Shown piece by piece: positions 1-64,000 of a stretch of DNA of 64,000 nt (the stretch's first letter is position 1; every line of letters begins with the position of its first letter). The stretch comes from Parapedobacter lycopersici (GTDB lineage Bacteria; Bacteroidota; Bacteroidia; Sphingobacteriales; Sphingobacteriaceae), in the NCBI RefSeq assembly GCF_024643285.1, contig NZ_JAMSLW010000003.1, positions 434,097-498,096 of the forward strand, in the 5' to 3' direction. Below the pieces are notes generated by a model, which was not told the DNA's origin, did no database searches, and saw only the letters and a program-made list of their open reading frames with translations. The position numbers were made by a program, and so were the translations under genes.

Positions 1-31
1 ACCGGCGCTTTCGGTTAAAGGTTATAACCAA

Positions 32-1348
32 TTAATACAGTGTAAATTCCACCCGGCGGTTCTGTTGCCGTCCTTCGGCGGTTGCATTCGTGGCAATGGG
101 TTGGTTCGGTCCGTATCCGGTCGCCTCAATGCGCGACGGGTTGGCCCCCTTGCTTACGAGGTAGGCTTTCACTGCTTCGGCACGACTCTTAGACAGCCGC
201 AGATTCGTTTGCAATGATCCGGTGTTGTCGGTGTGTCCGGCCAGTTTGAGACTAAAGTTCTTTTCGATCAGCAGTGCAGCAACTTTATTAAGGCTGGCGT
301 GTGAAGTGGCGCGTATGGTAGACTTGCCGGTATCGAATTCCAGGTTCTGGATGGCTTCGTCGACCACACGGCGATCCGCTTCCGTTACAACCACCTGTTG
401 TACCACGGGGGCTTTCGCTTCCGGCAGTGGACAGCCGGCGCCGTCAACCTTGGTTTTTTCCGGTGTATCCGGACATTTGTCAAATTTATTGGCTACGCCG
501 TCGCCATCATCATCGGCAAGGTCGCTGGACAGTTGCGCAAACTCCGCACTGAGTTTCTTGTTCTCCGCCTGCTGGGCTTCCAGGGCAGATTTTACCGCGG
601 CCAGCTCATCATACTGGGCCTGGTATTCCCGACGCATGCCGGCCACCGGGTTGCTGTTGGCCAATGACGGCTTGGTTTTGTCGCCGATGGCAAACTCTAC
701 GCCGATATGGGTGTAGGAAAACAGGTCTTTCTGTCCACGTCTGCTAAGGCCGTCGACAACCGGTGAATTCACGGCGTTGAGCCGGTATCCGAGGTCGATG
801 TTAATGTCAGGGGACACGGCAAATTTCAAGCCTGCGCCGACCGGAATAAACGCCTCTGTACGGGTTTCCTGTGTGGTGTTAGTGCCGCCGATGGTGGCGG
901 TTGGCTCGAACGCCATGGCACCGATACCGGCATTCAGGTAGGGTTTGATAATGCCCTGATGATGCCGCCAGTTGATGTTGGCCAGGGTAACATGGGCAGA
1001 AAGTGCCGCCGACCAGGGAATGGAAGTTTCGAACGTGTTGCTGTTGTTACTGTTGCTGCCTGCTACTTTGCCTCCGAAATATTCGGCCTGGATACCCAGT
1101 CCCGGCAGCACTTGGCGCTTCACGTATATTGCGTAGCCCAGGTTGTGCTCCAGCTTGTTGAAATTTCGGCGGAAGCCGATCAGGTTTGACTGATTAACCA
1201 GTCCCAGATTTACACCGATGGACCATGTGCGGTATTCCGACTCGGGTGCAAAGGGGCTGACTTCGTTTACGGTTTGCGCACTCAGGTGCGTGGTGGCCAG
1301 TGTGCTCGCGACGGCAAGCAATCCGGCTGTTTTCAGGTTAATACGCAT
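32..1348 (-). CDS. OmpA-family outer membrane protein with TSP3 calcium repeat
   Basis: Cell-envelope protein of 438 aa that probably links the outer membrane to peptidoglycan. A signal peptide (about 1-24, ending LSAQT) precedes a beta-barrel-like region (about 25-225). A short coiled coil (about 245-275) and one thrombospondin type-3 calcium motif (DDDGDGVANKFDKCPDTP, near 280) follow. The OmpA C-terminal domain (about 322-438) has the peptidoglycan-binding signature LAGHTDNTG and ends in NRRVEFTLY. The length and domain order are usual for Bacteroidota OmpA/Pal-like proteins. It is transcribed alone, tail to the left edge. The exact ligand cannot be read from sequence. Confidence 0.93.
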   Translation of the reverse strand: MRINLKTAGLLAVASTLATTHLSAQTVNEVSPFAPESEYRTWSIGVNLGLVNQSNLIGFRRNFNKLEHNLGYAIYVKRQVLPGLGIQAEYFGGKVAGSNSNNSNTFETSIPWSAALSAHVTLANINWRHHQGIIKPYLNAGIGAMAFEPTATIGGTNTTQETRTEAFIPVGAGLKFAVSPDINIDLGYRLNAVNSPVVDGLSRRGQKDLFSYTHIGVEFAIGDKTKPSLANSNPVAGMRREYQAQYDELAAVKSALEAQQAENKKLSAEFAQLSSDLADDDGDGVANKFDKCPDTPEKTKVDGAGCPLPEAKAPVVQQVVVTEADRRVVDEAIQNLEFDTGKSTIRATSHASLNKVAALLIEKNFSLKLAGHTDNTGSLQTNLRLSKSRAEAVKAYLVSKGANPSRIEATGYGPNQPIATNATAEGRQQNRRVEFTLY

Positions 1349-1434
1349 GTTGATAGGATAGAAGTTTAATATTTCATTTGTTGTTTTTACGCGGGGCTGC
1401 GCAATTAGCGAGCCAATTAATTTTAATAATCAGT

Positions 1435-2157
1435 TTAATTTATAGCTAAGGGCAGTAAGTATAAGTAAGCCAATGCGATTAGGATTGCACTTCCAAAACT
1501 GAGCAATGTGCCGATGAGTACATATTCCGTGAGTTTCCGGTCTTTACCCTGCCGGAGATCGCCAAACCGGAAAATGGATTTGGCTGCCAGCAGAAAGCCA
1601 ACGGCCTCCCAATGGTGGGTAATAATGAAGACAAAAACAAAGAGCCGTTCCAGTATGCCGATGAACCGGCCCGCTTTGACTAATGATGCTTCCGGCATTT
1701 CACGTGTTTCGGGACTCCATTGGGCAATAAGCATCCGGATCACGACGGCAGGGACGAAGACAGCCAGGGCCAGGGCGGTAACGAACAGCAGAACGGGACC
1801 GGTAATCAAGCCGGAAAAAGAAAGTAAAAACGGCTCGTATGCGTATGCAACTACGGCCAACAGCGTTACATGCAGGAATTGATCAATGGAAAAATACCAG
1901 ATGGCATGCCGGTCTTTTTCCATGTATAGCTTGGCGAGGTCAAATAGGTAATGGGAGGCAATGATGATGAGGAACCCCCATAAATAACGCCGGTCGAAAC
2001 CAAGTACAATAGCCAATGCAATGGCGTGGATAAGCAGGTGGGCATATAGTTTTGTTGACCGGTATTTGTGCCGCCGTTTGTCGGCCACCCATTGGTCGGG
2101 CTGAAAACAGAAGTCGCCGATAATGTGGGCCAGCAATAGCTTGAGAAAAAGGATCAT
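1435..2157 (-). CDS. DUF3307 family integral membrane protein
   Basis: Predicted polytopic inner-membrane protein of 240 aa with no assigned function. The N-terminus (LLLAHIIGDFCFQPDQW) is the typical opening of DUF3307 proteins, and at least five hydrophobic segments follow. Its ATG overlaps the TGA of the upstream SatD-like gene in an ATGA arrangement, so the two are translationally coupled. In other Bacteroidota these two families often occur together, which suggests a joint role, but I know of no demonstrated function. The family assignment is from motif memory. Confidence 0.8.
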   Translation of the reverse strand: MILFLKLLLAHIIGDFCFQPDQWVADKRRHKYRSTKLYAHLLIHAIALAIVLGFDRRYLWGFLIIIASHYLFDLAKLYMEKDRHAIWYFSIDQFLHVTLLAVVAYAYEPFLLSFSGLITGPVLLFVTALALAVFVPAVVIRMLIAQWSPETREMPEASLVKAGRFIGILERLFVFVFIITHHWEAVGFLLAAKSIFRFGDLRQGKDRKLTEYVLIGTLLSFGSAILIALAYLYLLPLAIN

Positions 2158-2786
2158 TTTTTTGCCTTTTGTTGGATTAGCTCCCTGAAATACCTGTCCA
2201 GATTCATAATTTCTTCATGTCCCGCACGCTGCTGCCGCTCGCTTACCCGCCCCTGGCTGATCCCGATGAGCCGGGCCAGCTCCTGTTGCGTTTTCTGGGG
2301 ATGCCGGATGGAGAGAGCCATGATTTCAGCCGAGTTGACAGTCCACCGGTCCATGGTCAACAGGGCCAGTTCCAGGCAGAGGTTCATCACGCGGTCTACC
2401 TCTTTCCAGGGTGATTTAATGGCCAGCGTGGTTTTTTTCAAGTGGTCAAACAACCGTCCTGAATTTGTGAATGCCTCCCCTCCGGCTTCGCTGATGGTTG
2501 GCGCACTGTACGCTTTGGCACCGATACCGATCGCCATCCGTACGTCGAGACCGGCAAGGCTTTTCATTGTGGCTTTAATGCACAGTGCCTCGCTGAGTAC
2601 ATTTTCGGCTGGAGTTATTTCCAGCTGGAAACTGTCGCCCCGGATAATTTCCCAGGTCTGCGGCGAAGGACCGATCCGGCGGAGCGTTTCCTTCAATACA
2701 GGTAGCCATACACCTGGGTCGGCCTGCTGGGAATTGATCATGTCTCCTACAATAACTCCAATCATAGTAACCGAATAGTTACCCAA
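2154..2786 (-). CDS. SatD-like protein with C-terminal helix-turn-helix
   Basis: Protein of 210 aa. The N-terminal two thirds (IGVIVGDMINSQ..., IIRGDSFQLEI, RMAIGIG) resembles the SatD family. The C-terminus (about 155-190, QELARLIGISQGRVSERQQRAG) reads as a helix-turn-helix like those in small DNA-binding regulators. It forms a coupled pair with the downstream DUF3307 gene. Three 18-bp palindromes lie 33-106 bp upstream of its start, and a TAAATTTG -7-like box (2812-2819, minus) touches the first of them, so the protein may repress its own promoter. The regulator role is inferred; the HTH and palindromes are directly visible. Confidence 0.7.
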   Translation of the reverse strand: MGNYSVTMIGVIVGDMINSQQADPGVWLPVLKETLRRIGPSPQTWEIIRGDSFQLEITPAENVLSEALCIKATMKSLAGLDVRMAIGIGAKAYSAPTISEAGGEAFTNSGRLFDHLKKTTLAIKSPWKEVDRVMNLCLELALLTMDRWTVNSAEIMALSIRHPQKTQQELARLIGISQGRVSERQQRAGHEEIMNLDRYFRELIQQKAKK

Positions 2787-2811
2787 AAATAAGTCATGTC
2801 TGGAAATAAAG

Positions 2812-2819
2812 CAAATTTA
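2812..2819 (-). promoter_or_regulatory. Probable -7 box of the satD-like/DUF3307 operon
   Basis: TAAATTTG on the minus strand matches the Bacteroidota -7 consensus TAnnTTTG, 26 bp upstream of the start codon. No clear TTTG -33 element is present at the usual distance. The box overlaps the edge of the first palindrome, which would allow repression by a protein bound there. Confidence 0.45.
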
Positions 2820-2892
2820 TCTGCCTTAAAGCAGATATTTATTTTTATCTGTTTATAAGCAGATATTTAAAGTTATCTGCTTTAAGGCAGAT
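2819..2892. repeat. Three 18-bp palindromes with exact 28-bp period (operator array)
   Basis: ATCTGCCTTAAAGCAGAT (2819-2836), ATCTGTTTATAAGCAGAT (2847-2864) and ATCTGCTTTAAGGCAGAT (2875-2892) share the half-site ATCTGC/GCAGAT around a 6-bp AT-rich centre. Their start points are exactly 28 bp apart. The array lies in the divergent gap between the satD-like gene and alaS. The symmetry and regular spacing point to cooperative binding of a dimeric regulator, most simply the SatD-like HTH protein encoded next to it. Confidence 0.75.
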
Positions 2893-2906
2893 AATTAACC
2901 GCAGTG

Positions 2907-2941
2907 TTTGTTGCACAAACAGGCTATTTTCGTTAATTTTG
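2907..2941 (+). promoter_or_regulatory. Probable alaS promoter
   Basis: TTTG/TTG around 2907-2913 followed after about 20 bp by TAATTTTG (2934-2941) resembles the Bacteroidota promoter TTTG-N19-21-TAnnTTTG. Transcription would start about 25 bp before the alaS ATG. It lies just downstream of the palindrome array, so cross-regulation of alaS is possible. Confidence 0.45.
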
Positions 2942-2972
2942 TCAAAAAAAATTCAATAGCATTAGTGTTTCA

Positions 2973-5603
2973 ATGACCAGTAAAGAAATCCGCGAAGCCT
3001 TTTTGGCTTTTTTCCAGGATAAGGGCCATCAGATTGTGCCTTCCGCGCCTGTAGTAATCAAAAATGACCCTACCCTGATGTTCACCAATGCGGGGATGAA
3101 TCAGTTCAAGGATTTCTTTTTGGGCGAGGCGCAGCCCCGGTATCACCGGGTGGCCGATACCCAGCGCTGCCTGCGTGTGTCGGGCAAGCATAACGACCTG
3201 GATGAGGTCGGGATCGATACCTATCACCACACCTTGTTTGAAATGCTGGGCAACTGGAGTTTCGGCGACTATTTCAAGAAAGAGGCGATTGCATGGAGCT
3301 GGGAGCTGATTACATCCGTATATGGCATCCCGAAAGACCGCCTATATGTCACCATTTTTGAAGGTGATGCCCAGGATGGACTACCCAAAGACACGGAGGC
3401 CCAGGATTTCTGGAAAGAAGTTATGGCCGAAGATCGTATCCTGCTGGGCAATAAAAAGGATAATTTTTGGGAAATGGGCGATACCGGACCGTGCGGGCCG
3501 TGTTCGGAGATCCACGTAGACTGCCGCCCCGACACCGAAAGGCAGGCTGTAGACGGTAAAACACTGGTAAATGCAGACCATCCCCAGGTCATCGAGATCT
3601 GGAACCTGGTATTCATGCAGTTTAACCGCCAGAAAGACGGAACATTGAAACCGCTGCCGGCCAAACATGTGGATACTGGTATGGGCTTTGAACGTTTGGT
3701 ACGGGTCATCCAGGGCAAGCGTTCCAACTACGATACCGACGTATTCCAGCCGCTGATCGGCTATATTGCCGAACGGGCGGGAATAACATATGGGAGTAAC
3801 GAACAGACCGATATTGCTATGCGGGTCCTGGCCGATCACATCCGTGCCATCAGCTTCGCTATCGCCGACGGCCAGTTGCCGGCAAATAACAAGGCCGGTT
3901 ATGTGATCCGCCGTATTTTGCGGCGTGCAGTGCGGTACGCCTATACGTTTCTGGGCTTTAAGGAACCTTTTTTGCATGAATTGGTGCCTTTGCTGGCCCA
4001 GCAGTTTGAAGGTGTTTTCGACGAACTGGCTGCCCAGCAGAATTTCGTGCAAAAGGTGGTGCTGGAAGAGGAACAGGCATTCCTGCGTACGCTGGTAACG
4101 GGCATGCAGCGATTTGAGGCATATGCAGCCGGAAATACATCCGTTGCCGGTGATTTCGCGTTTGAACTATACGATACATTTGGCTTCCCTATTGACCTGA
4201 CCGACCTATTGGCGCGCGAAAAGGGCATAAAGGTGGACATGATTGGCTTTCAGCAAGCGCTTGATGCACAGAAAAACCGTTCACGGGCGGCTACGGCCAT
4301 TGATACGGGCGACTGGTTAACGATACATGAAGGCGATACCGTGGATTTTGTCGGATACGACGAACTGGAATGCCGGACAGAAATCCTCAAATACCGGCAG
4401 GTAACTGCCAAGGGGAAAACGCAATACCAAGTGGTATTGGCCACCACACCATTTTATGCTGAGGGCGGCGGACAGGTTGGGGATACGGGCATATTGGTCG
4501 CCGACGATAGTGGGGAAACGATAACCATTACGGATACAAAAAAGGAAAACGGACTGACCGTTCATTATACCGATGAATTACCGGCCCAGCCGGGTGGGAT
4601 ATTCACAGCCAAGGTGGACGCTGCCAGACGCCTGGATACCGAACGCAATCACTCGGCAACACACCTGCTGCATGCTGCGCTGCGCGATGTGCTGGGCGAT
4701 CATGTGAGCCAGAAGGGGTCGTTGGTCAACGCCGAGTACCTGCGGTTTGATTTTGCACATTTTGCAAAGGTAACGGCCGATGAATTGTTGCGGATCGAAC
4801 AGATCGTCAACGCCAGCATCCGCCGGAATATTTCACTGCAGGAAAAGCGGAATGTGCCGTTCCAGCAGGCGATTGACAGCGGTGTTACGGCCTTGTTTGG
4901 TGAAAAATACGGTGAGTATGTGCGAGTAATTACGTTTGACGACCATTTTTCTAAAGAACTTTGCGGTGGCACACACGTGCAGGCTACGGGGCAGATCGGC
5001 TTTTTCAAAGTGACTGCGGAAAGTGCGGTGGCTGCGGGCGTACGCCGTATCGAGGCCATTACCGGCCGTGGTGCCGAACGATTTATTTATGAACAGCTGG
5101 ACACGATCGGCCAGCTGCGGGAATCGCTGAACAATCCTAAGGATGTTGTCCAGGCACTCAGTAAACTGCGGGAGGAGAATGTGGCACTGCGGAAAGAGGC
5201 GGAGCGTGCCGCTACGGACCGGGCACTGCAGCTCACGGCCGAATTGGCCGGCAAAGCTGAAAATATCGACGGGGTTCATTTTATTGCCCAGCAAGTGGAA
5301 CTTCCGAACGCCGAAACAGTAAAAACCCTGGCCTATGCACTGAAAGGAAAACTCAATAACCTGTTCCTGGTGCTGGGAACTGTCATTCAGGATAAACCCC
5401 TGCTTACCGTGGTGGTGTCGGAAGACTTGGTGGAGAGTCGTGGCCTCCATGCCGGAAACATTGTGCGGGAACTGGCACGTGAAATCCAGGGTGGGGGTGG
5501 CGGACAGCCTTTTTACGCCACTGCAGGAGGCAAAAACAGCGGCGGACTGGCCAATGCGCTGGCCCGGGCGCGTGCATTTGTAACACAGGTCGACGTTAAT
5601 TAA
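2973..5603 (+). CDS. alaS: Alanine--tRNA ligase
   Basis: Cytosolic class II synthetase that charges tRNA-Ala with alanine and edits mischarged Ser/Gly-tRNA-Ala. At 876 aa it is full length. The N-terminal catalytic domain opens with EIREAFLAFFQDKGH. The editing-domain zinc site is visible as HSATHLLH (about 560) and CGGTH (Cys664). The C-terminal oligomerisation/C-Ala part ends with the glycine-rich loop GGGGGQPFYATAGG. The next gene starts 9 bp after the stop, so alaS and the thioredoxin-like lipoprotein are probably cotranscribed. Confidence 0.98.
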   Translation: MTSKEIREAFLAFFQDKGHQIVPSAPVVIKNDPTLMFTNAGMNQFKDFFLGEAQPRYHRVADTQRCLRVSGKHNDLDEVGIDTYHHTLFEMLGNWSFGDYFKKEAIAWSWELITSVYGIPKDRLYVTIFEGDAQDGLPKDTEAQDFWKEVMAEDRILLGNKKDNFWEMGDTGPCGPCSEIHVDCRPDTERQAVDGKTLVNADHPQVIEIWNLVFMQFNRQKDGTLKPLPAKHVDTGMGFERLVRVIQGKRSNYDTDVFQPLIGYIAERAGITYGSNEQTDIAMRVLADHIRAISFAIADGQLPANNKAGYVIRRILRRAVRYAYTFLGFKEPFLHELVPLLAQQFEGVFDELAAQQNFVQKVVLEEEQAFLRTLVTGMQRFEAYAAGNTSVAGDFAFELYDTFGFPIDLTDLLAREKGIKVDMIGFQQALDAQKNRSRAATAIDTGDWLTIHEGDTVDFVGYDELECRTEILKYRQVTAKGKTQYQVVLATTPFYAEGGGQVGDTGILVADDSGETITITDTKKENGLTVHYTDELPAQPGGIFTAKVDAARRLDTERNHSATHLLHAALRDVLGDHVSQKGSLVNAEYLRFDFAHFAKVTADELLRIEQIVNASIRRNISLQEKRNVPFQQAIDSGVTALFGEKYGEYVRVITFDDHFSKELCGGTHVQATGQIGFFKVTAESAVAAGVRRIEAITGRGAERFIYEQLDTIGQLRESLNNPKDVVQALSKLREENVALRKEAERAATDRALQLTAELAGKAENIDGVHFIAQQVELPNAETVKTLAYALKGKLNNLFLVLGTVIQDKPLLTVVVSEDLVESRGLHAGNIVRELAREIQGGGGGQPFYATAGGKNSGGLANALARARAFVTQVDVN

Positions 5604-5612
5604 TAATATATC

Positions 5613-6710
5613 ATGGGAAAATATACAATTATTGCGGTTCTGGCAATACTGGTTCTGGCGGGATGCTCCAATGACGGCGGCTTCGTGATCAATGGCCGGA
5701 TCGATAATACGGAAACGGTCCAGACGGTTGTGCTCTACGAGGGCGACCGAAAGCTGGATTCGGCTTTTTTGACAGAGAATGGGCAATTCCGGTTTCAGCG
5801 GGCAACATCCCAACCCCGGTTGCTGACGCTGGAGGCCGGTAAGCACCGCTATCACCTGATCCTGCAGCCTGGCGATGACGTGGCCTTTGAGGCTGACCTC
5901 GCAAATGCCAGCGATGTCTATACCGTATCCGGATCGGAGCTGTCAACTAAAATCAAGGGGTTTGCCGCCTCCCGTGCGGAAAAGGAAAAATTTGCAGCGG
6001 ACCTCGAAGCGGAATTTGCCGAACAGGCGACTAATTTGCCGGACACAGCGGTAGAAAACCTGCGACAGGAATTCCTGCTGCGGTATCGGGAGGGGATGCA
6101 GAAATATACAGGTGATGCAGTACAGTTTGCGCAGCAAAATGATGATCTGGCGGGATTCTACGCCATGAGTACCCTTGATGCGGATATTGCAGAAACGGAA
6201 CTGGTGGCTTATGCCGACCGTATTGCCGGACGCTGGGACGATAACGCGACCGTAAGGCGGTTTCTAGACGAAACGGCCAAACTAAAGCGACTTGCAGTGG
6301 GCCAACCGGCACCTGCATTTGAATCGCTGACACCCAATAATCAGCCAGTAAAGCTTTCCGATTTTCAGGGTAAATATACGTTAATTGATTTCTGGGCATC
6401 GTGGTGTGTTCCCTGCCGGGAGGAAAATCCCAATATCGTGGCGCAATACCATGCGTATAAAGACAAGGGGTTCACTGTGCTGGGCGTATCGCTTGATGAC
6501 AATCCGGGAGCCTGGATGCGGGCCATTACACAGGACGGCCTGGAATGGACACAGGTGTCCGACCTGCGGGCCTGGGGAAGCGACGTGGTGGAATTATACC
6601 GCCTGCAGGCCATTCCTACCTCCTATCTGATCGACCCGAATGGTGTCATTGTGGCAAAAAACCTACGTGGACCGGAACTGGCCGCCTTTTTGAAAAAAAC
6701 GTTGGATTAG
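5613..6710 (+). CDS. TlpA-like thioredoxin lipoprotein with DUF4369-type N-terminus
   Basis: Envelope thiol-disulfide protein of 365 aa. A lipoprotein signal ends in LAGC (Cys18). A beta-rich DUF4369-like N-terminal domain (about 25-115) is followed by a helical linker and a thioredoxin domain (about 230-365) with the active site W264-C265-V-P-C268. The later cis-proline region reads AIPTSYLID. Such proteins usually face the periplasm and reduce or isomerise disulfides or take part in cytochrome c maturation. The particular partner is unknown. Confidence 0.9.
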   Translation: MGKYTIIAVLAILVLAGCSNDGGFVINGRIDNTETVQTVVLYEGDRKLDSAFLTENGQFRFQRATSQPRLLTLEAGKHRYHLILQPGDDVAFEADLANASDVYTVSGSELSTKIKGFAASRAEKEKFAADLEAEFAEQATNLPDTAVENLRQEFLLRYREGMQKYTGDAVQFAQQNDDLAGFYAMSTLDADIAETELVAYADRIAGRWDDNATVRRFLDETAKLKRLAVGQPAPAFESLTPNNQPVKLSDFQGKYTLIDFWASWCVPCREENPNIVAQYHAYKDKGFTVLGVSLDDNPGAWMRAITQDGLEWTQVSDLRAWGSDVVELYRLQAIPTSYLIDPNGVIVAKNLRGPELAAFLKKTLD

Positions 6711-6720
6711 TGCATCCTTT

Positions 6721-6758
6721 ACATTAATAAATCGTGTTGTTTAACGATTTATTAATGT
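6721..6758. repeat. Perfect 15-bp inverted repeat upstream of the response regulator gene
   Basis: ACATTAATAAATCGT (6721-6735) and its exact reverse complement (6744-6758) are separated by 8 nt. The stem is AT-rich and has no following T-run, so it is not a standard terminator. It lies 55 bp before the response-regulator ATG and 11 bp after the thioredoxin gene stop. It could be an operator or an RNA hairpin ending the alaS unit. Confidence 0.6.
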
Positions 6759-6812
6759 TACATTAACGGTTACTTACCATTAAGTACATACTTTAGCCAA
6801 AAATTAAGGACC

Positions 6813-7499
6813 ATGAGCACTGCAAAACAAAAGATCCTGGTGGTTGATGACGAACCGGATATCGTGGAGCTGATCGCCTATAATCTGAAGCGTGAAGGCT
6901 ACCAAGTATATACGGCATCCAATGGACAGGAGGCGGTATCTACAGCTAAAAAGACCATGCCCGACCTGATCATCCTGGATGTCATGATGCCCAAGATGGA
7001 TGGTATTGAAGCCTGCCGCATCATGCGCGCCATGCCGGAGTTCAAAAGCACGTTTATGGTGTTTCTTACGGCTCGGAGTGAAGAGTATTCGGAAATCGCC
7101 GGCTTCAATGTCGGTGCCGACGATTACATTGCCAAGCCCATTAAACCCCGGGCATTGCTGAGCCGGATTAACGCCATCCTGCGCCGGAATGCCCAGCCTG
7201 AGGAACTCCCGGCTGAAAAACTGGAGATCGCTGACCTGGTGATCGATCGTGAGGCATTTCTGGTATTTAAGAACGGCAACAAGATCGTGCTGGCAAAAAA
7301 GGAGTTTGAACTGCTGTATTTGCTTGCATCTAAACCGGGGAAAGTGTATACCCGTGAAGTGATCCTGAAAAATATCTGGGAAGACTCAGTGGTGGTTACT
7401 AACCGTACCATCGATGTACACATCCGGAAATTGCGTGAAAAAATCGGCGAATCGTATGTGACCACCGTGAAGGGTGTGGGCTATAAGTTTGAGGCGTAG
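6813..7499 (+). CDS. OmpR/PhoB-family response regulator
   Basis: DNA-binding response regulator of 228 aa. The receiver domain (about 6-122) has acidic residues D12/D13, phospho-acceptor D56 in LDVMMP, T86 and K108, so it should be phosphorylatable. The C-terminal winged helix (about 135-226) has the PhoB-type pattern TNRTIDVHIRKLREKIG and TVKGVGYKFEA. No histidine kinase gene is adjacent, so its partner is encoded elsewhere. A perfect inverted repeat lies just upstream. Sequence does not reveal the signal. Confidence 0.93.
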   Translation: MSTAKQKILVVDDEPDIVELIAYNLKREGYQVYTASNGQEAVSTAKKTMPDLIILDVMMPKMDGIEACRIMRAMPEFKSTFMVFLTARSEEYSEIAGFNVGADDYIAKPIKPRALLSRINAILRRNAQPEELPAEKLEIADLVIDREAFLVFKNGNKIVLAKKEFELLYLLASKPGKVYTREVILKNIWEDSVVVTNRTIDVHIRKLREKIGESYVTTVKGVGYKFEA

Positions 7500-7546
7500 A
7501 TTTCCATAGGTTTTTTCCCGGGAGAACGCTAATTTTACGACAGGTT

Positions 7547-8257
7547 ATGTCGGAGATATTTCGTTTCAAACGGTTTGAAATAGACCAGACGGGTTGCGCG
7601 ATGAAAATCAATACCGATGGGGTATTACTGGGGGCTATGGCCTCCGCCGATAACCCCGCTAATATGCTGGATATCGGTACCGGAACCGGGGTAATTGCCC
7701 TCATGCTCGCCCAGCGCTTTCCGGATACCCGGATTACGGCCATCGAGATTGACCCCGGGACTGCACAAACTGCATGCAAAAACTTTAATGCTTCAGTCTT
7801 TGCAAACCGTATTTCCTGTTTCGGCGTTGCTCTCGAAGCGTTTGAGCCTACCACACCGTACGATCTGATCGTTTCCAATCCACCTTATTTTTTACAGTCG
7901 CTGGCCAATCCCGATGAACGTAAACGCACGGCCAGACACACGGACATTGTTTTTTTTGATGGAATGCTGGCCAGGGCCTCCGCATGGTTAACCCCCACTG
8001 GCAGCCTGCAGCTGGTGCTGCCGCCGGCCGTGGCCGGTCAAGTGGCGCAGCGGGCCGCAACGGAATACGGTCTCCTGATCCAATGGGAGATAGCTGTTTA
8101 TTCGTTTACCGATGACGACAGCCCGGTACGTAAAATACTGGCGTTGGGTAGGGAAGGGGAAACGGGTATCCGGAGCGATTTTGTGATCTACGAGCATCGT
8201 GGCCGGCACAGCGAAGCGTACCGGCAGCTGCTTCGCGATTTTTTTATTATATTTTAG
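7547..8257 (+). CDS. trmN6: tRNA1(Val) (adenine(37)-N6)-methyltransferase
   Basis: SAM-dependent N6-adenine methyltransferase of 236 aa that by family modifies A37 of tRNA1-Val. The opening FRFKRFEIDQTGCAMKINTDGVLLGA is split over 4-30 and is typical of YfiC/TrmN6. The SAM-binding motif LDIGTGTGVIALM lies near 40-52, and the catalytic NPPY is at N111-Y114. It is followed 35 bp later by a phosphoesterase gene on the same strand. The only real uncertainty is which tRNA is modified. Confidence 0.9.
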   Translation: MSEIFRFKRFEIDQTGCAMKINTDGVLLGAMASADNPANMLDIGTGTGVIALMLAQRFPDTRITAIEIDPGTAQTACKNFNASVFANRISCFGVALEAFEPTTPYDLIVSNPPYFLQSLANPDERKRTARHTDIVFFDGMLARASAWLTPTGSLQLVLPPAVAGQVAQRAATEYGLLIQWEIAVYSFTDDDSPVRKILALGREGETGIRSDFVIYEHRGRHSEAYRQLLRDFFIIF

Positions 8258-8292
8258 CGTTTTACCTGAATTACCACAACCAAACGATTAAA

Positions 8293-8787
8293 ATGACTCG
8301 GATCGGCCTGTTATCGGATACCCATAATTACCTTGATGATACCCTATTGGAACATTTCGAAGCATGTGATGAAATATGGCATGCCGGCGATTTTGGAAGC
8401 CTGGCCGTGGCAGATACACTCGCGGCGATGAAACCGCTCCGGGGGGTATATGGAAACATCGATGGCCCGGATATCCGCCGGCAGTATCCCGAACACCTGC
8501 GCTTTCGCTGTGAGGAAGTGGAGGTATGGATGACCCATATCGGGGGATACCCCGGCCGGTACAGTCCCCAGGTCAAAAAGGAGATCAATCAGCACCCGCC
8601 AGCGCTCTTTATATGTGGCCACTCTCATATCCTGAAGGTAATGTATGACCAGAAATTACAGCTGCTGCACCTTAATCCCGGTGCCGCAGGTAAACAGGGT
8701 TGGCACCAGGTAAGGACGCTTTTACGATTTAGCATTAATGGAAAGCGTATTGAACAGCTGGAGGTGGTGGAACTGGCTGGCAGATAA
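8293..8787 (+). CDS. YfcE/MJ0936-type metallophosphoesterase
   Basis: Small cytosolic calcineurin-like phosphodiesterase of 164 aa. Metal-binding motifs are in the expected order: D9-x-H11 (LSDTHN), GDF near 33-35, GNIDG near 54, THIGGYPG near 81, and GHSH near 115. The length fits the YfcE group. The physiological substrate of this group is mostly unknown. The gene may share a transcript with trmN6 upstream. Confidence 0.9.
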   Translation: MTRIGLLSDTHNYLDDTLLEHFEACDEIWHAGDFGSLAVADTLAAMKPLRGVYGNIDGPDIRRQYPEHLRFRCEEVEVWMTHIGGYPGRYSPQVKKEINQHPPALFICGHSHILKVMYDQKLQLLHLNPGAAGKQGWHQVRTLLRFSINGKRIEQLEVVELAGR

Positions 8788-8832
8788 AAAAGTATTTTAC
8801 ACTAAGTGCCCTGTTTTTTGATTTTTTGGTCG

Positions 8833-8840
8833 TAATTTTG
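8833..8840 (+). promoter_or_regulatory. Probable -7 box of fbp
   Basis: TAATTTTG fits TAnnTTTG and lies 44 bp before the chosen fbp ATG. A possible TTG codon at 8843 falls immediately after this box and so is unlikely to be the translation start. Confidence 0.45.
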
Positions 8841-8884
8841 CTTTGTTTTTAGCGAATCCAAATACACTAACTAAACAGCTTTTT

Positions 8885-9922
8885 ATGACGAAGGTCACGA
8901 CATTGGGACAGTTCATTATTGAAAAACAGGCCGACTTTCCATATGCAAAGGGTGAGTTATCGCGGTTACTGCGCGACGTCGGCATCGCCGCGAAGATTGT
9001 GAACCGTGAGGTGAATAAAGCCGGGCTGGTCAACATTCTGGGCGATACCGGTACTACAAATGTGCAGGGAGAGGGACAGAAAAAGCTGGACGTGTATGCG
9101 GATGAGCAATTCATATCGGCGCTGAGCAGTGGCGGGGAATGCTGCGTGGTGGCTTCCGAAGAACACGACGAATGCGTTTCGATCAAATCGGAAATATCCA
9201 GGAATGCGAAATACATCGTTTGCATTGATCCACTGGACGGTTCGTCAAATACGGATGTAAACGTATCGGTGGGTACGATATTCTCCATCTATCGCCGTAC
9301 GGCCGCCGACGGCCCGGTGCAGCTCGAAGAGATTTTACAGGAAGGTACCAAACAGGTTGCCGCCGGATATGTCATATATGGCTCATCCACTATGTTGGTG
9401 TATACCACTGGAAAGGGTGTGAACGGCTTTACGCTGGACCCCTCTATCGGTGAGTTCTGTCTTTCGCACCCGAATATGCGGATTCCTAAAAACGGAACTA
9501 TCTATTCCATTAACGAAGGTAATTACGTCAAATTCCCACAGGGCGTAAAAGATTATATAAAATATTGCCAGGTAGAAGATAAGGCTACTTCCAGACCGTT
9601 TACATCCCGGTATATAGGTTCCATGGCGGCCGATATACACCGTACATTGATCAAGGGTGGCATTTTCCTCTATCCAACCACATCTTCACATCCCGACGGT
9701 AAACTGCGGCTGATGTATGAATGTAATCCAATGGCATTTATTGTGGAGCAGGCAGGAGGGAAGGCAACGGACGGTAGCGGCCGGATCCTTGAGATCCATC
9801 CGGAGCACCTGCATCAGCGTACACCCATTTTCATTGGCAGCACGGAGATGGTGGATAAGGTGGAGGAATTTTTTCAGGCAGTGGATGTTGCGGTACCCAT
9901 ACCGGTAACGGCGGCAGGCTAA
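8885..9922 (+). CDS. fbp: Class I fructose-1,6-bisphosphatase
   Basis: Gluconeogenic enzyme of 345 aa that hydrolyses fructose-1,6-bisphosphate to fructose-6-phosphate in the cytosol. The ATG giving [11 protein letters not shown] was chosen over an in-frame TTG 42 bp upstream, because that TTG sits next to a promoter -7 box and family members start here. The metal-binding core D115-P-L-D118-G-S-S-N and the C-terminal [20 protein letters not shown] are diagnostic. The gene is convergent with the merR-type gene; their ends overlap by 4 bp. Confidence 0.97.
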
Positions 9923-10254
9923 AGACTATCGCGTACTTCCAGCAGGAAAACCTTTAACCGCTCCAGCGAATCAATAACACGCTGATGCTCGCGGGCTTCA
10001 CCTTTATTGTTCCGCAGGTAATCGCGGGCGCCCTGAAGGGTATATCCCTTGTCTTTGACCAGATTGAAAATGATTTTCAGGTTAGCAATATCGTCCGGTG
10101 TGAACAGGCGGTTCCCTTTCTTGTTTTTCTTAGGCTGAATAATGTCAAATTCGCGTTCGTAGAACCGTATCTGTGACGCGTTTACGCCAAAGAGGGCAGT
10201 TACCTCACCCATGGTGTAGTACAGCTTGTTAATTTCACGTTCCTTGTAAGGCAT
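9919..10254 (-). CDS. MerR-family transcriptional regulator
   Basis: Regulator of 111 aa. The N-terminal winged helix has [24 protein letters not shown], given here as the HTH at about 12-35, followed by [14 protein letters not shown] short C-terminal dimerisation helix follows, and there is no cysteine-rich sensor loop, so it does not look like a metal- or redox-sensing MerR. Such short MerR proteins next to M23 peptidase genes are common in Bacteroidota. A TAAGTTTG -7 box lies 22 bp upstream. Confidence 0.9.
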
Positions 10255-10275
10255 CTTTCACCTGATTTGATTAAA

Positions 10276-10283
10276 CAAACTTA
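10276..10283 (-). promoter_or_regulatory. Probable -7 box of the merR-type gene
   Basis: TAAGTTTG on the minus strand, 22 bp before the start codon, matches TAnnTTTG. No matching -33 element is visible. Confidence 0.4.
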
Positions 10284-10318
10284 GCTAAATTTCTTTTATT
10301 TTCCCGATTCCCGTTTGC

Positions 10319-11287
10319 CTAATCAAACGATTGGTTCTCCTGGGAGGCCGCTTCCAGTATGGCGGCGTATTCAGCCGGTGTAAGGTCGTTGTAAATGAAA
10401 TTGATCGGATTGACCGCCCGCCCGTTTTTGTGTACTTCGTAGTGCAGGTGCGGTCCGGTTGATGCCCCGGTATTACCCACATATCCGATTAAGTCGCCCC
10501 GCCGCACCTCCTGACCCGCCTTTACGGCTAAACGGCTCATGTGACCATATAGGGTCGTATAACTATACCCATGATCGATAAGTACCCGCCGGCCATACCC
10601 GCTGTCCACACCCGCTGCTGCCACGCGGCCGTTGCCCGTAGCGTAGATCGGTGTGCCCACAGGTGCGGTAAAATCGATACCGGCATGCATTTTCCGGATT
10701 TTGTAGATGGGGTGTATCCGGCGGCCGAAACCCGAGAGCCCTCCGCGCGTTTTCCGGCTGTCTATTGGTTGTATTGCCGGTATGCTGGCCATCATTTCCG
10801 TTTTCGACTCGGCCATCTTCGTAAGATCATCATATGATTTTGACTGAACGTAAAGGGCCTTGGAAATGTAATCCAGTTTCTTGGCCGTCTCGACCATCAG
10901 GTCGGAATTGTCGAAATGCTCCAGCAGCTGATAACGGTTTACACCCCCAAATCCTGCTTTACGCACATCGGGATCGATCGGGTCGGCTTCAAAAATCACG
11001 CGGTAAATATGATCGTCGCGCTGTTGCATATTAACCAGCGCCCCATCCATTTGCTCCAGACGTTTTTGCATAATGTCGTATTGCAGGGTCATCTGGCTGA
11101 TTTCGCGTTCCAGCTGCTTTTCTTTTGGTGAATCAATAAAGGTAAATCCTACATACAGCAGAAAAAGCGCACATGCAAATGAGCTGGTGAGAAATCCGAC
11201 CACACGCAGGAGCCGTGTTTTGGTACTGGTCTTTACTTTCTCATACTTTAAGGTATGGGAGTTGTAATGATACTTCGTTTTTGCCAT
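10319..11287 (-). CDS. M23-family zinc metallopeptidase (murein endopeptidase)
   Basis: Membrane-anchored peptidoglycan hydrolase of 322 aa. One transmembrane segment (about 28-50) follows a basic N-terminus. A coiled coil (about 55-85) leads to the LytM domain, with H201-A-G-I-D205 and HLHYE near 280 as zinc ligands and catalytic histidines. The full set of active-site residues is present, so it should be an active enzyme rather than an EnvC-like activator. The MerR-type gene lies 64 bp downstream on the same strand. Confidence 0.93.
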   Translation of the reverse strand: MAKTKYHYNSHTLKYEKVKTSTKTRLLRVVGFLTSSFACALFLLYVGFTFIDSPKEKQLEREISQMTLQYDIMQKRLEQMDGALVNMQQRDDHIYRVIFEADPIDPDVRKAGFGGVNRYQLLEHFDNSDLMVETAKKLDYISKALYVQSKSYDDLTKMAESKTEMMASIPAIQPIDSRKTRGGLSGFGRRIHPIYKIRKMHAGIDFTAPVGTPIYATGNGRVAAAGVDSGYGRRVLIDHGYSYTTLYGHMSRLAVKAGQEVRRGDLIGYVGNTGASTGPHLHYEVHKNGRAVNPINFIYNDLTPAEYAAILEAASQENQSFD

Positions 11288-11389
11288 CCGCTTTTTATTT
11301 AGTTTCGTTGGATAGACGGAGCCCGGCCAAAGATAACTATTTAGCGGTAGCAGAAGTGTGAAAAAATGTTAAAACCTAACAGGCTATTT

Positions 11390-12235
11390 TCAGGGCTTAA
11401 CCAGCTGGAGGAATAATGCGATTTTTTCCTTTAACTGCCGGCGGTCCACAATGAAATCGAGAAACCCGTGCTCCAGCAGGAATTCGGATGTCTGGAAACC
11501 TTTGGGAAGGTCCTTTTTGATGGTTTCCTTAATTACGCGGGGCCCTGCGAACCCGATGAGCGCACCCGGCTCAGCGATATTAATATCACCCAGCATCGCA
11601 TATGAAGCGGTGACACCGCCGGTAGTGGGGTCAGTCAGCAGGCAGATGTAAGGTAGCTTGGCTTCACTGAGGAGCGCCAGCTTCGCAGAAGTCTTTGCCA
11701 TTTGCATCAGCGAAAAGGCAGCTTCCATCATCCGTGCGCCGCCCGATTTGGAGATCAGCATAAACGGCATGCGATGTTCCAGACAATAATCGATGGAGCG
11801 GGCAATTTTCTCGCCTACTACCGAACCCATGGAGCCTCCGATAAACGTAAAATCCATGCAGGCCAATACCAAATCCTGTCCGGCTACTTTCCCGTGAGCG
11901 CAACGAATGGCATCGTTCAGCCCTGTCTTCGCATAGCTTTCCTCCAAACGGTCTGTATATTTTTTGGTATCCACGAAGTGAAGCGGGTCTCCGGAACGGA
12001 GTCCGGCAAATAGCTCTGTGAACTGGTTGTCATCAAAAAGAATGGAAAAGTACGCCGCTGAACCAATGCGCAGATGGTAGCCACAATAATGGCAAACATA
12101 CTTGTTTTCTATCTGCTCGATATTCAGTAACGGCTTTTTACACGATGGACACTTGTTCCATAGGCCATCAGGCGCTTCCTTTTTATTTTCGGTAGCCGTG
12201 CTTATCCCGGCCTTATCACGTCTAAACCAGCTCAT
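11390..12235 (-). CDS. accD: Acetyl-CoA carboxylase carboxyltransferase subunit beta
   Basis: Subunit of acetyl-CoA carboxylase, the first committed step of fatty acid synthesis; it transfers the carboxyl group from biotin to acetyl-CoA. The N-terminal zinc ribbon has C29-x2-C32 and C48-x2-C51, followed by the crotonase-fold carboxyltransferase core. The ATG giving [10 protein letters not shown] (281 aa) was chosen because the family starts with MSWF and because an upstream in-frame TTG at 12257-12259 lies inside the presumed -7 box. The accA partner is not in the window. Confidence 0.97.
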
Positions 12236-12256
12236 GCAAATCGTTTTATCGGAGTG

Positions 12257-12289
12257 CAAATAAACGAAAAAATATTAGGAAACGGCAAA
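12257..12289 (-). promoter_or_regulatory. Probable accD promoter
   Basis: On the minus strand TTTG (12289-12286), a 21-bp spacer and TTTATTTG (12264-12257) form a near match to TTTG-N19-21-TAnnTTTG. Transcription would start about 10-20 nt before the accD ATG. From here to the SRP RNA (12290-12433) I see no gene. Confidence 0.45.
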
Positions 12290-12433
12290 AGGTGAGCTAA
12301 AAATGAATGACCCTCCGTGATGATCTGAAAATGAAAATGCGGTTTTTATTACGCAACATGCAGATATAGGGGACGGTAGGATGGGTTATCGGCGGACAAT
12401 CACCGGTATGGCACGTAACAAAAAAAGGGTAAG

Positions 12434-12535
12434 CTACTTTTATCGCACCGCTACAACCCATTACCCTTGCTGTGTTCCCACCCTGGGGGAGTTATGAGGA
12501 GCTGGTCGTAAAAGACTTACCCACCGCAAAAGTAG
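12434..12535 (-). ncRNA. ffs: Small signal recognition particle RNA (4.5S-like)
   Basis: RNA of about 102 nt read from the minus strand. The universally conserved domain IV is visible as CCAGG-GTG-GGAA-CAC-AGCA: a GGAA tetraloop closed by a 3-bp stem and flanked by the asymmetric loop bases that bind Ffh. The ends pair as CTACTTTT with AAAAGTAG. On the minus strand a run of Ts follows within about 10 nt (12420-12426) and may act as terminator. The length fits the small bacterial SRP RNA. It serves cotranslational targeting of membrane proteins together with Ffh, which is encoded elsewhere. Confidence 0.88.
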
Positions 12536-12591
12536 TAAAAATAGGGTTACTGACCTAATAAAATTGTTTGTTTGCAGCAACTGATTGGTTG

Positions 12592-13698
12592 TCAGTGTGA
12601 TGATAATAGCCGGTAACTATTGCCCGGTAATGCACAGATCACCCCTTTCATTTCCAGTTCGAGCAGCACCATGGCCAATTTGCTTTGCGGCCACATAAGC
12701 CTTGAAGCAAGTTCCTCAATACGGGCCTGCCCCAGCTGGTTAATTACATCATGCAAGGCCTGTTCGGTGTCGGAAAGGGAGAAAGGGAGCACTGCTTGTT
12801 GTAATGTCTGCCGCAACGGTCCGGCTGGGGTCCAGTTCATCAGGTTTACCAGGTCCTTTCCATTGCTGATCAGGTGTGCCCTATTGGTTTTGATCAGGTA
12901 GTTGCATCCGGCGGAAAATTCCTGCCGGATACTGCCCGGAAAGGCACATACGTCGCGATGGTAGCCATTTGCAAGTTCCGCAGTGATGAGTGCCCCGCCG
13001 CGACTTGCCGCCTCCACGACCACGGTTACATCGGCCAGTCCGGCGATAATGCGGTTGCGCATCGGAAAATGCTGTTTGTCAGGCCGGGTACCCGAGGGAA
13101 ATTCGGTAAGCAATCCACCGCTATCCAGCATCTTTGCGGCGAGTTCCCGGTTACTCGCGGGATAAACGCGGTCGAGACCATGTCCCATAACACCTACCGT
13201 AGGAATCCCGTGTGCTACGGCGTTGCGGTGCGCATAGCTGTCTATCCCATAGGCCAGCCCACTGACTACCACCACATCGTAGGGAACGAGCTCCCGGATC
13301 AGTTCGGTACAGATGAATTTTCCATATTCCGTCGCATTGCGCGCACCCACGACGCTGATGATACGGGGATTGTTTAACTTAGTGGCTCCCTTATAATAAA
13401 GAAGCAAAGGCGCATCAAAACAGTCTTTAAGGCGTTTGGGGTAATCCGCCGATTCATAAAAGAGCACTTGTATCCCATGCTGTTCAATGAAGCGGAGCTC
13501 GGCCTCCGCAGCGGCCAATACGGCTGATCCGTGGATGGATGCCGATAACTGGGCCCCGATGCCCGGAATAGATTTCAGTTGCGCACCGGAAGCCGAAAAT
13601 ACGGCCTCAGCGCTTCCAAAATAAGAAAGCAGGCTGCGGGCCAGTACCGGGCCAACCCCTTTGATTTTTGTCAATGCAATCGGGTATAATAGGTTCAT
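12592..13698 (-). CDS. dprA: DNA-processing protein DprA
   Basis: Single-stranded-DNA binding protein of 368 aa that loads RecA onto incoming DNA during natural transformation. An N-terminal helix-hairpin-helix region (about 8-60, KGVGPVLARSLL) is followed by the Rossmann-like DprA core with VVGARNATEYG near 128 and the GLAYGIDSYAHRNA and GTRPDKQHFPMRNRIIAGL segments. The C-terminal winged-helix domain (about 305-365) is also present. The length is typical and the protein looks intact. Confidence 0.96.
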   Translation of the reverse strand: MNLLYPIALTKIKGVGPVLARSLLSYFGSAEAVFSASGAQLKSIPGIGAQLSASIHGSAVLAAAEAELRFIEQHGIQVLFYESADYPKRLKDCFDAPLLLYYKGATKLNNPRIISVVGARNATEYGKFICTELIRELVPYDVVVVSGLAYGIDSYAHRNAVAHGIPTVGVMGHGLDRVYPASNRELAAKMLDSGGLLTEFPSGTRPDKQHFPMRNRIIAGLADVTVVVEAASRGGALITAELANGYHRDVCAFPGSIRQEFSAGCNYLIKTNRAHLISNGKDLVNLMNWTPAGPLRQTLQQAVLPFSLSDTEQALHDVINQLGQARIEELASRLMWPQSKLAMVLLELEMKGVICALPGNSYRLLSSH

Positions 13699-13708
13699 GT
13701 TGATGTGC

Positions 13709-13740
13709 TAAATATAGCAAAACGAACGGATTTAGCCAAA
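13709..13740 (-). promoter_or_regulatory. dprA promoter
   Basis: On the minus strand TTTG (13740-13737), a 20-bp spacer and TATATTTA (13716-13709) closely match the Bacteroidota promoter. The -7 box ends 10 bp before the dprA ATG, so the leader would be very short. Confidence 0.55.
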
Positions 13741-13870
13741 ACACCGTGCCGTTTATTTGCCATAGCGAAGTGCCGGAGGAGGCATCTCCGGAACGGCAAT
13801 ACGTCATTTGGCGTTTAAACCGGTACAAAAGGCACATTATCCAGCGGTTTTTATATTTTTACAACTGCTA

Positions 13871-15850
13871 ATGAATGAATCATCACTGCGCATAAAGGGA
13901 ATCCGGCTCGTCGGACAGCTTATGATACTGCTGTTTCTGATGCCGTGGACCGCGTCCGGCAGGGAAAGCAGCGGCCAGTTTCCGGATGTGAAAAGTCAAA
14001 CCACTCAGCAGCGTTCCGCCGTACAGGTCGATTCCCTGCTGAAGATGGCAAAAACTTATCGACTCCGGGGCAACTATGCCCGGAACCGGCAACTCATCCA
14101 AGAAGCAAAAGTTATCGCCGATCAACAGGGCAGCAGCGCGCAGCAGGCCGAGGTGTTTGGCGAACTCAGTCGGCTGAATCTATATGATAATGCGTTTTCG
14201 GAAGCCAAGGCGTATGCGGATTCCGCAATGCTGGTTGCCCGTGCATCAGCGGATAAGCAGGCATTCATTATGGCCGATGTAGCATTGGCTACTTATTATA
14301 ATTATTTGAGCATAAGGGATCTGGCTGTAGACCATGCGCAGCATGCGCTGTCGCTGCTGGGAACAGATACACCTGCATTTAAACCACGTATTTATTATAT
14401 TTTATATGGGGTATACTCCAGCTGGGATGATGTGGAACTGACCAATAAGTATGCCCAGCTTACCGTAATGGAGGCATTAAACGTAGGGGACCGCGACTTG
14501 CTCGGCAATGGATATACGGCACAGTCTGTGGGAATGGAATTGCGCTATCAGCAAACGGAAAACCGGGCATATTTAGACAGCATGCTTATCTACCTACATC
14601 GGGCTGCTGATCTGTTTTCCGCGTATCCCGATCAGGTAAGTAACCAAACCTATGCGATCGCGAACCTGAATATTGCAAACTACTATTATCAATACCATTC
14701 CATTAAGGAAAAAGCAATACAGGACAGCGTGATTAAATACGCTTCTTTAGCAGGCAAAGCAGTTGAACAGCTGGATTTTAATTTTCAGATCCGTGGCAAT
14801 GTGAACGGACTGATGGCTGAACTGGCCCTCCAGGCCGGTAATTTCAGCGGGGCAGAACGTTACCTGCTGGATGCCTACGAGCAAGTCAGTAATGCAGAGA
14901 ACCCGCCCCTTTACTCCCTCCTGCAACTGACCAACGGGCTGAGCAAGCTCTATGAACGGATGGGACGGTACGACGAGGCGCTGCGCTACGCCAAACTCAA
15001 GGAAACGTATAACAGCAGGATCTTTGATCAGAACCAGGTCATCCAGGCACAGCAGCTGGAAGCGAAGTACGAGAATAAGGCAATTCTCGCAGAAATGGAA
15101 GTGGTGAAAGAACGGGAGCAAAACCGAAAAGTCCAGAATTTACTTTTTTTGGGAATTGCCCTGCTGGCATTGGTATCGCTGGTGCTGTTGTATTATTCAT
15201 TCCGCAATAAAACAAAGCTGTATGCCGAGCATCGGCTGCGATTGCAAAAGGAAAAGGAAGAGGCGGTAGCCATGGCCAATATGAAGGAACAGGAGAAACG
15301 TTTCCTCCTGGTCGAAAAGGCAGAGGCCGAACGTAATGCGCGGATGCAGCTCCGCCTTAAACAGGAAGAGGAAGCGCGCCTGAAGGCTGAGCAAGAACTG
15401 CTGCAGATGCAAAAAGAGCAGCTGCACCGTGAAGCACTGGCAGACGCACTGCAGATTGATCGCAAAAACCAGCTGCTGCGGGAGCTTAAAGACCGCTTCG
15501 ATCAGTTGGACGCTACTGATAATCCCGGAACGATGGACAAGATTTTGCGGGATGAACTACGAAATGAAGAAATATTGGATAAATCCACGAAGGAGTTTAG
15601 GGACATCCACCCCACGTTTTTTCTGAAGCTGAAAGCGTTATCTACCGCTAAATTGACCGAGCTGGATTTAAAATACTGTGCTTATATCCACCTGAAACTC
15701 TCCACCAAGGAAATTTCATCCGTGTTAAATGTGGAGCCCAAAAGCGTACGTATGAGCAAATACCGCATTAAACAAAAGCTCAGTCTTTCGAAAGAGGACG
15801 ATCTGGATCTGGTATTGCAGGAACTTGTGGATGCGCCCCCGCGTTCCTGA
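13871..15850 (+). CDS. TPR-repeat membrane sensor with C-terminal LuxR-like HTH
   Basis: Probable signalling regulator of 659 aa. The ATG giving MNESSLRIKG was chosen over an in-frame TTG 63 bp upstream because it gives a clean signal peptide (about 10-35). Tetratricopeptide-like helices fill about 40-400. One transmembrane segment (LLFLGIALLALVSLVLLYYS, about 425-445) is followed by a long charged coiled coil (about 450-560) and a C-terminal HTH (about 605-650, LSTKEISSVLNVEPKSVRMSK). This periplasmic-TPR, TM, cytosolic-HTH layout is common in Bacteroidota and resembles one-component membrane regulators. The target genes are unknown. Confidence 0.8.
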   Translation: MNESSLRIKGIRLVGQLMILLFLMPWTASGRESSGQFPDVKSQTTQQRSAVQVDSLLKMAKTYRLRGNYARNRQLIQEAKVIADQQGSSAQQAEVFGELSRLNLYDNAFSEAKAYADSAMLVARASADKQAFIMADVALATYYNYLSIRDLAVDHAQHALSLLGTDTPAFKPRIYYILYGVYSSWDDVELTNKYAQLTVMEALNVGDRDLLGNGYTAQSVGMELRYQQTENRAYLDSMLIYLHRAADLFSAYPDQVSNQTYAIANLNIANYYYQYHSIKEKAIQDSVIKYASLAGKAVEQLDFNFQIRGNVNGLMAELALQAGNFSGAERYLLDAYEQVSNAENPPLYSLLQLTNGLSKLYERMGRYDEALRYAKLKETYNSRIFDQNQVIQAQQLEAKYENKAILAEMEVVKEREQNRKVQNLLFLGIALLALVSLVLLYYSFRNKTKLYAEHRLRLQKEKEEAVAMANMKEQEKRFLLVEKAEAERNARMQLRLKQEEEARLKAEQELLQMQKEQLHREALADALQIDRKNQLLRELKDRFDQLDATDNPGTMDKILRDELRNEEILDKSTKEFRDIHPTFFLKLKALSTAKLTELDLKYCAYIHLKLSTKEISSVLNVEPKSVRMSKYRIKQKLSLSKEDDLDLVLQELVDAPPRS

Positions 15851-15867
15851 TTGCTGCGGGGGCGCAT
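15831..15867. terminator. GC-rich hairpin overlapping the TPR/HTH gene stop
   Basis: ATGCGCCCCCGC (15831-15842) pairs perfectly with GCGGGGGCGCAT (15856-15867) around a 13-nt loop that contains the stop codon. It lies between convergent genes and probably ends transcription from one or both sides, although no strong T-run follows. Confidence 0.55.
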
Positions 15868-15925
15868 AGTTGAATTTGGTATCCGAGTGGCCCTTGGTGC
15901 GATAGTCTATCCGATGAGGACGGTA

Positions 15926-16684
15926 TTAAAACTCAACGTCGTCGGCAATATTTCCGCCTAAGTCCCTGGCGAACTTTTCGCTGTATTCCTTCTGTTTCTT
16001 ATCCTGGTGGTCAATCATCTGCATCATAACGCCCATGTTGCTCATCCATTTTACACCTGCGGAATTTAACTGGCTGACGTTGAAACCGTAAGTATCCAGA
16101 AGCCATTGTGCGCCATCCATGCCGTTGTCGTAAGCCGCCTGCAATGCGCCCTGCAATTCAAAGAAGAAGTATTTGTCGTCTGTCACTTTCTGCAGGTTAG
16201 CATTGGCCTCTTCAGCGGGTATGTCGGACGTGGCCGGCTGGTCGGACACCAGGCTGCCCAGTTTTTCATGTGTTTTCGCCTCGCCGTAATATTTCGTGTA
16301 CACGTTGATCACATTGAATGAACCGTCTTCTTTCATGCGGCTTTCCCATAATGTCCGGGCTTCATCCCACATGGGACGTTCCACGCCCAATGCCGCCGCG
16401 ATTTGATCGGCAGAAACCCCTTCACCTATTTTCAGCATTCCGGCCGCGTAATCGGCAATGCTGACGCCATGTATCGGCTGCAGCAGCGGGTCATTGGGAT
16501 CTTCTTTGGCAGTGTTCATGGTAGTCATCCCCACGGACGCTGCACCGGCATCAAAATGATGCTGGACAACCTGCCCGGCCATTGCATTTTTGATCTGGTC
16601 GACAAAAGAACCAGCCTGCTCGCCCGCTTCGTTCTTTTGATTTATCAGGTTGTCCGTCAGATTTTTAAACATTTTCTTAAACAT
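15926..16684 (-). CDS. Conserved hypothetical protein, last gene of SPFH/zinc-ribbon operon (possibly DUF6620)
   Basis: Soluble-looking protein of 252 aa; I do not recognise it with confidence, though it resembles proteins labelled DUF6620. The N-terminus is amphipathic and basic (MFKKMFKNLTDNLINQK). The middle has HGVSIADYAAGMLKIGEGV, and there is an aromatic stretch KYFFFELQGALQAAYDNGMDG near 170. No signal peptide or membrane segment is visible. It lies 24 bp after a zinc-ribbon protein gene and closes a four-gene operon that starts with an SPFH protein, so a role in the same membrane-associated complex is likely but unproven. Confidence 0.6.
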   Translation of the reverse strand: MFKKMFKNLTDNLINQKNEAGEQAGSFVDQIKNAMAGQVVQHHFDAGAASVGMTTMNTAKEDPNDPLLQPIHGVSIADYAAGMLKIGEGVSADQIAAALGVERPMWDEARTLWESRMKEDGSFNVINVYTKYYGEAKTHEKLGSLVSDQPATSDIPAEEANANLQKVTDDKYFFFELQGALQAAYDNGMDGAQWLLDTYGFNVSQLNSAGVKWMSNMGVMMQMIDHQDKKQKEYSEKFARDLGGNIADDVEF

Positions 16685-16708
16685 GGCAATAAGTTTTAAA
16701 AGTTAATA

Positions 16709-17497
16709 TTAAATGTCCTGTAGGTATTCAAACCGTTGGTAATCCGTTATGAGCCGCTGGTAGAATTTTTCATGCTCCGCTTCCATGCCGGGCTGGATTC
16801 GACCCATTTCATCAAATACCGCCCGCAGGTAGCGGGTGTAGCTGTCCAGCGCAGCTTTCGCCCCCTTTGCTTCGCGCTCGGCCCGGTATGCTTCCCGGAG
16901 ACCGTGGTGGCGGAGTTCCGCAAGATCACGGCAAATGAGCTCCAGTAAGCGTGTTTTTGTGCCCGGGTGAAATGTGTTCTGTGTTTTACAGTGTGCACAT
17001 TCCACATACGTGGAAATGTAGTATAATGCATTGATTTCCAGTTTTCCGCCACATTGCTGACAATGGAAGCGCTCTTTCACCCGGTTGTAATCGTCCATGA
17101 TTTCGCGGTACTCTTTTTCCAGATCGCGGAGCTGGATGCCATCAAATGCCGTCGTCAGTTGTTGCAGTACGTTGCTATGCCACCGGGAGAATAACAGGGA
17201 AGCTTCTGTCTGTTCGAAGAGCCCTGCTTTAGGCAGTACCTCGGTTTGATAGATATGGTCCGCTTTTCGCAGCAGGGACTGGAACTGTCCGATAACGCCG
17301 GCCTTGAATTGATGAAAGCCGCGCTTATAGGGGTCGGTATCCTCATCGGCTACCGCCTGGGCATTTTCCTGCGTTTCGCGGTATAATTCGTCCGCCTTCG
17401 CAGTTAACTTATCCAGGAATACCCGGAGCCGGTTTACCACACCGGAAGGGGGAGTATCGGTTGAGCGATTACTGTTTTTGTTACTGAAAAGAGCCAT
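16709..17497 (-). CDS. Zinc-ribbon protein of the SPFH operon
   Basis: Uncharacterised protein of about 262 aa. The start MALFSNKNSN (17497) is preferred because the longer frame back to 17542 would overlap the preceding gene by 62 bp; the neighbouring ATG at 17500 is an alternative. A central zinc ribbon has CQQCG near 150 and CAHC near 170, embedded in long charged helices. There is no signal peptide. It lies between a smaller zinc-ribbon gene and the hypothetical gene 15926-16684. The combination resembles the zinc-ribbon/SPFH operons associated with envelope stress in Firmicutes, an analogy rather than proof. Confidence 0.6.
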   Translation of the reverse strand: MALFSNKNSNRSTDTPPSGVVNRLRVFLDKLTAKADELYRETQENAQAVADEDTDPYKRGFHQFKAGVIGQFQSLLRKADHIYQTEVLPKAGLFEQTEASLLFSRWHSNVLQQLTTAFDGIQLRDLEKEYREIMDDYNRVKERFHCQQCGGKLEINALYYISTYVECAHCKTQNTFHPGTKTRLLELICRDLAELRHHGLREAYRAEREAKGAKAALDSYTRYLRAVFDEMGRIQPGMEAEHEKFYQRLITDYQRFEYLQDI

Positions 17498-17741
17498 CAT
17501 TATTGTTGTTGGAGTTGTTATGATGTTTAATATGGATGCCATCGGTCATGCGGTGTTCCGTAAATGCATGACCGCAATAGGCACAGTGCGTTAAACCGTC
17601 TGGTTTTGCCCTTCCGGCGCCGCAATTGAGGCAAGTTACCGTTTGAGTATGGGCGTGCTCCGCCGTCAGGGGTGTCCGTGCCTGTTCCCTAGCCTGACGC
17701 CTGAGACGCGCAATCAACGACGGTGTCTTTTTGTTTTCCAT
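17481..17741 (-). CDS. Small zinc-ribbon protein
   Basis: Protein of 86 aa with a basic N-terminal helix (LIARLRRQAREQAR) and a four-cysteine zinc ribbon (CLNCG ... CAYCGHAF, about 37-58). The tail is rich in His and Asn (HIKHHNNSNNNND). It starts 9 bp after the SPFH gene stop, and its 3' end overlaps the next gene by about 17 bp, so it belongs to the same operon. The function is unknown; it may recruit partners to the SPFH protein. Confidence 0.65.
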   Translation of the reverse strand: MENKKTPSLIARLRRQAREQARTPLTAEHAHTQTVTCLNCGAGRAKPDGLTHCAYCGHAFTEHRMTDGIHIKHHNNSNNNNDGSFQ

Positions 17742-17750
17742 GTGTGGGGG

Positions 17751-18755
17751 TTAAAGTGCCTCAATCAGTGCTGCCTTTTTTTCTTTGTATTCGGCCTCGT
17801 CAATGAGGTGCTGTTCAAAAAGCGCCTTCAATGCCTTCAGCCGTGAAGCAATGGTCTCGATGTCCTGCGGGACCGGACCGGTAGCCGGCGCTGCTGCCGC
17901 TGCCGGTTGCTGCGATGCCTGGTTCATTTGATTGAACAGCATGCCCATAGCCACCCCTTGCTGTGCGCCACCCTGTACGGGATGGTGTTCGCTGCTGGTG
18001 GCAATCGCCGTGTTGAATTTTTGAAAACGATCCGGATCACTGACCATATTCATGCCTGTTACCTTGTCGTAATAGCGGCTCACCTCATCGGGCAGGCTCG
18101 TGCCGGAGACGGTAAATTGCGTGATTTCCACACCGAGGTCATCAAAATAAGGTTGTATCAGCGGTTGAATGCGGCTGTTCAGCGCAGATAAATTGCCGGC
18201 GACGTCCAGTACGGAAATGTTTGAAAGCGCCAGTGCCTCACCGAATCTGGGTGCAATAAAATTGCGTAGCTGCTGCTCAAATTCAGCACTGGTAAGCTCG
18301 GGAAATGTGCCTGCATATTCGGTGAAAAACCTGGAAAAATCGCGGATACGGACATTGTAGGTCCCAAATGCCCGTACGCGTACCTGTCCAAACTGTGGGT
18401 CGCGCATCATAACCGGTGACGGTGTTCCCCAACGAAGGTTGACAAACTGCTTAACCGAAAAGAAATAAACATCGGCCTTAAAAGGACTTTCAAAGCCGTA
18501 TTTCCATCCTTTTAGCCGAGACAGCACTGGAATATTCTGTGTGTTCAACGTGTGCGTCCCGGCCTGGAAAACATCCGCTATTTTTCCCTCGTTCAGCAGC
18601 ATAGCCACCTGGCTTTCCCGGACGATAAGCTTAGCGCCGTTTTTTATTTCCTTGTCCCCGTCGGGAATTTTCCACATCATCAGATCAGGCCGGTGTTCGA
18701 CCCATTCAATAATTTCCAGGTAGGGTAATACGGATGTTGGCTTGCTCATGGTCAT
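17751..18755 (-). CDS. SPFH-domain protein with C-terminal SHOCT domain (YdjI-like)
   Basis: Protein of 334 aa of the virion-core-like/YdjI branch of the SPFH (stomatin/prohibitin/flotillin) superfamily. The opening is YLEIIEWVEHRPDLMMWKIP, and the SPFH body runs to about 225. A Q/A/P-rich linker (about 265-300) leads to a SHOCT-like C-terminal helix pair (about 302-334, ALFEQHLIDEAEYKEKKAAL). No transmembrane segment is present. It is the first gene of a four-gene operon with two zinc-ribbon proteins. In Bacillus the homologous YdjI works with PspA and zinc-ribbon YdjG; no PspA gene is seen here. The start may be Met3. Confidence 0.8.
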   Translation of the reverse strand: MTMSKPTSVLPYLEIIEWVEHRPDLMMWKIPDGDKEIKNGAKLIVRESQVAMLLNEGKIADVFQAGTHTLNTQNIPVLSRLKGWKYGFESPFKADVYFFSVKQFVNLRWGTPSPVMMRDPQFGQVRVRAFGTYNVRIRDFSRFFTEYAGTFPELTSAEFEQQLRNFIAPRFGEALALSNISVLDVAGNLSALNSRIQPLIQPYFDDLGVEITQFTVSGTSLPDEVSRYYDKVTGMNMVSDPDRFQKFNTAIATSSEHHPVQGGAQQGVAMGMLFNQMNQASQQPAAAAAPATGPVPQDIETIASRLKALKALFEQHLIDEAEYKEKKAALIEAL

Positions 18756-18964
18756 GTGAGTTACGTGGTACTAAGTAGGGGATAGCTGGTGTCATGGCGA
18801 CGGCTATACCGCTTTCCAAAGGTACGCGCAGCACCGGCCAACGACCAAATACCGGCCGTATACGGAGTGACTACACGTCTTTTTTTGGTGTCTATAAAAC
18901 GACTACAATCAGCCTGTCAGTGGGTGTCTTCGCTGTCCTGTCAGTGTTATGACGCCAAAAAACG

Positions 18965-18972
18965 TATCTTTG
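18965..18972 (+). promoter_or_regulatory. Probable -7 box of the DinB-like gene
   Basis: TATCTTTG matches TAnnTTTG and lies 21 bp before the ATG at 18994. It falls inside a longer frame beginning at 18949, which argues for the downstream start. The remaining gap 18756-18948 shows nothing I can name. Confidence 0.4.
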
Positions 18973-18993
18973 GTAACATCAGCACCACACCAT

Positions 18994-19512
18994 ATGAACA
19001 ATGACCCACAGCCCGAAGTCTGGATGCGTGGCCCGATAGCAGGCGTACCATCGCTCCTGCAGCCGGTAGCCCATGCATTATTGCAGGCAAAAGAAGAGGT
19101 AACGCGTTACTTGCAGGGATTTGACGACCGGTTATTATGGGAAAAGCCGGGAGGAATGGCCTCCGTGGGTTTCCATCTGCAGCACATGGCAGGCGTAACC
19201 GAACGACTGTTTACTTATGCGGCGGATAAAACGCTTTCGGCGGAGCAACTGAACGGTCTCCGGATGGAGGGCGCGCAGGACCCACTGTTAAACGCTGCTG
19301 CACTGGTTGCGGCTTTTGGCAGTCGGGTCGATACCGCAATACAGCAGTTGAAACAGACGGATGAGACCACATTAACCGATATCCGGTACCTGGGCAGAAA
19401 GCGGATACCCACTACCCAGCTGGGATTACTCTTCCATGCGGCAGAACACACACAGCGTCACCTCGGGCAGCTGCTGGTAACGGTCCGTCTATTGCCTTTG
19501 CTAAGCCGGTAA
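18994..19512 (+). CDS. DinB-family (DinB_2) protein
   Basis: Four-helix-bundle metal-binding protein of about 172 aa. The DinB histidine triad is visible as FHLQHM near 51 and HAAEHTQRH near 145. The family includes thiol transferases and many damage-inducible proteins of unknown activity; the substrate is not evident here. The ATG giving MNNDPQPEVW is preferred over the upstream ATG at 18949 because a -7 promoter box lies between them. It is convergent with rsmG, with 7 bp between the stops. Confidence 0.8.
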   Translation: MNNDPQPEVWMRGPIAGVPSLLQPVAHALLQAKEEVTRYLQGFDDRLLWEKPGGMASVGFHLQHMAGVTERLFTYAADKTLSAEQLNGLRMEGAQDPLLNAAALVAAFGSRVDTAIQQLKQTDETTLTDIRYLGRKRIPTTQLGLLFHAAEHTQRHLGQLLVTVRLLPLLSR

Positions 19513-19519
19513 GTGTTAC

Positions 19520-20134
19520 TTACGCCGGGATGTAGACAATGTGCTTGGTGGAGAAAAAATCTTCGGTAAAATAAGCAGAAAGCGGATGGATTTCCGCCTG
19601 CAGCCGCGCTTCCGCAATTTCCTCACGCAGATCACCCCCCTTTAAATAGAGCGTGCCGTTCGGAAGCGCATTGCGGTCTTTTTTCAGGAATTTATTGCGT
19701 ACCCAGGGATAAAATTCGGCCAGCCGGGTTACAGCACGGGAAACAACAAAATCGTATTTGTCATCGAGTTGCTCGGCGCGGATATGGTCGGCTTCCACAT
19801 TATCCAGCTCCACGGCGGCGGCAACCTCGCGAACCACCTTGATTTTTTTGCGGATGGAATCCACCAGGTGAAACTGCACCTCCGGAAACAGGATGGCCAG
19901 CGGAATCCCCGGAAATCCGCCACCCGTCCCCACATCCAGTATGCGGGTGCCGGGCACAAAGCCGGTAAACTTCGCTATACCCAGTGCGTGGAGCACATGG
20001 TGCAGGTATAACTGGCCAATATCTTTTCGTGACACGACGTTGATCTGGTGGTTCCAGTAGGGATATAAATCGCCGAGCAACCGGAACTGTTTCCGCTGTT
20101 TGTCGGATAAATCGGGAAAATACCGGTAAATCAT
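19520..20134 (-). CDS. rsmG: 16S rRNA (guanine(527)-N7)-methyltransferase
   Basis: SAM-dependent methyltransferase of about 204 aa that modifies G527 of 16S rRNA. The start MIYRYFPDLSDKQ was chosen because it matches the family N-terminus; a longer frame to 20224 would overlap the glycosyltransferase gene. SAM-binding ILDVGTGGGFPGIPLAI, the following FHLVDSIRKKI, and VSRAV are characteristic. It follows the glycosyltransferase gene on the same strand and may be cotranscribed. Confidence 0.95.
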   Translation of the reverse strand: MIYRYFPDLSDKQRKQFRLLGDLYPYWNHQINVVSRKDIGQLYLHHVLHALGIAKFTGFVPGTRILDVGTGGGFPGIPLAILFPEVQFHLVDSIRKKIKVVREVAAAVELDNVEADHIRAEQLDDKYDFVVSRAVTRLAEFYPWVRNKFLKKDRNALPNGTLYLKGGDLREEIAEARLQAEIHPLSAYFTEDFFSTKHIVYIPA

Positions 20135-20172
20135 GTCAACGCCCGGATCGAGTACAAATGCGGATTCAAAAT

Positions 20173-21315
20173 CTACTTCCACCTTACTTCTTTTCTGAAT
20201 AGTGCAAAAAAACCATTTATGCAAATATACATGTAATAGCAGAAGTCAAGCAAAGGAAGTGTCCAAATCAGGCCCTTTACCTGTAACTTCCGCATAACCG
20301 GGAAATAAATAAGCAATTGCAGCAGCAGCCGCAGCAGGTATCCACCCAGCACAACGGGCCAATATTGCGGAAACGCTATTAACAACGCAATTGCCGTAAC
20401 ATAAAATAAAAAGGCACTGGTCAACTGCGTGGCCAGCATGCGCCTATGTGCCGGTTTATATGCTTTTGAAGCGCCGGCATGCCTCGTCTTCTGGCGATAA
20501 TATGCTGCAAAGGTTGTTTTCGGTGCACTCCATACGTGTGCTTCCGGATGAATGCAGATGACCGTGTTATGGGGTGTCGCATTCTGATTGACAAACAGGT
20601 CATCGTCGCCCGAGGGAATGTGCATGTGTGCCGCAAAACCCTTCCCCCGGAAAAAAAGGCTTTTGGTATAGGCCATGTTGCGGCCGACACCCATGTAAGC
20701 CTTCCCCTTAAGGGCATAAGCGAGGTAACTCATTGCTGTGTGGAACGTTTCGAAACGGATGAGCGCATTCAGTATTCCCCGTCCTTTGGCATAAGGTGAA
20801 TAGCCCAGCACAATTTCTTCACCACCGGTAAAGGCTTGCGCCATATGCCGCAGCCATTGGTCCGATTCGGGCACGCAATCGGCATCGGTGAATACGATAT
20901 GCTCATACCGGGCACCTTTAATACCCAGTGTAACGGCAAATTTCTTGCCGTGTTTCAGCCGGACATGCTCGGCAATTTCCACCACTTTCAGGTTCGGGTA
21001 CTGGGTGGCGAGGTCCTTCAGCAGCCACTTGCTTTCATCTTCTGAAAAATCGTTCACCAGAATCACCTCAAATGCGGGATAATCCTGGCTGAGCACTTTT
21101 GGCAGGTTCTGCCGCAGGTTTTCCTCTTCGTTCCGTGCGCAGATAACGACAGACAACGGAAGTTCCGCGGCATTGGTTGTCTCCGACGGTACTTTATATG
21201 CGGCCAGTTTACGGTATACGAACAGCAGGAAATACAGTTGGATGAGCAGCAGAAGTCCGAATATTCCAAGTAGTAATAAGGGGAGCAGGCCGTCTATTTG
21301 GTTGAATACATCCAT
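20173..21315 (-). CDS. Membrane glycosyltransferase family 2
   Basis: Processive-type inner-membrane glycosyltransferase of 380 aa. An N-terminal transmembrane helix (about 12-38) precedes a GT-A domain with VICARNEEENL, VNDFSEDES, the metal-binding DADC near 140 and GDDDLF near 230. RQKTRH near 280 stands where the QxxRW-like acceptor motif is expected. Two or three C-terminal transmembrane helices follow (about 300-370). The sugar donor and product cannot be deduced; no polysaccharide gene cluster surrounds it. Confidence 0.88.
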   Translation of the reverse strand: MDVFNQIDGLLPLLLLGIFGLLLLIQLYFLLFVYRKLAAYKVPSETTNAAELPLSVVICARNEEENLRQNLPKVLSQDYPAFEVILVNDFSEDESKWLLKDLATQYPNLKVVEIAEHVRLKHGKKFAVTLGIKGARYEHIVFTDADCVPESDQWLRHMAQAFTGGEEIVLGYSPYAKGRGILNALIRFETFHTAMSYLAYALKGKAYMGVGRNMAYTKSLFFRGKGFAAHMHIPSGDDDLFVNQNATPHNTVICIHPEAHVWSAPKTTFAAYYRQKTRHAGASKAYKPAHRRMLATQLTSAFLFYVTAIALLIAFPQYWPVVLGGYLLRLLLQLLIYFPVMRKLQVKGLIWTLPLLDFCYYMYICINGFFALFRKEVRWK

Positions 21316-21389
21316 AGGTTGCCAAAGATAATAGGTTAATTTTGAATTTTAAGCAGCTGTCCGCGTTTATATGCCTGCCTGTCCGTAAG

Positions 21390-21420
21390 TTGGATATCAG
21401 CAGCAATTTAGCTATTTTTG
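21390..21420 (+). promoter_or_regulatory. Probable tgt promoter
   Basis: TTG (21390-21392), a 20-bp spacer and TATTTTTG (21413-21420) fit the Bacteroidota promoter. The start of transcription would fall near 21427, which excludes the in-frame TTG at 21428 as translation start and supports ATG 21437. Confidence 0.5.
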
Positions 21421-21436
21421 CGCAACATTGAACAGC

Positions 21437-22567
21437 ATGAAATTTACCCTCCAGGCAAAGGACAAACAATCCAAAGCACGTACAGGAAGTATTGAAACCG
21501 CACATGGGACTATCCAGACCCCCATTTTCATGCCGGTGGGAACGGCTGGCACGGTAAAGGCCGTCCATCAGCGCGAGCTGGCAGACGACATTAATGCACA
21601 GATTATCCTGGGCAATACCTACCACCTTTACCTGCGCCCCGGACTGGAGGTATTGCAGGCGGCGGGCGGACTGCACCGCTTCAATGGCTGGGACAGGCCG
21701 CTGCTGACAGACAGTGGTGGATATCAAGTGTATTCGCTGACCGAGGTGCGCAAAATCAGGGAGGAGGGGGTGACCTTCCGTTCACACATAGACGGTTCCA
21801 AACACCTGTTTACTCCCGAGAATGTGATGGATACCCAGCGGGTGATTGGCGCGGATATCGTGATGGCTTTTGATGAATGCACACCTTACCCCTGTGAATA
21901 TAAGTATGCCAAACACTCGATGGCGATGACTCACCGCTGGCTCAGCCGGTGCTGTGCCCGATTTGACAGTACCGAGCCGCTGTACGGCTATGAACAGACC
22001 CTGTTCCCGATCGTGCAGGGGTCGGTATATAAAGACCTGCGCCGGCAGTCCGCCGAAACCATTGCCAGTTTCGGTCGCGATGGGAATGCCATTGGGGGGC
22101 TTTCGGTAGGGGAGCCGGCCGAGGAAATGTATGCAATGACCGAGATTGTCTGTGACATACTACCCGAAGATAAACCCCGTTATTTAATGGGTGTGGGTAC
22201 CCCGGTGAATCTGCTGGAGAATATTGCCCTTGGAATCGACATGTTCGATTGCGTAATGCCTACGCGCAATGCCCGTAATGGCATGCTCTTTACGCGGCAG
22301 GGCGTCATTAACATCAAGAATAAAAAATGGGAATCGGATTTTTCGCCCATTGATGCGGAAAGCGACCTATGGGCCGACCGGGCGTACAGCAAGGCTTATT
22401 TACGGCACCTGATCCGCTCGCAGGAAATTCTCGGTGCGCAGATCGCGTCGTTGCATAACCTGCATTTCTACCTTTGGCTGGTTAACGAAGCACGGGAACG
22501 GATTGCCGCTGGCGATTTTTGCGAATGGAAGAACCGGATGGTCCGGCAACTGGGCGAAAAAATATAA
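21437..22567 (+). CDS. tgt: tRNA-guanine(34) transglycosylase
   Basis: Enzyme of 376 aa that exchanges G34 of tRNAs with GUN anticodons for preQ1 or queuine, a step in queuosine synthesis. Substrate-binding LLTDSGGYQVYSL near 90, GGLSVGEP near 220 and the catalytic Asp region FDCVMPTRNARNG near 265 are present. The usual zinc site C-x-C-x2-C before YSKAYLRHL is replaced by ESDLWADR, so three zinc cysteines are absent. This may be usual in Bacteroidota. The lptF/G-type gene follows after 37 bp on the same strand. Confidence 0.95.
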   Translation: MKFTLQAKDKQSKARTGSIETAHGTIQTPIFMPVGTAGTVKAVHQRELADDINAQIILGNTYHLYLRPGLEVLQAAGGLHRFNGWDRPLLTDSGGYQVYSLTEVRKIREEGVTFRSHIDGSKHLFTPENVMDTQRVIGADIVMAFDECTPYPCEYKYAKHSMAMTHRWLSRCCARFDSTEPLYGYEQTLFPIVQGSVYKDLRRQSAETIASFGRDGNAIGGLSVGEPAEEMYAMTEIVCDILPEDKPRYLMGVGTPVNLLENIALGIDMFDCVMPTRNARNGMLFTRQGVINIKNKKWESDFSPIDAESDLWADRAYSKAYLRHLIRSQEILGAQIASLHNLHFYLWLVNEARERIAAGDFCEWKNRMVRQLGEKI

Positions 22568-22604
22568 CGGCCACAGTACGGTAGTCGCTAAACAAAAGAC
22601 CCGG

Positions 22605-23681
22605 ATGAAACTCATCGACAAATACATCATCAAAAAATACCTGAGCACGTTCGTGTTCACCATTGCCATCTTTGTGGTGGTGGCGGTTATTTTTGATATT
22701 TCCGAGCGGCTGGATGATTTCATGAAAAACAAGGCGCCGCTCTCCAAGATTATTTTTGAATACTACGCCGGGTTTATCCCCTTCTACATCAACATGCTGT
22801 CACCGCTGATTAACTTCATCGCAGTGATTTTTTTTACGGCCAAGATGGCCGATCAGACGGAGATTGTACCAATCCTGAGCGGCGGCATGAGCTTCAACCG
22901 GTTTGTCCGTCCGTATATGATGGCAGCGACCGTGATCTGTCTGCTTAATTATGCGTTCAATGTATATATTATTCCCCGGACCAATAAACTGAAAGTAGGC
23001 TTTGAGCGGATTTATGTTAAGCCGGTGGAGAATAATACCAAAAGCTCGACACACATGCAGATCGATAGCAACAGTTACGTCTACATTGATAATTTCGATA
23101 ACAACCGCAAAATCGGTTACAATTTTGTGCTCGAGAAATTCAAGGGGGAGGAGCTGACGGAGAAACTGATGGCTGACCGTATCATGTGGGATTCCGTGCA
23201 GAGCCGATGGCGCATCGAGAACTACACGGTGCGCTTAATAGACAACCTGCATGAAGAAATGATCAAGGGACGGACCAAGGATACCATACTGGACATGCAC
23301 CCCCGGGATTTTGAGGTTTACGACAACATCTTCACCGCGATGAACATGACGGAACTGAACGACCGGATTGAAAAGGAGAAGACCCGTGGAACGGGGATGA
23401 TGGTCGACCTGCTGCTCGAAAAATATAAACGTTTCGTCAATCCGCTGGCGGCTTACGTACTGACCCTGATGGGCGTAGCGTTGTCGTCCAAGAAGGTGAG
23501 GGGAGGGATTGGTCTCAGCCTGGGGATCGGGATCGGTCTAAGCTTTACCTACATTGTGTTTATCCAGTTTTCGACGATGTTTTCGCTCAAGGGCGGACTT
23601 CCGCCATTGGTCGCGGTTTTTATTCCCAACGTTATTTTCGGCCTGCTGGCCATGTACCTGCTGCACAAGGCCCCTAAGTAA
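22605..23681 (+). CDS. LptF/LptG-family lipopolysaccharide export permease
   Basis: Inner-membrane protein of 358 aa. By family it is a transmembrane subunit of the LptBFG ABC transporter that extracts lipopolysaccharide and passes it to LptC/LptA. The start MKLIDKYIIKKYL is the classical opening. Three N-terminal helices, a periplasmic jellyroll-like region (about 130-260) and three C-terminal helices are evident. Whether it is LptF or LptG cannot be decided, because only one copy is in the window. A longer frame reaches back into tgt but is not needed. Confidence 0.92.
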   Translation: MKLIDKYIIKKYLSTFVFTIAIFVVVAVIFDISERLDDFMKNKAPLSKIIFEYYAGFIPFYINMLSPLINFIAVIFFTAKMADQTEIVPILSGGMSFNRFVRPYMMAATVICLLNYAFNVYIIPRTNKLKVGFERIYVKPVENNTKSSTHMQIDSNSYVYIDNFDNNRKIGYNFVLEKFKGEELTEKLMADRIMWDSVQSRWRIENYTVRLIDNLHEEMIKGRTKDTILDMHPRDFEVYDNIFTAMNMTELNDRIEKEKTRGTGMMVDLLLEKYKRFVNPLAAYVLTLMGVALSSKKVRGGIGLSLGIGIGLSFTYIVFIQFSTMFSLKGGLPPLVAVFIPNVIFGLLAMYLLHKAPK

Positions 23682-23700
23682 TCACCAGACCGCAATAGCA

Positions 23701-23732
23701 TAAAAAATGCCGGAGCGGATTCCGCCCCGGCA
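23701..23732 (-). terminator. Terminator of the gltBD operon
   Basis: TGCCGGAGCGGATTCCGCCCCGGCA (split: stem halves 23708-23718 and 23722-23732) forms a GC-rich hairpin with one mismatch. On the minus strand it is followed by a run of six Ts (23707-23702), the pattern of an intrinsic terminator for gltD transcription. It may also slow plus-strand transcription from the lptF/G-type gene. Confidence 0.65.
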
Positions 23733-23771
23733 GGTACACACAATAATACAATACGTTAAACAACCGGCAGG

Positions 23772-25238
23772 TTATGCGTAACTGAATACGGCATCCTTGC
23801 TTTCCAGTTCGGAATATCCCATCAGGTATTCATCTACCTTCCGTGCACATTCCCGGCCTTCCGAGATCGCCCATACGACGAGCGATTGGCCGCGGCGCAT
23901 ATCGCCGGCTACGAAAATACGGTCGGCCGACGTCTGGTAAACCCCTTCCTGTGCCCGTACGTTCCCGCGCTCATCCAGCTCCACACCGAGTTGCTGCAGC
24001 AGTCCTTCGTGCTGTGGATGGAGGAATCCCATGGCCAGCAGCACCAGCTCACAGGGAATCTCCCGCGCTGACTCCGCTACTTCCTTAAACCTGACCGGCC
24101 GGCCCAGCGCATCCTGCTCCCAGGCCAGGTCGACGATGCGAACGCCTTTTAAGTTTCCGTGTCCGTCGCCAACAAATTCCTTGGTAGCGATACCCCAGAA
24201 GCGTTCGCAACCTTCTTCATGTGACGTCGTGGTCTTCAGTAGCATGGGGTAATTGGGCCAGGGCATGGCATCGGTGCGCTCCCTGGGAGGCTGTGGCATC
24301 AGCTCAAACTGAGTGACGGTTTTGGCACCATGGCGGTTTGAGGTACCTACGCAGTCCGAACCGGTGTCGCCGCCGCCGATAACCAATACGTTTTTTCCGG
24401 TGGCCAGGATGTCCGCTTCGTCAACAGGTGACTCACCCACCCGTTTGTTTTGCTGTTTGAGAAACTCCATGGCAAAGTGTGCCCCGTTTAATTCCCGCCC
24501 CGGAATGGGGAGGTCGCGGGGAATGGTCGATCCGCCGGCCAATACCACGGCGTCGTAATCCTGCAGCTCGCTGGCCGGCACATTCCGGCCTACTTCAGCA
24601 TTGCAACGGAACACCACACCTTCCTCTTCCATCAGTTTGATCCGGCGGTCAATGACCCACTTATCCAGCTTAAAATCAGGAATGCCATAGCGCAGCAGTC
24701 CACCGGGTTTATCGTCCCGTTCATACACCGTTACCTCGTGGCCTACCTTGGTCAGCTGCGCTGCCGCGGCAAGGCCGGCTGGCCCGCTGCCAATGACTGC
24801 AACCCGCTTGCCAGTCTTTAAATGCATCGGGCGCGCTTTAACGAATTCCTTTTTGAACGCAATTTCAATGATGTGCTTCTCGATTTCCTCGATGGCTACA
24901 GGCGGTTTATTGATGCCGAGCACACAGGCCGATTCGCAGGGTGCCGGGCATATCCTTCCCGTAAATTCCGGGAAGTTATTGGTCGATACCAGGATCCGGT
25001 AGGCTTCCTCCCAGCGACCATCGTATACCGCATCATTGAATTCGGGGATCACATTGCCCAACGGGCAGCCCGAGTGGCAGAAGGGGATGCCGCAGTTCAT
25101 GCACCTGGCAGCCTGATGGTTCAGCTCCTCGTCGCTGTACGCCTGTACAAACTCTTTGTAATTCTTTTTCCGTTTTTCAACGGTGTCCTTTTTTGGAAGT
25201 ACCCGTTCAAACTCCTTAAATCCGGTTGGTTTTCCCAT
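23772..25238 (-). CDS. gltD: Glutamate synthase (NADPH) small subunit
   Basis: Beta subunit of glutamate synthase, 488 aa, which passes electrons from NAD(P)H through FAD to the large subunit. The N-terminal iron-sulfur motifs [17 protein letters not shown] and CPAPCESAC are present. An FAD-binding [10 protein letters not shown] follows near 152, and a second nucleotide-binding GGGDTGSDC near 290. It starts 20 bp after gltB, giving a gltB-gltD operon for ammonium assimilation. The protein looks complete. Confidence 0.97.
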
Positions 25239-25258
25239 CTTTTCTTACTAAATGTCGT

Positions 25259-28200
25259 TTATGCCTCTACTAATTTTGACCGCAGCGCATGTTTGTATTC
25301 CCTTGGGAATACCTTGATAAAGCATGTCTTTTCCTTCTTCCAGTTTTTGAGAATATAAGCAGCCCGCTTGCTGCCTGTCAGGTGGATATGGCGCTTGAGC
25401 AATGCGGTGATTTCGGTTTCGTCCGTCGCTTCCAGCGGATCGAGGTCCACCATTTCCGTATTGCAATTGTCCCTGAAAGTGCCTTCGGTGTCGTATACCC
25501 ATGCAATACCCCCGCTCATTCCGGCCGCAAAGTTACGCCCGGTTCCACCGAGGATCAGTGCGCGTCCCCCTGTCATGTATTCGCATCCGTGGTCGCCTAC
25601 ACCCTCTACCACTGCCGTGGCGCCCGAGTTGCGTACAGCAAACCGTTCGCCGGCCTGGCCGCATACAAAGAGGTTTCCGGAAGTGGCTCCGTAGAGGGCA
25701 ACGTTGCCGATGATGATGTTTTCATGCGGTACCAGCGGACTGGAGGCTGCCGGATAGATGGCCAGCTGTGCGCCGGATAATCCCTTACCCACATAATCGT
25801 TCGCTTCACCCTCCAGCTCAAAAGACAGGCCCTTGGTGGCAAATGCACCGAAGCTCTGGCCGGCTGATCCCATGAACTTATAGTTAATGGTATTGTCGGG
25901 AAGCCCTTCGCTGCCGTAACGCTTGGAAACTTCATTGGAAAGCAGCGTACCAATGGTACGGTCGGTATTCTTAACCTCGAAAGTGCCGAATACCGGTGTT
26001 TTGCTGTCCAATGCGGCGGCAGCCTGTTTCAGGAGACCCCAATCCAGGATCATGTCCATGCCGTGGTCCTGCGCCTCAGTCTGGTAGAGCGTTTCGTTGG
26101 CGGCACTCGGTGCCACATAGAGAATACCCGAGAGGTCCAGCTTGTTTACTTTCCAGTGGCTGATGTTTTCCCGTTTTTTCAGGAACTGCGCCCGGCCGAC
26201 CATCTCGTTGATGGTGCGGAATCCGAGTTCGGCCATGATTTCACGGAGTTCCTCCGCCAGGAACTTGAATAGGTTCACAATGTGTTCCGGCTTGCCGGAA
26301 AACAGCTTGCGGAGCTCCGGATCCTGGGTGGCTACACCAACAGGGCAGGTATTCAGGTGGCATTTCCGCATCATGATGCATCCGCCCGCTACCAGCGCCG
26401 CAGTGGCCACACCCCATTCTTCGGCGCCCAGCAGGGCAGCCATGGCAATGTCGCGGCCTGTTTTAAGCTGTCCGTCGGTTTGCAGTACCACCCGGCTGCG
26501 CAGCTTGTTTTTCACCAGCGTCTGGTGCGATTCGGCGAGCCCGAGCTCCCAGGGCAGTCCCGCATGTTTAATGGAACTGATGGGCGATGCGCCCGTGCCC
26601 CCGTCATAACCGGCAATCAGGATCACGTCGGCGTGTGCCTTCGCTACCCCGGCGGCAATGGTGCCCACGCCTGCCTTTGAAACCAGTTTCACATTGATCC
26701 GGGCTTCGCGGTTGGCGTTTTTCAGGTCGAAGATCAGCTGTGCCAGGTCTTCGATGGAATAGATATCGTGGTGGGGCGGGGGAGAGATCAGGCCCACACC
26801 CGGCGTCGAGTGCCGTACGCGCGCAATCCAGTCGTCTACTTTGTGCCCCGGCAGCTGACCGCCTTCACCGGGCTTGGCGCCCTGTGCCATTTTAATCTGG
26901 AGTTCGTCTGCCTGTGTCAGGTAATTCGAAGTTACCCCGAAACGTCCGGACGCAACCTGCTTGATGGCCGAACGCATGGAATCACCATTGGGAAGCCGCT
27001 GGTAACGGATCTCATCTTCGCCACCCTCGCCGGTATTGCTTTTGCCGCCGATGCGGTTCATGGCAATGGCAAGCGTACTGTGGGCTTCGTGTGAAATGGA
27101 ACCGAAAGACATCGCCCCGGTAGCAAACCGCTTCATGATGTTTTCAGCGGGCTCCACCTCATCAATGGAGATGGCGGAGCGGTGTTTTGCAAAATCCAGC
27201 AATCCCCGCAGGGTGTACATGCGTTCCTGTTGGTTATTGATTAACGCAGCATATTTTTTATACGTGTCGTAGTCGCCCGTACGGCAAGCCTGCTGCAGCA
27301 GGTGTACCGTCTGCGGATTGAACAGATGCGCCTCGCCCCGTCTTTTCCACTGATAAATACCGCCCTCGGGCAACAGGTCCTTGCTGTTGCGCGAACTGGT
27401 AAACCCACGGTGGTGCTTGCTCAGTACCTCACGGGCAATATCGTCGAGGTCCAGTCCGCCAATGCGCGACACGGCTCCGCAGAAATAGGTGTCAACCACC
27501 TGCTTATTAATGCCGAGTACTTCGAAAATCTGCGCGCCATGATACGACTGCAGCGTCGATATACCCATCTTTGAAAAGATTTTAAGCAGTCCGCCGCATA
27601 CCGCTTTGACGTAATTTTTGGACAGTTGGGGCCAGCTGAGCGGTGTATCCAGCAGCTGTTGCTCTTTCAGCGTCCGGATGGAAGCCAGTGCCATGTAAGG
27701 ATTGATGGCAGTTGCGCCGAAAGCAAGCAGGCAGGCAAAGTGATGCACTTCCCAGATATCGCCGCCTTCCACAACCAGGCCCACGGCTCCGCGATGGCCC
27801 GTTTTAATGAGGTGGTGGTGTACCGCGGATACCGCAAGCAGCGAAGGGATGGCGGCATGCTGTGAATCAATGGCGCGGTCGGAGAGGATAATCACCTCAA
27901 ACCCATCCTTCACCGCATCTTCGGCATAACGGCACAGGCGGCGCAGCCCTTCTTCAAGTGCTCCCGGCTTGCCCGTTGCGTTGAAATAACATTGCAGCGT
28001 CTTCGCCTGGAACACGCCGGTATCGATACTGCGCAGTTTCTCCAGCTCGCGGCTGGTTAAAATCGGATGCTCCAGTGACACGCAATGGCAGTGCATCTTA
28101 TCTTCCGCCAGGATATTCCCTGCATTGCCGATGAAGGTGGTGAGACTCATCACCAGGCGTTCCCGGATCGGGTCTATCGGCGGGTTGGTTACCTGTGCGA

Positions 28201-29773
28201 AAAACTGCTTGAAATAGCTTGATAGGTGTTGGGGATGTTCCGACAGTACCGCCAGCGGCACATCGGTGCCCATCGAGCCGATGGGTTCCTTGCCATCGAG
28301 TGCCATCGGCACTAGGATACCGTCCACATCTTCCCGGGAATACCCGAACAGCTGCTGGTATTTGAATACAGATTCTTTGGAAAGGTAAGTGAAGGTAACC
28401 CGCGGATCTGCCAGTTCCTCCATACGGATTTTATACTGATGTACCCAGTCTTTATACGGCTGAGCGTTTGCCAGGTCGCTTTTAACCTGCTCGTCCGACA
28501 GGATTTCGCCCTTTTCCATATCGACCAGAAAAATCTTTCCGGGTTGCTGCCGCCCTTTCTTAATGATCAGGCTTTCGTCGATGGGAAGTGCCCCTGCTTC
28601 GGAAGCTACCACTACGCGGTCGTCCGAAGTTACTGCAAACCGCAACGGACGCAACCCGTTCCGGTCGAGCATGGCGCCGATGGTCCGGCCGTCGGTGAAA
28701 CACAAGGCCGCCGGCCCATCCCAGGGTTCCATTAATGTGGCGTGGTATTCGTAAAATGCCTTTTTCAGGGGATCCATCTGGGTGTTTCCGTCCCAGGCCT
28801 CGGGTACCATCATCAACATCACATGCGCGATGCTCCTTCCGCTGTGTAACAACAGCTCGGCTACATTGTCAAGGCAGGCCGAGTCGGATTGATGGCCGTC
28901 CACCACCGGCAGAAGAATCTGCATTTCCTCTTCGGTGAAATAGGGGGATGACAGCGACCGCAAACCGGCATAAAACCAATTGAGGTTGCCTGTCAGCGTA
29001 TTGATTTCGCCGTTATGGGCCAGCATACGGAAAGGCTGGGCCAACTGCCAGGACGGAAAAGTATTGGTTGAAAAGCGGGAGTGTATCAGGCCGAAGGCCG
29101 ATACGACGCGTGTGTCCGAGAGGTCACGGAAATACGTGCCCACCTGATAAGTCGTTAACTGTCCTTTATATACAATAACCCTGCAGGAAAGCGAGGCAAT
29201 GTAAACGGTTTCGGACGGTATGCCGGCTGCCCGGATATTTTTAACAATGAGCTGGCGCAGTACATAAAGCTTACGTTCAAAGTCGTCGGTGTTGGCGATG
29301 TGATCCGGACGCGATACAAAAAACTGCACGATGTCGGGTTCTACGCTTAACGCCGTCGGACCGATACCTTCCGGATTAACCGGCACTTCCCTGAAACCAA
29401 GGAAATCCATACCCCGGTCGGCAGCCGCTTCCCTTATCAGCTCGCGGCAGCGACGGTTATCTTCCGCATCTTTGGGTAAAAAGACCATGCCTACACCGTA
29501 ATAACCCGGCTCTTTAAGCTGAATACCCAGCGATATGCATTCTTCCCACAGAAACTCGTGCGGCAACTGGATCATGATGCCCGCACCGTCGCCGCTTTCG
29601 GGATCACAGCCACACGCCCCCCGGTGCTCCATGTTTTCCAGCATGGTCAACGCATCCCGCACCTGATTGTGCGTTTTGTTTCCCTTTAAGCTGGCAACGA
29701 AGCCTACTCCACATGCATCACGCTCAAAATCAGGTTGGTAAAGCCCTTCCTGTTGTTTCAATCTATCAGTCAT
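25259..29773 (-). CDS. gltB: Glutamate synthase large subunit
   Basis: Alpha subunit of 1504 aa that converts glutamine plus 2-oxoglutarate to two glutamates. The N-terminal class II amidotransferase nucleophile is Cys21 in DACGVGF, after a 20-residue propeptide. The central and FMN-binding synthase domains follow, with the 3Fe-4S motif C-IMMRK-C-HLNT-C near 1130. The C-terminal glycine-rich beta-helix (GxxGxxxxxG repeats) is intact. The length is normal. Together with gltD it forms the GOGAT enzyme. Confidence 0.98.
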   Translation of the reverse strand: MTDRLKQQEGLYQPDFERDACGVGFVASLKGNKTHNQVRDALTMLENMEHRGACGCDPESGDGAGIMIQLPHEFLWEECISLGIQLKEPGYYGVGMVFLPKDAEDNRRCRELIREAAADRGMDFLGFREVPVNPEGIGPTALSVEPDIVQFFVSRPDHIANTDDFERKLYVLRQLIVKNIRAAGIPSETVYIASLSCRVIVYKGQLTTYQVGTYFRDLSDTRVVSAFGLIHSRFSTNTFPSWQLAQPFRMLAHNGEINTLTGNLNWFYAGLRSLSSPYFTEEEMQILLPVVDGHQSDSACLDNVAELLLHSGRSIAHVMLMMVPEAWDGNTQMDPLKKAFYEYHATLMEPWDGPAALCFTDGRTIGAMLDRNGLRPLRFAVTSDDRVVVASEAGALPIDESLIIKKGRQQPGKIFLVDMEKGEILSDEQVKSDLANAQPYKDWVHQYKIRMEELADPRVTFTYLSKESVFKYQQLFGYSREDVDGILVPMALDGKEPIGSMGTDVPLAVLSEHPQHLSSYFKQFFAQVTNPPIDPIRERLVMSLTTFIGNAGNILAEDKMHCHCVSLEHPILTSRELEKLRSIDTGVFQAKTLQCYFNATGKPGALEEGLRRLCRYAEDAVKDGFEVIILSDRAIDSQHAAIPSLLAVSAVHHHLIKTGHRGAVGLVVEGGDIWEVHHFACLLAFGATAINPYMALASIRTLKEQQLLDTPLSWPQLSKNYVKAVCGGLLKIFSKMGISTLQSYHGAQIFEVLGINKQVVDTYFCGAVSRIGGLDLDDIAREVLSKHHRGFTSSRNSKDLLPEGGIYQWKRRGEAHLFNPQTVHLLQQACRTGDYDTYKKYAALINNQQERMYTLRGLLDFAKHRSAISIDEVEPAENIMKRFATGAMSFGSISHEAHSTLAIAMNRIGGKSNTGEGGEDEIRYQRLPNGDSMRSAIKQVASGRFGVTSNYLTQADELQIKMAQGAKPGEGGQLPGHKVDDWIARVRHSTPGVGLISPPPHHDIYSIEDLAQLIFDLKNANREARINVKLVSKAGVGTIAAGVAKAHADVILIAGYDGGTGASPISSIKHAGLPWELGLAESHQTLVKNKLRSRVVLQTDGQLKTGRDIAMAALLGAEEWGVATAALVAGGCIMMRKCHLNTCPVGVATQDPELRKLFSGKPEHIVNLFKFLAEELREIMAELGFRTINEMVGRAQFLKKRENISHWKVNKLDLSGILYVAPSAANETLYQTEAQDHGMDMILDWGLLKQAAAALDSKTPVFGTFEVKNTDRTIGTLLSNEVSKRYGSEGLPDNTINYKFMGSAGQSFGAFATKGLSFELEGEANDYVGKGLSGAQLAIYPAASSPLVPHENIIIGNVALYGATSGNLFVCGQAGERFAVRNSGATAVVEGVGDHGCEYMTGGRALILGGTGRNFAAGMSGGIAWVYDTEGTFRDNCNTEMVDLDPLEATDETEITALLKRHIHLTGSKRAAYILKNWKKEKTCFIKVFPREYKHALRSKLVEA

Positions 29774-30008
29774 TCTTTTTAGTTAGCTTAACAGATTGCT
29801 AAATTAGTAAATATTGTGTAAATAATTTAATTTTTTTCAAATTATTATTCGTTTCGTTGAGAATAAGCCATTATTTGTATGTATTATTGATAATTTGTTA
29901 AAACCAACTTTCGTTTTATGGCTGCCTATGCAAAAAGGAAATAATTTGCCGGATAGGGAAAAAACGCTATTTTCGGTTCGAATAAACAACAAACCAAACA
30001 ATCATCCA

Positions 30009-31106
30009 ATGAAAATTACCCACACCGACATTTACCGTTTCAGTATTCCAATGGAACCGTTTGCCATTGCAACCGGAACCATGACGTATGCACAGAATAC
30101 CCTGATCCGGGTATTTACCGATTCCGGCTTATATGGTGTGGGCGAATGCTCCGCATTTCCCATGATCGTGGGCGAAACACAGGACACCTGCCTGGTGCTG
30201 GCCCGGGACTTTTCGGCGCTCTGGAAGGGGAAGGATGCATTGGATATGCCCGCGCGCCTGGCTGAGCTCGATGCTTTTATTGCCGGAAATACGACGATCA
30301 AAAGTGCATTTGACATGGCGCTGCACGACCTGGCTGCCAAGCATGCCAATGTGCCGCTCTACCAATACCTGGGAGGCACTGTGCGGCCCATCGTAACGGA
30401 TATCACGGTCGGGCTGGGCAGTCCGGAGACCATGGCCGATAAGGCACTGGCGTTCCGTAACCAGGGAGCGGGGGTACTTAAGGTGAAACTCGGGAAAGAC
30501 CCGGTAGACGACATCCGGCGCATCCGGGCGATCCGCGAGGCAGTCGGTGATCAGTTACCCATCCGGATCGACGCCAACCAGGGATGGGACTACCCGCAGG
30601 CCTCCATGGCCCTGCGCGGATTGCAGGCGTTTGACATCCAGTTCTGTGAGCAGCCGATGCGCCGGTATAACGATCACCTGCTGCCGCGCCTGCGGACGGA
30701 AACCACCATCCCCATCATGGCCGACGAAAGCTGTTATGACCACCGGGATGCCGAACGCCTGGCGGCGGCCGGTGCCTGCGATTACATTAATATTAAGTTT
30801 TCCAAATCGGGCGGCATTGCGGAGGCCATGCGCATCCACGACACCGCATCCGCACAGGGCATCCCCTGTATGATCGGCGGTATGCTGGAGAGCCGTATTG
30901 CGCTATCGGCAAAAGTCCATTTTGCCTATGCAGCCCCCAATGTCCGGTTTTTCGATATGGATACCTGCCTGCTGGGCCACCTGGAAGACCCCGCCGTAAA
31001 CGGGGTACAGTTTGATGGCTACCGCCTTTCGCTGCCCGACCTGCCCGGCATCGGCGCGGATGCCGATGCGGATTTTCTCCGTCAGTGTGCGCATTGGTCG
31101 GTCTAA
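30009..31106 (+). CDS. Dipeptide epimerase (enolase superfamily)
   Basis: Cytosolic enzyme of 365 aa that probably epimerises L-Ala-D/L-Glu or related dipeptides, as in murein peptide recycling. The start MKITHTDIYRF was chosen; upstream in-frame codons encode unlikely sequence. The KVKLGKD catalytic lysine motif near 164 and metal ligands DANQGW, EQP and ADES are visible. The second catalytic lysine is in NIKFSKSGG. DMDTCLL near 313 fits the DxD signature of dipeptide epimerases. The exact dipeptide specificity cannot be deduced. It differs from the three Tat-exported enolase relatives at 38-55 kb, since it has no signal peptide. Confidence 0.85.
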   Translation: MKITHTDIYRFSIPMEPFAIATGTMTYAQNTLIRVFTDSGLYGVGECSAFPMIVGETQDTCLVLARDFSALWKGKDALDMPARLAELDAFIAGNTTIKSAFDMALHDLAAKHANVPLYQYLGGTVRPIVTDITVGLGSPETMADKALAFRNQGAGVLKVKLGKDPVDDIRRIRAIREAVGDQLPIRIDANQGWDYPQASMALRGLQAFDIQFCEQPMRRYNDHLLPRLRTETTIPIMADESCYDHRDAERLAAAGACDYINIKFSKSGGIAEAMRIHDTASAQGIPCMIGGMLESRIALSAKVHFAYAAPNVRFFDMDTCLLGHLEDPAVNGVQFDGYRLSLPDLPGIGADADADFLRQCAHWSV

Positions 31107-31140
31107 TATGGCCTTCCACATATCCCTACGAATCCCTACC

Positions 31141-31171
31141 TTTGCTCGTTGTAACAGACAGGCTATTATTA
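31141..31171 (+). promoter_or_regulatory. Possible promoter of the deoxyhypusine-synthase-like gene
   Basis: TTTG (31141-31144), a 19-bp spacer and TATTATTA (31164-31171) have the right spacing but an imperfect -7 box. The leader would be about 20-25 nt and would consist mainly of the 17-bp tandem repeat. Confidence 0.35.
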
Positions 31172-31173
31172 AT

Positions 31174-31207
31174 AAGTGATTACGATTAACAAGCGATTAC
31201 GATGAAC
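31174..31207 (+). repeat. 17-bp tandem duplication spanning a start codon
   Basis: AAGTGATTACGATTAAC (31174-31190) is followed directly by AAGCGATTACGATGAAC (31191-31207), identical at 15 of 17 positions. One of the two differences (T to G) creates the ATG used as start of the deoxyhypusine-synthase-like gene. Confidence 0.7.
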
Positions 31208-32185
31208 GCAACAAAAAAGGGACCCATATCCCAATTCCTTGAGAAGAATTACCTGCATTTCAATGCCGCGGCGCTGGTAGACGCCGCAAAGGGATACGAG
31301 GCACACCTGGATGCCGGCGGGAAGATGATGATTACCCTGGCCGGTGCAATGAGTACAGCCGAACTGGGCATTTCGCTCGCCGAAATGATCCGTCAGGATA
31401 AAGTATCCGTCATCAGCTGTACCGGGGCAAACCTCGAAGAAGATATCATGAACCTGGTTGCCCATTCCCACTATAAGCGGGTACCCCATTACCGCGACCT
31501 GAGTCCGCAGGACGAATGGGAATTGCTGGAAAACCATTATAACCGCGTTACGGATACCTGTATCCCGGAAGAGGAAGCATTCCGTCGCATCCAGCAGCAT
31601 ATCCACAAGATATGGAAGGAAGCCGAAGCGGCGGGCGAACGGTACTTTCCCCATGAATACATGTACAAGCTCCTGAACAGCGGCGTGCTTACCCAATATT
31701 ACGAAATTGACCCGAAAAATTCGTGGATGCTCGCGGCGGCGGAGAAGAACCTGCCGATCGTTGTTCCGGGATGGGAAGACAGTACGATGGGCAATATCTT
31801 CGCCTCGTATGTGATCAAGGGTGAACTGAAAGCGTCAACCATGAAAAGCGGGATCGAATACATGACGTACCTGGCCGACTGGTACATTAAAAATTCCGGT
31901 GGCAAGGGTGTCGGCTTTTTCCAGATCGCCGGCGGCATTGCGGGTGATTTCCCGATCTGTGTCGTACCGATGCTTTACCAGGACATGGAAATGAATGATA
32001 TTCCGTTCTGGAGCTATTTCTGCCAGATATCGGATTCCACGACGTCTTACGGCTCGTATTCCGGTGCGGTACCCAATGAGAAAATCACCTGGGGGAAACT
32101 GGATATTGATACACCCAAGTTCATTGTGGAATCCGACGCAACGATTGTCGCTCCCCTGATCTTCGCCTGGGTACTGGGCCAGTAA
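31202..32185 (+). CDS. Deoxyhypusine synthase-like enzyme
   Basis: Protein of 327 aa of the deoxyhypusine synthase superfamily, NAD-dependent enzymes that transfer a 4-aminobutyl group from spermidine. The segment ITWGK places Lys299 where the eukaryotic enzyme has its catalytic lysine (SWGK). AGAMSTAELGISL near 43 and SCTGANLEEDI near 78 fit the NAD-binding core. Bacteria lack eIF5A, and several bacterial homologues act as homospermidine synthase-like enzymes, so a polyamine product is more likely than hypusine. The next gene follows after 20 bp. Confidence 0.85.
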   Translation: MNATKKGPISQFLEKNYLHFNAAALVDAAKGYEAHLDAGGKMMITLAGAMSTAELGISLAEMIRQDKVSVISCTGANLEEDIMNLVAHSHYKRVPHYRDLSPQDEWELLENHYNRVTDTCIPEEEAFRRIQQHIHKIWKEAEAAGERYFPHEYMYKLLNSGVLTQYYEIDPKNSWMLAAAEKNLPIVVPGWEDSTMGNIFASYVIKGELKASTMKSGIEYMTYLADWYIKNSGGKGVGFFQIAGGIAGDFPICVVPMLYQDMEMNDIPFWSYFCQISDSTTSYGSYSGAVPNEKITWGKLDIDTPKFIVESDATIVAPLIFAWVLGQ

Positions 32186-32205
32186 CCTTCCTAACCCGTC
32201 AGCGT

Positions 32206-32715
32206 ATGGCCTTATCCAATATACAGACTGCCGATCCCACGGCGCTGGGCTGCCTCCTGAATGAAACCATTTTCGGGATAGCGGAAGCCCGGCCGGACGG
32301 TGGGGTAGACCATGAAACGGAATCGCCCCATTTTGTCTTTTATGGGGAGAATAAACGCCGGTATCTCTTTCTGGTTGAAGACCGGCACCATGAGTGGATG
32401 TCGGCGCCGGCACTGGATGCGTTCTCCCGGACGCTGGCGGCACTGAAATTATCGGTCGGTGATATTGCGCTGCTGAATTTGGCCCGGTTGCCGGAAGTTC
32501 CGAAGAAAACCCAGCTGACCGCTTTTTTCCAACCGCGGGCTGTTGTCCTCCTGGGAGCCCCGCCAGCCGTATTCGGACTGGATCCGGGCGTATCAGGGCA
32601 GGTGGTGGACAGCGACGGACTGCCGGTTCTCCGGACGGCGGCGTTCGATGAATTGCTGACCAACGACGAAAAGAAACGGCAGTTCTGGACTGCCATAAAA
32701 CAGTTACTGGTATGA
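32206..32715 (+). CDS. Hypothetical protein, possible divergent HolD-like (DNA polymerase III psi) subunit
   Basis: Protein of 169 aa with no clear family. The segment order RYLFLVED, TLAALKLSVGDIALLNL, AVVLLGAPPAVFGLDPG and LRTAAFDELLTNDEKKRQFWTAI is collinear with the E. coli psi subunit (HolD): a strand, a helix plus loop, an LGxxxPL-like strand, then a terminal alanine-rich helix with Trp. The similarity is pattern-level only. The gene overlaps rdgB by 4 bp and follows the DHS-like gene, so it is part of a three-gene unit. No signal peptide is present. Treat the function as unproven. Confidence 0.5.
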   Translation: MALSNIQTADPTALGCLLNETIFGIAEARPDGGVDHETESPHFVFYGENKRRYLFLVEDRHHEWMSAPALDAFSRTLAALKLSVGDIALLNLARLPEVPKKTQLTAFFQPRAVVLLGAPPAVFGLDPGVSGQVVDSDGLPVLRTAAFDELLTNDEKKRQFWTAIKQLLV

Positions 32716-33290
32716 TAACCCTTGTTTTTGCCACCAATAATGCCCATAAGCTTGAGGAAGTGCAGGCTGTCGTGGGCGACCGGTTCCACATCCTGACGCT
32801 GGCCGAAGTAGGCTGCAACGACGATATCCCTGAAACCGGAAATACGTTTGAAGCCAATGCCGCACAGAAAAGCGCATACCTGCAGGCGCATTACGAATAT
32901 GATTGCTTTGCCGATGATTCGGGCCTTGAAGTAGATGCACTTGGAAAAGAGCCGGGTGTTTTTTCAGCGCGTTATTCCGGCTCAAGGGACATGGAAAAAA
33001 ACATTGACCTATTGCTGCAGCGGCTGGGCGAAAACCCGGACCGGCATGCTCGTTTCCGTACCGTTATCTCGCTGCGTATTGGCGACCGTGAATATTTCTT
33101 TGAGGGGTCGGTGGAAGGCGATATCGGCTTTGAGCGCAGGGGAACCGGCGGCTTCGGCTACGATCCGCTGTTTACACCACGGGGATTCAGCAAAACCTTT
33201 GCCGAGATGACCGCCGCCGAAAAAAATGCCATCAGCCACCGGGCCATTGCCGTGGCCGGGCTTGCGGATTTCCTGCAGCGCCATTATTAA
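32712..33290 (+). CDS. rdgB: Non-canonical purine NTP pyrophosphatase (RdgB/HAM1)
   Basis: House-cleaning enzyme of 192 aa that hydrolyses dITP, ITP and XTP to monophosphates. Characteristic motifs are FATNNAHKLEE near 5, FADDSGLEVDAL near 66, PGVFSARYSG near 80, GFGYDPLF near 149 and ISHRAIA near 176. The ATG overlaps the stop of the preceding gene in the ATGA style, indicating translational coupling. Confidence 0.96.
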   Translation: MITLVFATNNAHKLEEVQAVVGDRFHILTLAEVGCNDDIPETGNTFEANAAQKSAYLQAHYEYDCFADDSGLEVDALGKEPGVFSARYSGSRDMEKNIDLLLQRLGENPDRHARFRTVISLRIGDREYFFEGSVEGDIGFERRGTGGFGYDPLFTPRGFSKTFAEMTAAEKNAISHRAIAVAGLADFLQRHY

Positions 33291-33399
33291 CCGGTTGGGA
33301 CGGCCATACCGATGACCGCGTGCCGGCCCCGGTTCGGAAGTGGCCAAACATTTCCGCCGGTCCGGTGTTGATAACCATAATAACCTCAAATCAATCGTT

Positions 33400-33621
33400 A
33401 TGGCAAGAACATTCGGAATCATTTTGGTCGTCATTGGCGTCGTAATGCTCGTGTGGACCGGTTTTTCATTCACCCGCAAAGAAAAGGTCGTGGACCTCGG
33501 AGCGGTAGCAATTTCCGCGGATAAGAAGGAACATGTTAACTGGCCGCCTTATGTAGGCGGGATTGTGCTGGCAGCGGGTGTGGTGCTGCTGCTGATACCT
33601 GCGGGAAAGCGGACGCGGTAA
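33400..33621 (+). CDS. Small two-helix membrane protein
   Basis: Protein of 73 aa with two hydrophobic helices (about 4-20 and 50-66). They are separated by a charged segment KEKVVDLGAVAISADKKEHV. The ATG giving MARTFGIILVV was chosen because upstream in-frame sequence does not look coding. Similar small proteins occur widely in Bacteroidota, but I know no function. It lies alone between rdgB and a lipoprotein gene. Confidence 0.6.
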   Translation: MARTFGIILVVIGVVMLVWTGFSFTRKEKVVDLGAVAISADKKEHVNWPPYVGGIVLAAGVVLLLIPAGKRTR

Positions 33622-33673
33622 CGATATTGGGCAGAATGGAATTTATACGATGCAGCTGATGGACCGGAACCCC

Positions 33674-34138
33674 ATGCTTCGCTGGCTTATCTGTGCAATT
33701 TCGCTGTGCGGGATAGGGGCCTGCCATACCGCAACGGAACGCCGGAGGGAGGTTTCCGCTGAAAACGGGACCGTGTCCCAAACGGCCTGTTACCGCTATG
33801 TCAACGGACGCGATACCGTGCACCTGCGGCTGATTACCGACCGGGATAGCGTGAATGGTACGCTGCATTTCAAAAACTACCAGGTTGATGGCAGCAGCGG
33901 GTCGGTGAGCGGCCGGCTCCACGGCGATACGCTGGTTGTGTTATACGATTTTTTCGCCGAAGGAATGCATAGCATCACCGAGGAAGCATTTCTGGTGCAG
34001 GGCGATACCTATGTCAGGGGATTCGGCGAACGGCAGGAAACAGCGGGAATCCATCGTTTCATCGACCGCCGTACCATTGATTTTTCCGATGGTCAGGCGT
34101 TTCATACCGTCCCGTGTGCGGCTGATCGCGCCGATTAA
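33674..34138 (+). CDS. Small lipoprotein of unknown function
   Basis: Envelope lipoprotein of about 154 aa. The signal peptide from MLRWLICAISL ends in a lipobox GIGAC (Cys17). The mature part is beta-rich, with alternating pattern and the segments TACYRYVNGRDTVHL and LVVLYDFFAEGMHS. An in-frame upstream start at 33650 is possible. Its 3' end overlaps that of the convergent DUF202 gene by 4 bp. No family recognised. Confidence 0.6.
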   Translation: MLRWLICAISLCGIGACHTATERRREVSAENGTVSQTACYRYVNGRDTVHLRLITDRDSVNGTLHFKNYQVDGSSGSVSGRLHGDTLVVLYDFFAEGMHSITEEAFLVQGDTYVRGFGERQETAGIHRFIDRRTIDFSDGQAFHTVPCAADRAD

Positions 34139-34536
34139 GTGGTCATGATCAGGTAACCGATGAGCAGCACACCGATCACCAGGATTAAACCGACCATGCC
34201 GTACAGCAGGCCGGATGTATGTGCGTATACGCCGCGCTCCAGTTGCCGGGCTGTCTGGCGATAGCGGAACAGCGCCAGCACCAGGCACAGCGCCCCTGCG
34301 GCAACGAGTAAAATGCCAATGGGGGCGGTATACCCGTATTGGGGCAGCGGCATCTGCTGTCCCAGCATCAGGCCCACCTGTCTGACGAACAACGAAAATT
34401 TAACGACAACAAAACCGAATGCCATAATCCCGATGGCAGTCCGCACCCAGGCCAGCAGGGTACGTTCATTGGCCAGGTGATCGTTTACGTGCTGTTTAAC
34501 CTGCTGTTTTTCCTTGTTTATATTGCTATTCATCAT
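34135..34536 (-). CDS. DUF202 family membrane protein (YidH-like)
   Basis: Inner-membrane protein of 133 aa. The family signature DHLANERTLLAWVRTAIG near 20-37 is followed by three predicted transmembrane helices (about 38-55, 70-92 and 110-130). The biological role of DUF202 proteins is not established; some are linked to stress resistance. The gene is single, between two convergent neighbours. Confidence 0.88.
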   Translation of the reverse strand: MMNSNINKEKQQVKQHVNDHLANERTLLAWVRTAIGIMAFGFVVVKFSLFVRQVGLMLGQQMPLPQYGYTAPIGILLVAAGALCLVLALFRYRQTARQLERGVYAHTSGLLYGMVGLILVIGVLLIGYLIMTT

Positions 34537-34587
34537 GTACCTCCTGTAAAAATACGGACGGCCCTGCCGGCCGGTTAAATACGCCTG

Positions 34588-36192
34588 CTAAAATGCTCCG
34601 CCGCTCCGCCGTGGCTGCCGGATAACCGGCCAGTTACCCCGTTTCCCGTCGGTGGCCGCCGGAAGTACCCGCTGTTCGCGGTTAACCAGCTCAGCCTCTT
34701 CGCTGGCCCGGTAAGCCAGTACGGCGGCAAGGATCACATTGTATTTCAGGTCATCGAACACCAGTTTGTCATAGGTGTCCAGGTTGGTATGCCACGTAAT
34801 CGTGGAATACCCCCACGAAAGGGCGCTCAGCATAAAGGCCGGAATACCCGCTGCGACGAAGGACGCGTGGTCCGACCCGCCGGCGGGGGGCATACCGGGA
34901 AATGTGGTCTCGATATCCCCGCGGACATCATACGGAACGGCAGCAAGCCACCGGTCCAGGAAATCGTAAGCGTGCAGAAACCCGGACCCATTGATGCTGG
35001 AGACCCGCCCGGTGCCGTTATCGAGGTTAAAAACCGCCTGTGTTTTGCCCACGATATTGGGGTGGTCAAGCACAAATGCGCGGGAGCCGTTCAATCCCTG
35101 TTCCTCACTGCCCCAAAGACCGATCAGGATTGTTCGTTTCGGGTTGGGCAGTATTTTTTTCAATATCCGTGCCGCCTCCATCATGGCGATGGTGCCGGTA
35201 CCGTTGTCCGTTGCCCCCGTTCCGCCTTCCCACGAATCCAGGTGTGCCGATAAAATAACATACTCCCCGGGTTTTTCTGTGCCCTTAATTTCGGCGATGG
35301 TATTGAAGATCGGGACCATGCCGCGCTCGTTGGACTCCGTCGTGATGCGTATCCGCGGATGATGGCCGCTTTCGGCCAGTCGGTATAACATACCGTAATC
35401 TTCGAGCGAGAGATCCACGGTGGGAATTTCCGTTGTCCGGGCGCCGAAAATCTTGTTTGATCCGAATTCCCGCGACCAGTAGGAGGTCACAATCCCCGCC
35501 GCTCCGGCTTCTTCCAGGACACTGGGCAGCGAATATTCGGAGATTTCCATGAGGCCGATTTTCCGCATCCGGTTTACCCAGGTTTCCGTTTGGGCGGTAC
35601 GGGCTTCCTTTAACCGTTCAAAAGACGCATCGCGGGCATATTCCTCCCAATTGTGATCCGGCCGGCCGGTCAGCTGGGGTATGGATATCAGTACGTGCTT
35701 CCCCTTTACCTGGGGCAACCAAGCGCGGAATGCGCTGGAATCGGCAAAATCAGGTAGCGTGATTACCTCCCCCTCAACCGCCCGGCCGCCGGTAGAGGGA
35801 CTCCATGCCAGCTGGGTGCCCGCCAGGCTTTTTACCCGTGGGTAAACCATATCAATATGGGAAATGCCGCGCTCCCAGCCACGCCATTCACCGAACGGCT
35901 CATTGCGGGCGGGTATGCCCCAGCCTTCGTAAGTCTTCACCGCCCATTCATGGGCAAGGTCCATCTGTGGTGTTCCCACCAGGCGGGGGCCGATCACATC
36001 CAACAGCTCATGGGCCAGCTTTTCCAGCTGGGAGTTTTCCGTGGCCTCCGTCACGATTTGTGTCACCAGCGGATCGGACGATGCCGTTCCCTGCTGACTG
36101 GCAGCCAATAAAGGGGTAAGCAGGAAAAGCAGGTGCAGCCAGATGGAACTGGTCCGGTAGCCGGGTATTGGAATCAAATGGCAATTGATCAT
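34588..36192 (-). CDS. Exported M28-family zinc aminopeptidase with PA-like insert
   Basis: Secreted peptidase of 534 aa. The ATG giving MINCHLIPIPG was chosen because a hydrophobic signal segment (SIWLHLLFLLTPLLAAS, about 16-33) follows; the frame stays open further upstream into repeat DNA. A protease-associated-type insert occupies about 130-290. Zinc and catalytic residues are visible in SAHLDSWEGGTGATDNGTG, GSEEQGLNGS, DHASF and WHTNLDT. It probably releases amino acids from peptides in the periplasm or outside the cell. It is not obviously linked to the sugar-acid locus that begins next to it. Confidence 0.88.
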   Translation of the reverse strand: MINCHLIPIPGYRTSSIWLHLLFLLTPLLAASQQGTASSDPLVTQIVTEATENSQLEKLAHELLDVIGPRLVGTPQMDLAHEWAVKTYEGWGIPARNEPFGEWRGWERGISHIDMVYPRVKSLAGTQLAWSPSTGGRAVEGEVITLPDFADSSAFRAWLPQVKGKHVLISIPQLTGRPDHNWEEYARDASFERLKEARTAQTETWVNRMRKIGLMEISEYSLPSVLEEAGAAGIVTSYWSREFGSNKIFGARTTEIPTVDLSLEDYGMLYRLAESGHHPRIRITTESNERGMVPIFNTIAEIKGTEKPGEYVILSAHLDSWEGGTGATDNGTGTIAMMEAARILKKILPNPKRTILIGLWGSEEQGLNGSRAFVLDHPNIVGKTQAVFNLDNGTGRVSSINGSGFLHAYDFLDRWLAAVPYDVRGDIETTFPGMPPAGGSDHASFVAAGIPAFMLSALSWGYSTITWHTNLDTYDKLVFDDLKYNVILAAVLAYRASEEAELVNREQRVLPAATDGKRGNWPVIRQPRRSGGAF

Positions 36193-36438
36193 GGTATTAT
36201 CTTTGGTTGAACAAGGGATAAAGCTCCTGAAAATAATCGGAATAAGCGAATTTTCCAGGGCGACCGGCGTGAATTTTTTAATTTCATGCATCCGGACAAA
36301 CGTCCGGTGTGCCGTGTGTTGACTGTTTACAGGGGAGGCACGACGCCGGACCACTGTGGTCCGGCCCGGTTTCGATACGCAGCCTGAACATATCCGGTGT
36401 CGCTTCCTGAACGGGTCAGGTAAATATTTTCCTTGCAG

Positions 36439-36639
36439 CTGCTTCGGAGTGAGTCCAGAGTGAGTCCAGGGTGAGTCCACGTTGAGTCCACCTTTTGCCG
36501 GTAAATACCGGACTCAGGGTGGAAGCACAGTGACCTGGCCGTTGACTTATTCCGAAGCAGGTAGCACGAAGATACAGACTTGCCCACTTACCGTATCCCG
36601 GGGAATTGCTGATGCAGGACTTATTGTCCGAAGTAGGCA
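36439..36639. repeat. Inverted and direct copies of a CTGCTTCGGA motif
   Basis: CTGCTTCGGAGTGAGTC (36439-36455) matches the reverse complement of 36544-36560 (GACTTATTCCGAAGCAG) at 15 of 17 positions. A further direct copy of the latter, GACTTATTGTCCGAAGTAG, begins at 36618. Inside the loop, CCGGTAAATACCGG is a 14-bp near-palindrome. The arrangement could form a large stem or be the remnant of a small mobile repeat. Confidence 0.55.
36447..36490 (+). repeat. Four tandem 11-bp repeats
   Basis: GAGTGAGTCCA (36447-36457), GAGTGAGTCCA (36458-36468), GGGTGAGTCCA (36469-36479) and CGTTGAGTCCA (36480-36490) repeat without spacers. A period of 11 bp is about one helical turn, so each copy would face the same side of the DNA. 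Confidence 0.75.
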
Positions 36640-36827
36640 AACAAAAATAGCCAACCCGGATCATTTCCGCAGGAAACGGATGCCACCGTATCGTACGGGA
36701 ATAAAAAACTTCTTTTATATTCGCCTTCTGGTAATGGCATACACATCGTTTCACAGACTGGTAACCGGGGTTTTTTTGGATTAATTCAGGTGTGGACGGC
36801 CGGCCCGGGAACTGAACGGACAATAGC

Positions 36828-37871
36828 ATGGCAAGAAAGAAAAACGTTTCATTGAAGGACATCGCCTTAAAGTCGGGCGTATCAACGGCTTTGGTTTCCT
36901 ATGTGCTGAATGGCAAGGCCCAGGAAAGCCGGGTAGGGAAGGAGACGGCTGCGCGGATATTGCAGGTAGCCGAGGAATTAAATTACCAGCCCAACCTGAT
37001 TGCAAAAAGCCTAAGGAGCGGGAAGTCATTTACGATCGGCCTGGTCATTGCCGATATTGCCAATCCGTTTTTTGCAAACATTGCCCGGATTGTCGATGAC
37101 GTGGCCCGGAAGTATAATTACACCATTATTATAGGCAGTTGCGACGAGAATGCGGAGAAGTCGGCCAACGTGCTCCGGGTAATGATCAATCGCAAAGTAG
37201 ACGGTTTCATTATCGTTTCCTCGGAAGGGTCGGAAGAACAGCTCCGTTACCTCCAGCAGCAACACATCCCGTTCGTGTTGCTGGACCGGCATTTCCCCCA
37301 GCTGAAAACAGATTATGTGGTAACCGACAACCACCGGGCGGCGTACGACGCGGGCATTCACCTGGTGGCCGGCGGCTACCGTAAAATCGGGATGATGGCC
37401 TACGATACCACCCTGTTCCATATGCAGGAACGGATAAAGGGCTACCAGGACGCATTGCATGACAGCGGGATTGTGCTGCAGGAAGGCTGGCTGCGCAAAA
37501 TCAACCAGTTCAATGTAAGCGAGGAGATCAATGCCGCACTGGAGGAAATGCTCCGTGCGGACGACCCGATAGATGCCATGATTTTCTCAACGAATGACCT
37601 GGCGGTGAACAGCATCAAATACCTCAACCGGCTGGGTTTGAAAATACCGCAGGTTTTTGCGGCGGTGAGTTTCGGACAGGCAGAGTGGTTCGACCTGTAT
37701 CAGTGCCCCATTTCTTATGTAAAGCAATCCGTCGACCTGCTTGCGACAAAAGCAGTGGAAATCCTGATTAAGAACCTCGACCGCACGGACGACAACCGGG
37801 TGGAGCAGGTCCGCATTAATGCAACGCTGGTGACCCGCGCGTCTTCCCGACCCAAAGCGGACGTGCTGTAG
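36828..37871 (+). CDS. LacI-family transcriptional regulator of the sugar-acid locus
   Basis: DNA-binding regulator of 347 aa. The N-terminal HTH (VSLKDIALKSGVSTALVSYV, about 6-25) and hinge NYQPNLIAKSLRSGKS precede a periplasmic-binding-protein-like effector domain (about 62-340, GLVIADIANPFF). Palindromes of the type TTAATCGATTAA with a central CG, typical of LacI-family operators, precede all three units of the adjacent dehydratase/SusCD/DgoK locus, which makes this the likely local repressor. The inducer is probably a sugar acid or its keto-deoxy derivative. Confidence 0.9.
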   Translation: MARKKNVSLKDIALKSGVSTALVSYVLNGKAQESRVGKETAARILQVAEELNYQPNLIAKSLRSGKSFTIGLVIADIANPFFANIARIVDDVARKYNYTIIIGSCDENAEKSANVLRVMINRKVDGFIIVSSEGSEEQLRYLQQQHIPFVLLDRHFPQLKTDYVVTDNHRAAYDAGIHLVAGGYRKIGMMAYDTTLFHMQERIKGYQDALHDSGIVLQEGWLRKINQFNVSEEINAALEEMLRADDPIDAMIFSTNDLAVNSIKYLNRLGLKIPQVFAAVSFGQAEWFDLYQCPISYVKQSVDLLATKAVEILIKNLDRTDDNRVEQVRINATLVTRASSRPKADVL

Positions 37872-38158
37872 GGATTTGCTGCATGTGCGGACAATTCCGG
37901 GTGATACGATCACCAATAAGATGGATATCGCTTTAATTTTCGGTTTTACCGGCCGGATTGCCGGAAACGGAAATGAATAAACAACGAACCGCTGGCAAAC
38001 GGAATGCATAAGCGCGGGTCCGTGTTGGAATGGGGCAACAGCTATATTACCCGTGATAATCGATTTTCCACAGGATACTACCCCGTATTTTTTTGCGAAG
38101 TGTACCAAAACACCGTTACGGTAAGCTACTTTCAGCCTTTTTATTTTTTCTCAAAAAG

Positions 38159-38189
38159 TTTGCAAACCAAATTTTTAAATTTATATTTG
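38159..38189 (+). promoter_or_regulatory. Strong promoter of the dehydratase-susCD operon
   Basis: TTTG (38159-38162), a 19-bp spacer and TATATTTG (38182-38189) match the Bacteroidota consensus TTTG-N19-TAnnTTTG exactly. Transcription would start near 38196, giving a leader of about 165 nt that contains both LacI-type operators, so a bound repressor could act as a roadblock. Confidence 0.7.
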
Positions 38190-38285
38190 TTAGATAAGTA
38201 TTGCTGCCAATAGCAAAACCGAGAATAAGATTATTTTTCATTAGTACACGAATTGAGGGCGCTCTTTTCCTTTTAGTACAATTGC

Positions 38286-38297
38286 TTAATCGATTAA
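38286..38297. promoter_or_regulatory. LacI-type operator, copy 1
   Basis: Perfect 12-bp palindrome TTAATCGATTAA preceded by GC. It begins 33 bp (about three helical turns) before copy 2, so two dimers could bind on the same DNA face. Confidence 0.75.
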
Positions 38298-38318
38298 TTG
38301 ATGTAAAGCCAAAGAAGC

Positions 38319-38330
38319 TTAATCGATTAA
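38319..38330. promoter_or_regulatory. LacI-type operator, copy 2
   Basis: Second perfect TTAATCGATTAA, also preceded by GC, ending 30 bp before the start codon of the first dehydratase gene. Confidence 0.75.
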
Positions 38331-38360
38331 ATTATTATAAACCTTTATAACAATTCAGCT

Positions 38361-39626
38361 ATGCAAAGACGTGGTTTCCTAAAATCGGCGGTAGTGGGTT
38401 CGGCGGCACTTGTCGCGGGTACCGCCTTTTCCCGGGCGCTGGCCGCTCCAGCGGCTCATTCGGCCGCTTATTCTGATTTCAAGATCAAGAAAATCCGCTA
38501 TTACAGTGCGCCGGGATATAATAAGCCACTGTTTAACCAGGCCCGGGGTATCGTGGAGATCGAGACCGACTCCGGCATCATCGGCATCGGAGAGGGTGGG
38601 GCAAAGGATGTGGTGGAACAGTGCGCGCAGATGATCATCGGTGAGGATCCTTTCCGCATTGAACACATCTGGCAATACCTGTACCGCGGCATGTTTTACC
38701 CGCCGGGCCGGGAGAAACTGCATGGACTGGGTGCCATAGAGATGGCACTTTGGGACATTAAGGGGAAGGCACTCGGCGTGCCGGTATATGAGTTGCTGGG
38801 CGGGGCTACGCGCAAATATGTGGAATGCTATGCCACGGGGTTCCGCGCATCCAAAGCCACGAACGAAGCCGACCGGGCACGCGACTGCATTGCTGCAGGA
38901 CTGCGGTGTTACCGCATCGGTCCGACCGGAGGTAACGGAAAAGATCCATTTGATTTTTATACGCATGTAAACCAGACCATCGAATACGCCCGGCAGATTG
39001 ACCAGGCGGTTGGTGGCAATGGCAATTGGGCGATCGATCTCCACACGCGGTTCGACCTGACGGACGGCATTAAGATCTGCAAGGCCTTTGAAGAACTCCA
39101 GCCTTATTTTGTAGAGGATATCGTGCGGTCCGAGAACCCGGGGGTATATGAGCAGGTCCGGCAGATGACCAATGTTCCGATCGCGGTGGGCGAGCAGTTC
39201 GGCGACCGCTGGGATACCAATGAACTGGTTGAGAAAAAGCTGATTGACTACAGCCGGATGACACTCCCCAATACCGGCGGCATTACCGAATACAAGAAAA
39301 TTGCGGCCATCTGCGAAACGCATTATGTGGGGCTGATCCCGCATTTTACCGGACCGCTTTCCTCGGCTGCGCTGGTACATGTGCTGGGTTCGAGCAGCCC
39401 GACCCGCTGCATGATGGAACTGGCGGGCGGTGAACCCGAACGGCCGGCTTATTTCAACGAAGATTACATCGATTTCCGGGAAGGGAAACTATACTTAAAA
39501 CCCGAACCGGGGCTCGGGGTTACCTTTGATCCGAAAAAGGCAGATCTCGTCATGGAGATTACGGAAAACACGCCGTTTCCGCATCCGTACCTTAAAAGTC
39601 CGGATGGTGCTATCCACAACTGGTGA
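38361..39626 (+). CDS. Tat-exported enolase-superfamily sugar-acid dehydratase (1)
   Basis: Probable acid-sugar dehydratase of 421 aa in the mandelate racemase/muconate lactonizing group. The twin-arginine signal MQRRGFLKSAVVGSA... with cleavage likely after ALA (about 28) predicts folded export to the periplasm. The barrel has RIGPTGG where many relatives carry a catalytic lysine. Metal ligands are in AIDLHTRF, FVEDI and VGEQF, and a histidine lies in PHFTGPLS. An Arg instead of Lys after the second strand resembles the ManD group rather than racemases. It is the first gene of the operon, 36 bp before susC. The substrate is uncertain. Confidence 0.85.
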   Translation: MQRRGFLKSAVVGSAALVAGTAFSRALAAPAAHSAAYSDFKIKKIRYYSAPGYNKPLFNQARGIVEIETDSGIIGIGEGGAKDVVEQCAQMIIGEDPFRIEHIWQYLYRGMFYPPGREKLHGLGAIEMALWDIKGKALGVPVYELLGGATRKYVECYATGFRASKATNEADRARDCIAAGLRCYRIGPTGGNGKDPFDFYTHVNQTIEYARQIDQAVGGNGNWAIDLHTRFDLTDGIKICKAFEELQPYFVEDIVRSENPGVYEQVRQMTNVPIAVGEQFGDRWDTNELVEKKLIDYSRMTLPNTGGITEYKKIAAICETHYVGLIPHFTGPLSSAALVHVLGSSSPTRCMMELAGGEPERPAYFNEDYIDFREGKLYLKPEPGLGVTFDPKKADLVMEITENTPFPHPYLKSPDGAIHNW

Positions 39627-39662
39627 TACGCCAATTTAACACAAGTAATAAACCAACCAATT

Positions 39663-42600
39663 ATGACTATGAAATCAGAACGTTTACAAGTAAACAAGCT
39701 GGAGCTGCAAGGCATTCGGCTCGCTTGTTGGTGCCTGATACTGGCACTTTTTACGGTTCCGTCTTTCGCCCGTCAGCAAAATGCCGTACGGGGGCAGGTG
39801 ACAGCCACGGACGGCAGCGCCCTGGCTGGCGTTAGTGTACAGGTCAGGGGCAGCGGCGCCGGCACGGTAACCGACGGGGAAGGAAATTACACCCTTCAGG
39901 CAGGTGCGGATGCTGTGCTGGTATTTTCCTACGTGGGATACAGCACGCAGGAAATCAGGGTCGGCACGCAAGCTACCATCAACGTACAGCTGCAAACCGA
40001 CCTCGCTGCGCTGGATGAAGTAGTGGTTGTGGGATATGGTACCCAGCGGCGGACCGACCTGACGGGTTCGGTGGCCTCCATCTCACCCACCGAATTTGAG
40101 GAACAGCCGGTGTCGCGTGTCGATCAGGTACTCCAGGGCCGGGCAACCGGCGTGCAGGTATCCAACGCCAGCGGCGCGCCGGGAAGTGATGCCCGGATCC
40201 GGATCCGCGGCGCGAATTCGGTACTTGGCGACAATAACCCGCTGTATGTGGTAGACGGTTTCGTGGGTGTTGATTTTAATACCATCAACCCGAACGATAT
40301 TGAAAGCATCCAGATACTGAAAGACGCGGCTTCCACGGCGATCTATGGTAGCCGGGGTGCCAACGGGGTGGTGATCGTAACGACAAAAAAGGGGACAAGG
40401 AGCGGGTTTAACGTGACGTATTCGGCACAGGGTTCCCGTTCTTACCTGATCAACCGGTGGGACGTGCTGAATGCCGGGGAATTCGCGGATATTGCCAATA
40501 CACGCTCCGACGATATGGGTATTTCCCGGATTTTTACCGACCAGGAGGTGGCCGATTTCAAACAACGTGGCGGAACTGACTGGCAGGACCTCGTTTTCCG
40601 TCCGGCCTGGGGCCAGCAGCACCAGCTGACGGTTTCCGGCGGGGGTGAGAAAACTACCTACATGGTATCCGGAAATTACCTGAACAACGACGGGATTATT
40701 AATAATTCCGGCTTTAAAAGGTATATGTTCCGTTCCAATATCAATTCCAACCTAACCGATGATATCAGCATCCGGGTGAATGCGACGGGATCACGCACGG
40801 AAAACAGCAACACGAACCTAATGAGCGGCACCGGCAATCCGGTAGTGCAGGCCCTGTCGTGGGCGCCGACAACCTCGGCCTATGATGCCGATGGCGGATT
40901 TACAGCCGCCGATCCCGTCGGGTCGGTCATGGTCAGTCCGGTTGCGCTGATGTATGACCGAGCGAACCTCAACCAGGGAAACTTTGTTAACCTGATCGGT
41001 GGCCTGAATTACCACCTGCCGGTGGAAGGGCTGACGCTCGACCTGCAATACGGCGTGAATTACCTGAACCGGCAAAGCCAGTCCTATAACGGCCCGGTGG
41101 TCAGCCGGAACAATCCGAGCGCCTCGCGGTCGTCGGCCGAGGACTGGACGTTGCAGGGCACGGCATCGTTGTCCTATAACCGCGTATTCAACGAAGCGCA
41201 CCGTGTGGATGCGGTCGCTGTTTTTGAAACGCAGCAGTTCGTCACCAATAATTTTTCGTCCACTGGCAATGGACTGAAATTCCCGTCATTGGAATACTAT
41301 AACCTACAGCTGGCCAACTCCTTTGCCGTGGGAACCGGGTTCAGCAAGTGGACCCTGCTTTCTTACCTCGGCCGGGTGAACTATGCGTTCCGCGATAAAT
41401 ACCTGCTGTCGGTGGCTGTACGGCACGACGGATCCTCCAAATTCGGCGAGGGCAACAAATACAGTACGTTCCCCACCGTAGGCATCGGCTACAACCTGGC
41501 CGAGGAGACATTTATCCGGGACCTCAATGTATTCCACTCGCTGAAACTGCGTGGCAGCTGGGGAAAGACCGGCAGCCAGGCCATCAACCCCTATGCTACG
41601 TTGTCCTCTTACAACACCAACGCGCCGGTTGCGTTTGACAATTCAGGCATTGCAAGCGGCATTATGCTGGGCAACCCGGGGAATCCGAATCTCCGGTGGG
41701 AAACAACCGAGCAGGTGGATATAGGGCTGGAAATGAGTTTCTTCCAGGGGCGTCTTGCGCTGGAAGCCGACTACTTTAATAAAAACACCACCGACCTGTT
41801 GTTAAATCAATCGCTCCCGGCATATGTGGGTGGCGGATCCCTGACCAAAAATATCGGCGAGGTGCACAACAAGGGTTTTGAAGTAGCGCTGCGTGGCATC
41901 ATTCTCGACTCAGACGACTGGAACTGGACCAGTAACTTCAATGTTTCACGGGTCACGAACGAAGTGGTCAGCCTGGGTGGGATTGCCCCGCGCATCGGCC
42001 AGGGCACCGGAGTTGGTGCGGGCATGTCAACCACCAACGAATTCATGCTGATTCCGGGTTATTCGCTCGGTTCGTACTGGGGACTGAAGTACCTGGGTAC
42101 CTGGAAACCTGGACAGGAAGCCGACGCTGCCGTGTTTAATGCAAAGCCGGGCGACTCCAGGTATGAGGACATCAATGATGACGGAGAGATCACGACGGAC
42201 GACTTCCAGGTGATCGGCCGGGGCATTCCAGCGACTACCGCGGGCTGGAACAACACCGTTTCCTATAAATCATTCACGCTGAATGTATTCTTCCAGGGGG
42301 TATTTGGTATAGACAAGCTTAATTATACACGTGCAGCGGCAATGTCCGGAAGCGGGGATGCCCGGCAGTACATCCTGTCGGAGATCAAGGACCGTTACAT
42401 TCCGGGGGTAAATGAAACGTCGGATATTCCGGCATTCAGCGCTACCAATGTCGTCTATACCCAATCGAGCCGGTTCATTGAAGATGGCAGTTACATCCGG
42501 CTGAAAAACCTGAGTCTATCCTATAAGCTGCCGACCCTGAATAAGCTGGGTATATCCGTTTTTGTCAGCGGAACCAACTTATTTACCATTACCGATTATA

Positions 42601-42719
42601 AGGGTATTGATCCGGAATCCAGCAACATCGGCTCCGGTACGGATACGGCACAGGGTATTGATTACGGGGCATACCCCAACTCGCGTACCTATACGGCCGG
42701 CGTTAACTTAAGTTTTTAA
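39663..42719 (+). CDS. SusC/RagA-family TonB-dependent outer membrane transporter (1)
   Basis: Outer-membrane beta-barrel importer of 1018 aa. A signal peptide ends near ARQQ (about 38). A carboxypeptidase-regulatory-like domain (about 42-115) is followed by the TonB-contact motif DEVVVVGYGTQ, the plug (about 125-235) with RIRGANS and YVVDGF, then the barrel ending in an aromatic residue (VNLSF). No STN domain is present, so it is not expected to signal through an anti-sigma factor. It pairs with the SusD gene 23 bp downstream. The cargo is presumably a sugar, sugar acid or oligosaccharide handled by this locus. Confidence 0.95.
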   Translation: MTMKSERLQVNKLELQGIRLACWCLILALFTVPSFARQQNAVRGQVTATDGSALAGVSVQVRGSGAGTVTDGEGNYTLQAGADAVLVFSYVGYSTQEIRVGTQATINVQLQTDLAALDEVVVVGYGTQRRTDLTGSVASISPTEFEEQPVSRVDQVLQGRATGVQVSNASGAPGSDARIRIRGANSVLGDNNPLYVVDGFVGVDFNTINPNDIESIQILKDAASTAIYGSRGANGVVIVTTKKGTRSGFNVTYSAQGSRSYLINRWDVLNAGEFADIANTRSDDMGISRIFTDQEVADFKQRGGTDWQDLVFRPAWGQQHQLTVSGGGEKTTYMVSGNYLNNDGIINNSGFKRYMFRSNINSNLTDDISIRVNATGSRTENSNTNLMSGTGNPVVQALSWAPTTSAYDADGGFTAADPVGSVMVSPVALMYDRANLNQGNFVNLIGGLNYHLPVEGLTLDLQYGVNYLNRQSQSYNGPVVSRNNPSASRSSAEDWTLQGTASLSYNRVFNEAHRVDAVAVFETQQFVTNNFSSTGNGLKFPSLEYYNLQLANSFAVGTGFSKWTLLSYLGRVNYAFRDKYLLSVAVRHDGSSKFGEGNKYSTFPTVGIGYNLAEETFIRDLNVFHSLKLRGSWGKTGSQAINPYATLSSYNTNAPVAFDNSGIASGIMLGNPGNPNLRWETTEQVDIGLEMSFFQGRLALEADYFNKNTTDLLLNQSLPAYVGGGSLTKNIGEVHNKGFEVALRGIILDSDDWNWTSNFNVSRVTNEVVSLGGIAPRIGQGTGVGAGMSTTNEFMLIPGYSLGSYWGLKYLGTWKPGQEADAAVFNAKPGDSRYEDINDDGEITTDDFQVIGRGIPATTAGWNNTVSYKSFTLNVFFQGVFGIDKLNYTRAAAMSGSGDARQYILSEIKDRYIPGVNETSDIPAFSATNVVYTQSSRFIEDGSYIRLKNLSLSYKLPTLNKLGISVFVSGTNLFTITDYKGIDPESSNIGSGTDTAQGIDYGAYPNSRTYTAGVNLSF

Positions 42720-42742
42720 CGATCATGAAAGGAATTAAGATC

Positions 42743-44206
42743 ATGAAAAGAAATTTAATATGGGCATTGGGCGCTGCCGTGATCATGGTGGCGGGATGCA
42801 AGAACTATTTGGATGAAGATATCCGGGGTGGGTTGCTGGGCGCCCAGGCGCTGGAAAGCCAGGAAGGGCTGGAAGCTGCGCTGACCGGTGCATATAAGGG
42901 CTGGGCAAACACCTGGGGCTATGGGTTTATCCATGCCACAGGCATTGCCGCCACCATGGGGGGCGACGATGTGACTACCCATAAGGCGAGTAACAAAGCG
43001 GATTTCCGGGAGTTTGACCAATTTGCCGTACCGGCCACCAACCAGCGTACACAGGCGCTGTACAACGGGTGCTATAAAGCGATACAGGGCGCAAATAACA
43101 TCATTGCGAACTACCAGAATACCCAGGGTGATGCGGCAACCATCGATGCGATTGTCGGTGAAGCATATTTCATCCGCGCGGTTTCCTATTACTGGCTGGT
43201 CCGGTTATATAAGGATATTCCGCTTATTCAACAGGCAGAGTTTTCGGAGGACCTGCTGGCCATCGGAAAAAGCGGTCCGGAAGAAGTGTATAACTTAATT
43301 GTAGGCGACCTGCAAAAGGCTGAAGAGCTGGTTCCCAATACCAAACGTGATCCTGGACGGCCAAACAAGGGCACGGTGAAGGCCTACCTGGCCGATGTTT
43401 ATTTAACCATGGCAGGCTGGCCGCTCAAGCAGACGGATAAATATGCCCTGGCGGCCGCGAAAGCCCGTGAGGTTATTGAAAATAAGGACCTGTACGGTTT
43501 CCGGCTGCTGGATACTTATACCGAACTGTTTGAAAACGATCCGGAAAAGAACGGAACGGCCGAATCAGTTTTCCAGATTTCCACCTTTATGGGCGTTGGC
43601 TCCACAAACAATGCGAATTACGGATTCTCGGCCATGCCGGGTGAAGAGGGGGGATGGGACGACTTTTTTGCGGAGCTTAACTTCTTCCGTGATTTCCCTG
43701 AGGGCCCGCGCAAAGACGCAACGTTCCGGACCACATTCGTAAAAGGTGACGGCAGTACCATATCGTGGGAAGACAGCCAGACGCAACACCCCTATTACTA
43801 TAAGTATTACCAGAAGGACGAAGTGAAGAACTGGGCATCGCAGATACCGGAATCCATGATGCGCTACGCACATGTGCTGACCATTTATGCGGAAGCCCAG
43901 GCGCGTGCCACCGGTACGCCGGATGATCTGGCATACGAGTGCATCAATGCCATCAGGCAACGGGCTGAACTTGATCTTTTTGAAAACATGTCGGGTCCGG
44001 AGTTTGCGGATGCGGTGGTGCAGGAACGCGCATGGGAATTTGCTGCGGAACGCACCCGGTGGTTCGACCTCGTGCGGCTCGAGCTGGTGGCGGAAGCCAA
44101 TAGCAATAAAGACGCTAACGACCTGCAGCCGATTGGCACGCTCACGGAAGAAAACTACGTTTTCCCGTTACCCTTTTCGGAAACATCAGCCAACCCGAAT
44201 CTATAA
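42743..44206 (+). CDS. SusD/RagB-family nutrient-binding lipoprotein (1)
   Basis: Outer-membrane surface lipoprotein of 487 aa that closes the SusC pore and binds the nutrient. The signal MKRNLIWALGAAVIMVAGC places the lipid on Cys19; an alternative ATG lies 18 bp upstream. TPR-like helices and the C-terminal QERAWEFAAERTRWFDLVR motif near 430 are typical of SusD. The stop is followed by a strong terminator, so this gene ends one transcript or a part of it. Confidence 0.93.
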   Translation: MKRNLIWALGAAVIMVAGCKNYLDEDIRGGLLGAQALESQEGLEAALTGAYKGWANTWGYGFIHATGIAATMGGDDVTTHKASNKADFREFDQFAVPATNQRTQALYNGCYKAIQGANNIIANYQNTQGDAATIDAIVGEAYFIRAVSYYWLVRLYKDIPLIQQAEFSEDLLAIGKSGPEEVYNLIVGDLQKAEELVPNTKRDPGRPNKGTVKAYLADVYLTMAGWPLKQTDKYALAAAKAREVIENKDLYGFRLLDTYTELFENDPEKNGTAESVFQISTFMGVGSTNNANYGFSAMPGEEGGWDDFFAELNFFRDFPEGPRKDATFRTTFVKGDGSTISWEDSQTQHPYYYKYYQKDEVKNWASQIPESMMRYAHVLTIYAEAQARATGTPDDLAYECINAIRQRAELDLFENMSGPEFADAVVQERAWEFAAERTRWFDLVRLELVAEANSNKDANDLQPIGTLTEENYVFPLPFSETSANPNL

Positions 44207-44219
44207 TTTAAATTTGGAC

Positions 44220-44265
44220 GCCAGGCGCGGGATAACCCCGGTTATCCTCCGCCTGGCACTTTTTT
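44220..44265 (+). terminator. Intrinsic terminator inside the sugar-acid locus
   Basis: GCCAGGCGCGGGATAAC (44220-44236) and GTTATCCTCCGCCTGGC (44241-44257) form a 17-position stem with one mismatch and one GT pair around loop CCCG, followed by six Ts (44260-44265). It separates susCD from the PQQ dehydrogenase gene and would lower expression of the downstream enzymes unless transcription reads through. Confidence 0.85.
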
Positions 44266-44273
44266 GACATCAG

Positions 44274-46463
44274 ATGAAATTGCATACGCTTTCTGTATTA
44301 GCCGTTACCCTGTTATTTACCGCCTGTCAGTCAGCCATTGATCCCTTAAACAGGGATTGGCCCGCGTATGGCGGGAACAAGGCCGGCAATCGATATGCCG
44401 ACTTAACGCAGATTAATAAAACCAATGTTGATTCACTTCAGGTAGCGTGGATTTATGATTCCGGTGACAACGACGGTACCACCGGATGGACGCGGATGGT
44501 GGAATGTCAGCCAATTGTGGTGAATGGTATTTTTTATGGAACGACAGCTACGATGAAGTTGTTTGCCGTGGATGGCGTTACGGGGAAGGAATTGTGGAAA
44601 TTTGATCCGTTTGGCCAGTCGGATAAAAAGCCGGTATTCCACCCGATCCGGGGAGTTGCCTACTGGGAAGACGGTGATGACAAACGGATTTTATATGGCG
44701 TGGGCCCCGTACTGTATGCCATTGATGCGACAACGGGCAAAAAGGTAACCGGTTTTGGCGACGATGGTGGAACGAGTCTGTATCAGGGACTGGGCGACCT
44801 CGACTCGATCGGACGCGATGTGTCTAAACTGCTCGTGGATTTAACCACACCGGGGGTAGTCTATCGTGATCTGCTTATTATCGGATCACGGGTATCCGAA
44901 GGCGGCGATGCCGCGCCGGGGTATATCCGGGCGTTCAACATCCGGACGGGCGAACTCGCCTGGACTTTCCGGACCATTCCATTGCCGGGCGAAGAAGGGT
45001 ACGAATCCTGGGCACCCGGTGCATATAAGAAAATGGGCGGTGCCAATAACTGGGCGGGCCTGGTAGTGGACGAAAAGCGGGGCATGGTGTATGCCGGGAC
45101 CGGATCCCCTTCCGTCGATTTCTATGGCGGCGACCGCGAAGGGCAGAATCTGTTTGCAAATTCGGTGCTGGCACTGGATGCCGGGACCGGAAAGCGGATA
45201 TGGCATTTCCAGACCGTTCATCACGACCTGTGGGACCTGGATCTCCCCACACCGCCGAACCTGATGACGGTCACCCATAACGGCCGTAAAATTGATGCGG
45301 TTGCCCAGGCAACCAAGGATGGCTATGTATTCCTGTTCGACCGGGAAACCGGTGAACCGCTGTTTCCGGTAGAGGAAGTACCCGTACAGGGCTCCTATGC
45401 CCTGCCAGGGGAACACCCGTGGCCTACACAGCCCCGGCCCACGAAGCCGCGGCCTTTTGCCATGCAGGTGCTTACGGAAGACAGCCTGACCAACCGCACA
45501 CCCGAGGCCCGTGCTTATGTGCTCGACCGATTCAGAAACAGCCGGTACGAAGGCCGTTATACCAATCCCAGTATGGAAGGTACGTTGTTTTTTGCGTTCG
45601 GCGGAGGCGCGGAATGGGGCGGCAATGCGGCGACTCCCGACGGCATCCTGTATCAGAACTCCAATAACATGCTTTGGTGGCTGCAGATGCGCGAGAACCC
45701 GAATTACGGCCAGACAGCGGCAGCCCGGTCGACCGGACAGGCACTGTTCAACACCAACTGTGCATCCTGCCATGCGATTTCAAAGGAAGGTGCCGGTAGT
45801 ACTGCTGCCCAGGCTATTCCCAACCTGTGGAACGTCGGCGATCGCCTGACGCGGAAACAGATTACCGCGCTGGTCGAAAGCGGCAGCGGACGTATGCCGT
45901 CCTTCCAGCACCTGGAGCGGCAGGAACGCGAGGCCATCATCGATTACCTGCTGCAGGGGAACAAACCGGATGCGGAACGTGATTTTCATGCCGGACCCGC
46001 AGATCTTGCGAACACGGGAGCCGATTTTCCGTATATTCCGCCCTATTTAAATAATGGGAATATCCAGTTCCGCGATCAGGAGAATTATCCGGCGATTAAG
46101 CCGCCCTGGGGATTGCTCAATGCCATTGATATGAACACCGGCGAATACCTGTGGCAGGTGCCGCTGGGGGAATACCCCGAACTAAGGGCACAGGGCATTC
46201 CACCAACGGGCACCGAGAACCACGGCGGTCCGGTGGTGACGGCTGGCGGACTGGTTTTTATTGCCGCAACTTATGACGAAAAAATACGGTCGTTTGACCG
46301 CGATACCGGTGAAATTTTATGGGAACATCAGCTGCCGGCGGGTGGCTTTGCTACGCCCATTACGTATATGATTGACGGTAAACAATACGTTGCCATCGCT
46401 GCGGGCGGTGCGCGATACGGGCTTAAATCCGGAGGGACTTACGTGGCTTTTGCTCTTCCATAA
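44274..46463 (+). CDS. PQQ-dependent aldose dehydrogenase lipoprotein with inserted cytochrome c domain
   Basis: Quinoprotein of 729 aa that probably oxidises an aldose (glucose or galactose type) to the aldonolactone/aldonate in the periplasm. A lipoprotein signal ends in FTAC (Cys18). PQQ propeller blades run from about 25, with typical repeats such as DGVTGKELWKFDP and QTVHHDLWDLDLPTPPNL. A cytochrome c domain is inserted at about 480-565, with haem motif C496-A-S-C499-H500 and probable axial Met541 (GRMPSF). The last blades resume with PPWGLLNAIDMNTGEYLWQVPLGE, as in membrane glucose dehydrogenases. No PQQ biosynthesis gene is in the window. Confidence 0.9.
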   Translation: MKLHTLSVLAVTLLFTACQSAIDPLNRDWPAYGGNKAGNRYADLTQINKTNVDSLQVAWIYDSGDNDGTTGWTRMVECQPIVVNGIFYGTTATMKLFAVDGVTGKELWKFDPFGQSDKKPVFHPIRGVAYWEDGDDKRILYGVGPVLYAIDATTGKKVTGFGDDGGTSLYQGLGDLDSIGRDVSKLLVDLTTPGVVYRDLLIIGSRVSEGGDAAPGYIRAFNIRTGELAWTFRTIPLPGEEGYESWAPGAYKKMGGANNWAGLVVDEKRGMVYAGTGSPSVDFYGGDREGQNLFANSVLALDAGTGKRIWHFQTVHHDLWDLDLPTPPNLMTVTHNGRKIDAVAQATKDGYVFLFDRETGEPLFPVEEVPVQGSYALPGEHPWPTQPRPTKPRPFAMQVLTEDSLTNRTPEARAYVLDRFRNSRYEGRYTNPSMEGTLFFAFGGGAEWGGNAATPDGILYQNSNNMLWWLQMRENPNYGQTAAARSTGQALFNTNCASCHAISKEGAGSTAAQAIPNLWNVGDRLTRKQITALVESGSGRMPSFQHLERQEREAIIDYLLQGNKPDAERDFHAGPADLANTGADFPYIPPYLNNGNIQFRDQENYPAIKPPWGLLNAIDMNTGEYLWQVPLGEYPELRAQGIPPTGTENHGGPVVTAGGLVFIAATYDEKIRSFDRDTGEILWEHQLPAGGFATPITYMIDGKQYVAIAAGGARYGLKSGGTYVAFALP

Positions 46464-46498
46464 TTGCATTTAACAAAAAACTAGATAAGAAAGGAAAT

Positions 46499-47803
46499 AT
46501 GATTACTGCTAAGATTAAAAATTACCGTTGGTACATACTGGTGCTGTTATTCGTGGCCACGACCATCAACTACCTCGACCGTCAGATTATCGGGCTGTTA
46601 AAGCCCATTTTGGAAGCGGAGTTTGACTGGTCCGAAACGGACTTTGCCTATATTGTGATGGCATTTACTGCGGCCTACGCCATCGGCCTGCTTTTCTTCG
46701 GCTGGTTTGTCGATAAGGTCGGCACCAAAAAGGGATACTCCATCATCGTCGGCATCTGGAGCCTGGCAGGCATGCTGCATGCCGTGGCCAGGGGTGCCTG
46801 GGGTTTTGGTATCGCACGTTTGGGACTCGGCCTTGGCGAGGCCGGTAATTTTCCGGCGGGGGTAAAGGCGGTATCCGAGTGGTTTCCGAAAAAGGAAAAG
46901 GCGCTGGCCACCGGTATTTTTAATTCAGGCACCAGCGTTGGTGTTGTTGTTGCGTTATTGCTTGTTCCTTGGATATTAAGTCATTACGGCTGGCATGAGG
47001 TGTTTTTGATTACAGGTGCCCTGGGATTTATCTGGATGATCTTTTGGCATTTTATGTACAGTGTTCCAGCTAAAAATAAATGGATTACCGATGAGGAGCG
47101 CGAACTCATCCGTACCGGACAGGAAGAGGGGGAAGTACAGGAGAAGGTGTCGATTAAATGGCTCAAGCTTTTCTCTTTCCCCCAGACATGGGCATTCGTT
47201 GTCGGAAAGGCATTTATTGATCCCATATTCTGGTTTTTCCTGTTCTGGCTACCGGCCTATTTTTCGAGTACCTTTAACCTTGACCTGACCAAGCCGAGTC
47301 TGGAGCTGATGATTATTTATACGTCGACCACGGTGGGCAGTATCGGTGGCGGCTATTTGTCGTCGCTGCTGATCAAAAGGGGATGGCCTACACTCAAAGC
47401 CCGGAAAACGGTGTTGCTGGTGTTTGCGCTGTGTGAGATCTCCATCATTTTGGTTCAGTTTGCATCGAACATGTGGATGGTGGTGGCGCTCATCAGCTTG
47501 GCGGTTGCTATCCACCAGGCATGGGCTACGAACGTATTTACCATCGCGTCGGATCTATTCCCCACACAGGCCGTCAGCTCGATTGTCGGGATCGGCGGAA
47601 TGGCAGGGGCCGTTGGCGGAATCCTGTTTCCGATGCTGGTGGGCACACTCCTGGATTACTATGAAGGGCTTGGCAACATTACGGCTGGCTACAATATTTT
47701 ATTTACGGTGTGCGGATTTACGTATCTGATTACTTTTGCGATCATCCACCTACTGACGCGAAACCCCAAGCGTGTGAAATTGGAAGATATTGTGAGTCAG
47801 TGA
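46499..47803 (+). CDS. MFS sugar-acid transporter (anion:cation symporter family)
   Basis: Inner-membrane carrier of 434 aa with 12 predicted helices. The motif INYLDRQIIGLLKPILEAEF near 22, the loop FVDKVGTKKG near 80 and the segment GLGEAGNFPAGVKAVSEWFP near 105-125 are characteristic of the ExuT/DgoT/GudP group, which moves hexuronates, galactonate and glucarate with protons. It lies between the PQQ dehydrogenase and a galactonate-dehydratase-like gene. Its cargo is likely the aldonate or the 2-keto-3-deoxy acid made in the periplasm. Confidence 0.9.
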   Translation: MITAKIKNYRWYILVLLFVATTINYLDRQIIGLLKPILEAEFDWSETDFAYIVMAFTAAYAIGLLFFGWFVDKVGTKKGYSIIVGIWSLAGMLHAVARGAWGFGIARLGLGLGEAGNFPAGVKAVSEWFPKKEKALATGIFNSGTSVGVVVALLLVPWILSHYGWHEVFLITGALGFIWMIFWHFMYSVPAKNKWITDEERELIRTGQEEGEVQEKVSIKWLKLFSFPQTWAFVVGKAFIDPIFWFFLFWLPAYFSSTFNLDLTKPSLELMIIYTSTTVGSIGGGYLSSLLIKRGWPTLKARKTVLLVFALCEISIILVQFASNMWMVVALISLAVAIHQAWATNVFTIASDLFPTQAVSSIVGIGGMAGAVGGILFPMLVGTLLDYYEGLGNITAGYNILFTVCGFTYLITFAIIHLLTRNPKRVKLEDIVSQ

Positions 47804-47856
47804 TATATAGCAAACAAATTAACCAATTAAATCAGTTAACTAAAATGTAACAAATT

Positions 47857-49122
47857 ATGACAGCAAAAAGAAAACCTAGTATGTCGAGAAGGGCTGCCAT
47901 CCAGTCGGTGCTTGGTGTGGCGGGTGCAACCGCCCTGTCTCTTCCGCAATCGGTCTATGCCATGCAGGATGGGAAAGGCAGGCCAATGGCCGGACAGATC
48001 AAAGGGAACGGGGAGGTGAAGATCACAAAGCTGGAAACATTCCTCGTCAAACCGCGGTGGATTTTCCTGAAGATCCACACCGACGTGGGCGTGGTGGGCC
48101 TGGGTGAACCGCTGCTGGAGGGACGGGCACTGACCATCCAGACTGCTATCAAGGAAATTGAACCGTATCTGATTGGTAAGGACCCCCGGAATATCGTACA
48201 CCACTGGCAGGCCATTTACCGGCATGCTTTTTACCGTGGCGGCCCGATACTGACCAGTGCGCTCAGTGGAATTGACCATGCGCTGTGGGATATTAAGGGA
48301 AAGCTGCTGAATGTGCCGGTATGGGAGCTGCTCGGCGGTCCTACGCGCGACCGTGTGCGGGTCTATGGACGAGCGTCCAATGCCGAACAGATGAGGCAAC
48401 GCAAAGCGGAAGGGTATACCGTCATCAAGACTGGGGTAGCGAAGGAGCATCCGGCTGATTTTGTGGAAAACCCCAAATTCGTGAAGCATGCAATCGATAA
48501 TTTCGCATCGCTCCGGGACGCGGGTGGGGACGACATGGATATTGCGATTGATTTTCACGGCAGTATCCCGCCGCAGACATCCAAGCTGCTCATTAAGGAA
48601 ATGGAACCTTATCAGCCTTATTTTATCGAAGAACCCTGCCAGGCGCAGAACCTGGACGTACTGGCGGAGATTGCCCGGAGCACCCATATTCCGATTGCCA
48701 CCGGCGAGCGGGTCTATACGAAATGGGGATTCCGCGAGGTACTGGAAAAGGGGGCAGCCAGCATCATCCAGCCTGATCTTTGCCATGCAGGGGGAATCAC
48801 GGAAGGGCGGATCATTGCCGGAATGGCGGAGGCCTATTACGTGCCTATTGCACCGCACAACCCGATGGGACCTATTTCGCTTGCGGTAGGACTTCACCTG
48901 GCAGCCAGTGTGCCTAATTTCCTGGTACAGGAGCAGGTTTCCCTTGGAGAAGGTTACCTGAAAAACCCCTTTCAACTGCAAAAGGACGGCACCGTACTCA
49001 TTCCACGGGGTCCGGGTCTCGGCATTGAACTCGATGAGGACCAGCTGGCCGACAAAATCGGACACGACTGGCGGAATCCGGAATCCTACAATGCATTGGA
49101 CGGCTCGGTGGTCGATTGGTAA
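47857..49122 (+). CDS. Tat-exported galactonate-dehydratase-like enzyme (2)
   Basis: Enolase-superfamily protein of 421 aa, closely resembling D-galactonate dehydratase DgoD: PRWIFLKIHTDVGVVGLGEP, FYRGGPILTSALSGID, ALWDIKGK and ILNV-type segments are collinear. Metal ligands sit in AIDFHG, FIEEPC and TGERV, with a histidine in IAPHNPMGP. E. coli DgoD starts at the barrel domain. Here about 45 extra residues carry a twin-arginine signal (SMSRRAAIQSVLGVAGATAL, cleavage near VYA), so export to the periplasm is predicted. Dehydration of galactonate or a similar aldonate to 2-keto-3-deoxy-galactonate is the likely reaction. Confidence 0.88.
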   Translation: MTAKRKPSMSRRAAIQSVLGVAGATALSLPQSVYAMQDGKGRPMAGQIKGNGEVKITKLETFLVKPRWIFLKIHTDVGVVGLGEPLLEGRALTIQTAIKEIEPYLIGKDPRNIVHHWQAIYRHAFYRGGPILTSALSGIDHALWDIKGKLLNVPVWELLGGPTRDRVRVYGRASNAEQMRQRKAEGYTVIKTGVAKEHPADFVENPKFVKHAIDNFASLRDAGGDDMDIAIDFHGSIPPQTSKLLIKEMEPYQPYFIEEPCQAQNLDVLAEIARSTHIPIATGERVYTKWGFREVLEKGAASIIQPDLCHAGGITEGRIIAGMAEAYYVPIAPHNPMGPISLAVGLHLAASVPNFLVQEQVSLGEGYLKNPFQLQKDGTVLIPRGPGLGIELDEDQLADKIGHDWRNPESYNALDGSVVDW

Positions 49123-49159
49123 TCGACCGACACGATTAAATCGGGCTTTTTGTCCTTTT

Positions 49160-49175
49160 GTTTAATCGATTAAAC
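49160..49175. promoter_or_regulatory. LacI-type operator, copy 3
   Basis: Perfect 16-bp palindrome GTTTAATCGATTAAAC containing the same TTAATCGATTAA core, in the 94-bp gap before the second susC gene. This shows that 49217-55372 is a separately controlled unit of the same regulon. No consensus promoter is clear here. Confidence 0.75.
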
Positions 49176-49216
49176 CAAATAGTACTAACCAATTATTCAT
49201 TTTAAAACCTTTTATC

Positions 49217-52200
49217 ATGAAAACAAAAAAATCGCTTTTTTATTGGTTTCTGATAATGAATCTATGTCCGCTGGCCAGTTTGGCAGTGCCGGGTAATCCG
49301 GCTCCGGAAAAAGGGGATCATTGGGTTCAGGAGGAGATCAATGGCACGGTTACGGACGCCGAAGGCACGCTGCTTTCGGGTGTTACGGTCCGGGTCAAGG
49401 GTGCGGAAACTTCGACGGTTACCAACGACAACGGGCAGTATGCCCTGCGCAATGTACCGGCCACGGGGGTGCTGGTATTTACGTCGGTGAGTTTTGTGGC
49501 ACAGGAAGTTCAGCTGGAATCCGGCCGGACCACCTACAACGTGCAATTGCAACGGGATGAGCGGCAGATCGGCGAAGTGGTGGTGACGGCGCTTGGTATT
49601 AAGCGCGAGGCGCGGTCGCTTGGCTATTCCACGGCAACCGTGGGCGGCGAGGACCTGAGCGTTAACCGGACCTCCAACCTGGTGGGATCGCTGCAGGGAA
49701 AGGTATCGGGGGTGAATATTTCAAGCATGTCTACCGGTCCGGGTGGAACCAGTAAAATCCGGATCCGCGGCCAGTCTTCTTTCAGTGGCCAGAACAGCCC
49801 GTTAATTGTTGTGGATGGTGTACCAATCAATAACCAGAACTATGGCATCGGCGGGGATTTCGGTAATCGGGCGGCCAATAATTCGGATGGCGGTGATGGG
49901 TTATCGAGCATTAATCCGGATGATATTGAATCGCTGACCGTGTTAAAAGGAGCGACGGCGGCTGCGCTGTATGGCTCGCGGGCAAAGGACGGGGTGGTCA
50001 TGATCACCACCAAGAACCGGGGGGAAGGACAGGGTTTGGGACTTCAGTATAATGTCAACTTCACGGCCGAAACACCCTTGGATTTTACGGATTTTCAGTA
50101 CGAATACGGTCAGGGAGAAGGCGGCGTGCGGCCTACGTCCCCGTTCCCCACATCCGGGGTGTGGAGTTTCGGTGAAAAATTTGAGCCGGGGATGACGCAG
50201 ATCCTGTTTGACGGAGAAGAATGGCCTTATGAACCCGTAAGGAACCGGATACGCAGGTTCTATAATACGGGGAAAAACCTGACCAATACCATTACGCTCT
50301 CCAACAACGGGGATAACGGCGGATTCAATCTTTCGCTGTCAAACACGGATAACCGGGGTATTGTTCCCAATTCCGAATTTAACCGGAAGACGGTTAACCT
50401 GGGATTCATCCAGACCATCTCGCGGAACAAGAAACTGACGGTACAGGGGAATATCAATTATTCGAATGAACAGAACCGTAATCCGCCGCAGACCAACACC
50501 CAGGATTTTGCAACGGCTACGGTGATCAATACCCTGGCCAATTCGATGCCCTTCGAGGCGCTGGAGCAGAACCAGCTGATGCCCAACGGCGATGAATTTG
50601 TCTTTTCGCGCTTCCTGGTGAGGAATAACCCTTACTATTCGGTAAACCAGCATTTTGAAAACATCAAACGCGACCGTCTTTTTGGCAACATTCTGCTCAA
50701 GTACCAGTTTGCGGACTGGTTGTATGTGCAGGGCCGCATCGCGCAGGATTTTTATAGCCGCGACCAGGACTACAACATTCCGAACGGCTATGCACCGATT
50801 GCTGAAGCGCCGGTAGGTTTTGTGAATGGCGCCTATACGCAGGATACGCGACGGTTCAGGGAGCAGAACTTCGATTTCCTGGTCGGGGCAAACCGCACGT
50901 TCGGTGATTTCAATATCGACCTTACCGTTGGAGGTAACCAGCGGTTTGAGCGGATGGATTACAACAGCGTAACGGTTACGGATTTCATTCAACCGAACTT
51001 ATATACGATCATGAATGGCCGGGTGAAGGATCCGTTTTACAGCATTTCGGAGAAGAAAGTCAACTCGTTATATGGAGCAGCCACCGTCGCCTTCCGCGAA
51101 TACCTGTATATCAATGCCACGGTGCGTAACGACTGGTTTTCTACGCTGGCGCCGGGAAGTCGGAGTATCCTTTACCCTTCGGTTACCGGTAGCTTTCTGT
51201 TCTCGGAGGTATGGCAGATGCCCGATTGGATCAGCTTTGGAAAACTGCGCGCAGCATTTGCCCAGGTGGGTGCGGATAACGTGGCGCCCTATTCCAACGC
51301 ATTGTATTATAGCGTGAATAACAATTTAATACCAACACCGTCGGGTCAACAGGTGCCTGTGGGCCAAATCAATACCGGAACAATCCCCAATGCCAACCTG
51401 CGCCCGCTGCGGGTTACGGAGGCCGAGGCCGGTATCGAGCTGCGGCTGTTCAACAATATCGGGCTGGACCTGACCTACTACCGGAAAATCACGGAAGACC
51501 AGATTCTCGCCGCTCAGGTGTCGGACGCTTCGTCTTATACCACGCGGCTGATCAATGTGGGTAAAAGTATGAACCAGGGGGTGGAGTTCCTGATTTCGGG
51601 TACGCCGGTCCAGACCGATGCCTTCCGCTGGGATATCGCATTTAATGCATCTTTCAATACGTCCGAAGTACTGTCCCTTGGCCTTACCCCGGCCGACACG
51701 ATGATCACCGTGGGTGGCAGCGGCGGCAGTACGCTCCGGCAGGTGGTGGGAAAGCCACTCAGTCAATTGTATGTGTTTGGCTACCTGCGCGATGAGCAGG
51801 GGAGAAAGGTGTTCGACGAGAATAGCGGCCGTCCCATGCGGGATCCCGATCCGATCAATGTCGGTAGTGCACTCCCGAAATATTTCGGCGGGATTACCAA
51901 TACGTTCAATTACAAGGGAATATCGCTTTCGACGTTGATCGACTTTAAACTCGGAAACAAAATGATCGGCGGCTCCAATATGAACTACATCCGCCACGGG
52001 CTGCACAAAGTGACCCTTGGCGGACGGGAAGAAGGTTATGTGATCGGCGAAGGGGTAAACCCCGATGGCGGAATAAACGAAACGCAGTCGGCATTGCAGC
52101 CGTTCTACGAAAGCACCAATGTACTGGGGATATATGAAGACCTGGTATTCAACGGCGGCTACTGGAACCTGCGGCAGGTAACATTAAGCTATGATTTCAG

Positions 52201-52402
52201 CAAGCTGCTGCCGACCAATTTCTTTGTAAAGGGCTTAACACTGAGCGCGGTATCCAACAACGTCCTGACCATCAAGAAATGGACGGATAACATGCATCCG
52301 GAAATGGTAAGCAGCAATTCCGACAACGCTGTGGGCCTGGACTTCTGGCCCAGCCTGCCGCTTACCAGAAGCTTTGGATTTAACCTCAGCCTGAAGTTGT
52401 AG
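49217..52402 (+). CDS. SusC/RagA-family TonB-dependent outer membrane transporter (2)
   Basis: Second SusC-type importer, 1061 aa. A signal peptide (about 1-23) is followed by a carboxypeptidase-regulatory-like domain (about 38-110, NGTVTDAEGTLLSGVTVRVKG), the motif GEVVVTALGIKRE and the plug with KIRIRGQSS and LIVVDGVP. The barrel ends in SFGFNLSLKL. It is only distantly similar to the first SusC of the locus (ALGIKRE class versus GYGTQRR class), so the two pairs probably take up different molecules. It pairs with the SusD-like gene 31 bp downstream. Confidence 0.95.
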   Translation: MKTKKSLFYWFLIMNLCPLASLAVPGNPAPEKGDHWVQEEINGTVTDAEGTLLSGVTVRVKGAETSTVTNDNGQYALRNVPATGVLVFTSVSFVAQEVQLESGRTTYNVQLQRDERQIGEVVVTALGIKREARSLGYSTATVGGEDLSVNRTSNLVGSLQGKVSGVNISSMSTGPGGTSKIRIRGQSSFSGQNSPLIVVDGVPINNQNYGIGGDFGNRAANNSDGGDGLSSINPDDIESLTVLKGATAAALYGSRAKDGVVMITTKNRGEGQGLGLQYNVNFTAETPLDFTDFQYEYGQGEGGVRPTSPFPTSGVWSFGEKFEPGMTQILFDGEEWPYEPVRNRIRRFYNTGKNLTNTITLSNNGDNGGFNLSLSNTDNRGIVPNSEFNRKTVNLGFIQTISRNKKLTVQGNINYSNEQNRNPPQTNTQDFATATVINTLANSMPFEALEQNQLMPNGDEFVFSRFLVRNNPYYSVNQHFENIKRDRLFGNILLKYQFADWLYVQGRIAQDFYSRDQDYNIPNGYAPIAEAPVGFVNGAYTQDTRRFREQNFDFLVGANRTFGDFNIDLTVGGNQRFERMDYNSVTVTDFIQPNLYTIMNGRVKDPFYSISEKKVNSLYGAATVAFREYLYINATVRNDWFSTLAPGSRSILYPSVTGSFLFSEVWQMPDWISFGKLRAAFAQVGADNVAPYSNALYYSVNNNLIPTPSGQQVPVGQINTGTIPNANLRPLRVTEAEAGIELRLFNNIGLDLTYYRKITEDQILAAQVSDASSYTTRLINVGKSMNQGVEFLISGTPVQTDAFRWDIAFNASFNTSEVLSLGLTPADTMITVGGSGGSTLRQVVGKPLSQLYVFGYLRDEQGRKVFDENSGRPMRDPDPINVGSALPKYFGGITNTFNYKGISLSTLIDFKLGNKMIGGSNMNYIRHGLHKVTLGGREEGYVIGEGVNPDGGINETQSALQPFYESTNVLGIYEDLVFNGGYWNLRQVTLSYDFSKLLPTNFFVKGLTLSAVSNNVLTIKKWTDNMHPEMVSSNSDNAVGLDFWPSLPLTRSFGFNLSLKL

Positions 52403-52433
52403 TCCTGATTCCTGACTTATAAAACAGCTTATT

Positions 52434-53975
52434 ATGAAAGCGAACAACATCATCAGTTTAATCTGCTTCACCGGCCTGATTGCATTTTCGGGCTGTGAAG
52501 CGGGGTTTGACGATATTAACACCAATAAAGTCGATCCCACGAGCCTGGATGCGCCATTGTTGCTGAACCAGGCGATCCTTGATGCCAATTACCGCGATGG
52601 AACCGCGACACTGGGCATGCTTACCTATCACTTCGGCATCGTGCAGCAGATCATCACACCTTATGGCAGCTCACTGGCCGGTGCAAATTACAACCAGAAC
52701 AATACGGCAAATACCAACCGGCTCTGGGTTAATTTTTACCGGAATGTCCTGAAACAGTTGGTGGATGTGGTAAACCGCACCCAGGGCGATGAAAATCAGT
52801 CGAACCTGTATAATGCCGCCCGGATATGGAAGGCGTATGCATTCATGATCCTGACCGACTCGTACGGTGATATTCCGTATTTTGAAGCCGGAAAGGGGTA
52901 CCTTGAAGAATTGATTACGCCGAAGTACGACGCACAGCAGGCGATTTATATGGATATCCTGAAGGAACTGGAAGAGGCCGCGGCGTCGCTGGATCCGGGA
53001 AAACCGACATTCAATACGGAGATCCTGTACGGGGGCGATATCACGCAATGGAAACGGCTGGGTTATTCCCTGATTCTCCGGGCGGCTATGCGCCTGAGCA
53101 AAGCCGACCCCGGTACGGCCCAGACGTATGTCACAAAGGCGGTAGCCGGCGGCGTCATGCAGTCCAACGCGGATAATGCAACGGTCAGGCATACCTCGCT
53201 TTATAACAACTACATGGCCTGGTACCTGTCGGCCCGGGAAAAGACTAATTTTTACCTGGCCAAGCCATTTGTGAGCTTCCTCCAGGAAACCGACGATCCC
53301 CGGCTGGCAGGTATCGCGGTCCGCTATGTGGGTGCCAAAGGTGGACCGGATCAGGAAATGTCGCGGGCCTCAACCGATCCGGATGTACAGGTGGGCATGC
53401 CGATGGGCTATGACGACGTTTCCATTAACACCACACTGGAGGAAAACGGGGTGGCGAGCCTGTGGGATTATTCACAGGGCAACCTCACCACCATCTTCCG
53501 TGTGGATGCACCGGAATACCACGTTACTTACTCACAGACCCAGTTGCTCCTTGCGGAAGCTGCGGTAAGAGGATGGGTTTCGGGTGATCCGGCGACTTAC
53601 TATGCGACCGGTGTACGGGCACATATGGAACAGATGGCCGATTACGGACCGGGCGCTGTGGTTGAAGAAGCGGCGATTTCGGGATACCTGACAACCCATC
53701 CGTTTGATGCCGCAAATGCATTTGACCAGATCAATACGCAATACTGGGTTTCGTCTTTCCTGAACGGACCGGAAGCTTTTGCCAATTTCCGGCGTAGCGG
53801 ATATCCGGAACTGGAACCGAATCCGTATCCTGCATCTGAAACCCCGGGTGCATTCATCCGGCGGATGCCTTATCCGGACAGCGAAGTGATCGTTAACCAG
53901 TCGAATGTGGCCGAGGCTATCAGCCGGCAGGGCCCGGATAACCTCAGCACCCGTGTGTGGTGGGATGCCGAATAA
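52434..53975 (+). CDS. SusD-like lipoprotein (2), SusD_like_2 type
   Basis: Nutrient-binding outer-membrane lipoprotein of 513 aa. The lipobox is FSGC (Cys21), and the mature start EAGFDDINTNKVDPTSL is typical of the SusD_like_2 subgroup, which differs from the first SusD of the locus. The C-terminal part has YHVTYSQTQLLLAEAAVRGW and FANFRRSGYPEL. The gene is followed after 32 bp by the third dehydratase. Confidence 0.92.
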   Translation: MKANNIISLICFTGLIAFSGCEAGFDDINTNKVDPTSLDAPLLLNQAILDANYRDGTATLGMLTYHFGIVQQIITPYGSSLAGANYNQNNTANTNRLWVNFYRNVLKQLVDVVNRTQGDENQSNLYNAARIWKAYAFMILTDSYGDIPYFEAGKGYLEELITPKYDAQQAIYMDILKELEEAAASLDPGKPTFNTEILYGGDITQWKRLGYSLILRAAMRLSKADPGTAQTYVTKAVAGGVMQSNADNATVRHTSLYNNYMAWYLSAREKTNFYLAKPFVSFLQETDDPRLAGIAVRYVGAKGGPDQEMSRASTDPDVQVGMPMGYDDVSINTTLEENGVASLWDYSQGNLTTIFRVDAPEYHVTYSQTQLLLAEAAVRGWVSGDPATYYATGVRAHMEQMADYGPGAVVEEAAISGYLTTHPFDAANAFDQINTQYWVSSFLNGPEAFANFRRSGYPELEPNPYPASETPGAFIRRMPYPDSEVIVNQSNVAEAISRQGPDNLSTRVWWDAE

Positions 53976-54007
53976 TTAAATCATTCAGTTACCTAATTTT
54001 TAATGCG

Positions 54008-55372
54008 ATGAAACAACAAACAGCAAACAAGGGGATGAGCCGGCGCGAATCCATGAAGCTACTGGGTATCGGCTCTGCTGCCGGATTGATGGGGCTTGCA
54101 GGCTTCGGATCAAATGCGATGGGGCAGGAGCGGGATACGCCTTCTTATGCGCGCGCCACCTCAAAAGTGACGATCAGGAGTGTTAAAGCAATTGCTACGG
54201 CACCGCAAGGACCCAACCTGGTTGTCGTAAAAGTGGAAACCAGCGAACCGGGATTATATGGGCTTGGCTGTGCCACATTCACCCAACGTGCGGCTACTGT
54301 CGTTACGGCGATTAATGAATATTTACATGATTTCTGTGTTGGAAAGGATGTCGACAACATCGAAGACATCTGGCAGTCTGCCTACGTCAGTTCCTACTGG
54401 CGTAATGGTCCGGTACTGAATAACGCGCTGAGTGGCCTTGACCAGGCATTATGGGATATCAAGGGGAAGCGTGCGGGAATGCCGGTGTATCAGTTGCTTG
54501 GCGGAAAGGCGCGGTTTGCCATCGACTGTTATGCCCACGGCAACGGCCGGACACCCGAGGAAATTGCCGACGATGTACAGCGGTTTATGGACCTGGGCTT
54601 CCGGCACGTGCGGATTCAGCAAGGGGGTTACGGTGCGCTGAACCTGGCGGAGGAACCGGATTTCCGGGTCGCCGGATTCGGCGGGGAAAAGGATGCATAC
54701 ATGAACCAGCGGGTTTACCTCGAATCCGTGCCCAAGATGTTTGAAGCGGTACGGAAGAGGTGCGGGGATGAGGTGGAGCTGCTGCACGATATCCACGAGC
54801 GTGTGGAGCCGATGGATGCCATCAACATGATCCGGAAACTGGAGGAATACCGGCCTTTCTTCATTGAAGATCCGTTCTCCCCCGAGAATATAGCGTGGTT
54901 CAAACAGCTTCGGATGAGCACGACGGTCCCTATTGCCATGGGAGAGCTGTTTAACAGTCCACATGAATGGAGGCAGCCCATGGTTGAACAGCTGTTTGAT
55001 TACATCCGCGTGCACGTATCCCAGGTGGGCGGCATTACGCCGGCAATGAAAATCGCACGGCTGGGCGAGTGGTTTAACGTCAGGACAGCCTGGCACGGAC
55101 CACCCGATGTTTCCCCTGTGGGGCACGCGGCACACGCCCATATTGATTTCGCGATATGGAATTTCGGTATCCAGGAATCCGTGAGCTTTAACGAGGCCAT
55201 GCTGGAAGTATTTCCGGGTAGCCCTACGATAAAAAACGGATACATGTACGTCAACGAGGCGCCCGGACTCGGGGTTGATATCGATGAAAAGGCAGCTGCC
55301 AGGTATCCGGCACATTTCAAGCCCGGAAACTGGCAGGTGCGGAAACGCGACGGAACCATTATCCGCCCGTAA
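54008..55372 (+). CDS. Tat-exported mannonate/gluconate-dehydratase-like enzyme (3), RspA/ManD type
   Basis: Enolase-superfamily protein of 454 aa resembling the RspA/ManD family, which dehydrates D-mannonate and/or D-gluconate. The segments YWRNGPVLNNALSGLDQALW, HVRIQQGGYG, LLHDIHERVEP and IRVHVSQVGGITPAM, together with WHGPPDVSPVGHAA, are collinear with RspA. The start MKQQTANKG was preferred to an upstream ATG inside the susD gene, because a twin-arginine signal (MSRRESMKLLGIGSAAGLMG) follows. Export to the periplasm is predicted, which is unusual for this family. A strong terminator follows. Confidence 0.88.
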   Translation: MKQQTANKGMSRRESMKLLGIGSAAGLMGLAGFGSNAMGQERDTPSYARATSKVTIRSVKAIATAPQGPNLVVVKVETSEPGLYGLGCATFTQRAATVVTAINEYLHDFCVGKDVDNIEDIWQSAYVSSYWRNGPVLNNALSGLDQALWDIKGKRAGMPVYQLLGGKARFAIDCYAHGNGRTPEEIADDVQRFMDLGFRHVRIQQGGYGALNLAEEPDFRVAGFGGEKDAYMNQRVYLESVPKMFEAVRKRCGDEVELLHDIHERVEPMDAINMIRKLEEYRPFFIEDPFSPENIAWFKQLRMSTTVPIAMGELFNSPHEWRQPMVEQLFDYIRVHVSQVGGITPAMKIARLGEWFNVRTAWHGPPDVSPVGHAAHAHIDFAIWNFGIQESVSFNEAMLEVFPGSPTIKNGYMYVNEAPGLGVDIDEKAAARYPAHFKPGNWQVRKRDGTIIRP

Positions 55373-55380
55373 TGCGGGTT

Positions 55381-55418
55381 CACCCGGTGCCCATCGGGGT
55401 GTGGGTACCGGGTGTTTC
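55381..55418 (+). terminator. Terminator after the third dehydratase gene
   Basis: CACCCGGTGCCCA (55381-55393) pairs with TGGGTACCGGGTG (55402-55414) with a single mismatch, followed by TTTCT. It separates the susCD-dehydratase unit from the kinase/aldolase unit. Confidence 0.75.
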
Positions 55419-55461
55419 TAATTAGGCATGCGCAAGTTGATGATAATTTGTATTTTCGCAG

Positions 55462-55477
55462 GCTTAATCCATTAAGC
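55462..55477. promoter_or_regulatory. LacI-type operator, copy 4 (variant)
   Basis: GCTTAATCCATTAAGC is a palindrome except for its two central bases and shares the GCTTAATC half-site with copies 1 and 2. A possible -7 box TATTTTCG (55451-55458) would place transcription start inside it, so binding should block the kinase/aldolase promoter. Confidence 0.6.
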
Positions 55478-55536
55478 TGGCGCAATGAAAATCGTATTCA
55501 GCTTATCAAACAGTGTTAATTCTTCTTTATAGTATA

Positions 55537-56553
55537 ATGCACCAGATACCAAATTATATTTTTTGCTGCGATTGGGGGACATCGTCATTGCGCCTGCGTC
55601 TGATCGATCGGAAAACGTTGCAGGTTGTCGGCCAGACGCACACGGACGAAGGGATCGGGCGTTTATTCGCCACTTGGTCGGCCCGGAAATCCGGGGGTGA
55701 AACGCGCCAGGAACACCTGCTCCGGACATTAAACCGAAGCATAGCTGCAGTACAGCAGCAGGTCGGTTTTTCTGTCGACACCATACCAATGGTTATTTCC
55801 GGCATGGCTTCATCTTCGATCGGGTTGCGCGAAATTCCTTATGCGCAGCTCCCGTTCTCAACGGCGGGTAAGGATATTTCTGCCGAATACTTGGCTGCCA
55901 CAGCCGGATTTACACATGATATTTACCTGATTTCGGGTGTTAAGAGTGATGACGATGTGATCCGGGGAGAAGAGATCGAAGTCATCGGATTGGCTGTAAT
56001 GGGCGAATTGGATGCCCCGCAGTTTGCCGGGGAGCATATTCTCGTATTACCCGGGACGCACTCCAAGCACATCCTGATCAAAGGAAAGCAGATTGTGTCA
56101 TTTAAGACGTTTATGACCGGGGAGTTTTTCAGCCTGTTGACTGAGCACAGCATCCTGAAGGATTCCGTGGCCAGCGCTGACAGTGCCGGACTGTCGCACC
56201 CGGCAAACCGGGAAGCATTTGACCAGGGCGTGCAGACCGCGGTGTCAAACGACCTGCTGCACGCCTGTTTTCTGGCGAGAACCAATAATTTATTTGGTAA
56301 ATTTACCAAAGCGGAAAATGCGTTTTTTCTGAGCGGCCTGCTGATCGGTTATGAACTGCGGGACCTGGCAAAAGGGCCAAAGGCCAGCCGCCTGGTAATC
56401 TGCTGCGGCGAAAAGCTGCTCCAGCAATACCGTTATGCCTGTCAGGGCTTGGGGTATGACCAGGTGACCTATGTTCCGTCGGAGATCCTGGAACAGGCTG
56501 TCGTGATGGGACAGATTGAAGTATTTAACCGATTTAATAAAAACGAATTCTGA
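55537..56553 (+). CDS. dgoK: 2-dehydro-3-deoxygalactonokinase
   Basis: Cytosolic kinase of 338 aa that phosphorylates 2-keto-3-deoxy-galactonate at O6, second intracellular-type step of the De Ley-Doudoroff pathway. The phosphate-binding opening FCCDWGTSSLRLRLID near 10, GMASSSIGLREIPY near 92 and VLPGTHSKHI near 172 are typical of DgoK. The ATG giving MHQIPNYIF was chosen over an upstream GTG. Its TGA overlaps the aldolase ATG by one base (TGATG), so the pair is translationally coupled. Confidence 0.92.
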   Translation: MHQIPNYIFCCDWGTSSLRLRLIDRKTLQVVGQTHTDEGIGRLFATWSARKSGGETRQEHLLRTLNRSIAAVQQQVGFSVDTIPMVISGMASSSIGLREIPYAQLPFSTAGKDISAEYLAATAGFTHDIYLISGVKSDDDVIRGEEIEVIGLAVMGELDAPQFAGEHILVLPGTHSKHILIKGKQIVSFKTFMTGEFFSLLTEHSILKDSVASADSAGLSHPANREAFDQGVQTAVSNDLLHACFLARTNNLFGKFTKAENAFFLSGLLIGYELRDLAKGPKASRLVICCGEKLLQQYRYACQGLGYDQVTYVPSEILEQAVVMGQIEVFNRFNKNEF

Positions 56554-57188
56554 TGGATAACAAGGCATTTAACTGGCCCCGCTTCAATCAGGTGCCGATT
56601 GTGGGCATTATTAGAAACCTGTCTTTGGCACAGGTACGTATGGTACTTCCGCTGTATGTGGAAGCCGGCCTGAACACCGTGGAAATTTCGCTGACCACCC
56701 CCGATGCGCTGCATATCATCGAAGAGGCGAATACCCGGTTTGGTGCGCAGCTGAATATCGGTGCGGGGACGGTATGTGACATGGACGAACTGCAGCGCAG
56801 CCTGGATGCAGGTTCGACGTTTATCGTCAGCCCAATCACGGACGCGCAGTTAATTAAATCCTGTGCGGACCGCGGCATACCGGTATTTCCCGGAGCGTTT
56901 ACACCCACCGAAATTTATCAGGCATGGAAAGCAGGGGCTACCATGGTTAAAATATTTCCGGCGTCCCTGGGTGCACAGTATATTAAAGACATCAAAGCTC
57001 CGTTTCCGGACATTAAGCTGCTCCCAACTGGTGGGGTAGGACTCGATAACCTTGCTGATTTCGTTGCGGCCGGTGCGGAAGGTTTTGGTATTGCTTCCCA
57101 GTTGTTTGACAAGCAGGCGATTGCGGCAAACGATCAAAAGGCACTACTGAATCATTTTATGCAATACGCCCGCTTTTTCCAGCGCTAA
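56553..57188 (+). CDS. 2-dehydro-3-deoxy-phosphogluconate/galactonate aldolase
   Basis: Class I aldolase of 211 aa (Eda/DgoA family) that cleaves KDPG or KDPGal into pyruvate and glyceraldehyde-3-phosphate. The Schiff-base lysine is K133 in MVKIFPA. The general base Glu near 45 (VEISL), GAGTVCD near 74, PGAFTPTE near 112 and the phosphate-binding LLPTGGV near 152 are present. Given the dgoK partner the 6-phospho-galactonate form is the more likely substrate, but Eda specificity cannot be excluded. It completes the cytosolic end of the pathway. Confidence 0.92.
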   Translation: MDNKAFNWPRFNQVPIVGIIRNLSLAQVRMVLPLYVEAGLNTVEISLTTPDALHIIEEANTRFGAQLNIGAGTVCDMDELQRSLDAGSTFIVSPITDAQLIKSCADRGIPVFPGAFTPTEIYQAWKAGATMVKIFPASLGAQYIKDIKAPFPDIKLLPTGGVGLDNLADFVAAGAEGFGIASQLFDKQAIAANDQKALLNHFMQYARFFQR

Positions 57189-57196
57189 GCAGACGG

Positions 57197-57217
57197 TTCC
57201 CCGCACATAGCGGGGAA
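57197..57217. terminator. Small hairpin after the aldolase gene
   Basis: TTCCCCGC (57197-57204) and GCGGGGAA (57210-57217) form a perfect 8-bp stem with loop ACATA. No T-run follows, so termination here would be weak or factor-dependent. Confidence 0.45.
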
Positions 57218-57263
57218 GCTGAAACTTTACGTTCCATCAACATCGCGATAAAAAAAATACTCG

Positions 57264-57271
57264 TACCTTTG
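57264..57271 (+). promoter_or_regulatory. Probable -7 box of sufS
   Basis: TACCTTTG matches TAnnTTTG only 6 bp before the first of two adjacent ATG codons. If used, transcription would start at or next to the start codon. The -33 region has no clear TTTG. Confidence 0.35.
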
Positions 57272-57276
57272 TTTCT

Positions 57277-58521
57277 ATGATGGAAAAGACAGCAGTTTTG
57301 GAGCAATTTGACGTATATGGCATTCGGAAAGATTTTCCAATTCTAACCCGCACCGTAAATGGGAAACCGCTGGTGTACCTGGATAACGGGGCTACCACAC
57401 AGAAACCCCTGCAGGTGATCGACGCCATCCGGCATTATTATACCGAATTGAACAGTAATGTTCACCGTGGAGTACATCACCTGAGCCAGCTGGCAACGGA
57501 CGCATTTGAAGTAACCCGGCATCAATTGAAGGGATTCATCAATGCGGCACACGATCATGAAATTATCATCACGAAGGGGACAACGGATAGCATCAATCTG
57601 GTAGCCAGTAGTTTTGGTAGCGCATTTGTAAAAACCGGTGATGAAATTATCATTTCTGCCATGGAGCACCATTCCAATATTGTGCCCTGGCAGTTGCTGT
57701 GTGAGGACCGGGGCGCGGTGTTGCGGGTTGTTCCCATCAATGCGGCAGGTGAACTGGATATGGATGCTTACCGGGCATTGCTTACTGACCGGACAAAGCT
57801 GGTAGCGATTACGTATGTATCCAATTCATTGGGCACCGTTAATCCCGTACGGGAGATTATTGAAGCAGCGCATGCCAATGGTACGCCCGTACTCCTGGAT
57901 GCGGCACAGGCTATACAGCACATTGCAATAGATGTGCAGGCATTGGATGTTGATTTTCTGGCGTTTTCAGGTCACAAAATGTACGGCCCGACGGGGGTAG
58001 GTGTACTGTATGGTAAGGAAAAATGGCTCGATGCAATGCCACCTTATCAGGGCGGCGGCGAAATGATCAAAGAGGTTACTTTTGAGAAAACCACTTACAA
58101 CGAACTGCCCTTTAAGTTTGAAGCGGGAACCCCGAACATTGAAGCAGGCATCAGCCTGGCTGCGGCGATCGGTTACATACAGGACATTGGGATGGATCGC
58201 ATCGCGGCATACGAGCATGGGTTACTGGAATATGCAACAGCGCGGCTGCTTGAAATACCCGGTATCCGACTCATCGGGACAGCAGCAAATAAGTCAAGCG
58301 TGCTTTCTTTTTTGGTGGATGGCGCACATCCCTACGATGTGGGGGTCATACTGGATAAATTAGGTGTGGCAGTACGTACGGGACATCACTGTACACAGCC
58401 ATTAATGGACTGGTATGGCATCCCCGGCACGGTCCGGGCTTCCATCGCGATGTATAATACCAGGGAAGATATCGACACCCTGGCTGCCGGTGTACAAAAA
58501 GCGGCCTCCATGTTGGTTTAA
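57277..58521 (+). CDS. sufS: Cysteine desulfurase SufS
   Basis: PLP enzyme of 414 aa that takes sulfur from cysteine for iron-sulfur cluster assembly. The PLP lysine is K234 in FSGHKMYGP and the persulfide-forming cysteine is C372 in RTGHHCTQPL. VYLDNGATTQKP near 28 and THGxTD-like TKGTTDSINL near 95 fit type II desulfurases. A second ATG three bases downstream is an equally possible start. The SufE partner lies 71 bp downstream; SufBCD are not in the window. Confidence 0.96.
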   Translation: MMEKTAVLEQFDVYGIRKDFPILTRTVNGKPLVYLDNGATTQKPLQVIDAIRHYYTELNSNVHRGVHHLSQLATDAFEVTRHQLKGFINAAHDHEIIITKGTTDSINLVASSFGSAFVKTGDEIIISAMEHHSNIVPWQLLCEDRGAVLRVVPINAAGELDMDAYRALLTDRTKLVAITYVSNSLGTVNPVREIIEAAHANGTPVLLDAAQAIQHIAIDVQALDVDFLAFSGHKMYGPTGVGVLYGKEKWLDAMPPYQGGGEMIKEVTFEKTTYNELPFKFEAGTPNIEAGISLAAAIGYIQDIGMDRIAAYEHGLLEYATARLLEIPGIRLIGTAANKSSVLSFLVDGAHPYDVGVILDKLGVAVRTGHHCTQPLMDWYGIPGTVRASIAMYNTREDIDTLAAGVQKAASMLV

Positions 58522-58592
58522 CATGGGCGACTGGTTTTTCAGGCATATCATTTAGGCACGACTACGGATCTCCGACCATAGACCAAACAAAA

Positions 58593-59015
58593 ATGACCAT
58601 AAACGAAATACAGGACGAACTTATAGCGGATTTTGCTTTTTTTGACGATTGGATGGCGAAATATGAATACATCATTCAATTGGGCAAGGAACTGCCGCTC
58701 ATCGATGCGCAATACAAGAAGGATGAATACCTGATAAAGGGCTGCCAGTCCAAAGTATGGCTGCATGCCGATTACCGGGATGGACGGGTGATTTTTACGG
58801 CTGACAGCGATGCCATTATCACCAAGGGACTGGTTGGCCTGATGGTTCGCGTACTTTCGAACCATTCGCCGCAGGAAATTGCAAATAGCGAATTATACTT
58901 TGTCGATCAGATCGGTCTTAAGGAACACCTTTCTCCGACACGGGCGAACGGACTGCTGTCGATGATCAAGCAGATGAAACTGTATGCCATCACGCTCCAG
59001 GCAAAAACGACCTGA
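58593..59015 (+). CDS. sufE: SufE-family sulfur acceptor
   Basis: Protein of 140 aa that accepts the persulfide from SufS and stimulates its activity. The acceptor cysteine is C51 in IKGCQSKVW, as in the family. The length is normal. It is cotranscribed with sufS and convergent with lysS, which ends 20 bp away. Confidence 0.95.
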   Translation: MTINEIQDELIADFAFFDDWMAKYEYIIQLGKELPLIDAQYKKDEYLIKGCQSKVWLHADYRDGRVIFTADSDAIITKGLVGLMVRVLSNHSPQEIANSELYFVDQIGLKEHLSPTRANGLLSMIKQMKLYAITLQAKTT

Positions 59016-59035
59016 TTCAACTCATTCCCGTTCCC

Positions 59036-60754
59036 TTATTCGAACCATTTCAGCACGTCTTCCTTTGCGGGCATAGCAACGTCCAGTTTCATTTTTTTCC
59101 GCAGTCCACCCATATCATTGAATACTTTGTTCGGGTTGGCTGCCTGGAGTGCTTCTATGGTGTTCAGTCCCATTTTCTGCAGTACCGGGACCCACACGGC
59201 CGGTATACCGCGTGCCTCGTAATCCGCTACGGACACCTGTTTAACGGTTTTTTCGGGACGCATCTGGGGGAAAAACAAGACATCCTGAATGCTTTGCTGG
59301 TTAGTCATCAGCATAGCCAGCCGGTCGATGCCAATGCCGATACCGGCAGTGGGAGGCATGCCGTATTCCAGGGCCCGCAGGAAATCATAGTCGATGAACA
59401 TGGCCTCATCATCACCCCGTTCCATTAGTTTAAGCTGTTCCTCGAAGCGCGTACGCTGGTCGATCGGGTCATTCAGTTCGCTATAGGCATTTGCCAGTTC
59501 TTTGCCATTGACCATCAGTTCGAAGCGCTCCACCAGCCCGGCCTTGCTGCGGTGTTTCTTGGTAAGCGGGCTCATCTCCACGGGGTAATCAATGATGAAG
59601 GTGGGTTGTATATAGTGATGTTCGCATTTTTCGCCGAAAATCTCGTCGATGAGCTTGCCTTTGCCCATGCTGTCGTCGGTAGCAATACCCAATTGCCTGC
59701 ATACATCGCGCAACCCCGATTCATCCATTTCGGAAACGTCAAATCCGGTATGTTCCCTGATTGCATCGTAGATACTCACACGCGGGTATGGTGCTTCAAA
59801 ATTAATTTCATTGTTGCCGACCTGTAGCGTAGTGGTGCCGTTGGTGGCCATGGCGACCTGCTCAAAAAGCTGCTCGGTGGTTTCCATCATCCACAGGTAA
59901 TCCTTATACGACACGTAAAATTCCAGTACCGTGAATTCGGGATTATGGGTACGGTCCATGCCCTCGTTCCGGAAATTCCGGCTGAATTCATAGACCCAGT
60001 CGTAACCGCCGACAATTAGGCGTTTGAGGTAAAGTTCGTTTGCAATACGAAGATAGAGCGGAATATCCAACGCGTTGTGATGCGTAATAAATGGACGTGC
60101 CGCCGCACCACCTGGAATGCTCTGTAATACAGGCGTATCCACTTCCAATGCGCCCCGCTCATTGAGGAAGTCCCTTATGGCGGTTTTTACTTTCGATACT
60201 TTTACAAACGTATCGCGCACCTGTGGGTTTACCACGAGGTCGACATACCGCTGGCGGTAGCGGAATTCCGGATCGGTAACCGCATCAAATGTCTTGCCGT
60301 CCGCAGATTTTACCACGGGAAGCGGCTTCAATGATTTGGCCAGCAGGGTAAATCGCTGTACGTGAATGGAAATCTCACCCGTTTGGGTCGTGAACACAAA
60401 TCCCTCAATGCCAACAAAGTCACCGATATCCAGCAATTTCTTGAATACGGTATTGTACAAGGTCTTATCATCATCGGGGCAGAGGTCGTCGCGCTTAAGG
60501 TATACCTGTATTCTTCCCGTGGCGTCCTGAAGTTCGATAAATGAAACGCTGCCCATCACCCGCCGGCTCATCATGCGCCCCGCAATGCGGATGTTTTTAT
60601 AGCTGGTTTTATCGCGTTCGTAATTCGCCAGGATATCTGCCGCATTTGCGTTGACTTCAAATGCTTCGGCCGGGTACGGATCGATACCCAATGCGATTAA
60701 CGCCGTCAATGCCTGCCGGCGTTGCTGTTCCTGTTCGGATAATGCTGTATTCAT
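59036..60754 (-). CDS. lysS: Lysine--tRNA ligase (class II)
   Basis: Cytosolic synthetase of 572 aa that charges tRNA-Lys. The N-terminal OB-fold anticodon-binding domain (about 55-165) has IRIAGRMMSRRVMG. The catalytic core has motif 2 FRNEGMDRTHNPEFTVLEFY near 260 and motif 3 GIGIGIDRLAML near 485. About 65 additional C-terminal residues (after 508) extend beyond the E. coli form, as is usual in Bacteroidota. A TATTTTTG box (60777-60784, minus) 22 bp upstream could be the -7 element. Confidence 0.98.
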   Translation of the reverse strand: MNTALSEQEQQRRQALTALIALGIDPYPAEAFEVNANAADILANYERDKTSYKNIRIAGRMMSRRVMGSVSFIELQDATGRIQVYLKRDDLCPDDDKTLYNTVFKKLLDIGDFVGIEGFVFTTQTGEISIHVQRFTLLAKSLKPLPVVKSADGKTFDAVTDPEFRYRQRYVDLVVNPQVRDTFVKVSKVKTAIRDFLNERGALEVDTPVLQSIPGGAAARPFITHHNALDIPLYLRIANELYLKRLIVGGYDWVYEFSRNFRNEGMDRTHNPEFTVLEFYVSYKDYLWMMETTEQLFEQVAMATNGTTTLQVGNNEINFEAPYPRVSIYDAIREHTGFDVSEMDESGLRDVCRQLGIATDDSMGKGKLIDEIFGEKCEHHYIQPTFIIDYPVEMSPLTKKHRSKAGLVERFELMVNGKELANAYSELNDPIDQRTRFEEQLKLMERGDDEAMFIDYDFLRALEYGMPPTAGIGIGIDRLAMLMTNQQSIQDVLFFPQMRPEKTVKQVSVADYEARGIPAVWVPVLQKMGLNTIEALQAANPNKVFNDMGGLRKKMKLDVAMPAKEDVLKWFE

Positions 60755-60913
60755 GCGGGTGCTGATTTCTTTGGCGCAAAAATAGCATTTTATGCGAAAT
60801 TAAATGAAACGCATGTAGCGTTGGCCGGTGCGGTTTCGTTTGTTTTAATAAAACAGGAATTGCTTATCGAAACATGGTGCATGGACTAATTTTTAACTAG
60901 GCAGGCTACATAC

Positions 60914-60950
60914 GGTGGATGTTTGATCCACCGCCCGGTTTCGGACCGGG
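60914..60950. other. Two adjacent hairpins in an intergenic region
   Basis: GGTGGAT/ATCCACC (60914-60920 with 60926-60932, loop GTTTG) is followed after one base by CCCGGT/ACCGGG (60934-60939 with 60945-60950, loop TTCGG). They lie upstream of the sigma promoter, so they are not part of its leader. They could belong to a small RNA or a long lysS leader; no T-run follows on either strand. Confidence 0.5.
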
Positions 60951-60984
60951 GAGGTGGACGGTGAATGAACCGGTGATATAATCA

Positions 60985-61015
60985 TTTGAATATAAAGCCA
61001 GTTTATCTAAGTTTG
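60985..61015 (+). promoter_or_regulatory. Promoter of the sigma-factor operon
   Basis: TTTG (60985-60988), an exact 19-bp spacer and TAAGTTTG (61008-61015) match the Bacteroidota housekeeping consensus. Transcription would start near 61022, about 38 nt before the GTG start, so the sigma gene seems to be under the primary sigma factor. Confidence 0.7.
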
Positions 61016-61059
61016 TAACGTTTAAAGAGTGAGCCGATTAATCGTATTGTAGCTGCATA

Positions 61060-61665
61060 GTGAGTATTCACATTCGATATTTTAAGAGAAAGCATGCGCT
61101 GTCTTTGGAAAGTGCGGTGAAAGACTGTGCCCAGCATGGAGGGGAGGGGAGCCAGGCATTTATTTACAGGAGCTGCTACGGATATGTGCTTTCCATTACG
61201 TTACGCTATGTGAAAAATGAATTTGATGCCGAGGAGCTTACCAATGAAAGTTTTATGCGGGCATTTAATAAAATAGCCACATTCAGCAGCAAAGAGGAGG
61301 GGCCACGTTTTGAGAAGTCGTTCCGCTCCTGGCTGGCCCGGATTGCCGCTAATATTTCCATTGATTTTCTCCGGGCCAAAAAGCAGCTTGTTGCGCTGGA
61401 TGACATTAGTGAACAGGAACTTGGTCCGAACCAGGTCAATGTATCCGGTGATCTTGAAGTTGCGGATATTCTGAAGCTGCTGGAACGGTTGCCGGAAATG
61501 CAGCGGGCGATATTCAATCTGTATGAAGTGGAAGGTTACTCGCACGAGGAGGTTGCTACCATGCTGGAGATTCCCGAAAGCACTTCGCGTACGTATTTAA
61601 CACGGGCGAAGAAAAAATTAAGGAAACTGTACTTGGAGTCAATAGATATTACAGCGAAGTTTTAA
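61060..61665 (+). CDS. ECF-like RNA polymerase sigma factor
   Basis: Sigma-70 family protein of 201 aa. Region 2 (about 35-100) has VLSITLRYVKNEFDAEELTNESF, and region 4 (about 130-190) has LPEMQRAIFNLYEVEGYSHEEVATML with a clear HTH. The start is a GTG, chosen because no ATG gives a complete region 2. Its TAA overlaps the ATG of the next gene (TAATG), so the downstream membrane protein is coupled and may be its regulator. Confidence 0.92.
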   Translation: MSIHIRYFKRKHALSLESAVKDCAQHGGEGSQAFIYRSCYGYVLSITLRYVKNEFDAEELTNESFMRAFNKIATFSSKEEGPRFEKSFRSWLARIAANISIDFLRAKKQLVALDDISEQELGPNQVNVSGDLEVADILKLLERLPEMQRAIFNLYEVEGYSHEEVATMLEIPESTSRTYLTRAKKKLRKLYLESIDITAKF

Positions 61666-62987
61666 TGGACGAAACGGGAAAAAATAGAGAATTAATCGAG
61701 CATATCGCGGATAAGCTGCGTAATCATGCCGAACCGTATAGGGAAGGTGCCTGGGAGCGGTTTTCTGCGCGTTCCGCTGGCCGGCCGCGGAAGCAGGTTG
61801 CCTGGCTGGGCTGGGCTGCAGCTGCAGTGGTGCTGTTGGCTGCCGGCCTGTTTTGGTTTACCGGGCCGCAACGTGATATGCGTATCGCCCGGCAGGCCCC
61901 GGCAGCGTCACCGGTGGTTTCCGGCGTACAGGCCCCGGAAGTTAATACGCCCGAACCCCAGGCAATACCGCCGTCCGTGGTTGCTGAGCAAAACCGTACG
62001 GATGTGCGGGGAGATAGCGAGGCGGGTACGGTGCCACTTCCGTTGACCGCCCGGAAACGGCAGGCACCGGTTGAACCGGAGAGGGGAAATACATCGGCAT
62101 TGCAGCCGGTACTTGCACGTGTTGCCGCGACAGCAGATACGCAACAGATGGCTGCTGTACCGGAGATGCAGCAACGCGTTGCAGAAACAGCAACGGATAC
62201 ATCCGCGGAGACCCTGGTGACAGCGCCCACGGAAACGAAGCCGGAACCACCAGCGGAATCGGAGCACCGTTCGTCCGTTGAACAGCTGCTGGCGCTGGAA
62301 CCCGGACGATCCGACTATATCAGTACGGTACGTAACGACGATCGAGAAGCAGCTGATAAATGGGATCTCGGCATCGTCGTCGCTCCATCAATGACCAGTG
62401 AACGGTTGAATATGGGAGGCGGTTTCGCTGTGGCCTACCGGGTGTCCAATAAAATTTCGCTGGCCTCGGGAGTTTCCCTCAACGACCTGGGAGTTGCCCA
62501 GCAACAGGTCGGCCGGCCGCATGTTCCCCAGATGAGCCTGGATTCACCTATGCCAGGGCATGAACCGGGTATTCAGGAACCTTACAGGAGCAGGGAAGTC
62601 ACCTCGGTAACCAGTACATTACTTGCCATTGATGTTCCGTTAAACCTGCGATATCATGTTACCGAAGGGTTTTATACGGCTGTAGGTGTGTCTTTTCTGG
62701 GTATCCTGAATGAAAGGAGAACCAATCATTTTGTCGACCACATGAATCAGCCGACGGATCAATCCGGAAACCTGAAGGCTGTCCATTCGGCCGAGCGGTC
62801 CAACGAACAACCGTTACAGGGCAAGGGGTACGCCGGATTTGTTAATTTTTCGATCGGCCGGAGCATTCCCATTTCATCGAAGCTCTCCATTTCCCTGGAA
62901 CCTTACTTTAAACTTCCCGTTGGGCGGCTATCCCGTGAGGATATGGACCTGACCAACGGCGGGATCCGGATTGTAACCGGATTCTAA
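61665..62987 (+). CDS. Single-pass membrane protein with C-terminal outer-membrane beta-barrel-like domain
   Basis: Protein of 440 aa coupled to the sigma factor gene. The N-terminal 43 residues are cytosolic-type, with EHIADKLRNHAEPYREGAWERF resembling the first helix of anti-sigma-like proteins. A single transmembrane helix (about 44-66) is followed by a Pro/Glu/Ala-rich linker (about 70-210) and a beta-rich C-terminal domain (about 220-440, ending RIVTGF) like PorT-type barrels. A protein with both an inner-membrane anchor and a barrel-like domain is odd. The anti-sigma role is inferred from position only. Confidence 0.7.
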   Translation: MDETGKNRELIEHIADKLRNHAEPYREGAWERFSARSAGRPRKQVAWLGWAAAAVVLLAAGLFWFTGPQRDMRIARQAPAASPVVSGVQAPEVNTPEPQAIPPSVVAEQNRTDVRGDSEAGTVPLPLTARKRQAPVEPERGNTSALQPVLARVAATADTQQMAAVPEMQQRVAETATDTSAETLVTAPTETKPEPPAESEHRSSVEQLLALEPGRSDYISTVRNDDREAADKWDLGIVVAPSMTSERLNMGGGFAVAYRVSNKISLASGVSLNDLGVAQQQVGRPHVPQMSLDSPMPGHEPGIQEPYRSREVTSVTSTLLAIDVPLNLRYHVTEGFYTAVGVSFLGILNERRTNHFVDHMNQPTDQSGNLKAVHSAERSNEQPLQGKGYAGFVNFSIGRSIPISSKLSISLEPYFKLPVGRLSREDMDLTNGGIRIVTGF

Positions 62988-62992
62988 TGCCA

Positions 62993-63625
62993 TTATAACT
63001 GATCGATACGTACCCAGTCCATGCCGGCTGCAATGGCGCCCTGTACACCCGGATCACCGTCCTCGAATACCAGGCAATCCTGGGGATCGACACCCAGCTG
63101 TTCCGCAGCCAGTAAAAAGGGATCAGGATGAGGTTTTCCGTGTGCAGTGTCACCGGCGCAGACCAGTGTTTCAATCGTGTCCAGCAATCCGATTACCGTC
63201 AGTGTTTTCGTAACGGTATTGCGGCTGCCCCCGGATACTACGCCAACACGTACTTTGCCAACATGGCTTTTCAGGTGTTCCACTACAAATGCGATGGGTA
63301 ACGTATCGGTAATGTATTTTTCGATAAATATAGCCGACTTTTCCGCGGCGAATTCCCGCGCAATTAACCGGCTTCCATACCGGCGGTTGATCTCTTCGAC
63401 CACGAGTACCGTTGGCCATCCGGCCAATTCATCAATGATGACGGTATCCAGCGTTACACCATGCCGCGCCGCGGCTTCGGCATATGCTGCTTTATGTGCG
63501 TCCATGTTATCGGCAAGCGTGCCATCACAATCGTAAAGGAAAGCACGGTAGTTTTTCCGGTTGCTGATACGGGTTAATGCATCCAGTTGCTGTTGTATTG
63601 TCATATGTTGCTGTATCTCCATCAT
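62993..63625 (-). CDS. HAD-superfamily hydrolase, beta-phosphoglucomutase-like
   Basis: Phosphatase or phosphomutase of 210 aa. Motif I FLYDCDGTLADN near 29, motif II VVSGGSRNT near 131, the lysine in HGKPHPDPF near 162 and motif III VFEDGDPGVQGAI near 184 are present, with a helical cap between. The group includes beta-phosphoglucomutase and various sugar-phosphate phosphatases; the substrate is unknown. The ATG overlaps the TGA of the upstream proline dehydrogenase gene (ATGA); an in-frame ATG 21 bp downstream is an alternative. Confidence 0.85.
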   Translation of the reverse strand: MMEIQQHMTIQQQLDALTRISNRKNYRAFLYDCDGTLADNMDAHKAAYAEAAARHGVTLDTVIIDELAGWPTVLVVEEINRRYGSRLIAREFAAEKSAIFIEKYITDTLPIAFVVEHLKSHVGKVRVGVVSGGSRNTVTKTLTVIGLLDTIETLVCAGDTAHGKPHPDPFLLAAEQLGVDPQDCLVFEDGDPGVQGAIAAGMDWVRIDQL

Positions 63626-64000
63626 CTATGTTTCCTTCGCTTTATTTCTTTGGTGATGAGTGCAAGTTCCCGGCTTACCTGTCCGACAACGGCGGTATTC
63701 TCCGCCGCCCTGCGGAAGAGATAAGGCATGACGGCCTTTACCGGTCCGTACGGCATGTACTTAGCCACCCGGTAGCCCGCTTCCGCCAGGTTAAATGTCA
63801 GGTTGTCGCTCATGCCCAGGAGCTGGGCAAAATAAATATGCGGATGGTCACGCGGTAGGTTCCGGCGATCAATTTCGGTGGCCAGTAACAGGCTGCTGGC
63901 CTCGTTATGCGTGCCGGCCATCATACCCAGGCGATCGATGTGATCCAGGCAGAACCGTACTGCATTGTCGTAATCACGGTCGGTTGCAGCTTTGTCTGGC
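63622..64000 (-). CDS. Proline dehydrogenase, C-terminal part (runs off window)
   Basis: The 3' 378 bases of a gene whose beginning lies beyond the right edge. The readable part includes HIDRLGMMAGTHNEASSLLL, YFAQLLGMSDNLTFNLAEAG and YMPYGPVKAVMPYLFRRAAE. This is the conserved C-terminus of the FAD-dependent PRODH barrel, which oxidises proline to pyrroline-5-carboxylate. Two arginines in the last stretch (YLFRRAAEN) are the substrate-carboxylate ligands in the family. It is translationally coupled to the HAD gene. Confidence 0.9.
   Translation of the reverse strand, partial: PDKAATDRDYDNAVRFCLDHIDRLGMMAGTHNEASSLLLATEIDRRNLPRDHPHIYFAQLLGMSDNLTFNLAEAGYRVAKYMPYGPVKAVMPYLFRRAAENTAVVGQVSRELALITKEIKRRKHR

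Follow-up and report, generated by a model that had tools for sequence, protein, structure and literature searches.

What does a set of three palindromes in exact register do between two divergent genes, and which protein reads it? The window analysed here, that is the whole stretch of DNA with its length of 64,000 nt, carries such an array between the start codons of a satD-like gene on the minus strand (ATG at 2765) and of alaS on the plus strand (ATG at 2973). The name of the SatD family (Pfam PF16264) comes from satD of the sat operon of Streptococcus mutans. In the papers searched, SatD and DUF3307, which is encoded directly after it, appear in annotations and passing mentions only, and no description of a DNA-binding role of SatD or of the array was found. 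Autorepressors with operator arrays are known among antitoxins, restriction-modification controllers and phage repressors. From the comparisons reported below we consider it highly probable that the array serves the satD-DUF3307 operon as its operator and that SatD binds it. SatD would thereby repress its own operon and would probably be tuned by a nucleotide. This provides a testable function for two uncharacterised proteins found over several phyla and on tiny plasmids.

The Palindromes Form a Ladder of Half-Sites

A previous sequence-only reading had described three 18-bp palindromes with conserved ATCTGC arms in an exact 28-bp register. The register is present: the core ATCTG-N8-CAGAT occurs at 2819-2836, 2847-2864 and 2875-2892, with palindrome-to-palindrome spacings of exactly 28 and 28 bp and no fourth match within the window, and three core matches were reached in 0 of 100 dinucleotide shuffles (chance expectation 0.03 matches). 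While the sites are real, the full palindromes measure 20 bp (TATCTGC-N6-GCAGATA) and the left arm of the middle one reads ATCTGT. The gaps of 8 bp between half-sites are equal within and between palindromes, and the array can be written as a ladder of six 6-bp half-sites (TATCTG) alternating in strand each 14 bp. This alternating-strand half-site every 14 bp, rather than the palindrome period of 28 bp, is the deeper regularity (Table 1).

Table 1. Positions of the array, the neighbouring genes, the candidate promoter elements and the related ladders on predicted viral contigs.
Feature	Position	Strand	Description	Basis
Palindrome 1	2818..2837		half-sites TATCTG 2818-2823 and CAGATA 2832-2837	pattern search of the sequence
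Palindrome 2	2846..2865		half-sites TATCTG 2846-2851 and CAGATA 2860-2865; left arm TATCTGT, one mismatch against the others	
Palindrome 3	2874..2893		half-sites TATCTG 2874-2879 and CAGATA 2888-2893	pattern search of the sequence
satD-like gene	2154..2765	minus	203 aa; predicted palm/cyclase-like N-domain (about residues 1-118) and C-terminal HTH	Pfam profile, model, fold search
HTH recognition helix	2223..2261	minus	residues 169-181 (ISQGRVSERQQRA); 173 and 176 covary with the half-site	
satD -7-like element TATTTTTG	2784..2791	minus		sequence; consensus TAnnTTTG from PMC7366714
satD -33-like element TTTG	2812..2815	minus	two bases from the ladder	sequence; consensus from PMC7366714
DUF3307 gene	1435..2157	minus	240 aa, predicted membrane protein; start overlaps satD stop (ATGA)	
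alaS	2973..5603	plus	divergent neighbour of satD	
Candidate alaS promoter elements	TTTG 2907-2910, TAATTTTG 2934-2941			sequence
Ladder-bearing predicted viral contigs	L248-L284, L287-L294, L301-L365, L367-L430		mostly four half-sites	

The Ladder Is Conserved Upstream of satD

Homologues were collected from 201 genomes of the family (106 positive, in 17 of 25 genera), 396 of the class (64 positive) and 392 of the phylum (110 positive), sets which overlap and to which an Ignavibacteriae MAG and plasmids were added. A strict lag analysis of 18-bp palindromes misses arrays in which the sixth base pair varies, and the step between half-sites was analysed instead. Ladders were found upstream of satD-DUF3307 throughout Bacteroidota, in the Ignavibacteriae MAG and on proteobacterial plasmids; a search beside homologous gene pairs, which the sequence-only reading had named as a check, thus returned arrays in other genera and phyla. 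At the family level, 84 of 107 satD upstream regions have 14 bp as their best step between half-sites, and 74 of the 107 contain at least four consecutive half-sites at this step, which no shuffle does at any step. Phylum-wide, at least four regular half-sites are present in 174 of 204 unique satD regions, compared with 9 shuffles showing scattered periods; the homologues are related, so that neither these nor the family-level counts represent independent events. The period is 28 bp in 125 of the 174 arrays and 29 bp, corresponding to a 14/15 alternation, in 45, which makes 170 together, while for approximately 15% of satD loci the detector used picks up no clear ladder. Among the gene pairs on plasmids, that of Vibrio has repeats with period 28 and those of Escherichia coli, Klebsiella and Enterobacter have period 29; no ladder was found by the same detector at the plasmid pairs of Sphingomonas and Pseudomonas fragi. 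The half-site itself is diverse, with 33 consensus words among 161 arrays.

Six genomes, that of the window and five others whose satD carries TATCTG, have the TATCTG ladder nowhere but at satD, and matches with two to three mismatches elsewhere in these genomes occur at the level of the reversed-pattern control. A search for a wider regulon in the genome of the window found no site besides satD. If SatD regulates itself locally and has no wider regulon, its specificity could drift freely or be pushed by phages.

SatD Combines a Predicted Palm Domain With a Helix-Turn-Helix

The window protein matches the SatD family profile weakly, below the Pfam cut-off (23.8 bits, gathering cut-off 29, E 3.6e-5); three ladder-bearing homologues from the same genus score above it, and of 45 aligned members the profile matches 33 with an E of 0.1 or less. 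Its C-terminal HTH resembles sigma-region-4 in profile searches. An AlphaFold2 model built from a three-sequence alignment (pLDDT 81, pTM 0.84; residues 93-107 poor) predicts an alpha/beta N-domain followed by a C-terminal helical HTH domain. Fold neighbours of the N-domain are class III cyclases (Rv1900c, Ma1120), the Cas10 palm, GGDEF domains and the palms of Y-family polymerases, at middling scores (best Z 7.7, i.e., <8; best Foldseek E 0.026), and the SatD sequence profile weakly touches class III cyclases as well. Members of the palm/cyclase superfamily carry acidic residues at the end of strand 1 and in the hairpin of strands 2 and 3, the nucleotide cyclases having a single hairpin acid (PMC2904730). 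According to the model, these acidic sites correspond to D8 and D44 of SatD, which are kept in 190 of 192 and 203 of 204 homologues, respectively. For the N-terminal half of SatD the model suggests a palm domain resembling that of cyclases, in which the active-site aspartates hardly vary. Given such a palm/cyclase-like fold and the acids at its metal site, the binding of SatD is probably tuned by a nucleotide or by a signal derived from one. While SatD would share the N-domain fold and two acidic positions with the superfamily of Rv1900c, Ma1120, GGDEF and Cas10, it differs in being a small stand-alone palm with a C-terminal HTH that is encoded together with a DUF3307 membrane protein.

The Membrane Partner and the Mobility of the Gene Pair

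The DUF3307 protein of the window matches PF11750 with 102.8 bits (gathering cut-off 23), and in 107 of 107 homologous loci (106 of the family and the MAG) DUF3307 directly follows satD on the same strand. Its homologues are multi-helix membrane proteins whose invariant residues (His, Asp, Lys, Glu and Arg) suggest a membrane enzyme. DUF3307 also occurs in phages without SatD (phrog_2470) and is encoded by the jumbo phage RsoM2USA (PMC8504454); named phages carrying SatD were not found. In E. coli, the ColE1-like plasmid pEC34A (3770 bp) encodes Rop, MobA, SatD, DUF3307 and a small hypothetical protein, satD-DUF3307 being its sole recognisable cargo (L222 1792-3481), and the pair is also present on a 4.4-kb Klebsiella plasmid (L230 278-1937). 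No match covering most of the pEC34A region was found in E. coli genomes, the matches listed being pieces of about 138 bp upstream of satD on small plasmids. The carriage on plasmids, the patchy distribution and the changing neighbours of satD-DUF3307 suggest an accessory cassette.

A pair with these properties could be of the toxin-antitoxin kind, with SatD as DNA-binding, autoregulatory antitoxin and DUF3307 as membrane toxin. The overlapping genes with the DNA-binding one first, the autoregulatory operator, the diversified specificity and the role as sole recognisable cargo on a 3.8-kb plasmid would agree with such a pair. However, a palm domain with conserved catalytic-type aspartates is unusual for an antitoxin, the invariant His, Asp, Lys and Glu of DUF3307 resemble those of a membrane enzyme, and phages encode DUF3307 without any SatD (PMC8504454), so that we regard this assignment as unlikely.

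The Position of the Ladder Argues for Autorepression

The candidate satD promoter elements TTTG and TATTTTTG agree with the Bacteroides promoter consensus TTTG/TAnnTTTG (PMC7366714). The -7 box had been thought to abut the first palindrome, which is wrong, as it lies 26 bp off and it is the -33-like TTTG that abuts. Across satD loci the median distance from the ladder end to the satD start codon is 28 nt. Among 55 loci with an exact TAnnTTTG, the ladder overlaps this box in 24 and ends between -33 and -7 in 29, and the last half-site of the Enterobacter kobei ladder contains a -35-like TTGACT. As the ladder usually overlaps the core promoter, autorepression by SatD is implied: the bound ladder would reach the core promoter and thereby shut off its own operon, repression being the economical reading of this position. 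Two or three bases separate the ladder from the downstream -33-like element in the window and in its TATCTG relatives, a placement compatible with an activator, and activation is therefore possible there. SatD would then bind the ladder and activate the operon, or a ligand would switch it between activation and repression. Since the ladder of most loci reaches up to or into the core promoter, which favours occlusion, we consider activation quite unlikely and retain repression as the preferred sign of regulation.

The sequence-only reading had also allowed for an effect on alaS. In the genus of the window, the five TATCTG genomes have this gene as divergent neighbour, and outside these the upstream neighbour changes, e.g., to a GuaB-like C-terminus in L012, L013 and L015. 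A conserved effect on alaS is unsupported, and regulation of alaS as a conserved role is disfavoured by this change of the neighbouring gene.

The Half-Site Follows the Recognition Helix of SatD

If SatD binds the ladder, the C-terminal HTH would read the inner bases of half-sites of the form TA-NNNN. Of the 203 columns of the SatD alignment, 176 and 173 rank first and second in the family set by mutual information with the half-site. Phylum-wide, column 173 ranks first for base 5 and column 176 for bases 4 and 6, base 3 hardly varying. The residues at 173 and 176 and bases 4-6 form a code, in which S,E is paired with CGG (33 genomes), Q,T with CAT or CAC (22), R,E with CTG (5) and A,A with CGC (4); moreover, Q,R goes with GAC, GAT or AAC, L,G with CTG, and S,G with CGT. 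As a control for relatedness, pairs with a palm identity of 25-50% were compared: the half-site is the same in 80% of the 570 pairs with equal residues 173 and 176 and in 2.6% of the 8608 pairs in which these differ. A natural switch is seen at 84% identity between L060 (TATCGG) and L044 (TATCTG), whose helices differ by S172P and E176G. A formal phylogenetic test of the covariation by independent pairs contained too few supported transitions to decide.

Because the half-site follows residues 173 and 176 of the recognition helix, SatD itself is very probably the binder of the ladder. Selection of the array for protein binding and autoregulation by SatD, both proposed by the sequence-only reading, are upheld at the level of sequence comparison by the conservation of the ladder with satD-DUF3307 and by this covariation with the helix of the adjacent SatD. 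The alternating half-sites every 14 bp, or 14/15 bp in a second class of SatD, correspond to about 1.33 helical turns, and cooperative binding would be possible for an oligomer of SatD that makes two alternating contacts. With 33 DNA words read by what appears to be one HTH family in a nearly one-to-one code of residues to bases, the loci provide a natural data set on DNA recognition.

Palindromes are used by many regulators and the binding of SatD is deduced from sequence, which leaves room for another DNA-binding protein reading the ladder, with SatD merely a regulated neighbour. However, the sites of an unrelated regulator would not track the helix residues of SatD, and here the word follows two of them in the adjacent SatD almost one-to-one over 33 words, distant relatives included; we judge another binder to be very improbable. 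That the repeats act as RNA hairpins, i.e., attenuators or terminators, is hardly credible, for although each palindrome could fold into a short hairpin and some secondary ladders lie at the 3' ends of genes, the half-site word goes with the HTH residues, the stems would be short and rich in A+T, and hairpins need neither one word per array that differs between genomes nor a spacing fixed at 14/14 or 14/15.

Secondary Ladders in Bacterial Genomes

TATCGG ladders were found in 41 of 106 genomes with SatD and in 2 of 95 without it, and in some genomes there is a further ladder besides that at satD, usually with four half-sites. Genomes of genus g15 carry a second ladder, which overlaps a small DUF6965 gene at its 3' end (L112 2003-2050, L114 1963-2010, L115 2014-2061). 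Others lie near SRAP and response-regulator genes or in phage-like regions, one of them directly upstream of a gene for the terminase large subunit and one beside a phage-type integrase. TATCAY ladders are confined to genomes of groups g16 and g17, whose SatD has the matching specificity, and the secondary ladders thus follow the local code.

Two individual cases were recorded in addition. In two g16 genomes (L297 1965-2012, L298 2036-2083) the same gene, whose product has about 260 aa, carries a second TATCAY ladder at its 3' end, the neighbourhood being conserved, and genome G102 (g18) has a TATCGG ladder (L244 1961-1994) with no SatD detected.

Ladders of SatD Words on Predicted Viral Contigs

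A scan of 2.9 million IMG/VR contigs for ladders of SatD words returned 37 stretches with a TATCGG ladder of three half-sites, compared with 2 for a 13-bp and 2 for a 15-bp step as controls, and 8 with a TATCTG ladder. For TATCGT 65 stretches were obtained, some on near-duplicate contigs, compared with 1 for the permuted word TATGCT. The period-29 word TATAAG, with four half-sites in the spacing 14/15/14, gave 65 stretches representing 47 distinct sequences. Four half-sites are the commonest size (30 of 45, 37 of 65 and, for TATAAG, 65 of 65 with none longer). Three contigs carry two ladders of different SatD words, namely L255 (TATCGG at 14/14 and TATAAG at 14/15), L380 and L389; in the same 1.57 Mb of fetched loci, 13 other spacings yielded 0-1, the main counts there being biased by how the loci were fetched. 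The ladders are mostly intergenic, and several are adjoined by terminase, methyltransferase, endonuclease or structural genes, which supports the phage nature of these contigs; L257 shares SRAP and response-regulator genes with the chromosomal locus L116 and may not be a phage. SatD and DUF3307 are absent from the viral ladder loci and from 50 whole contigs tested, which may be fragments.

An operator function of these ladders for a particular phage gene is disfavoured by the mixed orientations of the flanking genes. A search for a phage-encoded HTH of the SatD type as the binder gave one weak match (E 0.003) in 3037 ORFs near ladders. Because of the mixed orientations and the usual number of four half-sites, a decoy or an element recruiting SatD fits the viral ladders better than an operator of a phage gene. 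It may thus be that phages interact with SatD, perhaps by means of decoys; matching operators that occur on phage contigs in the absence of the genes, and that show the words of SatD and the spacing of its classes, would point to an unrecognised interaction between phages and a host regulator. We tentatively propose, with rather more doubt than belief, that the module acts at the interface of phage and host: SatD would be an autorepressor that senses or makes a nucleotide, phages would titrate or recruit it by minimal, allele-matched ladders of four half-sites, and this contest would drive the diversification of the DNA specificity of SatD.

As a separate observation, the ladder of L312 (3802-3849) lies near probable phage tRNA genes, as judged from BLAST matches to phage tRNAs.

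Relation to Known Systems

Judged by its sequence features, the SatD system would belong to a known kind, the HTH autoregulators that act on operator arrays, and represents a new form of it. Like antitoxins, restriction-modification controllers and phage repressors, it has an HTH protein and repeated palindromes at its own promoter, with implied cooperativity and a specificity that diversifies among relatives. Unlike these, it typically has at least six half-sites in a strict strand-alternating 14/14 or 14/15 spacing, a predicted cyclase-like domain, a membrane-protein partner and matching ladders on viral contigs. The new form lies in the cyclase-like domain, the strict strand-alternating ladder, the recognition code and the matching viral-contig ladders; neither the domain nor the specificity code nor the copies on phage contigs had been part of the earlier reading of the window.

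A loose likeness exists to Pycsar, which combines a cyclase with a membrane effector, as the cyclase-like SatD is encoded with a membrane protein, occurs on plasmids and was once found beside Pycsar-annotated genes. In contrast to Pycsar, SatD has an HTH and an operator ladder, and no PADLOC-DB model matches the SatD or DUF3307 of the window. On the Sphingomonas plasmid concerned (L225 2983-6567), satD-DUF3307 is located beside a Pycsar-annotated effector and an adenylate/guanylate cyclase, with TIR-domain and ImmA/IrrE genes near.
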